Assembly (NCBI GenBank): GCA_902595845.1
Contig: CACJRN010000001.1
Coordinates: 198,326 to 262,325 of the forward strand
DNA from: an uncultured Gammaproteobacteria bacterium
GTDB taxonomy: Bacteria; Pseudomonadota; Gammaproteobacteria; Steroidobacterales; UBA11654
Direction: 5' to 3'
Length of the DNA stretch: 64,000 nucleotides
The position numbers and the translations under genes are program-made. Within the stretch, counting starts at the first letter, position 1; each line of letters starts with the position of its first letter. The notes under the pieces are model-generated. The model was not told the DNA's origin, ran no database searches, and was given only the letters and a program-made list of their open reading frames with translations. Below are positions 1 through 64,000 of the stretch, one piece after another.

Positions 1-1753
1 TTTTCTCATTATGGATGGAGTTACCCCTGATAATGAGGGCAGAGGTTATGTTCTAAGAAGAATAATCAGAAGAGCATTGAGGCATGGTCATGATCTTGAA
101 ATTGAATCCCCATTCTTTTTCAAGCTTGTAGATGTTTTAGCAGGAGAAATGGGGCAAACATATCCAGAGCTACTCAATAAGAAAGATTACATAGAGCGAA
201 TCATCTTGATGGAAGAAGAGAGATTTGCTGCAACGCTTTCACAGGGAATGAGTTTATTACAGAAAGAATTTGACCGATCAAATGATGAAATGATATCGGG
301 TGAATTCGCATTCAAGTTATATGACACATATGGCTTTCCGTTAGATATGACTGTCGATATTGCGAGAAGTGTATCACGAGCTGTTGATCTTGAAGGTTTT
401 GAAAAGGCTATGGAAAGGCAGAGAGAATTAGCAAGGAGAGCGAGTAAATTCCAGAAAGACGATTCTTTTAGCCTTAATCATGATTTGAAAAGTGAATTTC
501 ATGGATACAAAGTTTTAGAGACTGACAGCAAGATCATTGGGATTTTCGGAGAAGATGGCTCTGATATCCTTCGTCAAGGAGAATTCGGGCAAGTCATTTT
601 AGATAAGACACCATTTTATGCTGAAAGCGGAGGACAGGTGGGCGATCAAGGATCTTTTAGTTCTGATGCCAGTATTTTTGAGGTCATCGATACCCAGTTC
701 TCAGGCAATGCATATTCCCATTTTGGGACTGTGTCTAATGGCCAAATTTCGGTTGGAGACAAGATTACGGCATCTGTAAATCCTGTCAGAAGAAAATCAA
801 TTACATTGAATCATACTGGCACCCATATGTTGCATAGAGCTTTGATGATGGTTTTAGGCGAGCATGTGCAACAAAGGGGGTCTTTAGTTGATGATGAAAA
901 GATCAGATTTGATTTTTCTCATCATCAATCACTAACAGGAAGCGAAATTAGAGAAATAGAAACAATTGTGAATGAAAAAATTGATGAGAATATTGATGTT
1001 CAAACAAGTATCATGAAGCATGATGAGGCGATTGAGTCAGGAGCGACGGCTCTTTTTGGTGAAAAATATGGAGATGATGTAAGAGTATTGGATGTTGGAG
1101 ATTTTTCAAAAGAGCTGTGCGGTGGAACACATGTCGAAAACACAAATGAAATTGGAATATTTAAAGTTGTTTCTGAATCAAGTATATCTTCAGGAACAAG
1201 AAGAATTGAGGCAATAACAGGAGATAAAGCTTTGAAGTGGGCAAAAGAGACAGAGCATCTGGTTGAATCACTGACGGATCTACTCCAAACCAGAAGAGAG
1301 GATGTCACCACTAAAGTTGAATCCTTATTAGATTCAAATAAAAAACTGCAAGCTGAAATAAAACAACTGAAGTCAAAGATTGCATCAGGACAATCTGTTG
1401 CAGACATGGATAGCTCGGAAAAAATCAATGGAATCAACTACTTATATAAAGAACTAGAGAATGATATTGAACCAAGCGTAATGCGTGGTGCTATTGATCA
1501 GTTTAAAAGTAAGTTGAAATCAGGAGTGATCATTCTTTCTTCTATAAACCAGAAAGGAAAGGTGACATTTACAATTGGCGTAACTGATGATTTGACATCA
1601 AAGATAGAAGCAAAATCAATTGCTGAAATTATTTCTTCCGCTCTGGATGGAAATGGAGGCGGGAAAGGTAACTTTGCTCAAGCAGGCGGATCTGACTCTA
1701 AAAAAATTCCTGCTGCTTTGGACTCTATCAGAGAATTATTGTCACAAGTTTAA
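1..1753 (+). CDS. alaS: Alanyl-tRNA synthetase, 5'-truncated by window start
   Basis: Frame open from window start; FLIMDGVTPDNEGRGYVLRRIIRRALRHGH and ELCGGTHV motifs, C-terminal DHHA1-type tail GGGKGNFAQAGG. Confidence 0.97.
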   Translation, partial: FLIMDGVTPDNEGRGYVLRRIIRRALRHGHDLEIESPFFFKLVDVLAGEMGQTYPELLNKKDYIERIILMEEERFAATLSQGMSLLQKEFDRSNDEMISGEFAFKLYDTYGFPLDMTVDIARSVSRAVDLEGFEKAMERQRELARRASKFQKDDSFSLNHDLKSEFHGYKVLETDSKIIGIFGEDGSDILRQGEFGQVILDKTPFYAESGGQVGDQGSFSSDASIFEVIDTQFSGNAYSHFGTVSNGQISVGDKITASVNPVRRKSITLNHTGTHMLHRALMMVLGEHVQQRGSLVDDEKIRFDFSHHQSLTGSEIREIETIVNEKIDENIDVQTSIMKHDEAIESGATALFGEKYGDDVRVLDVGDFSKELCGGTHVENTNEIGIFKVVSESSISSGTRRIEAITGDKALKWAKETEHLVESLTDLLQTRREDVTTKVESLLDSNKKLQAEIKQLKSKIASGQSVADMDSSEKINGINYLYKELENDIEPSVMRGAIDQFKSKLKSGVIILSSINQKGKVTFTIGVTDDLTSKIEAKSIAEIISSALDGNGGGKGNFAQAGGSDSKKIPAALDSIRELLSQV

Positions 1754-1983
1754 TAGCAGAAAATTACTAATTCTAGGCTCTAAAACCCATAAAAAATATC
1801 CCCAATAGCGAGATAATTTCGCAGTTATTTCTTTTTTTATGTTTTGTAAATCCAACCATTTTATTCAGACGAAATCACAGATGAATCTTACAAAAAAGAC
1901 AATTATGGACTTACGATTAACAGAATTTTTATTACTAATTTTTAGTGTATTTTTAGTGGGTGAAATCTTAGGACTATTCTAAA

Positions 1984-2700
1984 TTAAGGAAGAATATCCT
2001 CCCCATCCCAAGCTATACATTTTCCAGAATCATCAATATCTAAGGAGTCAATAACTGATGACAGTTTTAATACAGAAAAATCTGCAGAAAATATTTTCGA
2101 ATCTTCTAGATTCTTTTGAAAAGGTTGAGATAGGAGACTATCCACTGTACCGGGATGTAGGCCGATAACAACTAATTCCTTGTTGTACCTTCTCAGCTCA
2201 ATCGAAAGATTCTTTATCACCATATTTAGGGCAGCCTTTGAGGCCCTATATGAATACCACCCTCCTGACCTATTGTCAGTAATACTTCCAACCCTTGCAG
2301 AAAGAAATGCAAGGGTTGATTTATCATTCTTTTTTAGTTTTTTATAAAAGCTTCTTGCAATCAATGTTGGTATCAAAGTATTTATCCTAATGGTCTCTAG
2401 AAATTGATCGCTTGAAACCTCTTCGATTCGTTTCTCCGGCATGAAACTCTCATTATGTAGGATGCCAATGGAAACAATTATTTTATCGAAAAAATCGTTA
2501 TCAAATTTATTTGCAGCTTGAAAAACTGAGTCCTCATTGAAATCATCTAAGAGAATTTTGACTAAACCACTCTCATCAATATCAAAATCATTACGAGTAA
2601 AAGCATATACATCTGATTGTTTTTGATAGTGAGCACATAAGGCTTGCCCAATAGATCCGTTTGCACCAAATATGGCAATTTTTTGTTTTTGTTTTTTCAC
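1984..2700 (-). CDS. SDR family NAD(P)-dependent oxidoreductase (CsgA-like)
   Basis: GANGSIGQAL Rossmann motif; YSYRASKAALNM catalytic YxxxK. Confidence 0.85.
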   Translation of the reverse strand: MKKQKQKIAIFGANGSIGQALCAHYQKQSDVYAFTRNDFDIDESGLVKILLDDFNEDSVFQAANKFDNDFFDKIIVSIGILHNESFMPEKRIEEVSSDQFLETIRINTLIPTLIARSFYKKLKKNDKSTLAFLSARVGSITDNRSGGWYSYRASKAALNMVIKNLSIELRRYNKELVVIGLHPGTVDSLLSQPFQKNLEDSKIFSADFSVLKLSSVIDSLDIDDSGKCIAWDGEDILP

Positions 2701-2759
2701 AAACTACTTTTCGTAAATAGTCTATTCAAAGATTCTTTGATCCATCTAAATCGAATAAA

Positions 2760-2788
2760 AAAAAGCGCCTAGAGGCGCTTTTTTTATA
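2760..2788 (-). terminator. Rho-independent terminator (possibly bidirectional)
   Basis: aaaaaaaGCGCCTAGAGGCGCttttttt hairpin directly downstream of the 2804..3211 ORF. Confidence 0.8.
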
Positions 2789-2803
2789 AATGGATAAAAG
2801 ATT

Positions 2804-3211
2804 TTATTTTTTCATCCAAGTTTGTGCCAATTGCATTAGCACAATTGATCCAAGGAATAGACACTGAATGAGATTGATACTCGGTGCATTTGCAGTCGCA
2901 GCAATTAATCTGTCAGCTGCTGGTCCAATCTCCACTCCTGAAGCTTGTAAAGCATTGAATACTTCAGCAACGTCCTTAAAAAGTTGTCCACCAGCGGTCA
3001 TATTACCAAATGTAAACATGGCCACTGAAAGACAAAAGACTGTTGTCAGTATTTTACCTATAAGCTTTGTATCAGGATTATTGTAAATATTATTTGTAAA
3101 TCGAAAACCAACCCAGATAAGAAATGCACAGGCTGCAAAGTAAATTGCATTGGATACCATAAAAAGACCCATGAGGTTCCACATATCCATAACATTCTGA
3201 TTTAACTCCAT
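2804..3211 (-). CDS. Hypothetical membrane protein
   Basis: 135 aa ORF with several hydrophobic helices, followed by a terminator. Confidence 0.7.
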   Translation of the reverse strand: MELNQNVMDMWNLMGLFMVSNAIYFAACAFLIWVGFRFTNNIYNNPDTKLIGKILTTVFCLSVAMFTFGNMTAGGQLFKDVAEVFNALQASGVEIGPAADRLIAATANAPSINLIQCLFLGSIVLMQLAQTWMKK

Positions 3212-3291
3212 AATTGTTGTACTCCTCTAATAGTTTTAATTTCTTTTATATAATCATATAAACGATGATATTTAAATTAAGAGGAAGCAAA

Positions 3292-3816
3292 ATGAGAAGA
3301 ATAGTCACAGGTCATAATTCAGATGGTAAGTCTGTCATTAAAATTGATGGGCCGCCTTCAAGAAGCATTGGAGAGGATGTTGGTGGTTTGTTTGAGATAT
3401 GGAATACAGACGGTGAAGCCATTGAAAGCAAGGATCAGATTGACCGTGCTGATATAGATATCATTCTATCTCCAACCAAAGGAGGTAGTAAATTTAGATA
3501 TTTTAAAATTAACCCGACACCTGAGGGCGTTCCAATTGAGATGCTTGAATCTCTTGCAGCAGAAGCATTTAAGAAAATCGGCGCCGAACATGAAAGGGTT
3601 GATACAACTCGGCATCCAACAATGCATAAAACTAGAACAATCGACTATATTATTTTGTTAGATGGTGATGTGACATTACTATTGGACGAAGATGAAGTCT
3701 CATTAAAGCCATTCGATGTGGTGGTTCAAAGAGGCACAAATCATGCATGGATTAATAACGGAACTGAGCCAGCCCTGTTCATTGCTGTGTTAATAGATGC
3801 ACAGATAAATGAATAA
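3292..3816 (+). CDS. Cupin-domain protein
   Basis: C-terminal cupin-like segment DYIILLDGDVTLLLDEDEVSLKPFDVVVQRGTNHAWINNG; start chosen at MRRIV after aagagga. Confidence 0.85.
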   Translation: MRRIVTGHNSDGKSVIKIDGPPSRSIGEDVGGLFEIWNTDGEAIESKDQIDRADIDIILSPTKGGSKFRYFKINPTPEGVPIEMLESLAAEAFKKIGAEHERVDTTRHPTMHKTRTIDYIILLDGDVTLLLDEDEVSLKPFDVVVQRGTNHAWINNGTEPALFIAVLIDAQINE

Positions 3817-3898
3817 TAATATTCTGATTATCCGATATAATTAGCTCCCAAAATAAGGGTAAATAATAGAAAACGAACACATTATTTTGAGAGACAAA

Positions 3899-4489
3899 AT
3901 GGCTAAATCACTCACGCACATACCTGAGAAATTTCGTGCAAATCATCCGGTCTTTTTACAAAAGATAGGTAAATTCTTTCTGTCAATTACAGGATGGAAA
4001 TTCAAAGGAGATATACCAAAGGATGATCGAATCTTACTGGTGGCTGGACCTCATACTTCTAATTGGGATTTTTTCTTGGCTTTAGCATTTATATTTGGCT
4101 TAAATCTGAATGTTTATTGGGTCGGCAAACATACTTTATTTAAAAATGGATTCTCAAAACTCATGAGAAAATTAGGAGGAATTCCTGTCGATAGAGCATC
4201 GCCAGAAAAGTTAATGAATGATGTTTCAACAATTATCAAAAAACACCAAGGAGTAATCATTGCCATTTCACCAGAGGGAACAAGAAAGAAAGTAAAAAGG
4301 TTGAAATCAGGTTTTTTACGAATTGCTAAGACGACAAATAGCCAAATCTTACTTGCTGGGATTGATTTTGAATCAAAATTAATACATCTGGGTAAATTAT
4401 TTCAACCAACAGGTGATACAGAGAATGATTTATCAAATGTGCATAACTATTTCAGGCAATTTAAGGGCAAAAGACCAGAATATTCTTAA
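3899..4489 (+). CDS. 1-acylglycerol-3-phosphate acyltransferase-like (PlsC family)
   Basis: GPHTSNWDFF (HxxxxD variant) and ISPEGTRKK motifs. Confidence 0.85.
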   Translation: MAKSLTHIPEKFRANHPVFLQKIGKFFLSITGWKFKGDIPKDDRILLVAGPHTSNWDFFLALAFIFGLNLNVYWVGKHTLFKNGFSKLMRKLGGIPVDRASPEKLMNDVSTIIKKHQGVIIAISPEGTRKKVKRLKSGFLRIAKTTNSQILLAGIDFESKLIHLGKLFQPTGDTENDLSNVHNYFRQFKGKRPEYS

Positions 4490-4548
4490 GAATTTAGACA
4501 CTTTAAGATAATTACATCTATTGAGGTATAATCTATAATTCAAGTTAA

Positions 4549-4639
4549 GGAGAGGTGGCTGAGTGGCTGAAAGCGCTCCCCTGCTAAGGGAGTATACGTT
4601 AATAGCGTATCGAGGGTTCGAATCCCTCTCTCTCCGCCA
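4549..4639 (+). tRNA. tRNA-Ser(GCT)
   Basis: Class II tRNA: acceptor ggagagg/tctctcc, anticodon loop ctGCTaa, long variable arm, T-loop ggttcgaatcc, encoded CCA. Confidence 0.97.
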
Positions 4640-4657
4640 GAAAACCAAGGAGTCAAT

Positions 4658-4960
4658 ATGAAAAGTCTAGTTATTGCTACTTTCCCAGCACAAGCCGGTA
4701 AGCTTGAAGAGTTAAAGCAGTTATTCAGAGATGCATTAGCTGATACAAGGGCATTTGATGGGTGCATATCCATAGATGTGCATGTAGAGAAAGACACTGA
4801 AACCATTCATCTGATTGAGTATTGGGAATCTTTAGATCATTATGAAGCATACCTTCAATGGAGGATTGAGAATGGGCTAGCCGAACTACTTAATCCAATT
4901 CTTGAGGGTGGTGCGGAAGGTCTAAAAATCATTAAATGTGGTCAAAAAGAAGATATCTAA
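4658..4960 (+). CDS. Antibiotic biosynthesis monooxygenase (ABM)/quinol monooxygenase-like protein
   Basis: Small ferredoxin-like fold protein: ATFPAQAGKLEELKQLFRDAL...YWESLDHYEAYLQW. Confidence 0.8.
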   Translation: MKSLVIATFPAQAGKLEELKQLFRDALADTRAFDGCISIDVHVEKDTETIHLIEYWESLDHYEAYLQWRIENGLAELLNPILEGGAEGLKIIKCGQKEDI

Positions 4961-4975
4961 CAATAACTTTTAGGT

Positions 4976-6685
4976 ATGAAAAATAGCTATTTCATACTGC
5001 TTTCACTTCTATTCTCCTTTGAATGCGTCATAGCGAGTTCCTCTGAAGGGCTGACAATATACAAAGCAAAGGAGATTGTAACGCTCGACCAGACAATTTC
5101 TTCAGCAGATTCTGTACTAATCAGTAATGATCGAGTGCTCGCAATCAGCTCTATCAAAGATTTAAAAGATAGATATCCAGAAGCAAGCATCAATGATCAA
5201 TTTAAGAATGATGTAATAGTTCCAGGTTTTATAGAGCACCATATTCACCCTTTCTTATCTGCCATCACAATGAATGCTGAAATCATTGCAATAGAGGGAT
5301 GGAATTTGCCAAACAATCAGTCCCAAGCTTATCGAGATCGAGATTCCTACTTGAAAAGGCTGTCAGATATTGAAAAGAGAATGAAAGATGATAAACCACT
5401 CGTTACTTGGGGATTTCATCATTACTTTCATGGCGATTTAACAAGAGATGATTTGGATTTGATTTCAAGTGAAAGACCCATTTTGGTTATGCATCGGTCT
5501 TATCACGAATTCATTTTAAACACACCTGCATTGGAATATTTCGATATCACCAGAGATTTTGTTGAATCCCTTGATGAAGAAGCAAGAATGTATGCGGACT
5601 TTGATAAAGGGCACTTTTCCGAACAAGGAATGATTTCAGTTTATCCAAAATTGCTGAAATATCTTGGAAGGCCAGAATACTTATTATCTGGTTTGCAGTT
5701 GACAGAAGATTACTTGCATCAAAATGGCGTGACAATGATTGCCAATCCAGGAGCATGGTTGATCGAGCCAATACAGAAAGCAAAGAATCTAATTTTAGGC
5801 GATGAAAACACTCCTTTTCGCTCATTCTTTATTCCAAGCGCACTCATTCTTTCTGAAGAGCATGAGGTTTCAGAACTCATTGAAGAATCTAAGAAGCTAC
5901 TTGATTGGGGAGAAGGAAAAGTCGAATATTTACCGAATAGAATTAAATTATTTGCTGATGGAGCCATGTACTCTCAAAATATGGTTTTGAGCGAAGGTTA
6001 CTTGGATGGGCATCAAGGTGCTTGGTTAATGCAGGAAGGGCTTTATCGATCTGTTTTTAAGCTATTTTGGGATGAGGGATATCAAATTCACATTCATCAA
6101 AATGGTGATGAAGCATTGGATTTAATTTTAGATGTTCTTGAAGAGAACATGGAAATCAATCCCAGAGAAGATCATCGAACAACCATTGTTCACTTTGGAA
6201 TCTCTAGGGCAGATCAAATGGAGCGTGTGAAATCTTTAGGCGCCATCATCAGTGCGAATCCCTACTATGTAACGGCACTCTCTGATTTATATAGCAGAAA
6301 GGGTATTGGCCCCGAAAGGGCGCTTGAGATGGTCCGTCTTGGGGATGTTGATCGAGCTGGCATTAGGTTTGGACTTCATTCTGATATGCCTATGGCACCA
6401 GGATCACCTCTAGATTTAATGCATGCTGCTGTTAATCGAATCAATTTTGCAAACGAAGTAGCAGGCCCAAATCAAAGAGTCAGCCCGATAGCAGCATTGA
6501 GGGGCGTGACACTCGATGCAGCATTTATCATGGGCTTGGAAGATGACTATGGCAGCATCAGTGAGGGTAAATTGGCTAATTTCACAATTCTTTCTGAAAA
6601 CCCCTTAACCGTGAATCCTGAAAGAATTAAGGATATAGATGTAATCGCCACCATTGTAGAAGGGAAGCACTATCCCATTAATTAA
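4976..6685 (+). CDS. Secreted amidohydrolase family protein (YtcJ-like)
   Basis: N-terminal signal peptide; VPGFIEHHIHPF metal motif, LHSDMPMAPGSPLDLMHAAVNR. Confidence 0.88.
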   Translation: MKNSYFILLSLLFSFECVIASSSEGLTIYKAKEIVTLDQTISSADSVLISNDRVLAISSIKDLKDRYPEASINDQFKNDVIVPGFIEHHIHPFLSAITMNAEIIAIEGWNLPNNQSQAYRDRDSYLKRLSDIEKRMKDDKPLVTWGFHHYFHGDLTRDDLDLISSERPILVMHRSYHEFILNTPALEYFDITRDFVESLDEEARMYADFDKGHFSEQGMISVYPKLLKYLGRPEYLLSGLQLTEDYLHQNGVTMIANPGAWLIEPIQKAKNLILGDENTPFRSFFIPSALILSEEHEVSELIEESKKLLDWGEGKVEYLPNRIKLFADGAMYSQNMVLSEGYLDGHQGAWLMQEGLYRSVFKLFWDEGYQIHIHQNGDEALDLILDVLEENMEINPREDHRTTIVHFGISRADQMERVKSLGAIISANPYYVTALSDLYSRKGIGPERALEMVRLGDVDRAGIRFGLHSDMPMAPGSPLDLMHAAVNRINFANEVAGPNQRVSPIAALRGVTLDAAFIMGLEDDYGSISEGKLANFTILSENPLTVNPERIKDIDVIATIVEGKHYPIN

Positions 6686-8139
6686 GTTCCACAGAATGTT
6701 TGAGTGACTTGCTCATCTTCTTTGGCTGGGAGGGCATAATCTTCCTTATTTTTCTGATCCAAAAATGGATTTGCGGTGACTTCCAATAACTCGTCCATGA
6801 TTTTATGAGTATTATTTTCCTGATATTCTCTGATCGCCCTTTCGATCATATGATTTCTGGGGATATAGATTGGATTTATAGAGTTGAGATTCTCAACGAG
6901 ATTTTCATCTATATTTCCCTTTTCTTTTTTCAATAATTTCTTCCATTTCTGAAGCCAGTCTTTGGGTTCTTCATGATTATCAAAACATTTTAGGAAGTGA
7001 TCATCATTGCCCTTAATCGCAGAGGAGAGAGACCTAAACGTTAGGGTAAAATCGGCACCATTTTGATGCATGATGGATAGTAAGCTCTTAATAAGCTCAT
7101 TACTCTCTTTTGTTTCCCTAAGGACAATCTTCTTTGTCATCTCTATATTGATTCTTGCGTTCACATCTTTTGAGAAGTTCTCGAGTGATTCTCTTATGAC
7201 TTCTTCTTTCTCATTGTCATCCCCGTCCATGATTGGAAGTAGGCAGCCCGCTAAGCAGGATAAATTCCATAATCCAATTTTTGGTTGATTGCTATATTTG
7301 TATCTTCCATGTCTATCAATGGAGCTGAATACTGTATTAGGATCATATGCTTCCATAAATGCACAAGGACCATAGTCTATTGTCTCACCTGATATTGAGA
7401 AATTGTCAGTATTCATCACACCATGTATGAAGCCAATGCTCATCCATTTTGATATCAAAATGGATTGTTTTCTGGCTATGGCATCAAAAAGAAGTAAGTA
7501 CTTATTCTTTTGATCAAAAATATTGGGATAAAGTCTTTTAATTGAAAAGTCTGCAAGCACTCTAAGGTTTTCTAAATCTTGCCTGGCTCGGAAAAACTCA
7601 AAAGTTCCCACTCGAATCAGGCTATTTGAAACTCTTGTAAGAACGCCCCCTTTCAAGGCCGTTTCCCTATAGACATTCTCGCCAGTAGAGATTGCTGCCA
7701 ATGCTCTTGTTGTAGGAATACTCATTGCATGCATGGCTTCACTGATGATGTATTCCCTTATGACGGGGCCAATAGCAGACCTGCCATCACCTTGCCTAGA
7801 AAAAGCTGTTACTCCTGAGCCTTTGAGCTGAATATCATTGAGCTTACCGCTCTTGTCATAGATCTCTCCTATCAAAATTGCTCTTCCATCACCCAATTGA
7901 GGAACAAAGTTTCCGAATTGATGACCGGCATAAGCCATTGCTATCGCTTCAGCATCCTTGGGAACTGTATTTCCAGAAAAATATTCAAGCAATTGCATTT
8001 CATCAGAGGTATCTATGGATAATTCATTCGCAAGTTCATAATTTATAGAAAGCATCTTTGGTTTACTGACAGGTGTCGGCCTAGTTGACCTATGAAAATC
8101 TTTTGGTAGCTCAGAGTAGGTATTTTGTATATTTTCCAT
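6682..8139 (-). CDS. selO: Protein adenylyltransferase SelO (YdiU/UPF0061)
   Basis: AYAGHQFGNFVPQLGDGRAILIGE, HGVMNTDNFSISGETIDYGPCAFMEAYDP motifs. Confidence 0.95.
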   Translation of the reverse strand: MENIQNTYSELPKDFHRSTRPTPVSKPKMLSINYELANELSIDTSDEMQLLEYFSGNTVPKDAEAIAMAYAGHQFGNFVPQLGDGRAILIGEIYDKSGKLNDIQLKGSGVTAFSRQGDGRSAIGPVIREYIISEAMHAMSIPTTRALAAISTGENVYRETALKGGVLTRVSNSLIRVGTFEFFRARQDLENLRVLADFSIKRLYPNIFDQKNKYLLLFDAIARKQSILISKWMSIGFIHGVMNTDNFSISGETIDYGPCAFMEAYDPNTVFSSIDRHGRYKYSNQPKIGLWNLSCLAGCLLPIMDGDDNEKEEVIRESLENFSKDVNARINIEMTKKIVLRETKESNELIKSLLSIMHQNGADFTLTFRSLSSAIKGNDDHFLKCFDNHEEPKDWLQKWKKLLKKEKGNIDENLVENLNSINPIYIPRNHMIERAIREYQENNTHKIMDELLEVTANPFLDQKNKEDYALPAKEDEQVTQTFCGT

Positions 8140-8240
8140 TCGTTAATTTTCAGTATTTGTTTTAGGCCCAGAAGTTTTCGATCAATAGAGAGTATTAATT
8201 TATACTAAATGCCAAGATAAGCACACTGTGAAATGACTTT

Positions 8241-9518
8241 GTGATTGAGAATTTTAAAAAAAGAATTTTTGATATACCCATTGAAGACAGATCTTCATTA
8301 TTGAGAGCCTTCTTCTTCTTTTATTTCGTTTTATGTTCTTGGTACTCTATTCGCCCAGTCAGAAATGAAATGGCTGTCCAAGCAGGTTTAGAGAATCTTC
8401 CAAGTCTTTTATCCATTGTCCTATTGGTCATGTTGATTGCAAATCCAGTTTATTCATGGCTGGTCTCTCGTATTAATCGAAACAAGATCGTCTTGTATTT
8501 CTACCTATTTTTCATACTGAACCTTTTGGTATTCTTTTTTTCATGGGTTTTGCTTGATGAATCATGGAAGCCACTGATCGCAAAGAGTTTTTATATATGG
8601 TGCAATGTTTTCTCCTTTTTTGTGGTCTCAATATTTTGGGTATCCATGATCAACTATTTCAGTGGATCTCAAGCAAAGCTTTACTTTGGGATCATCAGTG
8701 CGGGAGGCTCAATAGGCGCTTTCTCAGGCTCTTCGATTGCGAGAGTCTTCTCAACACAAGTTTGCGGATCAGTAACTTTATCTGAATGGGGACCATTTTC
8801 ACTGATATTGATATCTGTCTTTTCTTTATCCATTGCCTGTTTCTTGAGTATGTCATTCAAATCTGAGGTCAATGAAAAAGAAGGAGGTGTAAGCAGTGAG
8901 AGTTTGTCTGGTTCTGCATTTGAGCCAATTACAGAAATTGCTCAATCATCTGTGCTTAAAAACCTGAGTTTATATATGGTCTTGTGGACAGGCTTAATGA
9001 CATTTGGTTGGATGATAGCTTTGGGCATCGTTCAAGAATGGTCAACTGATCCATGCGAAAGAACAGCATTTTTCGCTAGGATTGAACAGATTGTTACACC
9101 GTTAACACTTGTATGTCAGTTTTTTGTAACCTCATTTGTCTTACGATCCTTTGGCATCAAAAAGGTTTTAATCATTTATGGATTCATTCTATTTGCAGCA
9201 ATCTATTTCTATGAAATATATCCTGAGATCATGACTGTCTTGATTGTTGTTTCAATCCTGAGAACATTTGAATATGGCTTGTCAAAACCAGCAAGAGAAA
9301 GTCTGTTTACCAAGCTCAAAAGAGAGCAACGTTATAAATCAACTGTTTTCTTAGACACTTTCTTTGCAAGAGGAGGAGAGGTCATGGGCAGTTGGTTTGC
9401 TGCGAAAGGCGCTTTATTGATTGGTCTTTCTTCCATGGGGGCAACCCTATTCATGATTCCATTTGCTGCTCTTCTATCCTGGGCAGGATATAGATCTTCA
9501 AAGCTATTAGACGAATAA
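8241..9518 (+). CDS. NTP/NDP exchange transporter-like MFS membrane protein
   Basis: About 12 TM helices; FVLCSWYSIRPVRNEMAVQAG N-terminus resembles Npt1/Npt2-type transporters. Confidence 0.75.
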   Translation: MIENFKKRIFDIPIEDRSSLLRAFFFFYFVLCSWYSIRPVRNEMAVQAGLENLPSLLSIVLLVMLIANPVYSWLVSRINRNKIVLYFYLFFILNLLVFFFSWVLLDESWKPLIAKSFYIWCNVFSFFVVSIFWVSMINYFSGSQAKLYFGIISAGGSIGAFSGSSIARVFSTQVCGSVTLSEWGPFSLILISVFSLSIACFLSMSFKSEVNEKEGGVSSESLSGSAFEPITEIAQSSVLKNLSLYMVLWTGLMTFGWMIALGIVQEWSTDPCERTAFFARIEQIVTPLTLVCQFFVTSFVLRSFGIKKVLIIYGFILFAAIYFYEIYPEIMTVLIVVSILRTFEYGLSKPARESLFTKLKREQRYKSTVFLDTFFARGGEVMGSWFAAKGALLIGLSSMGATLFMIPFAALLSWAGYRSSKLLDE

Positions 9519-9523
9519 TAGAC

Positions 9524-9550
9524 AAAAAAAAACAGAGCCTTCGCTCTGTT
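9524..9550 (-). terminator. Rho-independent terminator
   Basis: Minus strand reads AACAGAGCgaagGCTCTGTT followed by TTTTTTT; may also serve the plus-strand gene ending at 9518. Confidence 0.85.
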
Positions 9551-9752
9551 TCTTTAGTCGAGTCCTTGGGGTGTCTGAAGCGAGATTCTTTCTTCAGCGC
9601 CTCGCCCGGTATCTCTTTCCGAACTTGGTGGGAATCGGTTCCTTTTTGCTGCTAGCTTATCTTCCCCGATTCGCTTTCACCCTTTAGGTCTCTTTCTCTT
9701 TTTGACTCTCCCTTCCGCGTCTTAAGTTACTTTCGGGTCGGTCTCAAGAGAT
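9524..9752 (-). ncRNA. Candidate unannotated structured small RNA
   Basis: GC-richer than flanks, no ORF, sigma70-like promoter (TTGAAA-16 bp-TAATAT, minus strand), internal and closing helices, strong 3' terminator. Confidence 0.6.
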
Positions 9753-9758
9753 GATTTA

Positions 9759-9786
9759 ATATTACGACTTACTTATTTTTTTTCAA
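9759..9786 (-). promoter_or_regulatory. Predicted sigma70-type promoter for the candidate sRNA
   Basis: Minus strand TTGAAA (9781-9786) - 16 nt - TAATAT (9759-9764). Confidence 0.5.
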
Positions 9787-10071
9787 ATACATTTGCGAGA
9801 AAAATCAAAGTATTTTTTGTTAATTTTTTTTATGTCCTATAAAAAATAATATCTAGTATTAAGAGTATTTTATAACTAACTGATATTTATAATTATCCAA
9901 AAAAATCAGATGAAAAAATATGTCCTATAAGTTTTTTTTAAAAAAAATTAAAAAAATGAAATAAAAAAATTATTTTGCGCAAATGTAGTTATTTGAGAGT
10001 TATTATTAGTTGAATTAATCGTAAATAAAATTGGAAATCTCTTATAAAAATGGTTGTTTTATCTCAATTCA

Positions 10072-10842
10072 ATGAACAATATTAAAACAATGGATCTCAA
10101 TGCAGATTTGGGTGAATACTCCTCTAGGGATGAATTAAATAATGAGATCAGCCTTATTCATCACATCACATCTGCCAGTATTGCATGCGGAGGTCATGCC
10201 GGCGATCAAGAGTCAATTGGTAATATGATTGAGCATTGCACTAGACACAATGTTTTATTTGGCCCTCATCCCTCTTATCCCGATAAAAAAGGGTTTGGGC
10301 GTAAGAGATTATCGATCAGCGATGAAACATTGATTGAGTCGATCATTGATCAAGTATCATTATTTTTTGAAATTGCCAAAACCCATCAAGCCGAGCCGAC
10401 ACATGTGAAATTTCATGGTCAACTTTACAATGATTGCTTTTCTGATGAAAAAATAAGCCAGCTCTGCTTATCTGCTATGCAAGCAGTGTGCCCAAATACA
10501 GCTCTCATGTGTCAGCCATATTCTGTAATCAGCGATCTCGCCCAGAGATCAGGAATAAAGGTCATAAATGAGGCATTTGTTGATCGTAAATATCAATCGA
10601 ATGGAGCCTTAACGGAAAGAATCATTGCTGATGCTGTCATATCATCTCTGGATGAAAGAACCGAACAAGCAGCTTTAATTGCATGCGAAGAGAAAGTAAT
10701 AGCCGAGAATGCAAGAGAGATAGAGATAAAAGCAGATACGCTCTGTATCCATAGCGACCATTCTGAATCTATAGAAACTGCAATAGCAATCAAAGAGATG
10801 TTGGAAAAGCATCAATGTCAAATAAAGAGCTATGACATTTAA
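10072..10842 (+). CDS. pxpA: 5-oxoprolinase subunit PxpA (LamB/YcsF family)
   Basis: MDLNADLGEY, SIACGGHAGD, GPHPSYPDKKGFGR motifs; followed by pxpB and pxpC. Confidence 0.95.
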   Translation: MNNIKTMDLNADLGEYSSRDELNNEISLIHHITSASIACGGHAGDQESIGNMIEHCTRHNVLFGPHPSYPDKKGFGRKRLSISDETLIESIIDQVSLFFEIAKTHQAEPTHVKFHGQLYNDCFSDEKISQLCLSAMQAVCPNTALMCQPYSVISDLAQRSGIKVINEAFVDRKYQSNGALTERIIADAVISSLDERTEQAALIACEEKVIAENAREIEIKADTLCIHSDHSESIETAIAIKEMLEKHQCQIKSYDI

Positions 10843-11515
10843 CTCCAATATAAGCATTGCAATCATTGCTGAAGACATGGTTGAAATAGTGATTGGCGAT
10901 AAAGATGAGGGCATTAAGAATTCAGAATTAAATTGGCATCTCGCAGATCATTTATTGAAAAATCAAAATGATATAGAAGCGATTGCATCTGAAGAGATGA
11001 TTTCTATTCGATCCAAAGTGATTCCAATTGATACCCAGAAAATCGAGATTGGGATCTCTACATTTGATTTCAGTTCTATGAGAAAAATTGATCATCAATT
11101 GGAGATTCCAATATGTTATGAAAATACTTTTGGAATTGATCTTGATTGCATATCCAAGCAATTAAATCTTTCTACTAAAGAGATTATTGAAGTTCATTCA
11201 TCCACTAATTATGAAGTCAAAGCCATTGGTTTCACTCCAGGATTCGCATATTTGGGTGATCTCGATAAAAGACTGTTTGTACCAAGGCTTAGCAAACCTA
11301 GATTGAATACACCCATTGGTTCTGTTGCCATTGCCAATGACAGAACGGGTGTATATTCCTTGGGCGGGCCGGGAGGTTGGCCGATTATAGGAGCCACCCC
11401 TTTAAACTTGTTTGATCCTAAAGGCAGTCATTCGATGAAACTGATTCCTGGAACCAAAGTTTCATTTAGTCCAATTTCTAAAGAAGAATACAAAACGATG
11501 AGAAATAAAAAATAG
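10832..11515 (+). CDS. pxpB: 5-oxoprolinase subunit PxpB (KipI family)
   Basis: GFTPGFAYLGDLDKRLFVPRLSKPRLNTPIGSVAIANDRTGVYSLGGPGGWPIIG. Confidence 0.95.
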   Translation: MTFNSNISIAIIAEDMVEIVIGDKDEGIKNSELNWHLADHLLKNQNDIEAIASEEMISIRSKVIPIDTQKIEIGISTFDFSSMRKIDHQLEIPICYENTFGIDLDCISKQLNLSTKEIIEVHSSTNYEVKAIGFTPGFAYLGDLDKRLFVPRLSKPRLNTPIGSVAIANDRTGVYSLGGPGGWPIIGATPLNLFDPKGSHSMKLIPGTKVSFSPISKEEYKTMRNKK

Positions 11516-11516
11516 A

Positions 11517-12446
11517 ATGGCAATCCAGATTCTAAGCACAGGTTTACAGACCACTGTCCAAGATCTTGGAAGATTGAGGAAGAGACATATTGGCATTCCA
11601 CAATCAGGTGCATTCGATTATCTTTCTGCAGCAAAGGCCAATGCAATATTGGGAAAATCAATCCACTCTCCTGTATTGGAATGCACCATGACTGGCCCAA
11701 CCATAAAGTTTCTGAAAGATATGCAGATTTGCGTTACAGGCGCAAGGGTGAGTGAGTTAAAAATAGATGATTCTTTGGTTGCTCAAGATGAACTTCTTGA
11801 TCTCAAAAAAGGAAATATTTTTTCAATGAGCCATGCTGAAGAAAATTTAAGGTTTTATGTCGGATTCTCAGATGACATCAAAGCAACAGAATTTTTGGGC
11901 AGTGTTTCAACCTATTTACCAGCAAAGCTTGGTGGTCTTAATGGAGAGGCTATTCAAAAAGATCAAATGATTGATTTCAAAAAGACAGCAGCTGATAAAT
12001 ATGTGAGTACTCCATCTTTCCAAGTGAAAGGAACATTCAACACATCAATAATCAGAGTGGTGGCAGGGCCTGAATTCAATCTATTGAATATGACAGCAAA
12101 TGAGTTAGGGAAAGATGACTACATTATTAGCAATGAGTCTAATCGAATGGGTATAAGGACTGTTGGGAAAAAAATGCAAATCGATGATGGTGGATCAATG
12201 ATCAGTAAGCCTATCTACCCAGGAATGGTTCAGTGCCCACAAAATGGATTGCCGATTATATTGGGAGCAGATGCTCAAACCTTAGGAGGTTATCCAAGGA
12301 TATTACAAGTGATCAAGGCAGATCGTCATTTGCTGGGTCAGCTCAAGCCCAATGATCGCTTTAGATTCAATTTGATTTCAATCGCTGAAGCAATAGATGA
12401 ATGGAATACCTTGAAAAAAGCTTATCCATTCATTTGTGAGTTATAA
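11517..12446 (+). CDS. pxpC: 5-oxoprolinase subunit PxpC (KipA, biotin-dependent carboxyltransferase family)
   Basis: TTVQDLGR...GIPQSGAFD, ESNRMGIR, GMVQCPQNGLPIILGADAQTLGGYP motifs. Confidence 0.95.
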   Translation: MAIQILSTGLQTTVQDLGRLRKRHIGIPQSGAFDYLSAAKANAILGKSIHSPVLECTMTGPTIKFLKDMQICVTGARVSELKIDDSLVAQDELLDLKKGNIFSMSHAEENLRFYVGFSDDIKATEFLGSVSTYLPAKLGGLNGEAIQKDQMIDFKKTAADKYVSTPSFQVKGTFNTSIIRVVAGPEFNLLNMTANELGKDDYIISNESNRMGIRTVGKKMQIDDGGSMISKPIYPGMVQCPQNGLPIILGADAQTLGGYPRILQVIKADRHLLGQLKPNDRFRFNLISIAEAIDEWNTLKKAYPFICEL

Positions 12447-12456
12447 TAACGACCAC

Positions 12457-12533
12457 GCGCCTGTAGCTCAGCTGGATAGAGTACCTGGCTTCGAACCAGG
12501 CGGTCGGGGGTTCGAATCCCTCCGGGCGCGCCA
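12457..12533 (+). tRNA. tRNA-Arg(TCG)
   Basis: Acceptor gcgcctg/cgggcgc, anticodon stem cctgg-ctTCGaa-ccagg, T-loop ggttcgaatcc, encoded CCA. Confidence 0.97.
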
Positions 12534-12551
12534 TATTAGATGGGGGATAAA

Positions 12552-13115
12552 ATGAGTAATGCACATCCGTGGTTAGAAGAGATACCTTGGACAACAAAGA
12601 AACTTCCTAGAGAGATGCTGGAGCATAGAATTCAACGTGCTTTGACATTGACCAATCTTGGCATGCTTGGGACCTTAGGGCTCAATGGACCTATTGTCAG
12701 CCCATTGGAATTTTACGCTGACAAATTTACAATTTATGTCCTGCCTCAACCTGGAAGCCCTAAACTCAAGGCAATGCAACGTGATCCTAGAGTGTCGTTT
12801 GCAGTAGCAAATCCAATGGCAGGCTGGGTGACTGCTCAAGGAGCACAATTATTTGGTAAAGCCAAGATACTTGAGCCAGGAACTTCTGAATGGGAATATG
12901 GCATGACTATTTTTAGATGGCAGGCTTCAGCTGCAGAAATAAATACAGGATTTAATAATCCTCCTCAGTATCAATTGATGCGTCTAGATCCGGATAGAAT
13001 TGTCTACACCGAGCATTTTTTAAGAAAGGATGGTTACGGTCCAAGGCAAATATGGCGTCGAGATGAAAAAAATGAGCAAGCTTCAGACGGATTTTCTGAA
13101 TCAAAGAAAACCTAA
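12552..13115 (+). CDS. Pyridoxamine 5'-phosphate oxidase-fold (FDOR superfamily) protein; FMN or F420 possible
   Basis: Split-barrel pattern: LGMLGTLGLNGPIVSPLEFYADKFTIYVLPQPGSPKLKAMQRDPRVSFAV; start at MSNAHP after a GGGGG SD. Confidence 0.8.
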   Translation: MSNAHPWLEEIPWTTKKLPREMLEHRIQRALTLTNLGMLGTLGLNGPIVSPLEFYADKFTIYVLPQPGSPKLKAMQRDPRVSFAVANPMAGWVTAQGAQLFGKAKILEPGTSEWEYGMTIFRWQASAAEINTGFNNPPQYQLMRLDPDRIVYTEHFLRKDGYGPRQIWRRDEKNEQASDGFSESKKT

Positions 13116-14321
13116 CTAGTGATCTTCACTCACTCTAACAAACTGAAAATATACCCCCAAAATAATTGCTCCTAATCCCCCATAATAAAATGGAAAAGTT
13201 GGATCAAGATTGTATAACAATGTTCCAATCGTAGGTCCGAAGATCATTCCAACAACAGGCGCTCCAGCTAAGAATCCTGCAACTTCTCCTTGTTCAGAAG
13301 GCTCAACACTCAAGGTTGCTGCTGCATTAAGGCTTGGTGTGATCATGCTGAAGGCAATACCCATTCCTGCATATGCTAAGAAGAATTCTGTTAGTGAATC
13401 TACAACACTTATTGATATCAAAACCATTCCAAAAATCAAAAAACAGATTCTCAATAATGTTTGAGTCGAAATATTAATAACCTGTAAAACTACAGCTTGC
13501 ATAAAAGTTGATGTTAGAGCCATTGACAGTAGCGCGATACTGGTGAACTTAATCACTTGATCAGGGTCCGATATTCCCAATTGGTCTTGTATAAAGAAGG
13601 CAGAAATAATTTGTACTGATGTGAATACCATAAAGGCAACAGACCAACCGATAAGAAATGGAAGAACTCTGGAATCATAGAATTTCAGTGATTTATTTTG
13701 ATTCACTTCTGAAATTTCCGGTACTGAATGAATAAGATACTTTTGAGCCAAGATCGCACCGATTAATGCAATCCCAGCACCACAATACATTGGGAACAAA
13801 GGATGAATGAAAGAAAGCGATCCACCCATGACAGGTCCGATCATTGTTCCTATTCCTGAAGCCATCCCAATAAGAGCCATAGCTTTTGTCCGATTGCTTG
13901 AATCAGTGCTATCTGACATGTAAGCCACAGCAGCCGGTTGAATGCCTCCGATTAAGATTCCATAGATTATTCTTATGACCAAGAGCAGCATGAAGAGCGT
14001 TAATGGACTCAGTATGCCCCAAAGCCCAATTTGAATGCCGAATGTAAATATAATAAATGCAAAACCATAGGATAGGAGACCAATTACGAATACCTTCTTT
14101 CTTCCAATTTTTTGACTTTTCTTGCCCCAATAGTAAGAGGAAAAGACCAAAGCCACATTTGATATTGCAATCAAAATGCCAAACTGATTAATGCTCAGAC
14201 CAATCTCTCTTGATAACGGGGCAAAAATTACATAAAGAAGAGAAAACCCAGTTCCATAAATGACAAGACCAATTATCAGTACGGCCTTATCAAGGCCAAG
14301 TTGCTGTTTATTTTCCATCAC
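13116..14321 (-). CDS. MFS transporter
   Basis: 12-TM pattern; GKKSQKIGRKKVFVIG loop motif. Confidence 0.9.
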   Translation of the reverse strand: MMENKQQLGLDKAVLIIGLVIYGTGFSLLYVIFAPLSREIGLSINQFGILIAISNVALVFSSYYWGKKSQKIGRKKVFVIGLLSYGFAFIIFTFGIQIGLWGILSPLTLFMLLLVIRIIYGILIGGIQPAAVAYMSDSTDSSNRTKAMALIGMASGIGTMIGPVMGGSLSFIHPLFPMYCGAGIALIGAILAQKYLIHSVPEISEVNQNKSLKFYDSRVLPFLIGWSVAFMVFTSVQIISAFFIQDQLGISDPDQVIKFTSIALLSMALTSTFMQAVVLQVINISTQTLLRICFLIFGMVLISISVVDSLTEFFLAYAGMGIAFSMITPSLNAAATLSVEPSEQGEVAGFLAGAPVVGMIFGPTIGTLLYNLDPTFPFYYGGLGAIILGVYFQFVRVSEDH

Positions 14322-14605
14322 TTATTTTTTCGGGCATTCATTTGATCTAGTTGTTCCTGAGTAGCGGGTTTTTGATTTTTTTCTTTCCATTCTTCGTATG
14401 GCATCCCATATACAATTTTTCTTGCTTCATCAGGATTGATCTCTTCGCCCATTTTTTCGGCTTCTTCTTGATACCATCGGCTCAAACAATTTCTGCAAAA
14501 TCCTGAAAGTATCATCATGTCAATATTTTGGACACTTGATTCTTTTTGAAGATGATTGATGACTCTTTCGAAGACTGCAGATTGAATCTCTATTTTCTTA
14601 TCCAT
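14318..14605 (-). CDS. DUF1244 family protein
   Basis: LSGFCRNCLSRWYQEEAEKMGEEINPDEARKIVYGMPYEEWKEKNQKPATQEQLDQM is diagnostic; start set at MDKKIE. Confidence 0.92.
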   Translation of the reverse strand: MDKKIEIQSAVFERVINHLQKESSVQNIDMMILSGFCRNCLSRWYQEEAEKMGEEINPDEARKIVYGMPYEEWKEKNQKPATQEQLDQMNARKNK

Positions 14606-14657
14606 AATTAGTGTGATATCTAAACACATTATTATTAGAATAGTAATATAATCTTCC

Positions 14658-15863
14658 TTGAATCTATTGAAGTGTATGAATACCTCAAATAAACCATTAT
14701 CAGGAATAAAGGTCATTGAAATGACTCACATGGTCATGGGCCCTGCAGTGGGAGCAATACTTGGTGATTTAGGAGCAGACGTCATTAAGGTTGAACCAAT
14801 TTCTGGAGACAAGACAAGGGTATTAAAGAAATCTGGTTCAGGTTATTTTCTCACCTATAATCGTAATAAGCGAAGTCTTGCTATGGACATCAAAAAAGAA
14901 GAGGGGCAAAAGTTAATTAAAGCCTTGATTCGTAAATCAGATGTTTTTATTGAGAATTTCAGACCAGGCGCCATGGATAAGCTTGGATTCAGTTATGATG
15001 AGTTTTCAAAGTTAAATCCAGAAATCATTTATTGTTCTGCCAAAGGATTCCTCAAAGGGCCTTATGAAAACAGGACTGCATTGGATGAGGTTGCACAAAT
15101 GATGGGCGGTCTTGCATATATGACTGGACCACCAGGAAGGCCACTGCGAGCAGGTTCTTCAGTGATTGATATTATGGGTGGAATGTTTGGCGCCATTGCT
15201 ATTTTGGCTGCATTGCAAGAGAGGCAAGTAACCAAAAAAGGTCAAAAAGTCACAAGCGCATTATATGAAAATGTAGTTTATTTGATGGGCCAGCACATGG
15301 CTCAAACTGCTACCACTGGATCACCTCCACCTCCAATGTCAGTTAGGGTTGCTGCTTGGGCTGTATATGACATATTCGAAACCAAAGACGAGGAGCAGGT
15401 CTTCATTGGTGTCGTGAGTGATACGCAGTGGAAATTATTCTGCGAATCATTTGATTTGGAGGATTATGCAAACGATGAATCAATGGATTTGAATAAGGGC
15501 AGGGTGGATCAAAGAGATGTGATCATTCCTCGATTACAAGAACTTTTCAAGACCTATACAAAAGCTGATCTAATGAAAAAGCTTGATAAAACCGGACTTC
15601 CTTTTGCACCAATCAGCAAGCCTGAAGATTTATTTGATGACCCGCATCTGAATGAGTCGGGCGGACTATTAGATGTCGAGATACCTTCAGGGGGCAGTAC
15701 CAAACTGCCTGCAATGCCAATCAATATGAATGACAGAAGGTTTGATGTGCATACACCTGTTCCAAAAGTAGGAGAGCACTCGGATCAGATTCTTAAAGAG
15801 CTGGGTTTGGATGATGAGGAAATCAGAGACTTATTTAACGAAGGAGTTGTTTCTAAGAATTAA
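14658..15863 (+). CDS. CaiB/BaiF family (class III) CoA-transferase
   Basis: GPAVGAILGDLGADVIKVEP, YFLTYNRNKRSLAMDIKKEEG, NFRPGAMDKLGFSYDEF. Confidence 0.95.
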   Translation: MNLLKCMNTSNKPLSGIKVIEMTHMVMGPAVGAILGDLGADVIKVEPISGDKTRVLKKSGSGYFLTYNRNKRSLAMDIKKEEGQKLIKALIRKSDVFIENFRPGAMDKLGFSYDEFSKLNPEIIYCSAKGFLKGPYENRTALDEVAQMMGGLAYMTGPPGRPLRAGSSVIDIMGGMFGAIAILAALQERQVTKKGQKVTSALYENVVYLMGQHMAQTATTGSPPPPMSVRVAAWAVYDIFETKDEEQVFIGVVSDTQWKLFCESFDLEDYANDESMDLNKGRVDQRDVIIPRLQELFKTYTKADLMKKLDKTGLPFAPISKPEDLFDDPHLNESGGLLDVEIPSGGSTKLPAMPINMNDRRFDVHTPVPKVGEHSDQILKELGLDDEEIRDLFNEGVVSKN

Positions 15864-17206
15864 GCTTCATCGCTTTCAATGTATTTTCGATATGGTTTCA
15901 CACCCATAAAACCGGCAAAGACTCCGATTAACCCAACAATTAGAGACACCACTGCCATTGAATATGAAATTAACGATTCATCCTTAAACACATAATCTGT
16001 GAGTAGTGCGACACTCGTAGGTCCCAATGTATATCCAGTCATGCTGATGACAAAGAAGTAGATTGCTGTGACTTGCCCTCTCAACTGGTTTGGCGTGATA
16101 TTCAGAATTGCCAATGGAGCAAGTGCCGTTTGACCAGCCGCCATTATTGCTTGAGGCACGAACATCAAAGTTGCCAACTGATAAGTCGGCATGAGTGGAA
16201 CCAATGCTGCTGCGATGGTCAAGACGATCATTGTGTATGCAAATAGTTTTATATGAGCACTGCCGCCATATTTTTTAAATACATGGTCTCCTAACCAGCC
16301 TGTCCCTATTGCACCTATAGGACCCGATACCAAAAAAGCAATCCCCAACCACATCGTGATGGTTTTGAAATCAACTCCATATGTCCTGTCGTACATTGTT
16401 GGCATCCACGATAGGAATGCATAACCAATCAGAACCGAGCAAGCCATTGATAGAAAAAGCCAACCATAGGCGCTTTTTCTTTCAAGGATGAAATTGACCG
16501 TTTCTTTGATTGAGACCTCATCTGTTGCATCACCAACATCATTATTGAGTACAATCTTTTCTCTTCGTTCGGGTTCATTGACTGTCATCATTAATGCAGC
16601 AACGATCAGACCCGGGAGTCCAACCATGATAAACAAGGCTTGCCATGGATAGATTTCTCCTATGATTGGGAGAATAAGATTATCTCTAGAAGCGACATAA
16701 GCTATGATCTGACCACCAATGATGAATGCGATTCCTGAGCCCACGGAGACACCAATATTGAATAAACCCAAAGCCTTGCCTCTTTTTTCTTTTGGAAAGT
16801 AGTCCCCAATCATAGATAGGCTGCTCGGGCTCAGTGTCGCTTCACCCACTCCCACTCCCACTCTTGCAAGAAATAGCTGCGTGTAGTTTTTTGCCAGTCC
16901 ACAAGCAGCAGTCATCAGGCACCAAAATGAGATTCCCGCTGCAATGATTGCCCTTCGGCTTTTCTTATCGGCTAGCCTCCCAATGGGAATTCCCATAGTG
17001 GTATAGAAAAGAGCAAATGCCAGCCCCAATAAGAGGCTCACCTGAGTATCAGTCAACAACAAGTCTCTCTTAACAAGTGGAACAACCAGAGAAAGCAGCT
17101 GCCTATCAAGAAAGGAAACCACATAGGCAATGGTCAATATAACGACCGCATACCATGCCGAGGTACTTGAAGGATAGCTATGATCCAAAGGAGATTTTTG
17201 ATTCAT
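15860..17206 (-). CDS. MFS transporter (spinster-like)
   Basis: FLDRQLLSLVVPLVKRDLLLTDTQVSLLLGLAFALFYTTMGIPIGRLADKKSRR. Confidence 0.93.
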   Translation of the reverse strand: MNQKSPLDHSYPSSTSAWYAVVILTIAYVVSFLDRQLLSLVVPLVKRDLLLTDTQVSLLLGLAFALFYTTMGIPIGRLADKKSRRAIIAAGISFWCLMTAACGLAKNYTQLFLARVGVGVGEATLSPSSLSMIGDYFPKEKRGKALGLFNIGVSVGSGIAFIIGGQIIAYVASRDNLILPIIGEIYPWQALFIMVGLPGLIVAALMMTVNEPERREKIVLNNDVGDATDEVSIKETVNFILERKSAYGWLFLSMACSVLIGYAFLSWMPTMYDRTYGVDFKTITMWLGIAFLVSGPIGAIGTGWLGDHVFKKYGGSAHIKLFAYTMIVLTIAAALVPLMPTYQLATLMFVPQAIMAAGQTALAPLAILNITPNQLRGQVTAIYFFVISMTGYTLGPTSVALLTDYVFKDESLISYSMAVVSLIVGLIGVFAGFMGVKPYRKYIESDEA

Positions 17207-17210
17207 GAAT

Positions 17211-18071
17211 CTACTTTACAGGAGCAGGTGTTTGTTGCCTTGCATAATACTCAAGACTAGAAATACTTGGACCATAATCCTCGGTTGGAGCCGATAGCAT
17301 TCCTGGATACCTTTCTTCTGAGAATTCACGAACATGCTCAGGTATGATTTTAATACTATCTGATTTAAGCATAGTGCTCATATACAAGCAGTGTCCTGGT
17401 GTATCTCCCATCAACATCCAAGGAAGCCATGGGGTGATTCTATTCCAAGTTCCAGTATAGTTGACTGAGGTCAATTCAGGATTCTCAAGATCCTTAGCAG
17501 AAACAAAGTATCGCATCATTTCAGAAACGCGTGCCATTTTACCCGATGATTCCCTGACCCATTTATCTGGTTGTAATGGGTTTGGATAGTATAAGTGCAT
17601 ATCTGTACTGAGCGTAATGACGTCACCAGATCTCTTCCATGGGAAAATAAGAGGGATCTTTCTCGGCTCTGCTTTTTCTCCCGTTTTAAAATCTTCAGGG
17701 GCCAGTATAAGCCACTCAGAAATCGTGTAATTAAAAGGATCATTGGCAACATGGACAACATCGACCACTTCTTCAGTATACGGATTGGTCCATTGATCGA
17801 TCATTTGGCCAGATCTAGGATCGGTGTAGAAAATAACTTCTTTATTTAAGCGTCGAATGCTCCCATCTTCAGCAGCTGGCATCAGTCTTGTGCATAAGAA
17901 AGTCTCAAAACCGCATAACTCTTTAACGGCTTGCCCTGGCCTTACTCCAAGAATTGTTCCTGTGGTATAGCAAATGCTTTCTTTCTCAGGATTGAGATCA
18001 GCTTGAATTCTTGCCCAAGCATCACGATTCCATGTATTGGATTGAAAGTTAATTTCTGTTTCAAATTTCAT
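17211..18071 (-). CDS. DUF1838 family protein
   Basis: FYTDPRSGQMIDQWTNPYTEEVVDVVHVANDPFNY pattern of DUF1838. Confidence 0.8.
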   Translation of the reverse strand: MKFETEINFQSNTWNRDAWARIQADLNPEKESICYTTGTILGVRPGQAVKELCGFETFLCTRLMPAAEDGSIRRLNKEVIFYTDPRSGQMIDQWTNPYTEEVVDVVHVANDPFNYTISEWLILAPEDFKTGEKAEPRKIPLIFPWKRSGDVITLSTDMHLYYPNPLQPDKWVRESSGKMARVSEMMRYFVSAKDLENPELTSVNYTGTWNRITPWLPWMLMGDTPGHCLYMSTMLKSDSIKIIPEHVREFSEERYPGMLSAPTEDYGPSISSLEYYARQQTPAPVK

Positions 18072-18075
18072 TTTC

Positions 18076-18633
18076 TTACTCCCCTTTAATTGGTTTACTC
18101 TCTCTCATTAAGTAGTTCACGATTAATTTTCTTGTTTCTGGATCTTCAATGCCTTGCACCCTCATTCTGTTTCCAGGTATATATTCTGATGGATTCAATA
18201 TGAATGCATCAAGTGTTTCTGGTGTCCATATTAGCCCATTAGTCTTCATATTGATCAATGCATCGGAATAAGTATAGTTATTTCCAACTCCAGCGGGTCT
18301 GCCAAAGATTCCATAAAGAGTTGGCGCCATACGATCTCTGTCCTCTTTTTTTACGGCATGACAGAATCTACACTTTCCACCTTCCCAGGTTTCAAAAGCA
18401 TGGATCTCTCTCTGAATCTCTTCTGGAGATTCGGTCAAGTACTCACTCATGGCATAAAAGTCAACTGATTCAAAACCTTCTAGGAGTTGCCCCATCTCAT
18501 CTGAGTTTGAATTGATTTTGGTGTTATAAGGAAATGCTCCAAAGATTAGAAATGGCAAATAAAAGGCAATACCTATGATCACCATTATGAATAACCAATG
18601 AAATCCTCTCGCGTTATTTAAATACTTTCTCAT
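18076..18633 (-). CDS. Membrane-anchored class I cytochrome c
   Basis: N-terminal TM helix, CRFCH heme motif, distal PGNRM; start set at MRKYLNN just after the upstream stop. Confidence 0.88.
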   Translation of the reverse strand: MRKYLNNARGFHWLFIMVIIGIAFYLPFLIFGAFPYNTKINSNSDEMGQLLEGFESVDFYAMSEYLTESPEEIQREIHAFETWEGGKCRFCHAVKKEDRDRMAPTLYGIFGRPAGVGNNYTYSDALINMKTNGLIWTPETLDAFILNPSEYIPGNRMRVQGIEDPETRKLIVNYLMRESKPIKGE

Positions 18634-18635
18634 AA

Positions 18636-19145
18636 TCAAGCAAAGACATTCAAACTGAAAACGCGGTATCGAGTCATATGATACAGCCTTAAAATCAAGA
18701 TTATTAAAATGAGCATTATGTAGAGAAAGCCAAAAGCACTGTGGAGATAACCAGAAATGGTCCATAGGCCATGATCGATGGTATCGACTCCTTTCATGAA
18801 TCGGATTACACCGTCAGACCAAGCCATAAGAAAGCCACTGATGCCTTGTGCAATGAATGAACAGTAAAGAAAAAATTGTAGAAAATGAAGAAGTATATAA
18901 TCCTGCTCAGGCAATAAGCGATGATTCTTCTGAGGCGGAAAGTGTATCCATAGATATACCCTGAACATACTAATCGCCATCAAGAAAGTACCAGCAACAA
19001 TATGAAAGTTTCTCATGATTTCTCTTTCTTCAGTACCGATGGTAATTCTCGGGGCTTGGAGCATGTTGATAAAGACAATAACGAAGAACAAGAAACCCAG
19101 CCAACTTAGGATTCTTTCTGCTTTCTTTGCCATTTGATTTTCCAT
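18636..19145 (-). CDS. Cytochrome b561-like membrane protein
   Basis: Four hydrophobic helices with His in NFHIVAG, LLHFLQ, YLHSAFG; next to the cyt c gene. Confidence 0.75.
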   Translation of the reverse strand: MENQMAKKAERILSWLGFLFFVIVFINMLQAPRITIGTEEREIMRNFHIVAGTFLMAISMFRVYLWIHFPPQKNHRLLPEQDYILLHFLQFFLYCSFIAQGISGFLMAWSDGVIRFMKGVDTIDHGLWTISGYLHSAFGFLYIMLILIILILRLYHMTRYRVFSLNVFA

Positions 19146-19146
19146 G

Positions 19147-19929
19147 TTAAATTTTTTTTAAAAACTCCATTAGAAGATTAGAAATATTTTTTGCATCCAA
19201 GTCAGGCTCCAGATTCTTGCCTTGAATGATTTCAACAATTGCATCCGACCTACAAGCTTTAGCCTTATTGAGGAAAGGATACATTACATCATCTTCAGAA
19301 CAGAGTATCAAACATGGAGTTTTCGTTTTTTTTAAAGCTTCGATCTCATCAAAGCCCCATACTGCATGATGCATTTGTTTAGCGGATGCCTCTGCTCGAA
19401 TTGCATCTAAAGTTTCTCGCTGCCTTAAATCCAAGTTCCCTCCGGCACCGAGAATATTTCCTGCTAATTTCCATGCATTCAAAAGGTGTGTTCCGTCTTC
19501 TTTAGGTGACCAATCAAGCCCAGTTTGATTCTTCATCAACTCTTTTTCTTCTTTCGTTGCAAGAAAAGCACCAATCAGAGTAAGTGAGCTAACCATATGG
19601 TTGAATTCATTCTCCATATGCAGAGCTATTGAAGCTCCAGAGTGATGACCTAGTAGGTGAAAATCACTTATGTTTATATTATTCAAGGCTTCAATAATCG
19701 ATTTTCCGTAATCTGCAAGGTTTGGATTCCCAGAGATGTCATCACTCATGCCAAATCCAGGGGTATCAATTGCAATACAAGTATTTTGAGGCATGAGTTG
19801 AATGATTTCTTCATACATCAATGAAGAGCTTGGTGTTTGGTGAAGAAAAACGATTGGCGTTCCTTCACCTTTATGAAATCTATAGTGGCATTGACCTATT
19901 GAGGTTTCTGTATATGCTTTTTGAATCAT
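19147..19929 (-). CDS. Alpha/beta hydrolase-fold protein with atypical nucleophile elbow
   Basis: PIVFLHQTPSSSLMYEE oxyanion loop; elbow LLGHHSGASIAL. Confidence 0.88.
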   Translation of the reverse strand: MIQKAYTETSIGQCHYRFHKGEGTPIVFLHQTPSSSLMYEEIIQLMPQNTCIAIDTPGFGMSDDISGNPNLADYGKSIIEALNNINISDFHLLGHHSGASIALHMENEFNHMVSSLTLIGAFLATKEEKELMKNQTGLDWSPKEDGTHLLNAWKLAGNILGAGGNLDLRQRETLDAIRAEASAKQMHHAVWGFDEIEALKKTKTPCLILCSEDDVMYPFLNKAKACRSDAIVEIIQGKNLEPDLDAKNISNLLMEFLKKI

Positions 19930-21239
19930 TCAGAAAGGCTGCTATTTTTAGATATTCCATTTGATGATTTAATCGAGATGATAATCGATGCAATGAATAG
20001 TAATGCATTGATGCTGGCTATCAATAGAAAGGGGCCCATCGGAGATAAGTCAAATAACCTCCCACCGATAGCCGTTGCCACCAAGATACCTATTGCTCCA
20101 AAAAAAGAGCTAAAGCCAATAACTGTTCCACGTTGCCTCAGAGGTGCTTCCTGTCCAATGAGACTTGCAGTCGCAATTACGGTTCCTATGGCGCTGCATG
20201 AAATTAAAATAAAAATTGGAAGATTAGAATAATTGAGTGGTGAGTCTACAAAGAATACCAGCCCATATGAGACAAAACCCATTCCCATCGCTATTACCAT
20301 TGCATGAACCCTGTCAATTCGATCGATTATGACGCCAAATAGGAAAGCCCAAATCATGCTAATCAAATTTGTAGCAACAATGACAGGAACAACCTTACCT
20401 ATCGACTCAGACGGAGAGAGACCCATTGCATATCCACTGGTAATAGCCCATTGAGATATAAACAGCCCATTAATTGATACATCAGCTCGAGCAAGGAATG
20501 TCGCACCATATGCCAATGCTATCTTTGGGTTGACTATGGATTTTAGGCCCACAGAAATCAGTTCTTTTGTTCCAGGCTTTGACTGCGCGACCTCTTCAGA
20601 GTCTTCTGGTACACCACCCTTTAATCCCTTATAAAAAATAAAGGCAGATATCAATCCTACGATTGCAGCAGTAAGCATTGTGGTTTTAGCGGCATCAATT
20701 GCTTCATACCCATTGCTTTCTAGAATAGAAGGAAGATTTCCAAGCACAATCGCAAAGCCCAAAACTCCAAAAGCATTCAAAATTGAATGAACACTCACAA
20801 ACTTTCCTCTTGATTTTTCAGCAGGATAATCACCAACTACGATTGCAAGAACGCATGATAGGCATGCAGCACCAATTGCAAATATTGACCTGAAGATAAA
20901 TAGTTCAGTTAGATTTGATGCATAAGGATAGATCGCCAGACCAAAAGAAATCAATAAAGTACCGGTGACAAAGACAGGCTTTCTTCCAATTCGATCACAC
21001 AAGATACCAAAAGGGCCTATCAGAAGTATTGCAATGATTTCTTGCAGAAATGCGAGATTCCCAGTCACTGTTCCTTGGCCACCCATCGGGATATCAAGAA
21101 CTACAGTCAGTATATAGCCCTGCACAAAATTCATTCCTGCCAAAATGCCTATGCAAATAAAGCAAGCATAGAAGTAAGTTAAAGCATTGGTTTTGCTTAT
21201 TCCTTTGGCGAGAAAGATTGGGCCAATTTTCTCTGTCAT
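19926..21239 (-). CDS. MFS transporter
   Basis: 12-TM pattern; FGILCDRIGRKPVFVTG. Confidence 0.92.
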   Translation of the reverse strand: MTEKIGPIFLAKGISKTNALTYFYACFICIGILAGMNFVQGYILTVVLDIPMGGQGTVTGNLAFLQEIIAILLIGPFGILCDRIGRKPVFVTGTLLISFGLAIYPYASNLTELFIFRSIFAIGAACLSCVLAIVVGDYPAEKSRGKFVSVHSILNAFGVLGFAIVLGNLPSILESNGYEAIDAAKTTMLTAAIVGLISAFIFYKGLKGGVPEDSEEVAQSKPGTKELISVGLKSIVNPKIALAYGATFLARADVSINGLFISQWAITSGYAMGLSPSESIGKVVPVIVATNLISMIWAFLFGVIIDRIDRVHAMVIAMGMGFVSYGLVFFVDSPLNYSNLPIFILISCSAIGTVIATASLIGQEAPLRQRGTVIGFSSFFGAIGILVATAIGGRLFDLSPMGPFLLIASINALLFIASIIISIKSSNGISKNSSLSE

Positions 21240-21315
21240 TTGATTTGATTCATTACAGGCATGAAAAAAGTTTACAAAATAATGCTCTACAAAGAGTAAC
21301 TAAATGTAACCGCGA

Positions 21316-22971
21316 CTATACGATAGATTTAAGATTTTTAGCCCAATTTTTGATTTCATCATCAAGCTGCAGCTCAGAAAAATCATTTTTTTGGTATTGG
21401 GACTGAGAAAGTGGATGATTTTGCCTGAAGCAAACAGTCGTTTTAAGATCTATTTTGCTCTCCAAGGAAGCATTGAGGGAATTGATCATTGCGGATCTCC
21501 AGTTCGATTCAGATCGAATAAGTTCTGTCACCTCATCTTGAAGTTGCCCTTCATCCAGTTGAGGTTTTAAATCCATGATTCCGTCAATAACTGTGTTATA
21601 CCAAGGCCAAAAAAGTTTTGAGTCTCTGACCATATGCCAATATTGGTTTAGGTGTCCTCCATGCCATTCTTTCTCAATTTCAGGTAATCCCTTTTCTATA
21701 TATTCTTCAATAGAAGCTTTATCCAAGAGCCATGGCTCAATAAGAATGAGATGATCTATACGGTTTTTATTTTCATTGATGAACTGTGAAAGGCACCCAT
21801 GATGATTGATGATTGCGAGGCTAAAATCCTTAATATTTTGATCACTGATTACATCTGATACAGCTTGTTTGAAAGCATCTAGTATGGGCTTATTTAAATC
21901 CTTTACAGACTCTCCGTGTCCCGGAAGTTCAATCACCATCAAATTTGTATATTTTGATAGTTCATTTGATAAGTATTGAATTGTCTTTGAAGAACCACCA
22001 ATAGGTGGAATGATCACTAGAGGATTCTGATCTGATCCATCACACTTTTTTTGTACACAGATATCACCAACAGCAGTTTCAATGAATATTTTAGTCAAGC
22101 CATCACTCTTTAGTATGCATTCAGGAAGATCGACAGATATATTTTTTGAATGATTGAGGAGATGTGCTCTTGATTTTTCTAGTGCTTGATCTTGATCTTT
22201 GGATGATTCAACTAAAGTGGATGCTGATGGAGTCAAATCTTCTAAGCATTTACACAAAGGATCCCATTCTCCAGCAGTGATCAATGCAGGAACCTGTAGC
22301 TCAGGCACGAATTGTTCAAGGCGATACTCAAATGCAGCCCCATAAGCAGATCGATAATTATCTCCCGCTCGCATCACCTCAACGGCGTTCTCATGCAATA
22401 TCGATGGATCAGAAATACTGAATTCCATTCTGGCATCCAGTGTCCTTTCATGCCATGGAAAGAAAATCAATTGTTCTCTCATTCTCGACCACAACCAACT
22501 TAAATGGCCACCATCCCAATGAGGTTCAAATGGCGGTAAATATTCTGCTCTAATCTTTTCAAGCTCATCATCGGTGAGAACCAAAACACCATTGCACGAG
22601 ATGGCCTCGACTCTATCTGAGAATTGGTGTGCGAGTGCGATTGATATGATTGCGCCAGTATGAAATCCATAAAGTCCAAACCGATCAATTCCCAATGCAT
22701 CAGCCAATTCTATGGTTGCCTCAGCAATCTCTTCTATGGTGACTTTTTGGCTCTCTAATGGGTCAGAAGCACCAAAGCCTGGAGTATCAGGAGCAATCAT
22801 CAAAAAATCATTTGACCACATTTCCATCAATGGCTTGTATTCATCAGCAGATTTTGGTGATTGATGTAATAAAAAGATAACAGGCCCAGACCCAGCAGTC
22901 AGATATCTCACCTGTCTCTCTCCAAACTTTCCTTTGATGGTTTGAAATTTTGTTTTGATTTTAGAGCTCAT
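21316..22971 (-). CDS. Tandem (two-domain) alpha/beta hydrolase-fold protein
   Basis: Domain 1 PVIFLLHQSPKSADEY / LYGFHTGAIIS; domain 2 from ~aa 300 PLVIIPPIGGSSKT / LAIINHHGCLSQ. Confidence 0.8.
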   Translation of the reverse strand: MSSKIKTKFQTIKGKFGERQVRYLTAGSGPVIFLLHQSPKSADEYKPLMEMWSNDFLMIAPDTPGFGASDPLESQKVTIEEIAEATIELADALGIDRFGLYGFHTGAIISIALAHQFSDRVEAISCNGVLVLTDDELEKIRAEYLPPFEPHWDGGHLSWLWSRMREQLIFFPWHERTLDARMEFSISDPSILHENAVEVMRAGDNYRSAYGAAFEYRLEQFVPELQVPALITAGEWDPLCKCLEDLTPSASTLVESSKDQDQALEKSRAHLLNHSKNISVDLPECILKSDGLTKIFIETAVGDICVQKKCDGSDQNPLVIIPPIGGSSKTIQYLSNELSKYTNLMVIELPGHGESVKDLNKPILDAFKQAVSDVISDQNIKDFSLAIINHHGCLSQFINENKNRIDHLILIEPWLLDKASIEEYIEKGLPEIEKEWHGGHLNQYWHMVRDSKLFWPWYNTVIDGIMDLKPQLDEGQLQDEVTELIRSESNWRSAMINSLNASLESKIDLKTTVCFRQNHPLSQSQYQKNDFSELQLDDEIKNWAKNLKSIV

Positions 22972-23048
22972 CTGTTTTGGTAATCTTCAGCATTTTCCAT
23001 TTAGGAAGTTATAATGTGGCATCAATTTTAACAAATATTATTTTGATT

Positions 23049-23801
23049 ATGACTAAAAGGTTAAGTGAAAAGGTGGCATTGGTGACCGGCGGCGCTTCTG
23101 GCTTTGGAAAAGCAACAGCAGAGTTATTCAAGAAAGAAGGGGCAGAAGTTTATATTTCGGATATCAACGAAGAAAATGGCAAAAAAGTCTCTAGTGAGCT
23201 TGGAGTAACCTTTGTTTCTCATGATGTAACCAAAAAAGAAGAATGGATACGTGTCATCGATGAAATAAAAGCACAATCATCTGGATTGAATGTGCTTGTG
23301 AATAATGCCGGTATTGGTTTTATGGCCGATGTAGAGGCAACAACAGAGGAAGAATGGGAATTGGTTCACAAAGTTGATCTTGATTCAGTATTTCTTGGTT
23401 GTAAATATGCAATTCCACTGATGAGAGAATCTGGCAATGGTTCAATCATCAATATCTCATCCATATCTGGTATTGTTGCTGGGCATAATTTTGCAGCCTA
23501 CAATAGTGCAAAAGCTGCAGTAAGACATCTAACCAAGTCCGTGGCACTTCACTGTGCTAGAACGACTGATACAGTGAGATGCAACAGTGTTCACCCAGTT
23601 TTTGCTCAAACCGAGATGATGAAATCATTTTTTGATAACCCCAATGAGGAGCTTGTATCGAAAATAGAGAGACAAATCCCTCTCAGAAAGTTAGTCACAG
23701 TCGAGGATGTTGCCAACTCAATTCTATTTCTCGCAAGCGATGAGTCAAAAATGATCACCGGATCTGAGTTGGTAATTGATGGAGGCTTATCAGCTCAATA
23801 A
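23049..23801 (+). CDS. SDR family oxidoreductase (3-ketoacyl/hydroxysteroid dehydrogenase-like)
   Basis: VTGGASGFGKATAELF, NNAGIG, SSISGIVAG...YNSAKAAVRH, DGGLSAQ. Confidence 0.93.
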   Translation: MTKRLSEKVALVTGGASGFGKATAELFKKEGAEVYISDINEENGKKVSSELGVTFVSHDVTKKEEWIRVIDEIKAQSSGLNVLVNNAGIGFMADVEATTEEEWELVHKVDLDSVFLGCKYAIPLMRESGNGSIINISSISGIVAGHNFAAYNSAKAAVRHLTKSVALHCARTTDTVRCNSVHPVFAQTEMMKSFFDNPNEELVSKIERQIPLRKLVTVEDVANSILFLASDESKMITGSELVIDGGLSAQ

Positions 23802-24923
23802 TTATTTGGACTTCACCAAGGGCACTGGGTCTAAAACCCAACTCTTTTCTTTTTTTCTAGCAGGTGAGGGGATTGCATAAGCGGTTTGATGCTGAGTCTC
23901 TTTCATTTTCTTGACATCAATTTTATAACCTTTTTTGGTGAAGTCTTCCAATGAGCTTCTATATTCTCCAATGATTAAATCTGCAGGGACGAATATTTCT
24001 TTAGTGAGCGTAGGAGGAGTCAGAACAGGCCTTAAGTTGTCCAGAACTTCTATGTCTTGATTCACAACCTCCATATTCCTGCCCATGATCATTTCATCAA
24101 GATTTTCTTCCATGAGCCAATTTCTCATATTCACGAAAAAGATTTTGGTTTTAAACTCATTAATGGGTTGTTCAAAAAAATATTGATGGAACCAGTTTGA
24201 ATCTTTTTTGGTGTGTATCTGTGTAATCAGAGTATTCGGCCCCCGATAGCCACCCCATACGGTTAATTCTCCATCACTTTTTCTGGCAGTCTCACCATAA
24301 GTCTCTTCATCCAATGGAGGTGCAGCATCAAATAGTTGCTCAAAGTCTGCACCGCGGTCTACTTTGGTAATTTTAGTCGGATTAACTTTGTAATCGTTCC
24401 TCGCTCCTGAGAATCCATGAGTAGGATGAACGAACTCGTTGTGAGCTGGATCGAGTCCATTTTCAATCGATCGTTCATAGTTGTAATCGATGTCTATGAT
24501 CGTTGTTTGATTCGCTCTCCAGCCTTCAGCTTCATATTCTTCAATCTCATATAAGCTTGGTCTCTCATCCTCAGGAAGATCACCCAAGAAGGCAAAAACT
24601 ATGTTGTATCTCTCGATGACCGGATAGCTATCTACTTTGGCCCTGTTGGGTATCTTTGCATCTGGCCCCAATGAAGGTATTTTCGTGCATTTACCTTGCC
24701 CATTGTATCTCCAACCATGATAAGGGCAGGCTATTGTCCCATCCTCATGACAAATCCCATTGGCTAAAGACCCACCTCGATGGACACAAACATTGCTTAA
24801 GCAATGTGCTACACCCTCATGATCTCTAAATGCCACAAAATCCATACCCAGAATAGTCGCTTTCTTAGAGCCTTCATTGATTTCATCGCTCAGACAAACC
24901 GGATACCAAAAATTAATATACAT
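23802..24923 (-). CDS. Rieske [2Fe-2S] aromatic ring-hydroxylating oxygenase alpha subunit family
   Basis: CVHRGGSLANG...CPYHGWRYNGQGKC Rieske motif; NGLDPAHNEFVHPTHG mononuclear iron site. Confidence 0.93.
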   Translation of the reverse strand: MYINFWYPVCLSDEINEGSKKATILGMDFVAFRDHEGVAHCLSNVCVHRGGSLANGICHEDGTIACPYHGWRYNGQGKCTKIPSLGPDAKIPNRAKVDSYPVIERYNIVFAFLGDLPEDERPSLYEIEEYEAEGWRANQTTIIDIDYNYERSIENGLDPAHNEFVHPTHGFSGARNDYKVNPTKITKVDRGADFEQLFDAAPPLDEETYGETARKSDGELTVWGGYRGPNTLITQIHTKKDSNWFHQYFFEQPINEFKTKIFFVNMRNWLMEENLDEMIMGRNMEVVNQDIEVLDNLRPVLTPPTLTKEIFVPADLIIGEYRSSLEDFTKKGYKIDVKKMKETQHQTAYAIPSPARKKEKSWVLDPVPLVKSK

Positions 24924-25014
24924 ATACTTTTCCTCTAGAGGATTATATAAATTTACTTTCTAATGAAGACAATAACTTTGTAACGAAGTGTAACTCTATA
25001 AGATTAAACGATGT

Positions 25015-26187
25015 TTAAATTTCGACAGAACTTGGGTCGTAATAGAATAATCCAAGCTCTTCTTCATTCTTGTGATCTTCTTTGGAGTAATCATCGGGTG
25101 TTTTACCTGTAAATCTCATACCTGCTTTTTTAGAATTCTCAGTCACAAAATGAGCTCTTTCTATCCTGGCTTTTTGATAGCGATCAATGATCTCATTTTG
25201 ACTGCCAGAGTCAGAGATAATTCTTGATATCACAACACCATCTTCAATTGCCATACTGGCCCCTTGTCCCATGAATGGTTCGAGGGGGTGGGCCGCATCG
25301 CCAAGAAGAGTAGAATAGTCTGATGACCAGTTTTCTGAGGGAGATCTAGCAAAAATTCCCCATTTGAATAACTCATCTCTTGGAGTGGCTTTGATGATAT
25401 TTTTTACTTGTTGGTTATAGTCAGAAAAAATATCCATTACGATCTCAACATCTGATGGAATTGCCCATCCTTCCTCAGCCCATTCATCAGTAACTAAAAA
25501 TGCCACATAATTATAGAGTTCACCGTTTCTCACAAGATATCTTGCGAAAACTCTTCCAGGGGCAATAAAAGCTGATGAGCCACATTCATCAAAATCTGAT
25601 TCAGATAATTCCGAAGTGGGAACAAGGCCTCTCCAAGCGACATAACCTGCAAATTCCGGATCATCATCTCCAATGATTATGCTTCTAACAGTTGATCGAT
25701 TGCCATCAGCCCCAATTACAAAATCAAATTCATATTTGTCTTTTTCATTGAAGGTTAATTCCACATGACCATTTTTTTCAACGAGGCCTGTGAGCTTATG
25801 ATTTACATAAATTTTGCTCTCAGGATATGCTTGCATGCCGTCAATGAATAAATTATGAACATCCGCTCGATGCGCTTGAAATTGGTATGCACCATATTTT
25901 TCCATCATTTTTTTACCTCTTTCTAGAGGTACAATCACTTCCCCTGTTTCAAAATGTCTCACACCTTGTTTGGCATGAGCCATTCCAACAGATTTTATGC
26001 CATCACCAAGATTCAGATAATTCAGGCCTTTTGTTGCATTTGGAGTGATTGTGAGTCCTGCACCCACTTCTGATAATTCAGGAGCTTGTTCGAAAACAGA
26101 CACATTGAAACCATTTTGAGAGAGACCAAGTGCCGCACTCATCCCACCGATTCCTGCTCCAACAATGGCAATATTTAGTTTGGACAT
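25015..26187 (-). CDS. FAD-dependent monooxygenase (salicylate hydroxylase-like)
   Basis: IVGAGIGGMSAALGLSQNGF, GADGNRSTVR, LLGDAAHPLEPFMGQGASMAIED. Confidence 0.95.
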   Translation of the reverse strand: MSKLNIAIVGAGIGGMSAALGLSQNGFNVSVFEQAPELSEVGAGLTITPNATKGLNYLNLGDGIKSVGMAHAKQGVRHFETGEVIVPLERGKKMMEKYGAYQFQAHRADVHNLFIDGMQAYPESKIYVNHKLTGLVEKNGHVELTFNEKDKYEFDFVIGADGNRSTVRSIIIGDDDPEFAGYVAWRGLVPTSELSESDFDECGSSAFIAPGRVFARYLVRNGELYNYVAFLVTDEWAEEGWAIPSDVEIVMDIFSDYNQQVKNIIKATPRDELFKWGIFARSPSENWSSDYSTLLGDAAHPLEPFMGQGASMAIEDGVVISRIISDSGSQNEIIDRYQKARIERAHFVTENSKKAGMRFTGKTPDDYSKEDHKNEEELGLFYYDPSSVEI

Positions 26188-26347
26188 TCTTAAATCCTTT
26201 ATTTAAGTGTGTGATGTTATATCGATGCTAAAACCTTAACAGATATCTATAAAAAATCATCTACACAATTAAATCATTGTTTTTAGGTTGGATTGCTTCA
26301 TAATTACAAAAAAATTTCACATAGCACAATTTAAAAGGGGAGCAGCA

Positions 26348-27316
26348 GTGGCCAATGTGATGTTTATATTTCCTGGCCAAGGATCACAATATAGAGGCAT
26401 GGGCACGGATTTGATTAAAAAATCAGATTCTGTGAAGCAACTATATAATAAAGCCTCTTCTGTATTGGGTTACGACATTGCTAAATTATCTTTTAAAGAT
26501 GTAAAAGATGAAATCAATCTCACCAAGTATACTCAACCTGTTTTGATGACACATCAGATCGCCTGCTTTAAATATTTCTCAGAAGTAGTCGGTTGTGATA
26601 TCAATCCCATGCTACTGGCAGGACATAGTCTTGGAGAGTACACTGCTTTGGTTGTTTCTGGCAGCATCAACTTTGAAGAAGGTTTGGCTCTGGTTAGTAA
26701 AAGAGGCGAGTTAATGGGAAAATACGGTTCCGGATCCATGTTGGCATTGCCATTTGAGAGAGAAGCAGCAGCAAATATTATTGATCAATCGAATTGTGAA
26801 ATAGCCACAGTGAATCAATTAAAACAAACCGTGGTTGGGGGTTCTGATGAGGATATTCAGAAATTAGAAGAGATGTTGAAATCTGAATTTCCCAAGAAAA
26901 GAACAGTGAAATTGAAGACTGAAGGTGCATTTCATACCAGTCTGATGAATAAAGCAGCTGAGGAGTTTAAAGGACATCTAAGTCAGATTACTTTTAAAGA
27001 AATGAATGCGCCCGTACTCTCTAATTTTTCTTCAGAAATGCATAAAATAGATGGAAGTGATACAGCAGAATTGCTCTACAATCAATTATTCAAACCAGTT
27101 GATTGGCTTGGATGCATGCAAACAGCTGCAAACATGAAAGTTGATTGTGTCATTGAGTTTGGAGGAGGCTTGGGTGATGGATCTGAGCCCAATGAGAAAA
27201 GACCAAATCTAGAAGGCATAACAAAAAAGAACTTTAGAGCATTTCAAAATGAAGCCACTTATTTCCCTGCAATTAACACATCTACCATCGAAGATACTGC
27301 GAAAATAGTCTCGTGA
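26348..27316 (+). CDS. ACP S-malonyltransferase (FabD-like) acyltransferase
   Basis: FIFPGQGSQYRGMG, GHSLGEYTALV, AFHTSLM motifs; GTG start with ggggag SD. Confidence 0.88.
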   Translation: MANVMFIFPGQGSQYRGMGTDLIKKSDSVKQLYNKASSVLGYDIAKLSFKDVKDEINLTKYTQPVLMTHQIACFKYFSEVVGCDINPMLLAGHSLGEYTALVVSGSINFEEGLALVSKRGELMGKYGSGSMLALPFEREAAANIIDQSNCEIATVNQLKQTVVGGSDEDIQKLEEMLKSEFPKKRTVKLKTEGAFHTSLMNKAAEEFKGHLSQITFKEMNAPVLSNFSSEMHKIDGSDTAELLYNQLFKPVDWLGCMQTAANMKVDCVIEFGGGLGDGSEPNEKRPNLEGITKKNFRAFQNEATYFPAINTSTIEDTAKIVS

Positions 27317-29631
27317 TAATTACCATTAGAAAATTTATCTTTTTATCTCTGCTTTTAGGGCCCATATATGCCAATGCATCCATTGTGATTGATGGAAAAT
27401 TAGATGAGGCTGAATGGCAGCAAGCCCAGACCATTGATGAACTAACTATCATTAATCCTTTCAGTCTAGAAACTCCCGATTATCAAACAAAAGTTCTGAT
27501 TCACTCAGATGAAAGCGGTATCTACTTTGGCTTTATCAATCAACAGCCAAATGAAACAAGAGATCGAAGGAGGCATGCGAGAGATGGACTGAGAGAGAAT
27601 CATGATCGAAATGTCGTTGTCGTTGATTTAGATAACACTGGAAATACTGCATATATGCTTGGCATTGCTCTGGGCAAATCTGTTCTTGATTACACAATTA
27701 CAAATGAAAATGAGATAGATGGTGATTGGGATGGAGAATGGTTTGCTGAGACGTCTGAAAATGATGAGAACTGGTATTCAGAATTCTTTATTCCATGGAA
27801 TATGGCACCGATGAATAAGCAAGATGAAGAAAAGCGAACAATTGGAGTCAGTGTGAGCAGGATGATTCAGCACTTAGGCATAGGAATTGGTTTTCCTGCA
27901 GCATCTTTTCAGCGATCAGAGTTTTTATCAGTTCTTCATAAGGTTGAAGTCGTACAAGCCAATCCAAAAAGCCTTGATTTTTTTCCATACACAGTTGCAA
28001 ATAATGATTTCATCACTGATGAATCATCATTTGATGCGGGCACTGAAATCATTTACAACACAGGCTCAGGCGGTGAACTGGTTGCAACAATCAATCCTGA
28101 TTTTGGTCAAGTTGAGAGCGATAATATTGTGATCAACTATTCCCCTAGAGAAACTTTCTACTCTGATAAAAGACCATTTTTTACACAAAGCCAGTCGATG
28201 TTTAATATTGAGCTTGATTGGTATCCAGGTTTTGAGCTCTATTCAATGCTCCATACAAGAAGGATAGGAGCAAGACCGCTTTATGATTGTGCAAAGTACT
28301 CTGAAGCTCAGGGTGGAAGTGATGATTTAGAAGATCAATGTAATGCCAGCAAGTTAAATACCAACGGAATTGATATGGCATTTAAATTTACTCAAAGGGG
28401 CGAATCAACTGATTTTGGAGCATTTGCAACTTTTGAAAAAGATGAAGATTTCAGCGAAGGCAGTAATTTCTATGCTTTCAGAACAATTCATAATGTCGGA
28501 AATCACCGAATTGGCCACATGGCAACACATGCTGACAAATCTTTCATAGATAGACAAGCAACTGTGAATACCATTGACTATCAATACCTCTCTGATTCAG
28601 GACTCAGAATAGAGCATATAAATATGTTTTCTAACATTACAGATGAAGAGAGTGGTTTTGGATCAAGGACAATGGCCATGCATAGGCCAAATAAAGAGTG
28701 GAGGTATGGAGCTGAAATTTACTACTTCAGTGATGACTTGAACGTCAATGATATGGGATATCTCTGGAGAAATGATTTGATGGCATATGGTGCAACAGTT
28801 GGTTACACAAGAACAGATTTTGAAGAGCAATCAATTTCAAAAAGCAGAAGTTATAATTTTGATTATTGGGACCAAAACAATGCAGAACATGAGAATTTGG
28901 AGCAATTTTATAGTTTTAATCTTTGGCAAAGTTTCAAATCAACATCCAGTATTTCAATTCAGTCAAACCTCAGCTCTAAAGGAAAGGATGATGAAATCAC
29001 TCAAGGCAGTCTCAATTCTCCATTTTTGAGAACTGGAAATGGTGGAAACATAGATTTCGATTATAGAAGTCCACAGTATGGACCTTGGAAGTACTCATTT
29101 GGATTTGGGGTTGAAAGGAAGAATTATTATGCCTATACGGACAGAAGGAGAAGTGCGTCAGTAGGACTAGGTTATAATCCAAGAGATAACGTTAGAACTT
29201 GGCTTAGGTTGAACCACAGACATCGATCGAACTGGACGATTAGAACTGATGAGGACTTATACGGTACTTTCTCACAAAAAAGATTCAGTCTAAATACAGG
29301 GGTTACTTGGTATAGAACTGAGAAAGAAGAATTCACTTTAAAAATAGAAACAGTTTCTTTTAGGAATCAGAACGGTCAATCTTGGCAAATCGATGCAAAC
29401 GGCTACCTGAAGAAATCTGATCAAGACGCACAGAGCATTAATCTTGGAAGTCTAGCTTTTCAAATTAGGTATAGACGAGAAATTGCACCGCTTTCAAATA
29501 TATATCTGGTTTATACAAGAGGAGGGAGCTTATTCTTTGACGACGAAGCAGGGAATTCGAGAATCATTTCAGATACATGGGATGAGCCTCAAGGTAACAG
29601 ATTTGCTGCAAAAATAAGATATCGATTCTAA
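27313..29631 (+). CDS. CBM9-like/DUF5916-type outer membrane protein
   Basis: Signal peptide; IVIDGKLDEAEWQQAQ CBM9-like start; C-terminal beta-strand repeats ending in aromatic IRYRF. Confidence 0.82.
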   Translation: MIITIRKFIFLSLLLGPIYANASIVIDGKLDEAEWQQAQTIDELTIINPFSLETPDYQTKVLIHSDESGIYFGFINQQPNETRDRRRHARDGLRENHDRNVVVVDLDNTGNTAYMLGIALGKSVLDYTITNENEIDGDWDGEWFAETSENDENWYSEFFIPWNMAPMNKQDEEKRTIGVSVSRMIQHLGIGIGFPAASFQRSEFLSVLHKVEVVQANPKSLDFFPYTVANNDFITDESSFDAGTEIIYNTGSGGELVATINPDFGQVESDNIVINYSPRETFYSDKRPFFTQSQSMFNIELDWYPGFELYSMLHTRRIGARPLYDCAKYSEAQGGSDDLEDQCNASKLNTNGIDMAFKFTQRGESTDFGAFATFEKDEDFSEGSNFYAFRTIHNVGNHRIGHMATHADKSFIDRQATVNTIDYQYLSDSGLRIEHINMFSNITDEESGFGSRTMAMHRPNKEWRYGAEIYYFSDDLNVNDMGYLWRNDLMAYGATVGYTRTDFEEQSISKSRSYNFDYWDQNNAEHENLEQFYSFNLWQSFKSTSSISIQSNLSSKGKDDEITQGSLNSPFLRTGNGGNIDFDYRSPQYGPWKYSFGFGVERKNYYAYTDRRRSASVGLGYNPRDNVRTWLRLNHRHRSNWTIRTDEDLYGTFSQKRFSLNTGVTWYRTEKEEFTLKIETVSFRNQNGQSWQIDANGYLKKSDQDAQSINLGSLAFQIRYRREIAPLSNIYLVYTRGGSLFFDDEAGNSRIISDTWDEPQGNRFAAKIRYRF

Positions 29632-30036
29632 TTACTTTTGCTCTATTTCAATCAATGTTCCACAAAAATCTTTTGGATGGAGAAATAGAACAGGCTTATC
29701 GTGTGCGCCAATGGTGGGCTCACCACTTCCCAATATGGTTGCACCATCTTTAACCAGCTTATCCCTTGATGCATATATATCATCAACCTCATAGCAGATG
29801 TGATGCATTCCGCCTTTGGGGTTTTTTAAAAGATAATTTTGGATTGGAGAATCATCTCCCAATGGTTCAAGTAACTCAATTTTTGTATTAGGTAGCTCAA
29901 CAAAAACAGTGGTGACTCCATGATCTGGCATAGGAACAGGATCAGAAACACTCGCTCCAAGAATATTTTTATATATCTCGCTTGCAGATATTAGATCTGG
30001 AACAGCTATGGCAATATGGTTCAGTTTTCCAATCAT
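29632..30036 (-). CDS. mce: Methylmalonyl-CoA epimerase
   Basis: KLNHIAIAVPDL, GMHHICYEVDDI, FLHPKDFCGTLIEIEQ; next to meaB/mcm. Confidence 0.95.
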   Translation of the reverse strand: MIGKLNHIAIAVPDLISASEIYKNILGASVSDPVPMPDHGVTTVFVELPNTKIELLEPLGDDSPIQNYLLKNPKGGMHHICYEVDDIYASRDKLVKDGATILGSGEPTIGAHDKPVLFLHPKDFCGTLIEIEQK

Positions 30037-31013
30037 TATGAATTCCTTGATTTGAAAATAGATTTTATCCAATCAGTAAATTTTTTCAGTAATTGTTTAT
30101 CACTCTCTATGATCTTTTTTTCAATCTTCTCTAGAATTTCATCCTCAGATTCCATCATGGAGATGATGAGGTTTTTCTTTTTCTTTTTCTGCCATTTTTC
30201 ATCCTGTGATGATCTATTTTTTATGAAAATATTATTTGAATGTAAGTGATTTTTAAGATTCAAAATCTCTTCCCATACTTCATCGATGCCTTTTGATTTC
30301 AGCGCAGATATTGAGAGCACTGGTACTGACCAGTTCTCATGCCTTGGTTTTTGAAGCTTCATTGCATTCTTATAATCAAGTACGGTACTTTTTGCTGTGG
30401 CTTCTAAGTTACCATCTGCTTTATTGACAATAAGGATATCTGCAAGTTCTATGATGCCCCTTTTTATTCCTTGAAGTTCATCACCACCTCCTGGGCTAAG
30501 CAGTACCAAATAGATATCGGTCATTTCAAGCACTTCTGTTTCTGCTTGTCCTACCCCAAGCGTTTCAATTAGGATTACAGAAAATCCGGCTGACTCAAGG
30601 ATCTGAACGGAATCTTTGGTTGCATGACCTACGCCCCCAAGATTTCCACTTGATGGAGAAGGGCGTATGAATGTTTCATCGCTTTTACTCAGAATATCCA
30701 TTCTTGTCTTGTCGCCAAGAATTGAGCCTCCGGTGATTGTTGAGCTTGGATCAACCGCTAGAATTGCTAAACGGTTATTGTCTTCGATGATTTTTTGACC
30801 AATAGCTTCAATAAAGGTTGATTTGCCAACGCCTGGTGGACCTGAGATTCCAATTCTGAGAGTATTTTCACCTGGTTCTGGGAGAGCGTTCAACAAATCA
30901 TCTGCGAGTGCTCGATCTTGAGGTTTTTTTGATTCGACAAGCGTTATGGCTTTCGCAATTGATTTCCTGTCACCCTTTATTACTTGTGAAAGCAGTTCAC
31001 CGGTTGAATTCAT
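30036..31013 (-). CDS. meaB: Methylmalonyl-CoA mutase-associated GTPase MeaB
   Basis: GISGPPGVGKSTFIEA, AVDPSSTITGGSILGDKTRM, ETLGVGQAE. Confidence 0.95.
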   Translation of the reverse strand: MNSTGELLSQVIKGDRKSIAKAITLVESKKPQDRALADDLLNALPEPGENTLRIGISGPPGVGKSTFIEAIGQKIIEDNNRLAILAVDPSSTITGGSILGDKTRMDILSKSDETFIRPSPSSGNLGGVGHATKDSVQILESAGFSVILIETLGVGQAETEVLEMTDIYLVLLSPGGGDELQGIKRGIIELADILIVNKADGNLEATAKSTVLDYKNAMKLQKPRHENWSVPVLSISALKSKGIDEVWEEILNLKNHLHSNNIFIKNRSSQDEKWQKKKKKNLIISMMESEDEILEKIEKKIIESDKQLLKKFTDWIKSIFKSRNS

Positions 31014-31020
31014 TATCAAG

Positions 31021-32985
31021 TTAGTCCTCAAACTCCAGAATTTTTTGGTCCACTGATAGATTATCTCCTTCTGATCCCAATATCGATTTAATTTTTAGAT
31101 CTTTTGATGCTCTAAGACTGTTCTCCATTTTCATAGCCTCTACAACAGCAAGCTCTTCTCCTGCTTTGACTTCCTGTCCTTCTTTTACACATACTTTTAT
31201 TAATAATCCCGGCATCGGCGAGAGTAAAAATTTTGACATGTCTTGAGGAATCTTTTCCGGCATTAGCTCATTGAGTTCTGCGACCCTCTTCTCTGATATC
31301 AATGCCATTGCAATCTTTCCTTTGTGAACTAGCTGATATCTAGGTTTCTCTTTTCTGACTTGAACCACCATATTTTGCCCATTAACCAAACATGTAATTC
31401 TTGGATCATTGGATTGTGAATTGAGAGATAAATGGTATTCATTGTTGTCGACATGAGTTACAAAATTATCCCCATCTTTTTTTATGTTGATTTCAATATT
31501 CTTCTCTTCAAAACTCACAATAAATTTTTTCTCATTCACATAAAGAGAGTTAAGCTTCATTTGATCTAAAAGATGGCAAGCACCAAATATGGATGCAAAA
31601 ACTTCAAATTCTTTCCCAGTGATCGCCTCGCCTTTGAAGCCATCAGAGTATTCTTGCTCAATAAAATCTGTTGTTGTGTATCCAGATTGAAAGGTTTCAT
31701 TGTGCATGATTGAGCTCAGGAAATTGAGATTATGAGACAGACCATCAATGACGTACTGATCTATTGCACTCATCATATTTTCAATTGCCTTGTCTCTGTT
31801 TTCACCATGAGTAATCAACTTTGCAATCATAGGATCATAAAACATGGATACTTCACTGCCTTCCCGAATGCCTGTATCAACTCTGACATTTTCTGAATGA
31901 TCTGGGGTTAAGTATTTTGATAATCTTCCAATTGAGGGCATAAACTCTCGATATGGATCTTCAGCATATACTCTTGATTCAATCGCCCATCCGTTGGTTT
32001 TTATATCACTTTGCTTAATTTCAAGCTCTTCTCCATAAGCTACCTTGATCATTTGTTCTACCAAATCAATACCTGTTATCATTTCAGTAACAGGGTGCTC
32101 AACTTGTAATCTGGTATTCATTTCTAGGAAATAAAAATTCTGATTTTTGTCAACAATAAACTCAACAGTACCGGCAGACTCATAATCCACTGCTTTTGCT
32201 AGTGCTATGGCTTGTGCACCCATCTCTTGCCTTGTTTGATCATTGATAAATGGAGAGGGCGCCTCTTCGACAACTTTCTGATGTCTCCTTTGGATTGAAC
32301 ATTCTCGCTCACCTAAGAATATCGCATTGCCTTTTTTATCTGCAAGAATTTGAATTTCTATGTGGTGCGGTTCCGTGATAAATTTTTCTGCAAAAATTCT
32401 GTCGTCTCCAAAGCTGGCCTTGCTCTCATTCTTTGCCCTTTGAAAGCCATCAACGCATTCATCATCACTATTCACGACCCTCATTCCCTTACCGCCACCA
32501 CCAGCACTTGCTTTAAGCATCACTGGATAGCCAATTTCTTTTGCAATTTTGACAGCTTCTTTTTCATCTTTTATTGCTTTCGTATAACCAGGGATGACAT
32601 TGACACTTGCTTCTTCAGCAATCTTTTTCGACTCAATCTTATCTCCCATGCTCACAATTGCTTTGTGATTGGGGCCTATAAAAGCAATGCTGTTTTCTTC
32701 CAGTGCTTTAGCAAACTCTTCATTCTCAGAAAGGAAACCATAACCGGGGTGAACTGCATCCGCTTTGGTTTTTTTGCAAGCATCAATGATCTTTTCTATT
32801 ACAAGATAACTTTCTGCAGAGCTTGATCCACCAATACAAATGGCTTCATCAGAGAGGTCAGCATGTAAAGCATTTTCATCTGCATCTGAATAAATTGCCA
32901 CGGTCTTGATACCCATTTTTTTACAGGTCTGAATAACTCTACAAGCTATTTCTCCGCGATTTGCGATCAAGATTTTCTTAAACAT
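31021..32985 (-). CDS. pccA: Propionyl-CoA carboxylase alpha subunit (biotin carboxylase + BCCP)
   Basis: IANRGEIACRVIQT, HPGYGFLSEN, KASAGGGGKGMR, biotin site VEAMKMEN. Confidence 0.93.
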   Translation of the reverse strand: MFKKILIANRGEIACRVIQTCKKMGIKTVAIYSDADENALHADLSDEAICIGGSSSAESYLVIEKIIDACKKTKADAVHPGYGFLSENEEFAKALEENSIAFIGPNHKAIVSMGDKIESKKIAEEASVNVIPGYTKAIKDEKEAVKIAKEIGYPVMLKASAGGGGKGMRVVNSDDECVDGFQRAKNESKASFGDDRIFAEKFITEPHHIEIQILADKKGNAIFLGERECSIQRRHQKVVEEAPSPFINDQTRQEMGAQAIALAKAVDYESAGTVEFIVDKNQNFYFLEMNTRLQVEHPVTEMITGIDLVEQMIKVAYGEELEIKQSDIKTNGWAIESRVYAEDPYREFMPSIGRLSKYLTPDHSENVRVDTGIREGSEVSMFYDPMIAKLITHGENRDKAIENMMSAIDQYVIDGLSHNLNFLSSIMHNETFQSGYTTTDFIEQEYSDGFKGEAITGKEFEVFASIFGACHLLDQMKLNSLYVNEKKFIVSFEEKNIEINIKKDGDNFVTHVDNNEYHLSLNSQSNDPRITCLVNGQNMVVQVRKEKPRYQLVHKGKIAMALISEKRVAELNELMPEKIPQDMSKFLLSPMPGLLIKVCVKEGQEVKAGEELAVVEAMKMENSLRASKDLKIKSILGSEGDNLSVDQKILEFED

Positions 32986-32993
32986 ATTTATTC

Positions 32994-34526
32994 CTAGAGT
33001 GGGATGTTGTCGTGTTTACGCCAGGGGTTTTCTTGATGCTTATTTTTAAGCATCTCAAATGATTCAATCAGTTTTTTTCTAGAATTATGCGGCATGATTA
33101 CATCATCGATATATCCTCTACTCGCAGCAATGAACGGGTTGGCAAATTTTTCAGTATATTCCTGAGTCCTTTTTTCTATCTTTTCCTCATCCCCAATATC
33201 TTGTCTGAAGATAATCTCAACAGCACCTTTGGGTCCCATAACAGCTATTTCTGCAGATGGCCAAGCAAAATTTATATCTCCCCTGATGTGTTTCGAACTC
33301 ATCACATCATAAGCTCCGCCATAAGCTTTTCTCGTAATCATAGTGACTTTTGGAACAGTTGCTTCGGCATAGGCAAACAGAAGCTTCGCGCCATGCTTGA
33401 TGATTCCCCCATACTCTTGAGAAGTGCCTGGCATGAAACCTGGAACATCAACAAGGGTTAAGATGGGGACATTGAATGCATCGCAGAATCTAACAAAACG
33501 AGCGGCCTTAATTGAGGAGTTAATATCAAGACAGCCAGCCAGTACCATTGGTTGATTGGCGACCACACCAATGCTTGATCCATTAAGCCGAATAAATCCT
33601 GTCACGATATTTTGTGCATATTTTGGCTGAAGTTCGAAGAATTCACCTTCGTCAGCAACTTTATGAATGACTTCTTTTATATCATAAGGTTTTGAAGGAT
33701 CTTGTGGGACCAAAGTATCAAGTGCAGGCTCCTCTCGTTCAGTTGAGTCTTTGCACTCAATAGTCTCAGAATGCTCTTGATTGCTCTGTGGAAGATAACT
33801 CATGAACTCTCTTGTCATCAATAGGGCATCAGTATCATTTTCAAATGTTAGATCAGCTACACCAGATTTTTGACTATGCGTGGATGCACCACCCAGTTCT
33901 TCTGCCGTAACCTCTTCATGTGTAACTGTTTTGACTACATCAGGACCTGTTACGAACATATATGAACTATCCTCAACCATAAAAATAAAGTCAGTCATTG
34001 CGGGGGAATATACTGCTCCACCAGCACATGGCCCCATGACGAGTGATATTTGTGGAACTACACCAGATGCAAGGACATTCCTTTTGAAGACCTCTGCATA
34101 ACCGCCGAGTGAAACCACGCCTTCTTGAATTCTGGCACCACCTGAGTCATTCAAACCAATCAGAGGTGCTCCGTTTCTCACCGCATGATCCATGACTTTG
34201 CAGATTTTCTCAGCATGTGTTTCTGAGAGTGATCCACCAAATACAGTAAAATCTTGGCTGAAAACATAAACCAATTTTCCATTGATCTTCCCGTAACCTG
34301 TAACCACACCATCACCAGGAATTTTTTGTTTATCCATATCAAAGTCAACAGCTCTGTGTTCTACAAACATATCGAGCTCCTGAAAGGATCCATCATCTAG
34401 TAGGATGTCTAGTCGTTCTCTAGCAGTCAGTTTGCCTTTGGCATGCTGTTTTTTAATCCGCTCTTCTCCGCCACCTAATTTGGCAGCAGCCTTTCTTTTT
34501 TCTAATTCTTTTATGTTTTCTTTCAT
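32994..34526 (-). CDS. pccB: Propionyl-CoA carboxylase beta subunit
   Basis: Carboxyltransferase motifs [51 protein letters not shown]. Confidence 0.95.
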
Positions 34527-34531
34527 GCTAT

Positions 34532-36652
34532 TTAGAGAATCATATCAATTACATTCAATGCTGCTTTTGTGATATTCGTTCCTGGGCCAAATACTGCAGC
34601 TACACCACAATCTTTAAGTGCTTTTATATCTTGTTCAGGAATGATTCCGCCACAAACGACCAGTATATTTTCTGAACCTTGTTCTGCAAGAGAATTCATG
34701 AGTATTGGAACCAATGTTTTATGCCCAGCAGCTTGTGTGGATACTCCGATGATATGAACATCATTTTCAATTGCATCTCTCGCTGCTTCCTCAGGTGTCT
34801 GAAAAAGTGGGCCGATGTCAACATCAAACCCCATATCTGCAAAGGCTGTAGCAATCACTTTCGCACCTCGATCATGTCCATCCTGACCCAGTTTGACCAC
34901 TAAAATTCTAGGCCTTCTACCATGAGACTTCTCAAATTCATTAACTTTATCTTCAACATTCATAAAATCTTCATCGCCCTCATACTCTTTTCGATAAACA
35001 CCGCTAATCGATTGAGAAACTGCCTGATGCCTCCCAAAGACTTTCTCCATTGCCATTGAGATTTCACCAACCGTTGCTCGATGTTTTGCTGCTTCAATAG
35101 CAGATGCCATCAAGTTACCATCATCAGCTGCACATTTTTCTAGTTCAGCCAATGCATTTTGACATGCTTCTTCATTTCTTTCTTTTTTAATTGATTCAAG
35201 CTTACTAATTTGTTGGTCTCTGACGCCCTCGTTATCTATTGAAAGTATATCGACTTCTTTTTGATCCTTGTTTTGATAAGCATTTACACCAACAATGACA
35301 TCCTCTTTTTTATCCACTCTTGCTTGCCTGATTGCTGCTGATTCTTCAATTCTTAATTTTGGCACTCCTGCTTGAATTGCCTTTGTCATTCCTCCAAGAT
35401 CCTCAACCTCTTGTATGAGCTTTTTGGTTTCATTGATCATTGAACCAGTAAGAGATTCTAGATAGTAAGAGCCAGCAAGTGGGTCAACCACTTTAGTCAA
35501 GCCAGATTCTTCTCTTAGAACCAATTGTGTGTTTCTTGCAATTTGAGCAGAAAAGGGAGTTGGTAAAGCCAATGCCTCATCAAATGAATTTGTATGCAAT
35601 GATTGCGTTCCACCCAAAACCGCTGCCATGGCCTCTATGGTTGTCCTGACTATATTGTTGTATGGGTCTTGACTGGTGAGACTTACACCTGATGTTTGAC
35701 AATGAGTTCTAAGCATCAAAGACTTTGGATTTTTTGGAGAAAATTCTTTTTCAATCATCTCAGACCATAGGAATCTCGCAGCCCTTAATTTTGCGATTTC
35801 CATGAAGAAGTTCATTCCTATACCAAAAAAGAATGATAATCTCGGGGCAAAGTCATCGATATCTAGTCCTTTATTCATAGCAGATCTTACATATTCCAAT
35901 CCGTCAGCCAGTGTATAAGCAAGCTCTTGAGTGCAAGTGGCTCCTGCTTCAAGCATGTGATATCCAGAAATTGAAACGGTATTGAATTGAGGCAGATTGT
36001 GAGAACAATATTCAATGATATCAGCGACTATTCTCATTGAGTCATTGGGAGGATAAATATAGGTGTTTCTGACCATGAATTCTTTGAGGATATCATTCTG
36101 TAACGTGCCTTTGAGTTTTGACTGGTCAACGCCTTGTTCTTCAGCAGCTACAACAAACATTGCCATGATGGGTATAACAGCCCCATTCATGGTCATTGAG
36201 ACAGACATCTTCTCCAGTGGTATTTGATCAAACAACATTTTCATGTCTTCAACGGTATCAATTGCTACACCAGCTTTACCTACATCACCTGTGACTCTCG
36301 GATGATCCGAGTCATAACCTCTGTGTGTTGCTAAATCGAATGCAACAGATAGCCCAGTTTGTCCAGCCGCTATATTCTCACGATAAAACTTGTTTGATTC
36401 CTCTGCAGTTGAAAATCCAGAATATTGTCTGACTGTCCATGGTCTTTTTGTATACATAGTGGCTCTTGGACCTCTAAGGAATGGCTCAATTCCAGGCATC
36501 GTATCTAGATGCTCGAGTTCCAATAGATCCTCAGAGGAATAGACTGGTTTTACATCTATGCCCTCAAGCGTATGCCAATCAAGACTTTCAATTTCATCTG
36601 TTTTCAGTTCAGATTTGGCAGTTGTTATCCATTTTTCTTTAAGTTTAGACAT
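34532..36652 (-). CDS. mcm: Methylmalonyl-CoA mutase
   Basis: [28 protein letters not shown]12 domain [28 protein letters not shown]. Confidence 0.97.
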
Positions 36653-36818
36653 TAATTAACTTCTATTAATTCAAAGCTAGGGGATCATTCTACAGGTCAG
36701 TTAATTGATATTGAAAATAAATTTCATCAAAATCCAAAGAGTTCGACGGGATTCTTTTGCATTCATATCCCTTCATTCTATAATGATTCTAATTTCCAAT
36801 TGATAAAAGGCTTTTAAA

Positions 36819-37859
36819 ATGAAATTAGGTATTGGACTCGGTTACTCACCATCAAAACTTAAGATTCCCATGGATGATATATTGTTTGCTGAAAAGATGG
36901 GTTTTGATTCAGTCTGGGCAGCAGAATCCTATGGCTCTGACGCTGTATCGGTTGCATCTTATGTGCTCGCTCAAACCTCCAAAATAAAGGTAGGAACTGC
37001 AATCATGCAAATGCAGGCAAGAACACCCGCAATGACAGCAATGACCGCCATATCACTAAATGCACTATCTGATAATCGGTTTTTACTGGGTTTGGGACCA
37101 TCTGGACCCCAAGTTGTTGAAGGTTGGTATGGACAGGCTTATGGCCGACCTCTTACGAGAACAAAAGAATATATATCCATTATCAGGAAAATAATTGCCA
37201 GAGAAGAGCCACTTCAATTTGAAGGTCATCACTACCAGATACCATTCAAAGGTGAGGGTTCAACAGGTTTAGGAAAACCACTAAAGAGCATTCTTCACAG
37301 CACAGCAGATCTTAAAATCTATACAGCCTCCATTACTCCTGCGGGCCTAAGATGCGCCGGTGAAGTTTCAGATGGCGTTTTTCCTATTTGGATGAATCCT
37401 GAAAAATTTGACCTTGTTGGAGAATACGTTGAAGAAGGCTTTGCTAAATCCTCTGAAGAAAAGAGTTATGACAATTTTGATGTTGCACCATTCGTTCCGG
37501 TTGCCATGGGAGACAATATTGATTTTTGTTATATGGCCATGAAACCTATGTTTGCCCTATATATAGGTGGAATGGGTGCAAAATCTAAAAACTTTTATAA
37601 TGACTACGCGAAACGACTAGGATATGAGGAAGCTGCAGAAAAGATTCAAGATTTATATCTTGAAGGTAAAAAAGATGAAGCAGCAATGGCAGTGCCAAAT
37701 GAACTCATTGACGAATGTACACTGGTTGGACCAAAAGAACGGATTATCGAACAACTGTCACATTGGAAAGAGCTCGATAAGACCGGAAAGATAGGAACAT
37801 TGGTTCTTGGAAATGTTGGGCAGAAGGCAATTGAAGTGATTGCAAACGAGGTTTTATAG
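36819..37859 (+). CDS. LLM-class F420-dependent oxidoreductase
   Basis: Luciferase-like TIM barrel: AEKMGFDSVWAAESYGSDAVSVASYVLAQTSKIKVGTAIMQMQARTPAMTAMTA, RFLLGLGPSGPQVVEGWYG. Confidence 0.9.
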   Translation: MKLGIGLGYSPSKLKIPMDDILFAEKMGFDSVWAAESYGSDAVSVASYVLAQTSKIKVGTAIMQMQARTPAMTAMTAISLNALSDNRFLLGLGPSGPQVVEGWYGQAYGRPLTRTKEYISIIRKIIAREEPLQFEGHHYQIPFKGEGSTGLGKPLKSILHSTADLKIYTASITPAGLRCAGEVSDGVFPIWMNPEKFDLVGEYVEEGFAKSSEEKSYDNFDVAPFVPVAMGDNIDFCYMAMKPMFALYIGGMGAKSKNFYNDYAKRLGYEEAAEKIQDLYLEGKKDEAAMAVPNELIDECTLVGPKERIIEQLSHWKELDKTGKIGTLVLGNVGQKAIEVIANEVL

Positions 37860-37864
37860 ATTAT

Positions 37865-38257
37865 ATGAACTATTCGACTTATTTCAGAATGCTGGTCATA
37901 GGACCAATCATTTTGGTGTTGGCTGGATATCTTTTGGATTTTTCTTACCCTTTTCCAGAATCAATTAATGGATATTGGGGCCAGTTGGCATTGGATGGTT
38001 TCAGTGATTGGTTTTACGTACAACTAATCTGCCTGCTTCTAGCTTTTATCAGTGACATCTTGATGTTTTTCTTTATCAGAAACTCAAGGGAGTTATGGAT
38101 TCTTGCAACTACAGGAGTTTTGATTAGTGGAATGATGATGCCAGAGATAAATATCTCCTCATCACTATCTCAAGAGTTACTTCAGCTGGCAGCGATCATT
38201 TCAGGTGTAAAAATTGCATCTGCATATCTTTCACCCTCCATCAGGGACCTTTTTTGA
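37865..38257 (+). CDS. Hypothetical membrane protein
   Basis: 130 aa, about four hydrophobic helices; starts 6 bp after the LLM gene. Confidence 0.7.
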   Translation: MNYSTYFRMLVIGPIILVLAGYLLDFSYPFPESINGYWGQLALDGFSDWFYVQLICLLLAFISDILMFFFIRNSRELWILATTGVLISGMMMPEINISSSLSQELLQLAAIISGVKIASAYLSPSIRDLF

Positions 38258-38298
38258 AGGTGGATAGGGGAGACCGATGATCTCCCCAAATCCATTTG

Positions 38299-38748
38299 CT
38301 ATCCAAGTAGTTTTTTCTTTGTTGTTAAACTAATTTTCTTTGGCTTTTTGTGTTCAGGGATCAGTCTCTCCATGCCAATGTAGAGCATTCCATTTGAAAG
38401 TGCTGCACCCTTAACCTCCATATCGTCAGAAATTACAAATTTTCGGACGAAGTTTCTAGCAGCCAAGCCTTGGTGAAGAAGACCCTCCGACGCCTCATTT
38501 GGCCTCTTGCCAGAGATAGTCAGGGTTTCACCCTGTACTTCTACATCTATGTCTTCCTCATCAAAACCAGCAATTGCCAGTTCAATGGTATATTTCTCAT
38601 CACTGACTTTCCTTATGTTATATGGGGGATAGTTGATGCTTTGTGATTTTGAGTTTGCCATGATTGATAGCGCATCAAATGTTCTATCAAAACCAACAGC
38701 AAACGGAGAGATGTCTCTCCATACTGTGTCAAATAATGTATTAACCAT
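38299..38748 (-). CDS. Hsp20/alpha-crystallin small heat shock protein (IbpA-like)
   Basis: FDRTFDAL, YPPYNIRKVSDEKYTIELAIAGFDEEDIDVEVQGETLTISGKR, HQGLAARNFVRKF. Confidence 0.95.
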   Translation of the reverse strand: MVNTLFDTVWRDISPFAVGFDRTFDALSIMANSKSQSINYPPYNIRKVSDEKYTIELAIAGFDEEDIDVEVQGETLTISGKRPNEASEGLLHQGLAARNFVRKFVISDDMEVKGAALSNGMLYIGMERLIPEHKKPKKISLTTKKKLLG

Positions 38749-38848
38749 AATTTTCTCCTTATTTAAGCAAGTTAATTATTAATTTGCGTGGACCCATCTT
38801 TGGCATCCACAAAGAAGATATATGGTTGATTAATAGATTTTCAAGATA

Positions 38849-39757
38849 CTAATCTTCTTGGAAATAGAATTTTCTCCATAGTTTCATACCAAGAATTAAA
38901 GAAAGTATCCAAAAGATAAACTCTATCCAGTTTGGATTGCTGTTATAACCCAGAAAACCTTTTAGAAAGACGCCAATTCGACCTTTGTCATGAAGTAAGT
39001 GAGTGTATTTTTCCTTTCCATTTAGATTATAGGAAAACATAAATGCGTTATCATTTTCATCCAAAGAGGTTTTGGGTTGATATATATCCCATACACGAGC
39101 AATCTCTGATTTTGATTCCAATCCTACCCACTCCAAACGATCTCCCTTGACCAGAAATTCTTCCATTTCATGGGTTCCATAAGCAACCATTCCGGATGCA
39201 AAAAGAACCAGGAGGAAGGTGGTTGCTCTAAAAAATGATTTCAGATTTATTCTTCTGCCTTGAATGACAATAAAGTAACCAATCATGATTGCGATCAACA
39301 TCCCGAGAATAAAGCCAGTATATGAAAAAGAGCCTGTCATAGAGAAGCTGCCCATCAAGAATATTGCTGTTTCAAATCCCTCTCTTAGAATTGCAAAAAA
39401 TACAACAAGAAAAACACCCCATCCCGATGCCTTCATTGCATTTTTAGTTTCATTTTCTAATCCTGTTCTATCACTTACATGCTTGGACAGCCAAAAGATT
39501 ACATACCAAAGAAGGCCAGCAGTAATATACATAAACACTCCTTCAAAGAGAGCAGTGTATGACTCATTCCCAATCGATTCTTTTATATTATTCAGAGCTA
39601 TTGCAACAAAAATACTGGCAATGATTGCTGCTGCAACACCTGCCCATAGTTGTTGAATTTCTTTTATCAGATTATTTTTTTCAAGAAGTGTATATATGAT
39701 TCCAACAATCAGGCATGCCTCCAAGCTTTCTCTAAATACAATAATGAATTCGTTCAT
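38849..39757 (-). CDS. FTR1 family iron permease
   Basis: FRESLEACLIVGII and LREGFETAIFL (two RExxE motifs), 7-TM pattern. Confidence 0.93.
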   Translation of the reverse strand: MNEFIIVFRESLEACLIVGIIYTLLEKNNLIKEIQQLWAGVAAAIIASIFVAIALNNIKESIGNESYTALFEGVFMYITAGLLWYVIFWLSKHVSDRTGLENETKNAMKASGWGVFLVVFFAILREGFETAIFLMGSFSMTGSFSYTGFILGMLIAIMIGYFIVIQGRRINLKSFFRATTFLLVLFASGMVAYGTHEMEEFLVKGDRLEWVGLESKSEIARVWDIYQPKTSLDENDNAFMFSYNLNGKEKYTHLLHDKGRIGVFLKGFLGYNSNPNWIEFIFWILSLILGMKLWRKFYFQED

Positions 39758-39835
39758 CTTTTTCCTCGTAAAGAAAGAAAAGCAAGCCAGGTAAAGGTTA
39801 AGGTATGAGTGTTACTCCAGCTTGCTATTCTAAAT

Positions 39836-39862
39836 TTAAATGATAATCATTTTCATTTAAAT
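39836..39862. promoter_or_regulatory. Fur box upstream of FTR1
   Basis: aaatGATAATCATTTTCattt matches the GATAAT/ATTATC-type Fur consensus. Confidence 0.75.
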
Positions 39863-40048
39863 TAATTTTAATCAGATCTAAATTTTTATCAAATAAAATT
39901 CTGTAATTTCAGTTCAAGATAGCAGGGGAGCTCTGGTAGTTAGAGGGAATGATTATTAGATCATTGAGCTCCACTGCTAAATCGGTACTCAGATAAAAGC
40001 GGGGGGTGATTTTCTGCTTGTTATCACGAGACACCAAATTAAATGCTA

Positions 40049-42139
40049 TTAGAATCTTCTTCTAACTGAGAGACGAGCATTTATTCCTTCGCCTACAGAC
40101 GCTTGATGCGTACTGTGCGAGTGAGGGAAATATAGATCATCACCCAGATTCTCAACATTTAATGAAACTTGCAGATCTTCAGACACATCATAGTTCACTG
40201 CAAAGTCAATCCTTGAATAATCAGGAAGAATCAATCCAGGCTTATCATTGCTGATATTTGATTCGCCTTGACGTGTCATCCCTAGACCCCAACTGAATCG
40301 ATCATTCACTTGGTACATTGCCCATAATGAAAAAGTACTGTTAGGGATTTCTCTTGGCTCTCCACCGGATTTGGTTTGACCATCCATATTGCTATAGCCG
40401 AGTGCCATGAAGAGCTTTTCATTCACTTGACCTTTAAGCTGTAATTCAAAACCATCTACTTGAAGCCCTATGATTTCAGCTCCTTCACCAGTGTCATCGG
40501 GAGTGGCTAAAATCTGTTCGCTGTCAAAGTAGCTTGCAGTGAAACTCAACTCAGGAGAGATGTCATACTTCACACCAATTTCGGTGCTTTCAAAAACATC
40601 TGGATCCAATTTAGCACTGCTGGATGAAAGTTTCTTAAACTGTTCACCTGATCTTGGAAGAAAACTTTCACTGTAGCTGAGATAAAGAGAAATATTATCC
40701 TCTGGCTTGTATATGATCCCTGCACGTGGAGAGAACTCCTCATCTTTTCTTGATTCTGCAGACCCGCCTTTTATATCGGTTACGGTGATATCAAAACTAT
40801 CAAATCGTCCACCTAAAAGAAGTTTAAGATTATCTGATACATCAATCTGATCTTGTATGAACAATGACTTCACTTTGATATCAGATTCAGTTTGGCTCTT
40901 CAACTTAGTGACAAAGTCAACAGCAGTTGCAACACCAGCTGAATTGACTGAAATATCCAAAGGCCTTGAGATTTGAAAGCTTTCTTTATCATTGCCAGTG
41001 GTTGACCAGTATGTGTCATAGCGGAGATTCTTATTATCGGTATCGATAATTTCTGCACCAACTAGAAGAGTATGAGTAGTTGCACCCATTTCAATTTCGC
41101 TGACGATGTTCCCTGAGACAATTAAATTCTCTCTTTCAGTTGGGTCATCGTATCCATCGAGTGTAACCAATGTGCCGTCGTATCCTGATGCATAAAGGTT
41201 TGTATATCTTTTATCAAAATCACTTGATTGGATTATCAGGTTTCCTTTCCTAGAATCAGAAAAATCATGACTGATATTTGCACGCAAAATATGAGCTTCA
41301 AGTGAAGTAAGATTTATATCCGAAGTACCAAAAGTTATATTTTCTAGTGATTCAACCGGTCTTCCATTCTCAGTTGGAATTCCTCTATCAATAAATCTTT
41401 CATGGTCAGCATACTCATATGAAAGATCAACAGTTGTTTGATCGCTCATTTTTATTCTTAGAGTCGGGTTGAATCCAGTGCGGTCACCATCATAGAAATC
41501 TCTGTGATTATCTAGTGAGTCAACATGGACATTGACTCTGAGAGCAGTATTATCGGCTGTCTGCCAGTTGTAATCAGCTGCGACATCAAATGCGCCAAAA
41601 GTATCAGCACCAAAATCAACTAAGCCAAATTCTTCACCTATTACTGCTTTTTTGGTAACACGATTAATCATACCACCTGTACCACCACGACCAAATAATA
41701 GGGCATTGGGACCTCTGAGAATCTCAACTTGTTCAAGGTTGTATAGAGAACGATAGTACTGAACATCATCTCTCACACCGTCGAGATAAAAGTCAGCTGT
41801 TGATCGGACACCTCTAAATACTATTGAGTCACGGTGTCCTTCACCTTGAGAGGTATTTACACCTGGTGTGTATCTTACGATATCACCAAGTTCTCGAAAG
41901 CCTTGTTTTTTAATATCGACGTCAGTAACAATTGATAGCGTTTGGGGAACATCTAAGATTCTGACTGGAGTCTTTAATGCATTAACTTGATCAGAGTAGA
42001 GTACTTTTCCTTTAACAACTATTTCTTCTACATCTGAATCTTGCCCATCATCGCTATCACTTTGTGCAGAGACAGGCATCATCAATGAAGCACTGAATGT
42101 GAAAAGAACAGCAAAGAGCAGGTTTTTATAATTGGACAT
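40049..42139 (-). CDS. TonB-dependent siderophore receptor
   Basis: Signal peptide; plug VRILDVPQTLSIVT...RGVRSTADFYLDGVRDD...LRGPNALLFGRGGTGGMINRVTK; C-terminal INARLSVRRRF. Confidence 0.95.
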   Translation of the reverse strand: MSNYKNLLFAVLFTFSASLMMPVSAQSDSDDGQDSDVEEIVVKGKVLYSDQVNALKTPVRILDVPQTLSIVTDVDIKKQGFRELGDIVRYTPGVNTSQGEGHRDSIVFRGVRSTADFYLDGVRDDVQYYRSLYNLEQVEILRGPNALLFGRGGTGGMINRVTKKAVIGEEFGLVDFGADTFGAFDVAADYNWQTADNTALRVNVHVDSLDNHRDFYDGDRTGFNPTLRIKMSDQTTVDLSYEYADHERFIDRGIPTENGRPVESLENITFGTSDINLTSLEAHILRANISHDFSDSRKGNLIIQSSDFDKRYTNLYASGYDGTLVTLDGYDDPTERENLIVSGNIVSEIEMGATTHTLLVGAEIIDTDNKNLRYDTYWSTTGNDKESFQISRPLDISVNSAGVATAVDFVTKLKSQTESDIKVKSLFIQDQIDVSDNLKLLLGGRFDSFDITVTDIKGGSAESRKDEEFSPRAGIIYKPEDNISLYLSYSESFLPRSGEQFKKLSSSSAKLDPDVFESTEIGVKYDISPELSFTASYFDSEQILATPDDTGEGAEIIGLQVDGFELQLKGQVNEKLFMALGYSNMDGQTKSGGEPREIPNSTFSLWAMYQVNDRFSWGLGMTRQGESNISNDKPGLILPDYSRIDFAVNYDVSEDLQVSLNVENLGDDLYFPHSHSTHQASVGEGINARLSVRRRF

Positions 42140-42197
42140 AATTTTTTCCTAGCCTTTTGATAATTAAAATATACAAATGGATTTATTATTCATTTAT

Positions 42198-42244
42198 AAT
42201 GATAACGATTATCATTATCATAAGTAGATGATAATCATTATCAA
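42198..42244. promoter_or_regulatory. Tandem Fur boxes upstream of the TonB receptor
   Basis: aatGATAACGATTATCATTATCataagtagatGATAATCATTATCaa. Confidence 0.88.
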
Positions 42245-42286
42245 CAACAATTCAAGTAAATTTTTTAATATTTAAAGGAGTTTTTT

Positions 42287-42352
42287 ATGTATGGAATAGA
42301 GGGCTTCATTAGAGTCAATCTAAATCTATCAAAACATCGAACTCTGATATAA
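42287..42352 (+). CDS. Putative 21-aa small ORF (leader peptide or gene remnant)
   Basis: ATG preceded by aaaggag-tttttt (strong SD); translation MYGIEGFIRVNLNLSKHRTLI*; next to the Fur boxes. Confidence 0.35.
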   Translation: MYGIEGFIRVNLNLSKHRTLI

Positions 42353-42386
42353 TCTCGTCGATAACCGGCATATAAAAGGAGAAAAT

Positions 42387-42668
42387 ATGCATTTTGAAGG
42401 GCTTGCAATGGGCGTAATCGTCTTTTTGATCATCGGTATCTTTCACCCAGTAGTCATTAAAGTTGAGTACTATTTTGGGAAGAAGGTTTGGCCAGTTTTC
42501 TTTGTTATCGGTTGGGGTTTCGTTATATGGTCCCTCTACACAGCTAATCTTTTCTTCTCAATTTTTCTAGGTGTTTTTGGCTTCTCATGTCTTTGGAGTA
42601 TTGGAGAGTTGATAGAGCAAGAGGGCAGGGTTAAAAAAGGATGGTTTCCTAAAAACCCTAATCGCTAA
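42387..42668 (+). CDS. DUF4491 family membrane protein
   Basis: MHFEGLAMGVIVFLIIGIFHPVVIKVEYYFGKKVWPVFFVIG...SCLWSIGELIEQEGRVKKGWFPKNP; SD aaaggag. Confidence 0.88.
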   Translation: MHFEGLAMGVIVFLIIGIFHPVVIKVEYYFGKKVWPVFFVIGWGFVIWSLYTANLFFSIFLGVFGFSCLWSIGELIEQEGRVKKGWFPKNPNR

Positions 42669-45053
42669 TCAAACAACTGGATGTGCACTGTCCAGAAATG
42701 ACTGCATGTGATCAATGCTGACGTCAAAAGATATTTCTGACATCTCATCTGAATGAATTGATTCGTAGAGTGTGTTCCTTTGCTGAGGTAATCTTCCGCA
42801 ATCTTTTATAAATTTTTCCATCCTTTTTGCTTCAAATTCTTGACCATGAATACTGCCTGCAGCTCTGGAAATTGATTCATTCATTAGAGTGCCGCCCATA
42901 TCATTTACACCAGCATTGAGGCAACTCAATGCACCTTCTTTACCAAGTTTAACCCAGCTTGCTTGAATATTATTTATATACGGATTTAAAGCTATTCTCG
43001 ATACTGCATGCATCAGCAATACTTCATTGAATGTTGGCCCTGGTCTCGCTTTCCCTCTTTTGTACATTGGAGATTCCATGCTGACATATGGAAGCGGAAT
43101 GAACTCAGTGATGCCACCTGTTTCTTTTTGCAACTCCCTTAATTCTATGAGATGAGTGGACCAATCAGATGGTTGTTCCGTGTGTCCGAACATGATTGTG
43201 GATGTGGTTTTTATACCTGCTCTATGTGCTGTTTTGATGACATCAACCCATTCCTGAGAAGTTAATTTATCTGGACAGATATTTTTTCTGATATCGTCAT
43301 CTAAGATTTCTGCTGCAGTGCCAGGCATCGTGCTCAAGCCAGCCTGTTTGAGCTTTTCTAGATATGTGTCAATTGGAAGACCCAAAGAGCTAGCCCCGTG
43401 TGTGACTTCCAAAGGAGAAAATGCATGAATATGGATTTCAGGAACTCGTTCTTTTATTGCTTTGCAAATATTGATATACGTATAGCCGTCATAATGCGGG
43501 TGTATCCCACCTTGAAGGCATACTTCTTTTGCGCCCTTAGACCATGCTTCCAATGCTCTATCTGCAATCTCATCATTATCGATCAGATAGGGTTTGCCTC
43601 TCAAATTCTCTTTTGTTTTTCCTTTGGAGAACGCACAAAAATGACATGAATACTTACAAATATTTGTGTAATTGATATTCCTTGTCACCACATAGGTGAC
43701 TTTGTCACCATTTATTTCTTGTCTCAGTTTATCTGCATGATTGAGTACAAAAAGATAATCGGATCCTCTCGTATGAAAGAGCTTGGTGATTTCATCATGA
43801 TCCAAATCAGATCCAGAATAAGATTTATCAAGTATCCCCCTGACTTCATGAGATATATCTATTGTTTTATTGGGTATCCAATGATCATGATTTCCTGATT
43901 CAGGAATGGTTAATGACTCGCCGCATCGCCACTGATCATGCCTTCCATATCCAGAAGAATCAGAAAGTTCCAAGATCCCGGATTGTAAGTTTTTGTCATA
44001 CCAAGATTCATCCTTTATGTATTCTGGATAAATGGCAAGACGTTCATTAAGCTCCAATCCTTTATCATTTGTTAAGGATTCTAATTGTTGAATTTGTGGC
44101 CAAGGCGACTCTGGATTCACATGATCAATAGTGATTGGTGAAATGCCACCCCAATCATTGATTCCACAATCTAAAATTTTATCTAGATAATCAGAATTCA
44201 GATTGGGTGGGCATTGTATATTCATTTTTTTACCAAAAATGATCCTAGCTGCAGATAGTGTCCAGAGAAGATCCTCTTTGGATGCGGGAGAATGCCTTTT
44301 CATTCTAGTATTTTCTTTAGGGATGAAGTTCTGGATGATTACCTCTTGAATGTGACCATAATCTTCATGCAGATTTTTTATATCAAGAAGGCTTTGAATT
44401 CGTTCTTCAATCGTTTCGCCAATGCCTATGAGAATACCAGTGGTGATTGGTATCCTTAGCTTCCCAGCATTCTTTAATGTTTCCAATCGAGCCATCGGTT
44501 GTTTATCAGGTGATCCATAATGCGGTCCACCCTTTTGGCATAGTCGCTCTGAACTGGATTCCAGCATGATGCCCATTGATACAGAACATTCCCTGAGCTT
44601 CTCCATTTCTTCAATTGTCATGTTTCCAGGATTCAGGTGCGGCAATAAACCGGTTTCCTCATAGACCAGTTTTGACATTGAACCCAGATATTCAATTGTT
44701 GTCTTAAAGCCCAATTTTTCTAAATGATCTTTTGCAACCTGATACCTCATTTCCGGTTTCTCACCAAGTGTAAACAAAGCCTCTTTGACATATTGGGCTT
44801 TACCTTGTTCCGCAATCGAGAGAACCTCCTCAGGCTCTAAATAAGGTGAATCAAGCTTTTTTGGTGCTTTTGCAAAAGTACAGTAATGGCAAACATCACG
44901 ACAAAGTTCTGTTAAGGGAATAAATACTTTCTTGGAGTACGTGATGATCTTCGAATCATCCTCTCTGATCTCTCTTGCTTTTTGCATTAGATCACTTAAC
45001 TCGTAAGAGTTGAGTAAAGTTAAGTAATGATCTAATTCATGCTTTGACATCAA
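42669..45053 (-). CDS. fbiC: FO synthase (fused CofG/CofH, FbiC)
   Basis: Two radical-SAM modules: CRDVCHYCTFA (N) and CKYSCHFCAFS (C); AALxxAGLSTMPGTAAEILDDDIR-type CofH motif. Confidence 0.96.
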   Translation of the reverse strand: MMSKHELDHYLTLLNSYELSDLMQKAREIREDDSKIITYSKKVFIPLTELCRDVCHYCTFAKAPKKLDSPYLEPEEVLSIAEQGKAQYVKEALFTLGEKPEMRYQVAKDHLEKLGFKTTIEYLGSMSKLVYEETGLLPHLNPGNMTIEEMEKLRECSVSMGIMLESSSERLCQKGGPHYGSPDKQPMARLETLKNAGKLRIPITTGILIGIGETIEERIQSLLDIKNLHEDYGHIQEVIIQNFIPKENTRMKRHSPASKEDLLWTLSAARIIFGKKMNIQCPPNLNSDYLDKILDCGINDWGGISPITIDHVNPESPWPQIQQLESLTNDKGLELNERLAIYPEYIKDESWYDKNLQSGILELSDSSGYGRHDQWRCGESLTIPESGNHDHWIPNKTIDISHEVRGILDKSYSGSDLDHDEITKLFHTRGSDYLFVLNHADKLRQEINGDKVTYVVTRNINYTNICKYSCHFCAFSKGKTKENLRGKPYLIDNDEIADRALEAWSKGAKEVCLQGGIHPHYDGYTYINICKAIKERVPEIHIHAFSPLEVTHGASSLGLPIDTYLEKLKQAGLSTMPGTAAEILDDDIRKNICPDKLTSQEWVDVIKTAHRAGIKTTSTIMFGHTEQPSDWSTHLIELRELQKETGGITEFIPLPYVSMESPMYKRGKARPGPTFNEVLLMHAVSRIALNPYINNIQASWVKLGKEGALSCLNAGVNDMGGTLMNESISRAAGSIHGQEFEAKRMEKFIKDCGRLPQQRNTLYESIHSDEMSEISFDVSIDHMQSFLDSAHPVV

Positions 45054-45087
45054 TCTTTTATAGCCTTTTCATCAGCTCAACACAATC

Positions 45088-45705
45088 CTAATTTGATATC
45101 TCCAGAGGGTTTTTTTCTGGTTGGTAATATTTGATGAGTAATTCCCAGTCATCATGATCATCAAGATCAAAGCTCAATCTCTCTATCGATTGAATATTAA
45201 TGCTTAGCTTTTCTGATTTTGCAGCTTCTATGTGCTTCTGAAAACTATCTGTGCCAAATTGAAAATTGATTCTTCTGGGGAGGTCACTGATCAACGCATT
45301 GGTGCCCCCATCTTTTTTTGCTTCTATAAGCGTTAGACCATCTTTATGTGAGTCAATCATTTCTATGATGTCCTCCTTTTCTAAAAGCGGGAGATCAATG
45401 GATAAATACATCATTTTTTTTGCACCCATGCTATGAACCCAATCGGCAATAGAATCGATTTTCTCTTTTAGAGGCTTTGTATCCTCATCACTTCGAACAA
45501 TTAATTTTGGATGATTTAATTCATTCGCCCAGATTTTTTCAGATGTGAATGCAACAACCTTTTCGACTTCATTTAAATCAGTCATTTTATGAATCAATCG
45601 ACTGGATAAGTTTTTTGCAAGCTTGATTCTTTGCTCCAGATCAAGGATCGATGAGAGCCTACTGAATGATCTAGAAAAATCGTTTATGGGAATGATTACC
45701 CACAT
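45088..45705 (-). CDS. cofC: 2-phospho-L-lactate guanylyltransferase-like (CofC/FbiD)
   Basis: N-terminal MWVIIPINDFSRSFSRLSSILDLEQR, LSIDLPLL, DGGTNAL; lies in the F420 operon. Confidence 0.88.
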   Translation of the reverse strand: MWVIIPINDFSRSFSRLSSILDLEQRIKLAKNLSSRLIHKMTDLNEVEKVVAFTSEKIWANELNHPKLIVRSDEDTKPLKEKIDSIADWVHSMGAKKMMYLSIDLPLLEKEDIIEMIDSHKDGLTLIEAKKDGGTNALISDLPRRINFQFGTDSFQKHIEAAKSEKLSINIQSIERLSFDLDDHDDWELLIKYYQPEKNPLEISN

Positions 45706-46662
45706 TTAAGATGCAATCTCTTGAATGAATTCAATACTCTCTTTTGCAAGCCTGGTTTTCTCTTCTTTGGTTTTAACAATGATCTTTGAGAGTTTGACTT
45801 CAATGCCCATTTCTTTGATTTTGTCTGCTTGCTCTCCATCACTCTTATCAATAATGATTCCATCGATTAAACCTTTATAATGTTCTGCGATGGAAACAGA
45901 AGAAACCTCGATACCCATTTCATTCATTATTTTAGATGTTGGTCCTTTTACTGAATCATTGCCAACAATTGGAGAAACAACCACCCTTGGTTTCTTTTGA
46001 TTTTCGATCAGTTTCTTAATCTTATTGATTGAAAGTATGGGATCAATGCTTAAATAAGGATTAGAAGGGCAGAAGATGATCCCATCTAATTTTTTATCCG
46101 ATAGCGTTTTTTTAACTGCATCTGTTGCCACTGGTTTTTTGGATTTGAAAAGAATATTTGAGACCTTTGGCCTGCATTTTTGTCTCACGAAATAATCCTG
46201 AAAAGATATCTCACCATTTTCTGTTTCAAGTATGGTCTGCACCGCATGATTGCTCATTGGGAGAACATTCGTTTTTAGACCAAATTTATTGGTAATTTTT
46301 CTGGTTATTGTGGTCAAGAGCTCACCCTTTCTTTTTTCTTTCGATCTGAAAAGATGCAATGCAAGATCTTTGTCTCCGAGCTGAAACCAGGTATCTGCAC
46401 CCAATTCTTTTAGAACATCAAGCGTCTTCCATGTTTCATCCTCTCTTCCCCAACCAGTATCAGGATTGTTTACACCGGCAAGCGTATAAATCACTGTGTC
46501 GATATCAGGGCAAATATAAAAACCCAAATATAGAAAATCATCTCCCGTGTTTGTGATAATACTTAGATTCTTCTGATCAAGGATATTGTTCAATCCAAGG
46601 GCTAGTTTTGCACCTCCAATGCCACCACACAATGCAACAATTTTTGTATCAGGATATTTCAT
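45706..46662 (-). CDS. cofD: 2-phospho-L-lactate transferase (CofD/FbiA)
   Basis: VALCGGIGGAKLALGLN, ITNTGDDFLYLGFYICPDIDTVIYTLAG, LGDKDLALHLFR, CPSNPYLSIDPIL. Confidence 0.96.
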   Translation of the reverse strand: MKYPDTKIVALCGGIGGAKLALGLNNILDQKNLSIITNTGDDFLYLGFYICPDIDTVIYTLAGVNNPDTGWGREDETWKTLDVLKELGADTWFQLGDKDLALHLFRSKEKRKGELLTTITRKITNKFGLKTNVLPMSNHAVQTILETENGEISFQDYFVRQKCRPKVSNILFKSKKPVATDAVKKTLSDKKLDGIIFCPSNPYLSIDPILSINKIKKLIENQKKPRVVVSPIVGNDSVKGPTSKIMNEMGIEVSSVSIAEHYKGLIDGIIIDKSDGEQADKIKEMGIEVKLSKIIVKTKEEKTRLAKESIEFIQEIAS

Positions 46663-47438
46663 CGAAATAAGTCTTCCTCTTTCGGTCTGATCAAGTCACT
46701 CACAGTATCAGAGTCATCACACAAGTCCAAACCTCTTACGATTACTACTGGAGTACCCTCAGAGCTTTCGCCCATCAAAAGTGTCGATGCAGATGCAATT
46801 TGATCTGCAACACCAATGACTGTTGTTTCTAGTAGCCTTCCATCTCTATCAAATTCACTGCCCCTCATATCAATAAGAGTCTTTATACCAGAAGAACCCA
46901 ATGCATGACCGGTGGTGCCTAATCTCCATGCTCTTCCAATGCTGTCGGTGATTAAGACGCCAATCTTAATTTTGGAATTATGTTCAAAATAATTTTTAAC
47001 ATTCTTTGCTGATTCATCAGGATTTTTAGGCAGCAAAAGCACATGATCATCAGTTCTGCCAACATTGGATCGATCTATTCCAGCATTTGCAAGTATGTGC
47101 CCGAGTTTGTGCTCAACCACTAAAATACCTTTTGATGTTCGGACAATGTGGTTTGATTCTTGAAGTATCAGCTCTACCAATCTTGGGTCTTTATCCACTT
47201 CTTTTGATACTTTTAATGCTTTTTCGGATGGTTTTACTGTTTTTAAATCAACAAATCGATCTTCTGATTTAGAAATAATTTTTTGTGCGATGACTAAGAC
47301 ATCATTATTCTTCAGACTGCATTCTTGAGCTTCAATACATTGATTGATAATGCTTGCTATCTCATCACCGGGATTAATTTCAGGTATATTTTGAATCGCA
47401 GTGAGAGTGATCTCTGACACTGCATTTAGTTTATTCAT
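46659..47438 (-). CDS. cofE: Coenzyme F420-0:L-glutamate ligase (CofE)
   Basis: VIAQKIISKSEDRFVDL, HKLGHILANAGIDRSNVG, VLITDSIGRAWRLGTTGHALGSSGIKTLIDMRG. Confidence 0.95.
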   Translation of the reverse strand: MNKLNAVSEITLTAIQNIPEINPGDEIASIINQCIEAQECSLKNNDVLVIAQKIISKSEDRFVDLKTVKPSEKALKVSKEVDKDPRLVELILQESNHIVRTSKGILVVEHKLGHILANAGIDRSNVGRTDDHVLLLPKNPDESAKNVKNYFEHNSKIKIGVLITDSIGRAWRLGTTGHALGSSGIKTLIDMRGSEFDRDGRLLETTVIGVADQIASASTLLMGESSEGTPVVIVRGLDLCDDSDTVSDLIRPKEEDLFR

Positions 47439-47459
47439 ACGAGTGAGTTATCTTTAATC

Positions 47460-48113
47460 TTAATGGCTGGTAATCTTTATACCCGAAGACTTCAATTTAT
47501 GTTTTTGATTAATCGCAATGAGAACCGATGTCAATGCTTCAGCAGCAGCTGAGTTCTCAATTGAGCCTGCGTGCCAGCAGTTCAGTCCAAGGTCCCCAAT
47601 AAGCCCAATGACTTCATCAACCGCATCATGTGAGTTACCACATACCAAGACTTCGGCATCAATAGAATCTTCTGACCCTACCAAATGGGAACCAATATTT
47701 TGTAAAGCAGAGACCACATGAACCTCATCACCAAGAAGTAACTGCGCCTCTAGTGCAGCCGAACCAGACTTTGGGAGATTTACTTTGGTTACAGGTTTAG
47801 ACAAAGGGACAGTTGTATCGACCAAAATCTTTCCATTGAGAAATGGTTTGATTTGATGAAGCGTCTCTGAATGACTAGAGTAGGGAACAGCAAGGATGGC
47901 AATGCTACAATTTTTCGCTGCTTCCATTAAATCACTTCCGGTGACATTGCTATTTCCAATTTCAGCATTGATTTCATCAGCCACAGAAATTGCTTTCTCA
48001 GCATTTCTAGAACCTATGATGATCTGATGTCCTGATTTTGACCATTTTCTGGATAGCGCAGAACCCAAGGCACCCGTGCCTCCAAATATACCGATTACTT
48101 TTGTGTTACTCAT
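47460..48113 (-). CDS. npdG: NADPH-dependent F420 reductase (NpdG/Fno-like)
   Basis: [32 protein letters not shown]420 operon context; starts inside the ilvD stop. Confidence 0.9.
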
Positions 48114-49959
48114 CATCAATGATTCCTTCAATTTGTCTTACAGCACCATCTGATGCAGATGATGCCAATAATGCATATGCCTGGAGTGCCAAGCTCACTG
48201 TTCTATTTCTTTTACGAGGCTTCCACGCTTTTTTTCCAAGAGAAGCCATTTCTTTTTTTCTGATTTCCAACTCTTCATCTAAGAGATCAACATCAATGGA
48301 TCTTTTTGGTATGTCGATATTAATGATGTCACCATCTTTGATAAGCGCAATATAGCCTTTTGATGCAGCCTCAGGAGAAATATGTCCAATGGATAAGCCA
48401 GACGTTCCTCCTGAGAATCTACCATCGGTGATCAGTGCACACTTTTCACCAAGTCCTTTTGCTTTTAAATAACTGGTTGGATAAAGCATTTCTTGCATGC
48501 CAGGCCCTCCCTTTGGTCCTTCATAGCGAATAACAACAACATCTCCAGCTACAATCTGGTCTCCAAGGATTGCTTCAACCGCATCATCTTGACTTTCAAA
48601 AACTTTTGCAGGTCCACTAAAGGTTAGAATTTTTTCATCGACACCCGCTGTTTTTACAATGCATCCATCAGATGCAATGTTCCCTTTTAGTACTGCTAAG
48701 CCTCCATCTTGACTATGGGCATTGTGAGAATCTCTAATACAACCATTCTGACGATCCACATCCAATTCTGAGTATCTTTTATTTTGCGAGAATGGTTGAG
48801 TGGTTGGAATCATGCCAGGTGCTGCCGAATAGAATTCTTTGACTTCATTTGAAGGCTTCCTATTGATATCCCATTTCTGAATGGCATCAAGCATTGTTTC
48901 TGAGTGGACTGTTTTGTTATCAGAATTAAGTAACTTCGCTTTCTCTAGTTCTCCCAGGATGGCCATTATTCCTCCTGCTCTGTGCACATCTTCCATATGA
49001 AAGTTACTACTTGGGGCAACTTTACATAAGTTAGGAACCCTTCTTGATAGGCGATCTATGTCATCCATGCCGAAATTAAGCCCAGCTTCTTTTGCTGCAG
49101 CAAGTATATGTAACACAGTATTTGTAGAACCTCCCATAGCAATATCCAAGGTCATGGCATTTTCAAATGATTCTAGATTTGCAATATTTCTTGGAAGAAC
49201 ACTTTCATCATCTTTTTCATAGTATTGTTTGGTCAACTCAACAATAATTTTCCCAGCTCTTAAGAAAAGCTCTTTACGATCAATATGTGTTGCAAGCACA
49301 CTTCCATTCCCTGGAAGTGCGAGTCCTAGAGCCTCAACCAAGCAATTCATAGAATTCGCAGTGAACATGCCAGAGCATGAACCACAAGTGGGACAAGCGG
49401 ATCTCTCAACTTTTGCAACATCTTCATCGGAGACACTTGGATCTGCAGCAAGTACCATGGCATCAACTAAATCCAGGCTCGCCTCTTGGCCTTTTACTAA
49501 ACCTTTGCCTGCCTCCATTGGTCCACCTGAGACAAAAATGGTCGGTACATTCAGACGCATTGTTGCCATCAGCATTCCGGGTGTAATCTTATCGCAATTC
49601 GAAAGGCAGACGAGTGCATCTGCACAGTGAGCATTAACCATATATTCCACCGCATCTGCTATCAGTTCACGAGATGGTAAGCTATATAGCATCCCTGAAT
49701 GGCCCATTGCTATTCCGTCATCCACCGCAATGGTACTGAACTCTTTTGCCACTCCACCTGACTTTTCAATCTCTCTAGCAACCATTTGCCCTAGGTCTTT
49801 GAGGTGTACATGACCCGGTACGAATTGAGTGAAGGAATTAGCAATAGCGATGATTGGTTTACCAAAATCATCATCTCCCATACCAGTTGCTCGCCATAGG
49901 GCTCTTGCACCTGCCATATTTCTTCCATGTGTCGATGTTTTTGATCTGTAATCAGGCAT
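48106..49959 (-). CDS. ilvD: Dihydroxy-acid dehydratase
   Basis: [68 protein letters not shown]. Confidence 0.98.
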
Positions 49960-50082
49960 ACTAAATCCAGTAATTTAAGGAATAATATTATCTCATTTCC
50001 TGATCATAAGTATAATTCTCGTGGTAAAGTAATCTTGTTTTTATAGCGAGAAGCGAATAATCAACAAATTGTTTGATCACAA

Positions 50083-52695
50083 ATGGCTGAATCTAAAAAA
50101 AATACTCAAGTCGCATCTATAGGTCAGAACGACACCAATGAGTTCCAAGATCATTGGAGAATGGAGATCAATGAATGGATAGAGTCTCTTCAAGCAGTCA
50201 AAGAAAGTTATTCAGATAGAGAGGTCAAAGAGCTTCTTAGGGAATTGCAGAATTACGCACTCGGCCATGGGATCTCACTTGCTGAAGCAACACTAAACAC
50301 GCCTTATAGAAATACCATTCCACTTTCCCAACAGCCCAGTTATCCAGGCGACATAGAAATGGAGTCGAGGATAGAAAACATCATTAGATGGAACGCAATG
50401 GCGATGGTCCTTCAAGCATATGATTTAGGAGAGGGCTTAGGCGGACATATCGCAACCTATGCATCAACAGCAACAATGACCGAGGTTGCACTCAATCATT
50501 TCATCAGATCACGATCAAATGATTACCAGGGGGATATGTTCAACATACAAGCACATTCCTCTCCAGGCGTTTATTCCAGAGCATTTTTAGAAGGAAGACT
50601 TTCTGTTGAGGAAATAGGCAACTTTAGAAGAGAGCTACAAAAAGATGGTGGCTTACCATCATATCCTCATCCAAGGAGGAGACCTGAGCTATGGCCTAGT
50701 CCAACTGCCTCAATGGGCCTGAATGGTGTGTGCTCAATTTATTATGCTCGTTTCTCAAAATACTTGGAAAACAGAGGACTATTAACAAAGGAAGGTGGAA
50801 AGATTTGGGCTTTTCTTGGCGATGGAGAAATGGATGAGCCGGAAACAATTGGAACAATCAACATTGCAGCCAGAGAGAAATTAGATAACTTGGTTTTTGT
50901 TGTTAATTGCAATCTTCAAAGACTAGATGGGCCAGTAAGAGGCAATGGGAAAATTATTCAGGAGCTAGAAGCTGTCTTTAGGGGTTCTGGTTGGGATGTC
51001 ATTAAAGTGATCTGGGGTTCAGAGTGGGATCCATTATTTGCTATTGATCACAATGATGTGATGCAAAGAAGAATGGATGAAGTACTTGATGGCGAGTATC
51101 AGATGTACTCAGTCTCAAGTGGTGCTGACCAAAGGGCTCATTGGGTAAAAGATAATAGTGAACTTGAATCCATAATGACTAATCTGAGTGATGATGAACT
51201 CAAGGCCATTAAGCGAGGTGGGTTTGACCACAAGAAATTATATGCAGCATTTGATAAGGCATCCAAGTCATTCGAAAAACCAACGGTCATTCTTGTAAAA
51301 ACTCTCAAAGGTTATGGCCTAGGTGAGGGATCTGAAGGCAGAAACATTGCACATCAAAAGAAAACCATGTCAGATGATGAGCGAATTGAAATAGCGAAAA
51401 GACTTGGAATACCCCTTTCTGACGAGGAATGTATTGATGCAAAATTTTATGTTCCCGATCAAGATTCAGATGAAATGAAATACTTGCATAAAAGGAGGCA
51501 AGATTTAGGCGGTTATCAGCCAATCAGATTTGAAGATTGTAAATCTCTCAAGGCACCTGACATCGAAAATTTTTCTGACTTTACAGACGGTATTGATCGA
51601 TCAATATCTACAACTTTGGCTCTTGTTAGAATGATGTCAAAAATGCTAAGAGATAAAGAGATTGGACCATACTTGGTTCCCATTATTCCTGATGAAGCAA
51701 GGACTTTTGGTATGGATGGATTGTTTTCACAAGCTGGGATTTATTCGCCCAGCGGACAGCAATATGAGCCTGTTGATGCAGGTACAATATCACCTTATAA
51801 AGAAGCGAAAGACGGACAGATCTTGCAAGAAGGAATTTGTGAGGCAGGCGCCTTAGCATCATTCATGGCCGCAGGAACTGCATACTCGCATTCTGAGTTA
51901 CCTATGATTCCAATTTATATTTTTTATTCCATATTTGGGATGCAAAGAATTGGTGATATGGTTTGGGCATGTGGCGATGCCATGACAAAAGGTTTCTTAA
52001 TCGGTGGTACAGCTGGGAGAACAACTTTGAATGGTGAAGGAGTTCAGCATCAAGATGGACACTCACATGTTCTGGCTTCAACAGTTCCCAATATGATGAC
52101 TTACGATCCTGCATTTGCGTATGAGCTCGCAGTGATCATGCAAGATGGAATAAAGCGAATGTATCAAGATAAAGAAGATATTTTTTATTACATCACTGTA
52201 TACAATGAAAATTATACACATCCAGCGATGCCAAATGATGCTCAAGACGGAATTCTAAAAGGAATGTATTGCTTCAAAGAAGCTTCCGATCAGTTATTAA
52301 GTGAATTTAAAGGGAAACCCATTCATCTTCTTGGAAGTGGAAGTCTTATGCAGCAGGTCATAGAAGCCCAAGAGGCTCTAGAGAAAGAGGGTATACCTAC
52401 ATATATCTGGAGTGTAACCAGCTATAACCTCCTGCACAGAGATTTCAGAGACTCAAAGGATTATGATAAAAAATCTTATATTGAGGAAACTATTGAAGGT
52501 TTTGATGGGCATTTTATCTCTGTCAGTGATTGGATCACTTTGCTTCCTGATAGCATTTCACACTTATTCCCAGGTGGTTTAACAACGCTTGGTACAGATG
52601 GGTATGGATTGAGCGAAACCCGTGAAGCTTTAAGGGATCATTTTGGCATCAGCGCCAAGTCTATCATCAACAAAGCAAAAGAGATTCTAGGCTAG
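50083..52695 (+). CDS. aceE: Pyruvate dehydrogenase E1 component, homodimeric type
   Basis: HIATYASTATMTEVALNHF, FLGDGEMDEPETIG, NCNLQRLDGPVRGNGKIIQELE, DQHQDGHSH-type motif GVQHQDGHSHVL. Confidence 0.97.
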   Translation: MAESKKNTQVASIGQNDTNEFQDHWRMEINEWIESLQAVKESYSDREVKELLRELQNYALGHGISLAEATLNTPYRNTIPLSQQPSYPGDIEMESRIENIIRWNAMAMVLQAYDLGEGLGGHIATYASTATMTEVALNHFIRSRSNDYQGDMFNIQAHSSPGVYSRAFLEGRLSVEEIGNFRRELQKDGGLPSYPHPRRRPELWPSPTASMGLNGVCSIYYARFSKYLENRGLLTKEGGKIWAFLGDGEMDEPETIGTINIAAREKLDNLVFVVNCNLQRLDGPVRGNGKIIQELEAVFRGSGWDVIKVIWGSEWDPLFAIDHNDVMQRRMDEVLDGEYQMYSVSSGADQRAHWVKDNSELESIMTNLSDDELKAIKRGGFDHKKLYAAFDKASKSFEKPTVILVKTLKGYGLGEGSEGRNIAHQKKTMSDDERIEIAKRLGIPLSDEECIDAKFYVPDQDSDEMKYLHKRRQDLGGYQPIRFEDCKSLKAPDIENFSDFTDGIDRSISTTLALVRMMSKMLRDKEIGPYLVPIIPDEARTFGMDGLFSQAGIYSPSGQQYEPVDAGTISPYKEAKDGQILQEGICEAGALASFMAAGTAYSHSELPMIPIYIFYSIFGMQRIGDMVWACGDAMTKGFLIGGTAGRTTLNGEGVQHQDGHSHVLASTVPNMMTYDPAFAYELAVIMQDGIKRMYQDKEDIFYYITVYNENYTHPAMPNDAQDGILKGMYCFKEASDQLLSEFKGKPIHLLGSGSLMQQVIEAQEALEKEGIPTYIWSVTSYNLLHRDFRDSKDYDKKSYIEETIEGFDGHFISVSDWITLLPDSISHLFPGGLTTLGTDGYGLSETREALRDHFGISAKSIINKAKEILG

Positions 52696-53582
52696 CTGAT
52701 TATTTCAACGAATGCTCTAATATGGTCTGGACCGGTCTGGCAGCATCCGCCAATGACATAAGCACCTTCATCGAACCAGATCTTTGCTTGTTTTGCATAT
52801 TCTTCTGGTGAGAGTTTTACACAGTTGTGATAATGATTGATATCGGCATCAACACCTTCACCCAGATCTTCAATCTCATCTGGCTCTTTTAATGCATGGG
52901 AGTTTGCATATGCACCAAATGCGTTGGCTTTTTTCATTGTTTCAAGATGGTCTGTAACTAAGTCTGTTGCTGTGCAGTTTAAAAGCTGACATTTAGCACC
53001 AATCTCATTTCCAACCATAATTGCATCTTCCAATGGTTCTCCGCTAATTAGTGTTGATCCATCAACTCCTCTTGTAGTCCAACTTAACCAAACCTCATCA
53101 AATTCTTTTAATGCAATTTCACATGCTATTTTGCCTTCCCTAATTGAACTCATTGTTTCACAAATGATAATATCAACCTGACCCTTCATGATTTCCAACA
53201 AATCATTATAGAAATCAGTAATTTGATTGTTTTCAGGGGTAAGATCTGGTCTGAAGCTTGTTTCAATTGGAGGAAAAGAGCCTGCAATGATTACACCATC
53301 ACGGCCTGATTTTGCATCATTAGCTAGATCAATTGACCGTTGAACAAGCGAGATGAAATCAGATTCTAAGTTTTCTCTCTTTAAGATATTTGGTGTTACA
53401 TAATAATTATTGGTGATGATGACATTGGATCCAGCTTCTATGTTTGCTAGGTGAATCTCTCTCACTGATTGAGGATCATGAATTAGAGCATCAGCAGACC
53501 AAATTGATTGCTTCCAGTCAGGCACATTGATTCCTCGCTCTTGTAGCTCTGTTCCCATCCCTGTATCTAAAATATATTTCAT
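52692..53582 (-). CDS. Homocysteine S-methyltransferase family protein
   Basis: LDTGMGTELQERGI, NVIITNNYYVTP, C-terminal GGCCQTGPDHIRA. Confidence 0.92.
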   Translation of the reverse strand: MKYILDTGMGTELQERGINVPDWKQSIWSADALIHDPQSVREIHLANIEAGSNVIITNNYYVTPNILKRENLESDFISLVQRSIDLANDAKSGRDGVIIAGSFPPIETSFRPDLTPENNQITDFYNDLLEIMKGQVDIIICETMSSIREGKIACEIALKEFDEVWLSWTTRGVDGSTLISGEPLEDAIMVGNEIGAKCQLLNCTATDLVTDHLETMKKANAFGAYANSHALKEPDEIEDLGEGVDADINHYHNCVKLSPEEYAKQAKIWFDEGAYVIGGCCQTGPDHIRAFVEIIS

Positions 53583-53629
53583 TTGATTATTCTGAGCTAA
53601 TACTTAGTTGAATCTATACGCACTGCTAA

Positions 53630-53833
53630 TTATTTTGAAGTTAAAGATTTATCCCTTTGATAGTAATAGATATAAAGAATAGGAAGGACTCCAGCAGTAT
53701 TGAATATTGCAAGGCAAATAAACCAGACTAATTGCCGATTTCTAGCAGCTTTCCATAAAGCGATCAATTTCCAGATCGCTGACCATATAATCAAGGGTAT
53801 TATCCAATAGTAAAGCAATGGGGGTTCTAACAT
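53630..53833 (-). CDS. Small DUF5652-like membrane protein
   Basis: WKLIALWKAARNRQLVWFICLAIFNTAGVLPILYIYYYQR. Confidence 0.8.
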   Translation of the reverse strand: MLEPPLLYYWIIPLIIWSAIWKLIALWKAARNRQLVWFICLAIFNTAGVLPILYIYYYQRDKSLTSK

Positions 53834-53836
53834 GTT

Positions 53837-54487
53837 TTATATCCTCTTGATGAATTTTCTGTAAAACTTCTCTACAGAAGTAGGTGAGTAATAAGCCAAA
53901 TCTTCGTTTGAAATATTTTCATATGACCTTCTGTATTTATGCTTAATCCATGCATTTAAATCTGTTTTTCTTAAAAAGTTAAAAACAATTTTTTTGAGTG
54001 AACTGCTTTCATCATAATTGATGACAGCAGTCCCAAAATCAATGAGATAAGGCTTTAGGTTTTGATCAACGATCAAGTTGTCTTTTCTCTTAAGGTCTCC
54101 ATGGGCAACGCCTAGATTGTGCATTGATGTAATGAGTTCTAGAAGTGAATCGAAGAAATTGTCATTTCCATCTAATTCAAATTGCTTATCTCTGTATGAA
54201 CCTCCATGTATATACTCAAGCACCAAACAACCTTCATCGGTCAGACCATAGCACTTTGGAATGCCATTTAGACCTTCAAGCTTCTCATAGACTCTATATT
54301 CACGCTTGATGCTCCATTTGTTGATTGATTTGGACCACCAGTTATCAATATTTGCTGATTTGATCAAATAGGTTTTTTCTTCAATATCGATGGTGAATAG
54401 CCTGCCTTGATTGCCTGAAAAATCAGCAATGGATGCTGAAGACTCAAGCTCATTTGAAATTTTTCTGAGTAGTTCTTGGTTCTCCAC
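53837..54487 (-). CDS. Kinase-fold protein (LPS/RIO kinase-like)
   Basis: LVLEYIHGGSY, GVAHGDLKRKDNLIVDQNLKPYLIDFGTA catalytic loop and DFG. Confidence 0.88.
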   Translation of the reverse strand: MENQELLRKISNELESSASIADFSGNQGRLFTIDIEEKTYLIKSANIDNWWSKSINKWSIKREYRVYEKLEGLNGIPKCYGLTDEGCLVLEYIHGGSYRDKQFELDGNDNFFDSLLELITSMHNLGVAHGDLKRKDNLIVDQNLKPYLIDFGTAVINYDESSSLKKIVFNFLRKTDLNAWIKHKYRRSYENISNEDLAYYSPTSVEKFYRKFIKRI

Positions 54488-54495
54488 TTTCTAAT

Positions 54496-55098
54496 CTATC
54501 TTTGCGAGAGAAGAATAAGCCAAGCTAGGACATAAATGACGATGACTGGTTCATAATTTGATTTCAAGCTTTTTGAAAAAGACCATTCATTAAAGGAAAG
54601 ACCTCTATTTGAGACTTGATAGCTAATCTTTGGCCACAGTGCAGGCGTCTTATTGGACCATTGAGGCCAATCATCGGGAAATAATTGCTTTAATTTTCTG
54701 TCTTCATATTCGATTGCTGTTGGATAGTAAAATATCGCAAAAAGGAATCCGACAAAGAAAGACCACCATAAACCATTAATAATTGCCAAACCTATCAAAA
54801 GGATCAGGTTGCCAGTATAAAGTGGATGTCTTACATATGAGTAAGGCCCAGTCGTTGATAGCTCTTTATTTTTTAGAACATATCCTGATGCGATCAATCT
54901 TATCATTAGCCCAATGATTGCAATCAAGTATCCTGCCTCTATCTGAAAAGGAAAAATTGGCTCTAGCGGGCTAAAGTAACAAAAAATACTGACAAGAATG
55001 ATTCCGATGCTTTGTCTTGAGAATTCGTGATATCGCATTTCTCTAACGAGATGTTTGATACCTGTCAGCTTTGGTAGGGCATCTGTTCGGTGTGACAT
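54496..55098 (-). CDS. Isoprenylcysteine carboxyl methyltransferase-family membrane protein
   Basis: TGPYSYVRHPLYTGNLILLIGLAI...EDRKLKQLFPDDW. Confidence 0.9.
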   Translation of the reverse strand: MSHRTDALPKLTGIKHLVREMRYHEFSRQSIGIILVSIFCYFSPLEPIFPFQIEAGYLIAIIGLMIRLIASGYVLKNKELSTTGPYSYVRHPLYTGNLILLIGLAIINGLWWSFFVGFLFAIFYYPTAIEYEDRKLKQLFPDDWPQWSNKTPALWPKISYQVSNRGLSFNEWSFSKSLKSNYEPVIVIYVLAWLILLSQR

Positions 55099-55101
55099 AA
55101 G

Positions 55102-55974
55102 TTATTGCCTTTTACTATTTACTTCCTCAATAAATGCTTTATTAATTGTTGTGATGCCCTGACTTTTTGCTTCCTTAATAATGCCTTTTAAAGCAGTTTT
55201 TACGAAGACTTTGGGTATCCCAGTTAACTGTTTGCAAGCATTTTCCGTAAAAGTAACCTCTTCATCAAGTCTATTTGCAATATACATCACAGCATCATGT
55301 TTTGCGCCCTTATCCTCAGGTGTTGGAAGCCAAAATGCTTTTTTATGCTTTGCAAACCAGAATTGGTTTGCGTTCCTGAAGCCAAAACTGATTGGCATAT
55401 TTGGTATTTCCATGTCATTTCCTTTGTCTAGATTATTTCTCCATCTTTCTCTGAGGTGGACATGATTAATTTTTAAAAGCAAATATTCTGTAAATTCTGT
55501 TCCTGCGTAGTGAAAATCGTCTGGATTGTCATTTAGTTCACATTCGAAAACTTGAAAAGCCTCCTTGATAACTTTAGGTCTTTCAGGATCATTAACAAAT
55601 GACTTCGTTGGAGTATCTTCTAATTCAAAAGTGCAGTCCTTCATTTTTTCTTCAGGCGCTTGACCCGGATAACCAAGATCAACAATATTTGGGATATGCT
55701 TCTTGTCGTATTCGACAAAATTAAGAGCACATTTTTTATTTCTCAATAAATTTTTTGATGTATTTGAACCACGCCTAGATATTACAATCCATTCTCTTCT
55801 CTCGATCACACCAAATGGGAATGATAGCTGATAAGGCCCAATACTAGTTACGCCTTCCTCATCGACCGAAGTGATCAGTGCAAATGAACTCAAAAAGTAG
55901 GAGCTGGATTGATACCAATTATTATGTAATGGGCTTTCTACCCACTTTTCAGTTTTCTTCTTCCAAAATGACAT
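55102..55974 (-). CDS. Flavin reductase-like (FMN-binding split barrel) protein
   Basis: FALITSVDEEGVTSIGPYQLSFPFGVIERREWIVISRRGSNTSKNLLRNKKCALNF. Confidence 0.65.
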   Translation of the reverse strand: MSFWKKKTEKWVESPLHNNWYQSSSYFLSSFALITSVDEEGVTSIGPYQLSFPFGVIERREWIVISRRGSNTSKNLLRNKKCALNFVEYDKKHIPNIVDLGYPGQAPEEKMKDCTFELEDTPTKSFVNDPERPKVIKEAFQVFECELNDNPDDFHYAGTEFTEYLLLKINHVHLRERWRNNLDKGNDMEIPNMPISFGFRNANQFWFAKHKKAFWLPTPEDKGAKHDAVMYIANRLDEEVTFTENACKQLTGIPKVFVKTALKGIIKEAKSQGITTINKAFIEEVNSKRQ

Positions 55975-56021
55975 AATGTGATTCTAAGCTTTTTTTCAAT
56001 ATAAATACTATACTTAAAACA

Positions 56022-56984
56022 ATGGTAGATCTAAAAGCATTAGATGATTCCCTTAGAGGGAAGGTGAGGGGCAACCCTGTTGCTGTGAGTCTTTTCTATT
56101 CTGAAATCCCTGAAGAGTACGAAAAAAAGAAGGTAGTGCCTTGCTCAATTCTTAGGCATGCAATGGATAAAGGCGAAGTCGTTTCATTTGATAGGGATCA
56201 CCATGATTGCACAACAGGAGTTTATACTGCAGGCGTTCATGAAGGGACAGACGAGATTAGGAATGGCCAATACCTTGCTGTTAATATTCCGGTTTATACT
56301 GATGAGGCTGCTGAGAAGATAAAATCTGGGGATTATGTTCTTCCTCAAAATACTGTTGTTGGCATTGGCGCTGCTCCACTTTTAGATGTGCCAGAGAATG
56401 TCAAAATCGACTGGATTGCTGTTGTTTGTAATCCTCATTGGGCCAATTTTATTGGCGGCGCTAGAACTGTTATAGATGGAACACCACCAAGAGGAGCTTG
56501 TGGGTCATCCTTCTGCAGCGATCTCTTTGCAACACCATGGCACGATGACAATGTTGTAATAACACCTGGTGATTTAGGCGGAAGAATGAATAACCGATTA
56601 AAGCCAGAGGAGATGTTTGTTGTGATTCCAAGTAAATATCTAGAAAGCTTGCTCACGATCATGACATCTATACCTGATGCTCGAGCTGTACTGGAAGCAA
56701 CCAAGCCAGAAGATTCCGATTATTGGAAAAAAAGAGAACGGGCAAATCGAGCTAAAGAGAAAATTGATCAACCAATTGAAGAAGATGCTTTTGATTCAAA
56801 AATCAGTATGAGTTGGAGTGCAGAGGCAAAAGCCATGATTGCAAAAGCTCCTTCAGGAATTCTTGAAATGGCTATCAATAATGTTGAAGACTTTGCCAGA
56901 GACAATGGGATTGATGCCATTGATGAGGATGTTGTAGTTGATCAGATGAAAAGCGTGGGCATGGATCCCCAAATGCTTTCATAA
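56022..56984 (+). CDS. DUF169 protein with C-terminal PCP_red-like domain
   Basis: DUF169-type PVAVSLFYSEIPE...CSILRHAMDKGEVVSFD; tail SWSAEAKAMIAKAPSGILEMAINNVEDFARDNGIDAIDEDVV. Confidence 0.75.
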   Translation: MVDLKALDDSLRGKVRGNPVAVSLFYSEIPEEYEKKKVVPCSILRHAMDKGEVVSFDRDHHDCTTGVYTAGVHEGTDEIRNGQYLAVNIPVYTDEAAEKIKSGDYVLPQNTVVGIGAAPLLDVPENVKIDWIAVVCNPHWANFIGGARTVIDGTPPRGACGSSFCSDLFATPWHDDNVVITPGDLGGRMNNRLKPEEMFVVIPSKYLESLLTIMTSIPDARAVLEATKPEDSDYWKKRERANRAKEKIDQPIEEDAFDSKISMSWSAEAKAMIAKAPSGILEMAINNVEDFARDNGIDAIDEDVVVDQMKSVGMDPQMLS

Positions 56985-56988
56985 AGAA

Positions 56989-57618
56989 TCACTGGAAGTT
57001 ATTTAATATCGTATAGAAGTCTTCTGTTAATTCACCGATGGTATTTGCTGGACTCATTGTGGCGAATAGCAAGCCATTCTTATCAAAGATAAAGATAGAA
57101 GCGGTGTGATTAAAATCATAACCTTCTTCTTTATTGATTCTTTGATAGAAGACGCTGAGACTCGAGGTGAAAGACTGAATATTTTCATATGTTCCTGTAA
57201 CACCGAGCATGGTCTCATCAAAATAACCAATATACTCATCTAATCTTTTTGCTGAATCTCGATCTGGATCGAGGGTCACGAGAACAGTATTAAAGTCAGT
57301 TGATGGAAGCTTTTCTTTGATTACATTTTTAATTTCAGCCAGTTTATATATAGTAGTTGGGCAAACATCAGGACAGTTTGTATAACCAAAGAAAACAACC
57401 GTCCAACCTCCTTCAAGACTTTTATTGTTGAATGCAGCATTATTTTGATCAATCAGTTCAAATTGATCTATCTCCATTGGTCTTACAAGAATTTTGCCCG
57501 TAGCTAGAGTTGGTTTTTTTTCCAAAAGAGAGGGCAATGATTGAAAATAAGTAAATAGTCCACTGATACCAAAGAGAATAAATAATATAAAAATGATATT
57601 TCTTTTACTCATAACCAT
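56989..57618 (-). CDS. SCO1/SenC family copper/redox protein
   Basis: WTVVFFGYTNCPDVCPTTIYKLAEI (CxxxC), FNHTASIFIFDKNG. Confidence 0.95.
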   Translation of the reverse strand: MVMSKRNIIFILFILFGISGLFTYFQSLPSLLEKKPTLATGKILVRPMEIDQFELIDQNNAAFNNKSLEGGWTVVFFGYTNCPDVCPTTIYKLAEIKNVIKEKLPSTDFNTVLVTLDPDRDSAKRLDEYIGYFDETMLGVTGTYENIQSFTSSLSVFYQRINKEEGYDFNHTASIFIFDKNGLLFATMSPANTIGELTEDFYTILNNFQ

Positions 57619-58057
57619 TCCTTAATACCACCGCATCGCTTCTTAGGATTTTAATTCTATCTTCATCTTCATAATAGATGATGAGCTCAACTAAATTTCC
57701 TTCTTTGATATCTTTTTTTGGGCTCATTAACATTAAATGATAGCCGCCTGGTTCTAATTTCATTTCAGAGTTTTCAGAAATTCTTAGATTATCTATTTTC
57801 CTCATTGTCGATATCCCATCTTCAATAAATGAGGAATGTATTTCTATTTGATCAAAAGCATTCGACTTCATTTTGTTTATTGTTATTTCATTGGCAGAGA
57901 CATTCTTAAATCTCAAATAACCTGAGAATACTTTTGAGTTTGGCGGTGCTGATCTGACCCATGCATTATTCACCTCAAGTTCTGCAAAGCTCTTTTGCCC
58001 AAAAAAGATTGAGAGGAGGGTGATCAGAACAAGAGGTTTTATACTCTTGGACCGCAA
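57605..58057 (-). CDS. PCu(A)C-type periplasmic copper chaperone
   Basis: Signal peptide; VNNAWVRSAPPNSKVFSGYLRF, EIHSSFIEDGISTMRKI, LEPGGYHLMLMSPK; TTG start. Confidence 0.93.
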   Translation of the reverse strand: MRSKSIKPLVLITLLSIFFGQKSFAELEVNNAWVRSAPPNSKVFSGYLRFKNVSANEITINKMKSNAFDQIEIHSSFIEDGISTMRKIDNLRISENSEMKLEPGGYHLMLMSPKKDIKEGNLVELIIYYEDEDRIKILRSDAVVLRNGYE

Positions 58058-58191
58058 ATGACTGCTACTGGATTGTATTCAGGAAAGAAAAGCATAGAGA
58101 GAAAGGCCCAAGCATTAAATAAGACTAGAATTAGGAATGGAATAGAGGCCAATCCACCGAATATATATATGTATTTCTTATCTGCTTTCAT
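58039..58191 (-). CDS. Small (50 aa) single-TM membrane protein, absent from the ORF track
   Basis: Hand translation MKADKKYIYIFGGLASIPFLILVLFNAWAFLSMLFFPEYNPVAVICGPRV*; 3' end overlaps the PCu(A)C start. Confidence 0.6.
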   Translation of the reverse strand: MKADKKYIYIFGGLASIPFLILVLFNAWAFLSMLFFPEYNPVAVICGPRV

Positions 58192-58224
58192 TTAGTCGCC
58201 ATTTTACATTTGTACATTCGCATA

Positions 58225-59418
58225 TCAAGCAAATCTGGATGGTCTAAAATCATCTAGAAGAGGGATGCTTTTATTTTCTAAAATTTCTTCACAAACCAAT
58301 TTTGAAACAATTGCTGCCAAACTAATGCCACTGTGCATCATGGATACATAGACGCCATCTATTTTGTTGAGTCTTCCAATTATTGGAATTCGATCTTTTG
58401 GTAGAGGTCTCCATCCTATTGAGATTTTTTCAATCACAATATCTTCAAGTCCAGTGGTGAAATTTTTTGCTCTATTTATGATTCTTTCAGTATGTAATTC
58501 TTCAAATTCCTTATTTGGAAATTTATCTGGTCTTTCCTTTAGGCGATCATAGTGGTTGATTGGAGCACCATCTTGCTCTCCTAATATGATTGCTCCGTCA
58601 TTTTGCTGATGAATATGCACTCCTGGACCAACAATTATTTTATTGAAACGATTCTCAACTGGTTTAGATTCCAAAATGATTCCAGGAGTTGGAGTCGATG
58701 AAGTATCTATATCCAGGCTTTTATCGGTATCTATTCCACATGCAAAGACCGCATGATCGACTTCAATTTTTCCCTTGGTTGTATCAATTGATTTCAGCCT
58801 CCCATTTTTTTCATTTAGTTTTAAAAACTCACAGGAAAAAATACTTTCTCCTCCTAATCTCTCAAACTCATTATGAATAATTTGAATTGCCTGGATTGTA
58901 TCAATGGCTCCATCTGACTCAGAATGAACGATTGTATTATCATCTCCAAAGTAAACCTTGGGTTCCAAATATTCTGCTTCCAATGAAGAGATCAGGCTCA
59001 CTGGTGTGTATGTTGGATATTTTTTTATTGCTTTGATTTCAGTAAATAAATTTTCTTGTTGATCGATTTCTTCGAACCATTCAAGTGAACCGCTCCATTT
59101 AATATCAAGGTTAAATTCTGTTTCTAGATTTTTATAGGCTTCAATTCCCATTTGAGATAGAAGATTATAACTGAAGGGCTTTTTTGGATATGTCGCATTA
59201 ATCCAAGAAAAAGAGTTTCCACTTGCACCAGAGGCCGGGATTTCTTTATCAATTAGGACGACCTTGGCACCTTTTTTAACCAGTTCATATGCAATCATTG
59301 TTCCTATAATTCCTGCACCAACAACCACTATTTTTGGGTTCCTAAGTACCTCTCCTAAGCTCTTTTTGGATGGTAAAGCCAAAAGACCAATTAATTTTGT
59401 AAATGTTCTTCTATCCAT
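58225..59418 (-). CDS. FAD-dependent oxidoreductase (DAO family) with Tat-like N-terminus
   Basis: MDRRTFTKLIGLLALP; KIVVVGAGIIGTMIAYELVKKGAKVVLIDKE; RPLPKDRIPIIGRL. Confidence 0.9.
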   Translation of the reverse strand: MDRRTFTKLIGLLALPSKKSLGEVLRNPKIVVVGAGIIGTMIAYELVKKGAKVVLIDKEIPASGASGNSFSWINATYPKKPFSYNLLSQMGIEAYKNLETEFNLDIKWSGSLEWFEEIDQQENLFTEIKAIKKYPTYTPVSLISSLEAEYLEPKVYFGDDNTIVHSESDGAIDTIQAIQIIHNEFERLGGESIFSCEFLKLNEKNGRLKSIDTTKGKIEVDHAVFACGIDTDKSLDIDTSSTPTPGIILESKPVENRFNKIIVGPGVHIHQQNDGAIILGEQDGAPINHYDRLKERPDKFPNKEFEELHTERIINRAKNFTTGLEDIVIEKISIGWRPLPKDRIPIIGRLNKIDGVYVSMMHSGISLAAIVSKLVCEEILENKSIPLLDDFRPSRFA

Positions 59419-60037
59419 TTGCAGCGAGTTCGATTGCGAGGTATAAGAAAATAATTCCACTGGATGCAAATAAGGTTGTCAGTCCATGATAGAACTGATT
59501 CTCGGTTTCAATAAGCTTATTGAAACATATGACGGTGAGTGCAATGGTTAAAAACTGGAGGAAAATTACTTCTTGTCCAAAAATAAGATATGCAGTGATG
59601 GTATTTGCTAACCCTATTATAGTAAGAGGCAAAAAAGGGAGTATTTTTTTGTAGTACATTATTGGCATGACCAGAATCAGAATTAAACATAAGTATTTAA
59701 TCAGAGATAGATTCCCGATAAATGCATATAGGATGATGCATTGACCAACCAATATAGAAAAAGAAAAAAGACCATCAAGTAAGCTATATCCATTGCCGCT
59801 TGCAGAATCATCAGTGACATACCATTCATCGATATGATTTTGCCAGACTTCAAAGAAGCTTCCTGCCATCAAAAATATAACACCGTAGAAGATAATATCT
59901 TGCTCGAAGACTCGTTCATTAAGAAAAGATTCATTTTGGATGATCGCAGGGACTATAATCAGTGGTACAAGTAATGCATATATGTGGACTGGAAAAATCC
60001 AAGCACTCATTTTTGCATCAATTTTCATTACAAACAA
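59411..60037 (-). CDS. Hypothetical polytopic membrane protein
   Basis: 208 aa, multiple TM helices; overlaps the DAO start. Confidence 0.75.
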   Translation of the reverse strand: MFVMKIDAKMSAWIFPVHIYALLVPLIIVPAIIQNESFLNERVFEQDIIFYGVIFLMAGSFFEVWQNHIDEWYVTDDSASGNGYSLLDGLFSFSILVGQCIILYAFIGNLSLIKYLCLILILVMPIMYYKKILPFLPLTIIGLANTITAYLIFGQEVIFLQFLTIALTVICFNKLIETENQFYHGLTTLFASSGIIFLYLAIELAANG

Positions 60038-60106
60038 TCATACACTCTATTTCTTAGGTTTGGATTGATTGCTGATGCATTTAAGATATTTTTTAAACTT
60101 AATGTC

Positions 60107-61030
60107 TTAATATATTTTGCCGATGTGTTTTTCACCTCTTTGCTTCGCAAGTTTGATTTGTTTTTGCCTTTCTGCAAAGCGCTTCTTTTTTTCTTCGCTG
60201 TGGGTTCCAAAACAATTTGGGCAGCTAATACCTTCAATGTACTCATCAGATGCAATATCTTCTTCACTGATTGGCATCCTGCAGGCATGACAAAGAGAGA
60301 AATCACCTTCTACTAATCCATGTTTGATCGATACCCGATCATCAAAAACAAAACATTCACCATCCCAGAGACTTTCAGATTCATTCACTTCCTCAAGGTA
60401 TTTTATGACCCCACCATCTAACTGATAGACTTCCTCACATCCTTTATTAATCATGAGTGAGCTGGCTTTTTCACAACGTATACCTCCAGTACAAAACATG
60501 GCAACTCTTTTCTTATTGATCATTAATTCCTCTAAGTTTTCATCAACCCATTTTGGAAATTCTCTGAATGAATCGGTCATTGGATTAATGGCATTTTTAA
60601 AGGTTCCAATGGAATATTCATACTGATTTCTCGTATCAATAACTAGAGTATCGGGATCATTGATAAGTTCGTTCCATTTTTCATCTTTTATATGCTCTCC
60701 AGTGATCTCAGAAGGGTTGATTCCATTTAAACCCATTGTGACAATTTCTTTTTTTATCTTTACCTTCATCCTTCCGAAGGTTTCTCCAGATGCATAAGAG
60801 TATTTTGGATTTAAATCCTCAAGATCAGGATAAGATTTTAAGAATTCTACAACTTCTTTTATATTTTCATCATTGCCAGAAATGGTCCCATTGATGCCTT
60901 CATTGGCAAGAATAATAGTGCCGAGAATGCTTCTCTCTTTGCAGAAGCTCTCTAACTCTTTCTTTCTTTTTGAAACACCTCCCCAGTTGACGAATTTATA
61001 GAAAGATATGACTGTATTCTTCTCGCTCAC
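60107..61030 (-). CDS. trhO: tRNA uridine(34) hydroxylase TrhO (YceA, rhodanese-like)
   Basis: GTIILANEGINGTISG, MFCTGGIRCEKASSLMINKG, CHACRMPI. Confidence 0.95.
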   Translation of the reverse strand: MSEKNTVISFYKFVNWGGVSKRKKELESFCKERSILGTIILANEGINGTISGNDENIKEVVEFLKSYPDLEDLNPKYSYASGETFGRMKVKIKKEIVTMGLNGINPSEITGEHIKDEKWNELINDPDTLVIDTRNQYEYSIGTFKNAINPMTDSFREFPKWVDENLEELMINKKRVAMFCTGGIRCEKASSLMINKGCEEVYQLDGGVIKYLEEVNESESLWDGECFVFDDRVSIKHGLVEGDFSLCHACRMPISEEDIASDEYIEGISCPNCFGTHSEEKKKRFAERQKQIKLAKQRGEKHIGKIY

Positions 61031-61037
61031 GCTATTG

Positions 61038-62081
61038 TCAATAAGTTCGATGCAATATGATTTCTGCCAAGTTAATTAATGCTTCCTTATACGAATTGTT
61101 ATCGAGTGATTGAATAGAATGCAATGCAAATTCGGTTTTCTTTTGAGCATCGTTGATGGAGGAGGCGATTGATCCTGTTGCTTGAATGCAGTCAATTATC
61201 TTATCTACATTTTTTGCATCTTTATTTGATATGGCTTGAGTGATCATTTGCCGCATTTCTGGTGTTGCTCTTTCGAGCGCATAAATCATTGGCAGAGTTG
61301 CTTTTCCCTCAGCAAGATCATCACCCACATCTTTTCCCATGATTTCAAATGAGGAACTGTAATCCAATACATCATCCACAATTTGATATGCCATACCCAA
61401 CTCTTTGCCAAAAATTTGCAAATTATGAATAACGGTCTGAGATTGGTTACTTAAAAGTCCACCTGCAACCATCGCTGCCTCAAAGAGTTTCCCTGTTTTA
61501 CGATAAATAACCTCAAGATACTGCTCTTTATTGGTTTTAGGGTTTCCGCTATTGATCAGTTGCAATACCTCTCCCTCAGCAATTGTATTTGTCGCATCTG
61601 ACATAATCTCCATGATTCCCATATGATTGATTTGAACCATGATTTGAAAGGCCCTCGAGTATAAAAAATCACCAACCAAGATTGTTGATTCATTCCCAAA
61701 GCTTTGGTGCGCTGTTTTAATGCCTCTTCTTGAATCTGAGTTATCCACTACATCATCATGAAGTAAAGTGGCAGTATGGATAAATTCGATCATTGCTGCC
61801 GCTTTGACAATACGATCAATATCTGAGGCTCCACAAGCTTTTGCCGATAAAAGAACCATAAGCGGCCTGATTCTTTTTCCTCCGCTATTCACTATGTATT
61901 GAGAAACATTATTTATAAGCTCTATGTCGCTTGATAGTTGTTTTTCTATTTCTTGATCAAGTAATGACCATTCTTCAGAAACCAGCCCCCTTATTTCATC
62001 TAAAGATGCTTTTTGATTGTTGATTTTTTCTATGCTTTTCATTATCTCCATTATTCTCATTTTTGGTGAAAGCTTGGACAA
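61038..62081 (-). CDS. ispB: Polyprenyl (octaprenyl) diphosphate synthase
   Basis: GGKRIRPLMVLL, LLHDDVVDNSDSRRG, YQIVDDVLDY (two DDxxD); next to rplU. Confidence 0.93.
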   Translation of the reverse strand: MSKLSPKMRIMEIMKSIEKINNQKASLDEIRGLVSEEWSLLDQEIEKQLSSDIELINNVSQYIVNSGGKRIRPLMVLLSAKACGASDIDRIVKAAAMIEFIHTATLLHDDVVDNSDSRRGIKTAHQSFGNESTILVGDFLYSRAFQIMVQINHMGIMEIMSDATNTIAEGEVLQLINSGNPKTNKEQYLEVIYRKTGKLFEAAMVAGGLLSNQSQTVIHNLQIFGKELGMAYQIVDDVLDYSSSFEIMGKDVGDDLAEGKATLPMIYALERATPEMRQMITQAISNKDAKNVDKIIDCIQATGSIASSINDAQKKTEFALHSIQSLDNNSYKEALINLAEIILHRTY

Positions 62082-62163
62082 TATATCAGACCATTAAAAT
62101 TATTGAATAAAAAAGGTTTAATCTATAGAATTGCGATCACTTTACATTGGATTTATTAAAAAA

Positions 62164-62508
62164 ATGTACGCAATTATTAAAACAGGTGGCAAGCAGTATC
62201 GAGTGTCTAAAGGCGAGAAGCTTAAGTTAGAAAAACTCGATGCTGAAATTGGTAAAAAGGTAGTCTTTAATGAAGTGCTATCAGTGGGTGAGGGTGCCGA
62301 TCTTAAAATCGGAACTCCATACATAAAAGATGCTAAGGTAGAAGCAAAGGTGCTTGACGAAGGAAAGTCAAAAAAGATTGAAGTTATCAAATTCAAAAGA
62401 AGAAAGAATTACAAAAGAAACTTCGGGCATCGACAGCACTATTCACTGGTTGAAATAACAAACATCAGTGTCAAGAAGGCATCGGCTAAGAAGAAAGATA
62501 AAGAGTAA
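62164..62508 (+). CDS. rplU: 50S ribosomal protein L21
   Basis: MYAIIKTGGKQYRVSKGEKLKLEKL; KRRKNYKRNFGHRQHYSLVEI. Confidence 0.98.
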   Translation: MYAIIKTGGKQYRVSKGEKLKLEKLDAEIGKKVVFNEVLSVGEGADLKIGTPYIKDAKVEAKVLDEGKSKKIEVIKFKRRKNYKRNFGHRQHYSLVEITNISVKKASAKKKDKE

Positions 62509-62526
62509 ACATCTAGAGGGCTTATC

Positions 62527-62790
62527 ATGGCACATAAGAAAGCAGGCGGAAGTTCCAGAAACGGAAGAGACTCAGAGTCCAAAAGACTCGGATTAAAGAA
62601 GTTTGGCGGACAGATAGTTCAAGCTGGTAATATCATTGTTAGGCAGAGAGGGACCAAATTTCATGCTGGTAAAAATGTTGGTATTGGTAAGGATCACACG
62701 CTGTTTGCTAAAATTGATGGCGAGCTTAAATTTGAGAAAAAAGGTCCAAGCTTAAAGCAATACGCAATAGTCACACCTCTTTCAGACTAG
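62527..62790 (+). CDS. rpmA: 50S ribosomal protein L27
   Basis: [29 protein letters not shown]. Confidence 0.99.
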
Positions 62791-62812
62791 TATCTCAAAC
62801 CACTTAACTTAA

Positions 62813-63883
<1,071 letters not shown>

Positions 63884-63889
63884 GTGGCT

Positions 63890-64000
63890 TAAGCGATGGA
63901 CTTGATTTTTTTAACAAGCTTACTCTTTTGATTTGCTGCTTTATTTGGGTGAATTACACCTTTTCTTGCAAGTGAATCAATCAATGGTTGAGCCTTCTTG
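63890..64000 (-). CDS. rpsT: 30S ribosomal protein S20, truncated by window end
   Basis: Hand translation of the reverse complement: KKAQPLIDSLARKGVIHPNKAANQKSKLVKKIKSIA*. Confidence 0.93.

Follow-up and report, generated by a model that had tools for sequence, protein, structure and literature searches.

The window analyzed here, the whole stretch of 64,000 nucleotides, carries on its minus strand a gene for the small RNA IMES-1, bordered at its 3' side by a convergent MFS-like transporter gene whose product gives an MFS_1 match under the cut-off. On the other side, a spacer at 9750-10050 with about 15-18% G+C precedes a row of LamB_YcsF, CT_C_D and CT_A_B genes (10054-12446) that is consistent with a pxpABC 5-oxoprolinase set; a gene for the SelO protein adenylyltransferase (PF02696) lies at 6682-8139. 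As an earlier note on this DNA had observed, the segment is richer in G+C (~0.47-0.51 at 9550-9750) than the extremely AT-rich stretch just upstream (0.15-0.18). Comparison with Rfam using cmscan identified 9749-9549 on the minus strand as IMES-1 (RF02034; 112.4 bits against a gathering threshold of 81, E = 2.6e-23), with the model matched over its full length. The features of the locus are collected in Table 1.

Table 1. Coordinates of the IMES-1 gene, its signals, its 3' neighbor and its predicted structural elements within the window
Feature	Position	Strand	Basis
IMES-1 RNA (RF02034)	9549..9749	-	cmscan, full-length covariance-model match 1-191
Inferred transcript, ~227 nt	9526..9752	-	promoter and terminator positions; predicted start to T-run
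Promoter-like TTGAAA-16-TAATAT	9759..9786	-	elements and spacing alike in 10/10 family copies
Intrinsic terminator AAAGAAACAGAGC-gaag-GCTCTGTTTTTTT	9526..9555	-	kept in nearly all copies read
MFS-like transporter gene, convergent, conserved 3' neighbor	8241..9518	+	tblastn; MFS_1 match under the cut-off
P1a 5' arm UCUCUU, pairs with 9695-9700	9746..9751	-	Rfam model and MFE
P1a 3' arm AAGAGA	9695..9700	-	Rfam model and MFE
Site A CUUAAG, P1 loop, candidate self-complementary kissing hexamer	9721..9726	-	113/114 copies self-complementary, three versions
P2 5' arm GGGUG, pairs with 9569-9573	9678..9682	-	MFE; inner pairs vary compatibly in relatives
P2 3' arm CACCC	9569..9573	-	MFE; compatible variation in relatives
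P3 5' arm GAAUCGG, pairs with 9632-9638	9666..9672	-	MFE; arms co-change across copies by inspection
P3 3' arm CCGAUUC	9632..9638	-	MFE
Site B GCUAGC, P3 loop, second candidate kissing hexamer	9651..9656	-	114/114 copies self-complementary, 11 hexamers
P4 loop GAGAU, complementary to P5 loop	9611..9615	-	covariation across copies
P5 5' arm CUGAAG, pairs with 9575-9580	9592..9597	-	compensatory changes in 4/6 pairs
P5 3' arm CUUCAG	9575..9580	-	compensatory changes in 4/6 pairs
P5 loop AUCUC, partner of P4 loop	9582..9586	-	covariation across copies

The segment is thus an IMES-1 RNA already present in Rfam, and what is apparently new is structural. The earlier note had taken the small RNA to be unannotated, which the Rfam family contradicts, and had itself proposed the cmscan search, adding that a match would make the RNA known and not novel. 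Its description of a free-standing, structured small RNA of the minus strand, ~227 nt long, is borne out by the Rfam match, the fold, the compensatory changes and the conserved promoter. The literature of 2009 reportedly contains the description of IMES-1, along with reports on marine metatranscriptome small RNAs and their expression; to our knowledge, no function has been assigned to it since. Our literature search, which did not extend to the original 2009 description, yielded no paper mentioning IMES-1, and the palindromes described below may have been noted before. Weak Rfam matches at the locus (snoRNAs and the patAB leader) were under their thresholds and were taken as chance. The 6S RNA (RF00013) is likewise a small, free-standing, structured RNA of comparable length, but it gave no match at the IMES-1 locus even at E values up to 10, and each of the 11 genomes in the window's family encodes it at a separate locus (G000:C1:81210-81392 in the window's organism).

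The transcription signals named by the earlier note were both recovered, the terminator as a strong intrinsic one. On the window sequence alone, the promoter-like element is not above chance (2 sites versus 2.4 expected in shuffles); across the 10 readable copies of the window's family, elements of the form TTGA[A/T]A-16-TA[A/T][T/C]AT occur in every one at a constant position, and many SAR86 copies are preceded by TTGAC[A/T]-16-TA-rich elements. By tblastn, the MFS-like gene adjoins IMES-1 in nine loci of the window's family, including the window's own, and this neighbor is constant within that family, whereas the flanking genes vary from family to family.

IMES-1 occurs in SAR86 and in the small family of the window's organism and is almost absent from the other Gammaproteobacteria sampled. 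It was found in 124 of the 199 genomes of the order of G575 (SAR86) and in 10/11 genomes of the window's family, the one genome without a match (G081) being 78% complete; the window's own organism has a single copy. Broader samples returned 3/369 genomes class-wide (the organism's own and two from the order of G575) and 1/399 phylum-wide (its own), and the matches of a pattern scan of named genomes were mostly SAR86 records. Beyond its own family, the window's order has IMES-1 in only two genomes, both of family f7, whose high-scoring copies (L002/L124 on G287:C15 and L003/L125 on G174:C35) are of SAR86-type sequence; they are probably SAR86 contigs in wrong bins, which is unproven (the G174 contig has 44% G+C), and they were set aside as such. 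The IMES-1 pattern had no match in viral contigs, and carriage by phages was accordingly rejected.

A number of SAR86 genomes hold at least two copies (G575, G746, G779, G816, G839, G854 and others; loci L119, L123, L126, L118 and L147), and in G575 and G779 copies lie in tandem ~120 bp apart, no two of them sharing a promoter-like element or a terminator. Divergent relatives occur in genus g236 of the SAR86 family f177 (L206-L209), where scores of 31-35 bits are under the Rfam cut-off, P3 is shortened, site B is missing and the P4/P5 loops read CGGG/CCCG. Given the varying neighbors and the multiple copies in SAR86 genomes, IMES-1 is a free-standing gene and not the leader of one operon.

Because the RNA is purine-rich with several GGA triplets, the earlier note had speculated that it could titrate CsrA/RsmE as a sponge. 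CsrA (PF02599) was not found in any of the 11 genomes of the window's family or the 17 tested genomes of the SAR86 families f188 and f46; the same search detected it in 20/20 genomes of f196 and f177 and hence works. Family f196 does combine IMES-1 with CsrA, but in f177, where every genome has CsrA, IMES-1 is only divergent or undetectable. This absence by family makes a CsrA sponge very unlikely. Neither the 11 genomes of the window's family nor the 37 tested from the SAR86 order (48 genomes in all) gave a match to Hfq (PF17209), which was present in 8/9 other tested members of the window's order; many genomes in the CsrA and Hfq searches are incomplete, and the pattern of presence is uniform by family. 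The tested SAR86 families are split with respect to CsrA, undetected in f188 and f46 and present in f196 and f177, while Hfq is undetected in all four families. To the extent that gene searches can show it, a classical mode of action through Hfq is excluded. This bears on the idea of a trans-acting antisense RNA that would meet mRNAs through its exposed loops, for which the sRNA-like free-standing gene with promoter and terminator and the lack of a fixed neighbor across families could speak: Hfq went undetected in every IMES-1-bearing lineage tested, and the conserved parts are structure and loops that match themselves, so that we regard antisense action as quite improbable.

The predicted fold has a minimum free energy of -71.1 kcal/mol (z = -3.8), which beats all 200 shuffles. 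In the helices, 10 of the 17 tested pairs have changed on both sides among relatives and 94.3% of cells remain paired, and neither value was reached in 500 shuffles, in agreement with the structured RNA proposed in the earlier note. Two helices proposed by eye, GAAUCGG/CCGAUUC and CUGAAG/CUUCAG, correspond to P3 and P5, the latter with compensatory changes; a third, ACCU/GGGU, came near the truth, the actual pairing (P2) being GGGUG with CACCC. The proposed closing helix UUGAGACC/GGACUCGA finds no support, as its 5' arm instead pairs with AAGAGA in a hairpin of its own, P1a, and CUCGA is nearly invariant. A crude arm-swap test of P1a told little, the longest helix being 4.91 with the own arm versus 4.24 with others. 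The long unpaired stretches GGUGAAAGC, CCACCAAG and CUCGA are nearly invariant across copies. The fold shares with the RF02034 consensus the order of hairpins and the conserved unpaired blocks; the window's copy differs in a longer P3 region and in having CUUAAG in place of CUGCAG at site A, and the consensus line leaves both hexamers described below unpaired.

The consensus is also nested and therefore cannot display a pairing between the P4 and P5 loops, which covary across copies: GAAAU/AUUUC (L012), AAGA/UCUU (L080), GAAG/CUUC (L110) and CGGG/CCCG (L207, f177). This putative contact may form within one molecule or between molecules.

Two further loops carry hexamers complementary to themselves. 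Site A, with a mean unpaired probability of 0.93, stands in the context A-[hexamer]-A and reads CUGCAG (as in L039), CUCGAG or CUUAAG, with the single exception GUGCAG (L013), in which the UGCA core alone is still self-complementary. Site B lies in the P3 loop directly 5' of an A-rich run; in the window's fold a weak hairpin of 3 bp occupies part of its GCUAGC, which has an unpaired probability of 0.54. Seven of its hexamers are self-complementary by Watson-Crick pairs (GCUAGC, GUUAAC, GUCGAC, GUAUAC, GGUACC, GCAUGC and GCCGGC) and the others via G-U pairs (GUCGAU, GUCGGC, GUGCAU and GUUGAC). A contact between sites A and B was considered and rejected as not conserved, since on inspection the two are mutually non-complementary in most copies.

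Among 56 distinct excerpts, 99.7% of cells are paired when each hexamer is paired with itself, the covariation is 0.572 versus 0.222 in shuffles and double-change cells number 58 versus 16.4; none of 500 shuffles reached the self-pairing values. Sliding the partner by 1-3 columns mostly abolished the self-pairing, the -3 slide keeping 80% with two pairs only. A tree of the 114 copies, for which the hexamers had been masked, places at least 20 changes at site B (35 substitutions counted by column) with all 114 copies still self-complementary, whereas neutral simulations with an equal number of substitutions retained 31-36 on average and none of 5000 reached 114, under a rough null of independent substitutions with a 2:1 transition preference. 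Site A changed about three times, and its level on the same tree was reached by 50/5000 simulations; with so few changes it is moderate evidence when taken alone.

All alignment windows of each family were scanned for f1, f188 and f196, with f46 left out. In f1, sites A and B ranked at the top (1.00 and 0.89; next 0.44), and in f188 and f196 both scored 1.00, along with some near-invariant windows at 0.93-1.00; no window of a 6S control alignment exceeded 0.83. Constant self-complementary windows such as TTCGAA and TTTAGA in f196 also score high, so self-complementarity without sequence change means little, and site B is the sole window that scores 1.00 with several different hexamers in f1, f188 and f196 alike. 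The f46 copies, extracted after the hypothesis had been formed, all keep both palindromes (CUGCAG at site A; GUCGAC, GCUAGC or GCAUGC at site B), and in most of them site B is predicted to lie in a loop of 11 nt on top of a co-changing stem (CUC/GAG, GCUU/AAGC, GGUU/AACC or GGUC/GACC). In f196, site B reads GUUAAC (L106), GUUGAC (L107) or GGUACC (L111 and L131); in f46 and f196 it was located with the A-run or the hexamer list as a guide. Paralogues within 15 genomes have mutually compatible hexamers. Four divergent f177 copies keep site A as CUCGAG and lack site B, so not every copy has both contacts.

Six-base palindromes are typical of restriction sites and of sites for dimeric DNA-binding proteins, and the hexamers could in principle act within the gene at the DNA level. 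At site B, however, symmetry alone is kept through 11 different sequences, and GUCGAU, GUCGGC and GUUGAC are self-complementary solely via G-U pairs, which work in RNA and break a DNA palindrome; this contradicts the DNA-site reading, which we consider hardly tenable. We also judge it unlikely that IMES-1 acts as a monomer, a decoy or scaffold for a protein, with palindromic loops that serve some purpose other than self-pairing: the nearly invariant unpaired stretches do resemble binding sites, but recognition by a protein should keep the sequence of a loop, and here self-complementarity is kept while the sequence changes.

What the comparison of copies establishes is that two loops stay self-complementary while their sequences change and that the P4/P5 loops covary. 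Adjacent bases of a loop cannot pair within one hairpin, so covariation that keeps the palindrome indicates pairing between two molecules. We therefore favor, with a probability of roughly 0.7, the reading that IMES-1 is an Hfq-independent RNA that self-associates via its two loops by homotypic kissing and forms a multivalent platform for a partner; the pairing inside cells, the number of molecules involved and the role as a platform are what we infer. The window's copy is the organism's single IMES-1 gene, with its own sigma-70-type promoter and intrinsic terminator, and its free-standing, Hfq-independent product would bind other copies of IMES-1. Kissing would join the P1 loop to that of another molecule through its hexamer (CUUAAG in the window) and one P3 loop to another through GCUAGC. 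The product would be either a dimer closed on itself or an assembly of more molecules, in ring or chain form, with the putative P4-P5 contact shaping the 3' half. Such an oligomer would show the conserved unpaired motifs several times over, and that this repeated display serves as the platform is a guess. The duplexes of CUUAAG and GUUAAC are weak (-3.2 and -3.4 kcal/mol). A tentative extension, to which we give somewhat less than even odds, is that the two symmetric kissing loops assemble IMES-1 into an RNA-only oligomer (a ring, chain or cage) in these Hfq-less marine bacteria. If IMES-1 does self-associate, a native gel with the hexamer broken and restored offers a cheap and specific test for this RNA of open-ocean SAR86.

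The dimerization initiation site (DIS) of retroviruses forms a kissing loop through a purine-flanked, self-complementary hexamer in a hairpin loop. IMES-1 shares the self-complementary hexamer, the purine flanks and the hairpin loop with this unrelated RNA and differs in having two such loops per molecule, with a P1 loop of ~10 nt. Loops that change yet stay self-complementary mark homo-oligomeric RNAs of the OLE/GOLLD/ROOL kind and are seen here strongly at site B and moderately at site A. In OLE, the symmetric kissing loop L9.3 covaries from GGCC to GAUC/AGCU at adjacent nucleotides, and in GOLLD the loop L21a covaries from GC to CG (PMC12286853). IMES-1 resembles these RNAs in having candidate symmetric kissing loops backed by adjacent-nucleotide covariation; OLE and GOLLD, in contrast, are large homo-oligomers with solved cryo-EM structures (PMC12286853), whereas IMES-1 is ~225 nt long and known here from its sequence, and no sequence relation is claimed. 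If the proposed self-association is correct, RNA-only quaternary structure, so far a matter of large RNAs, would extend to an RNA of ~225 nt in which each molecule makes two symmetric contacts, a compact addition to the few known natural RNA homo-oligomers.
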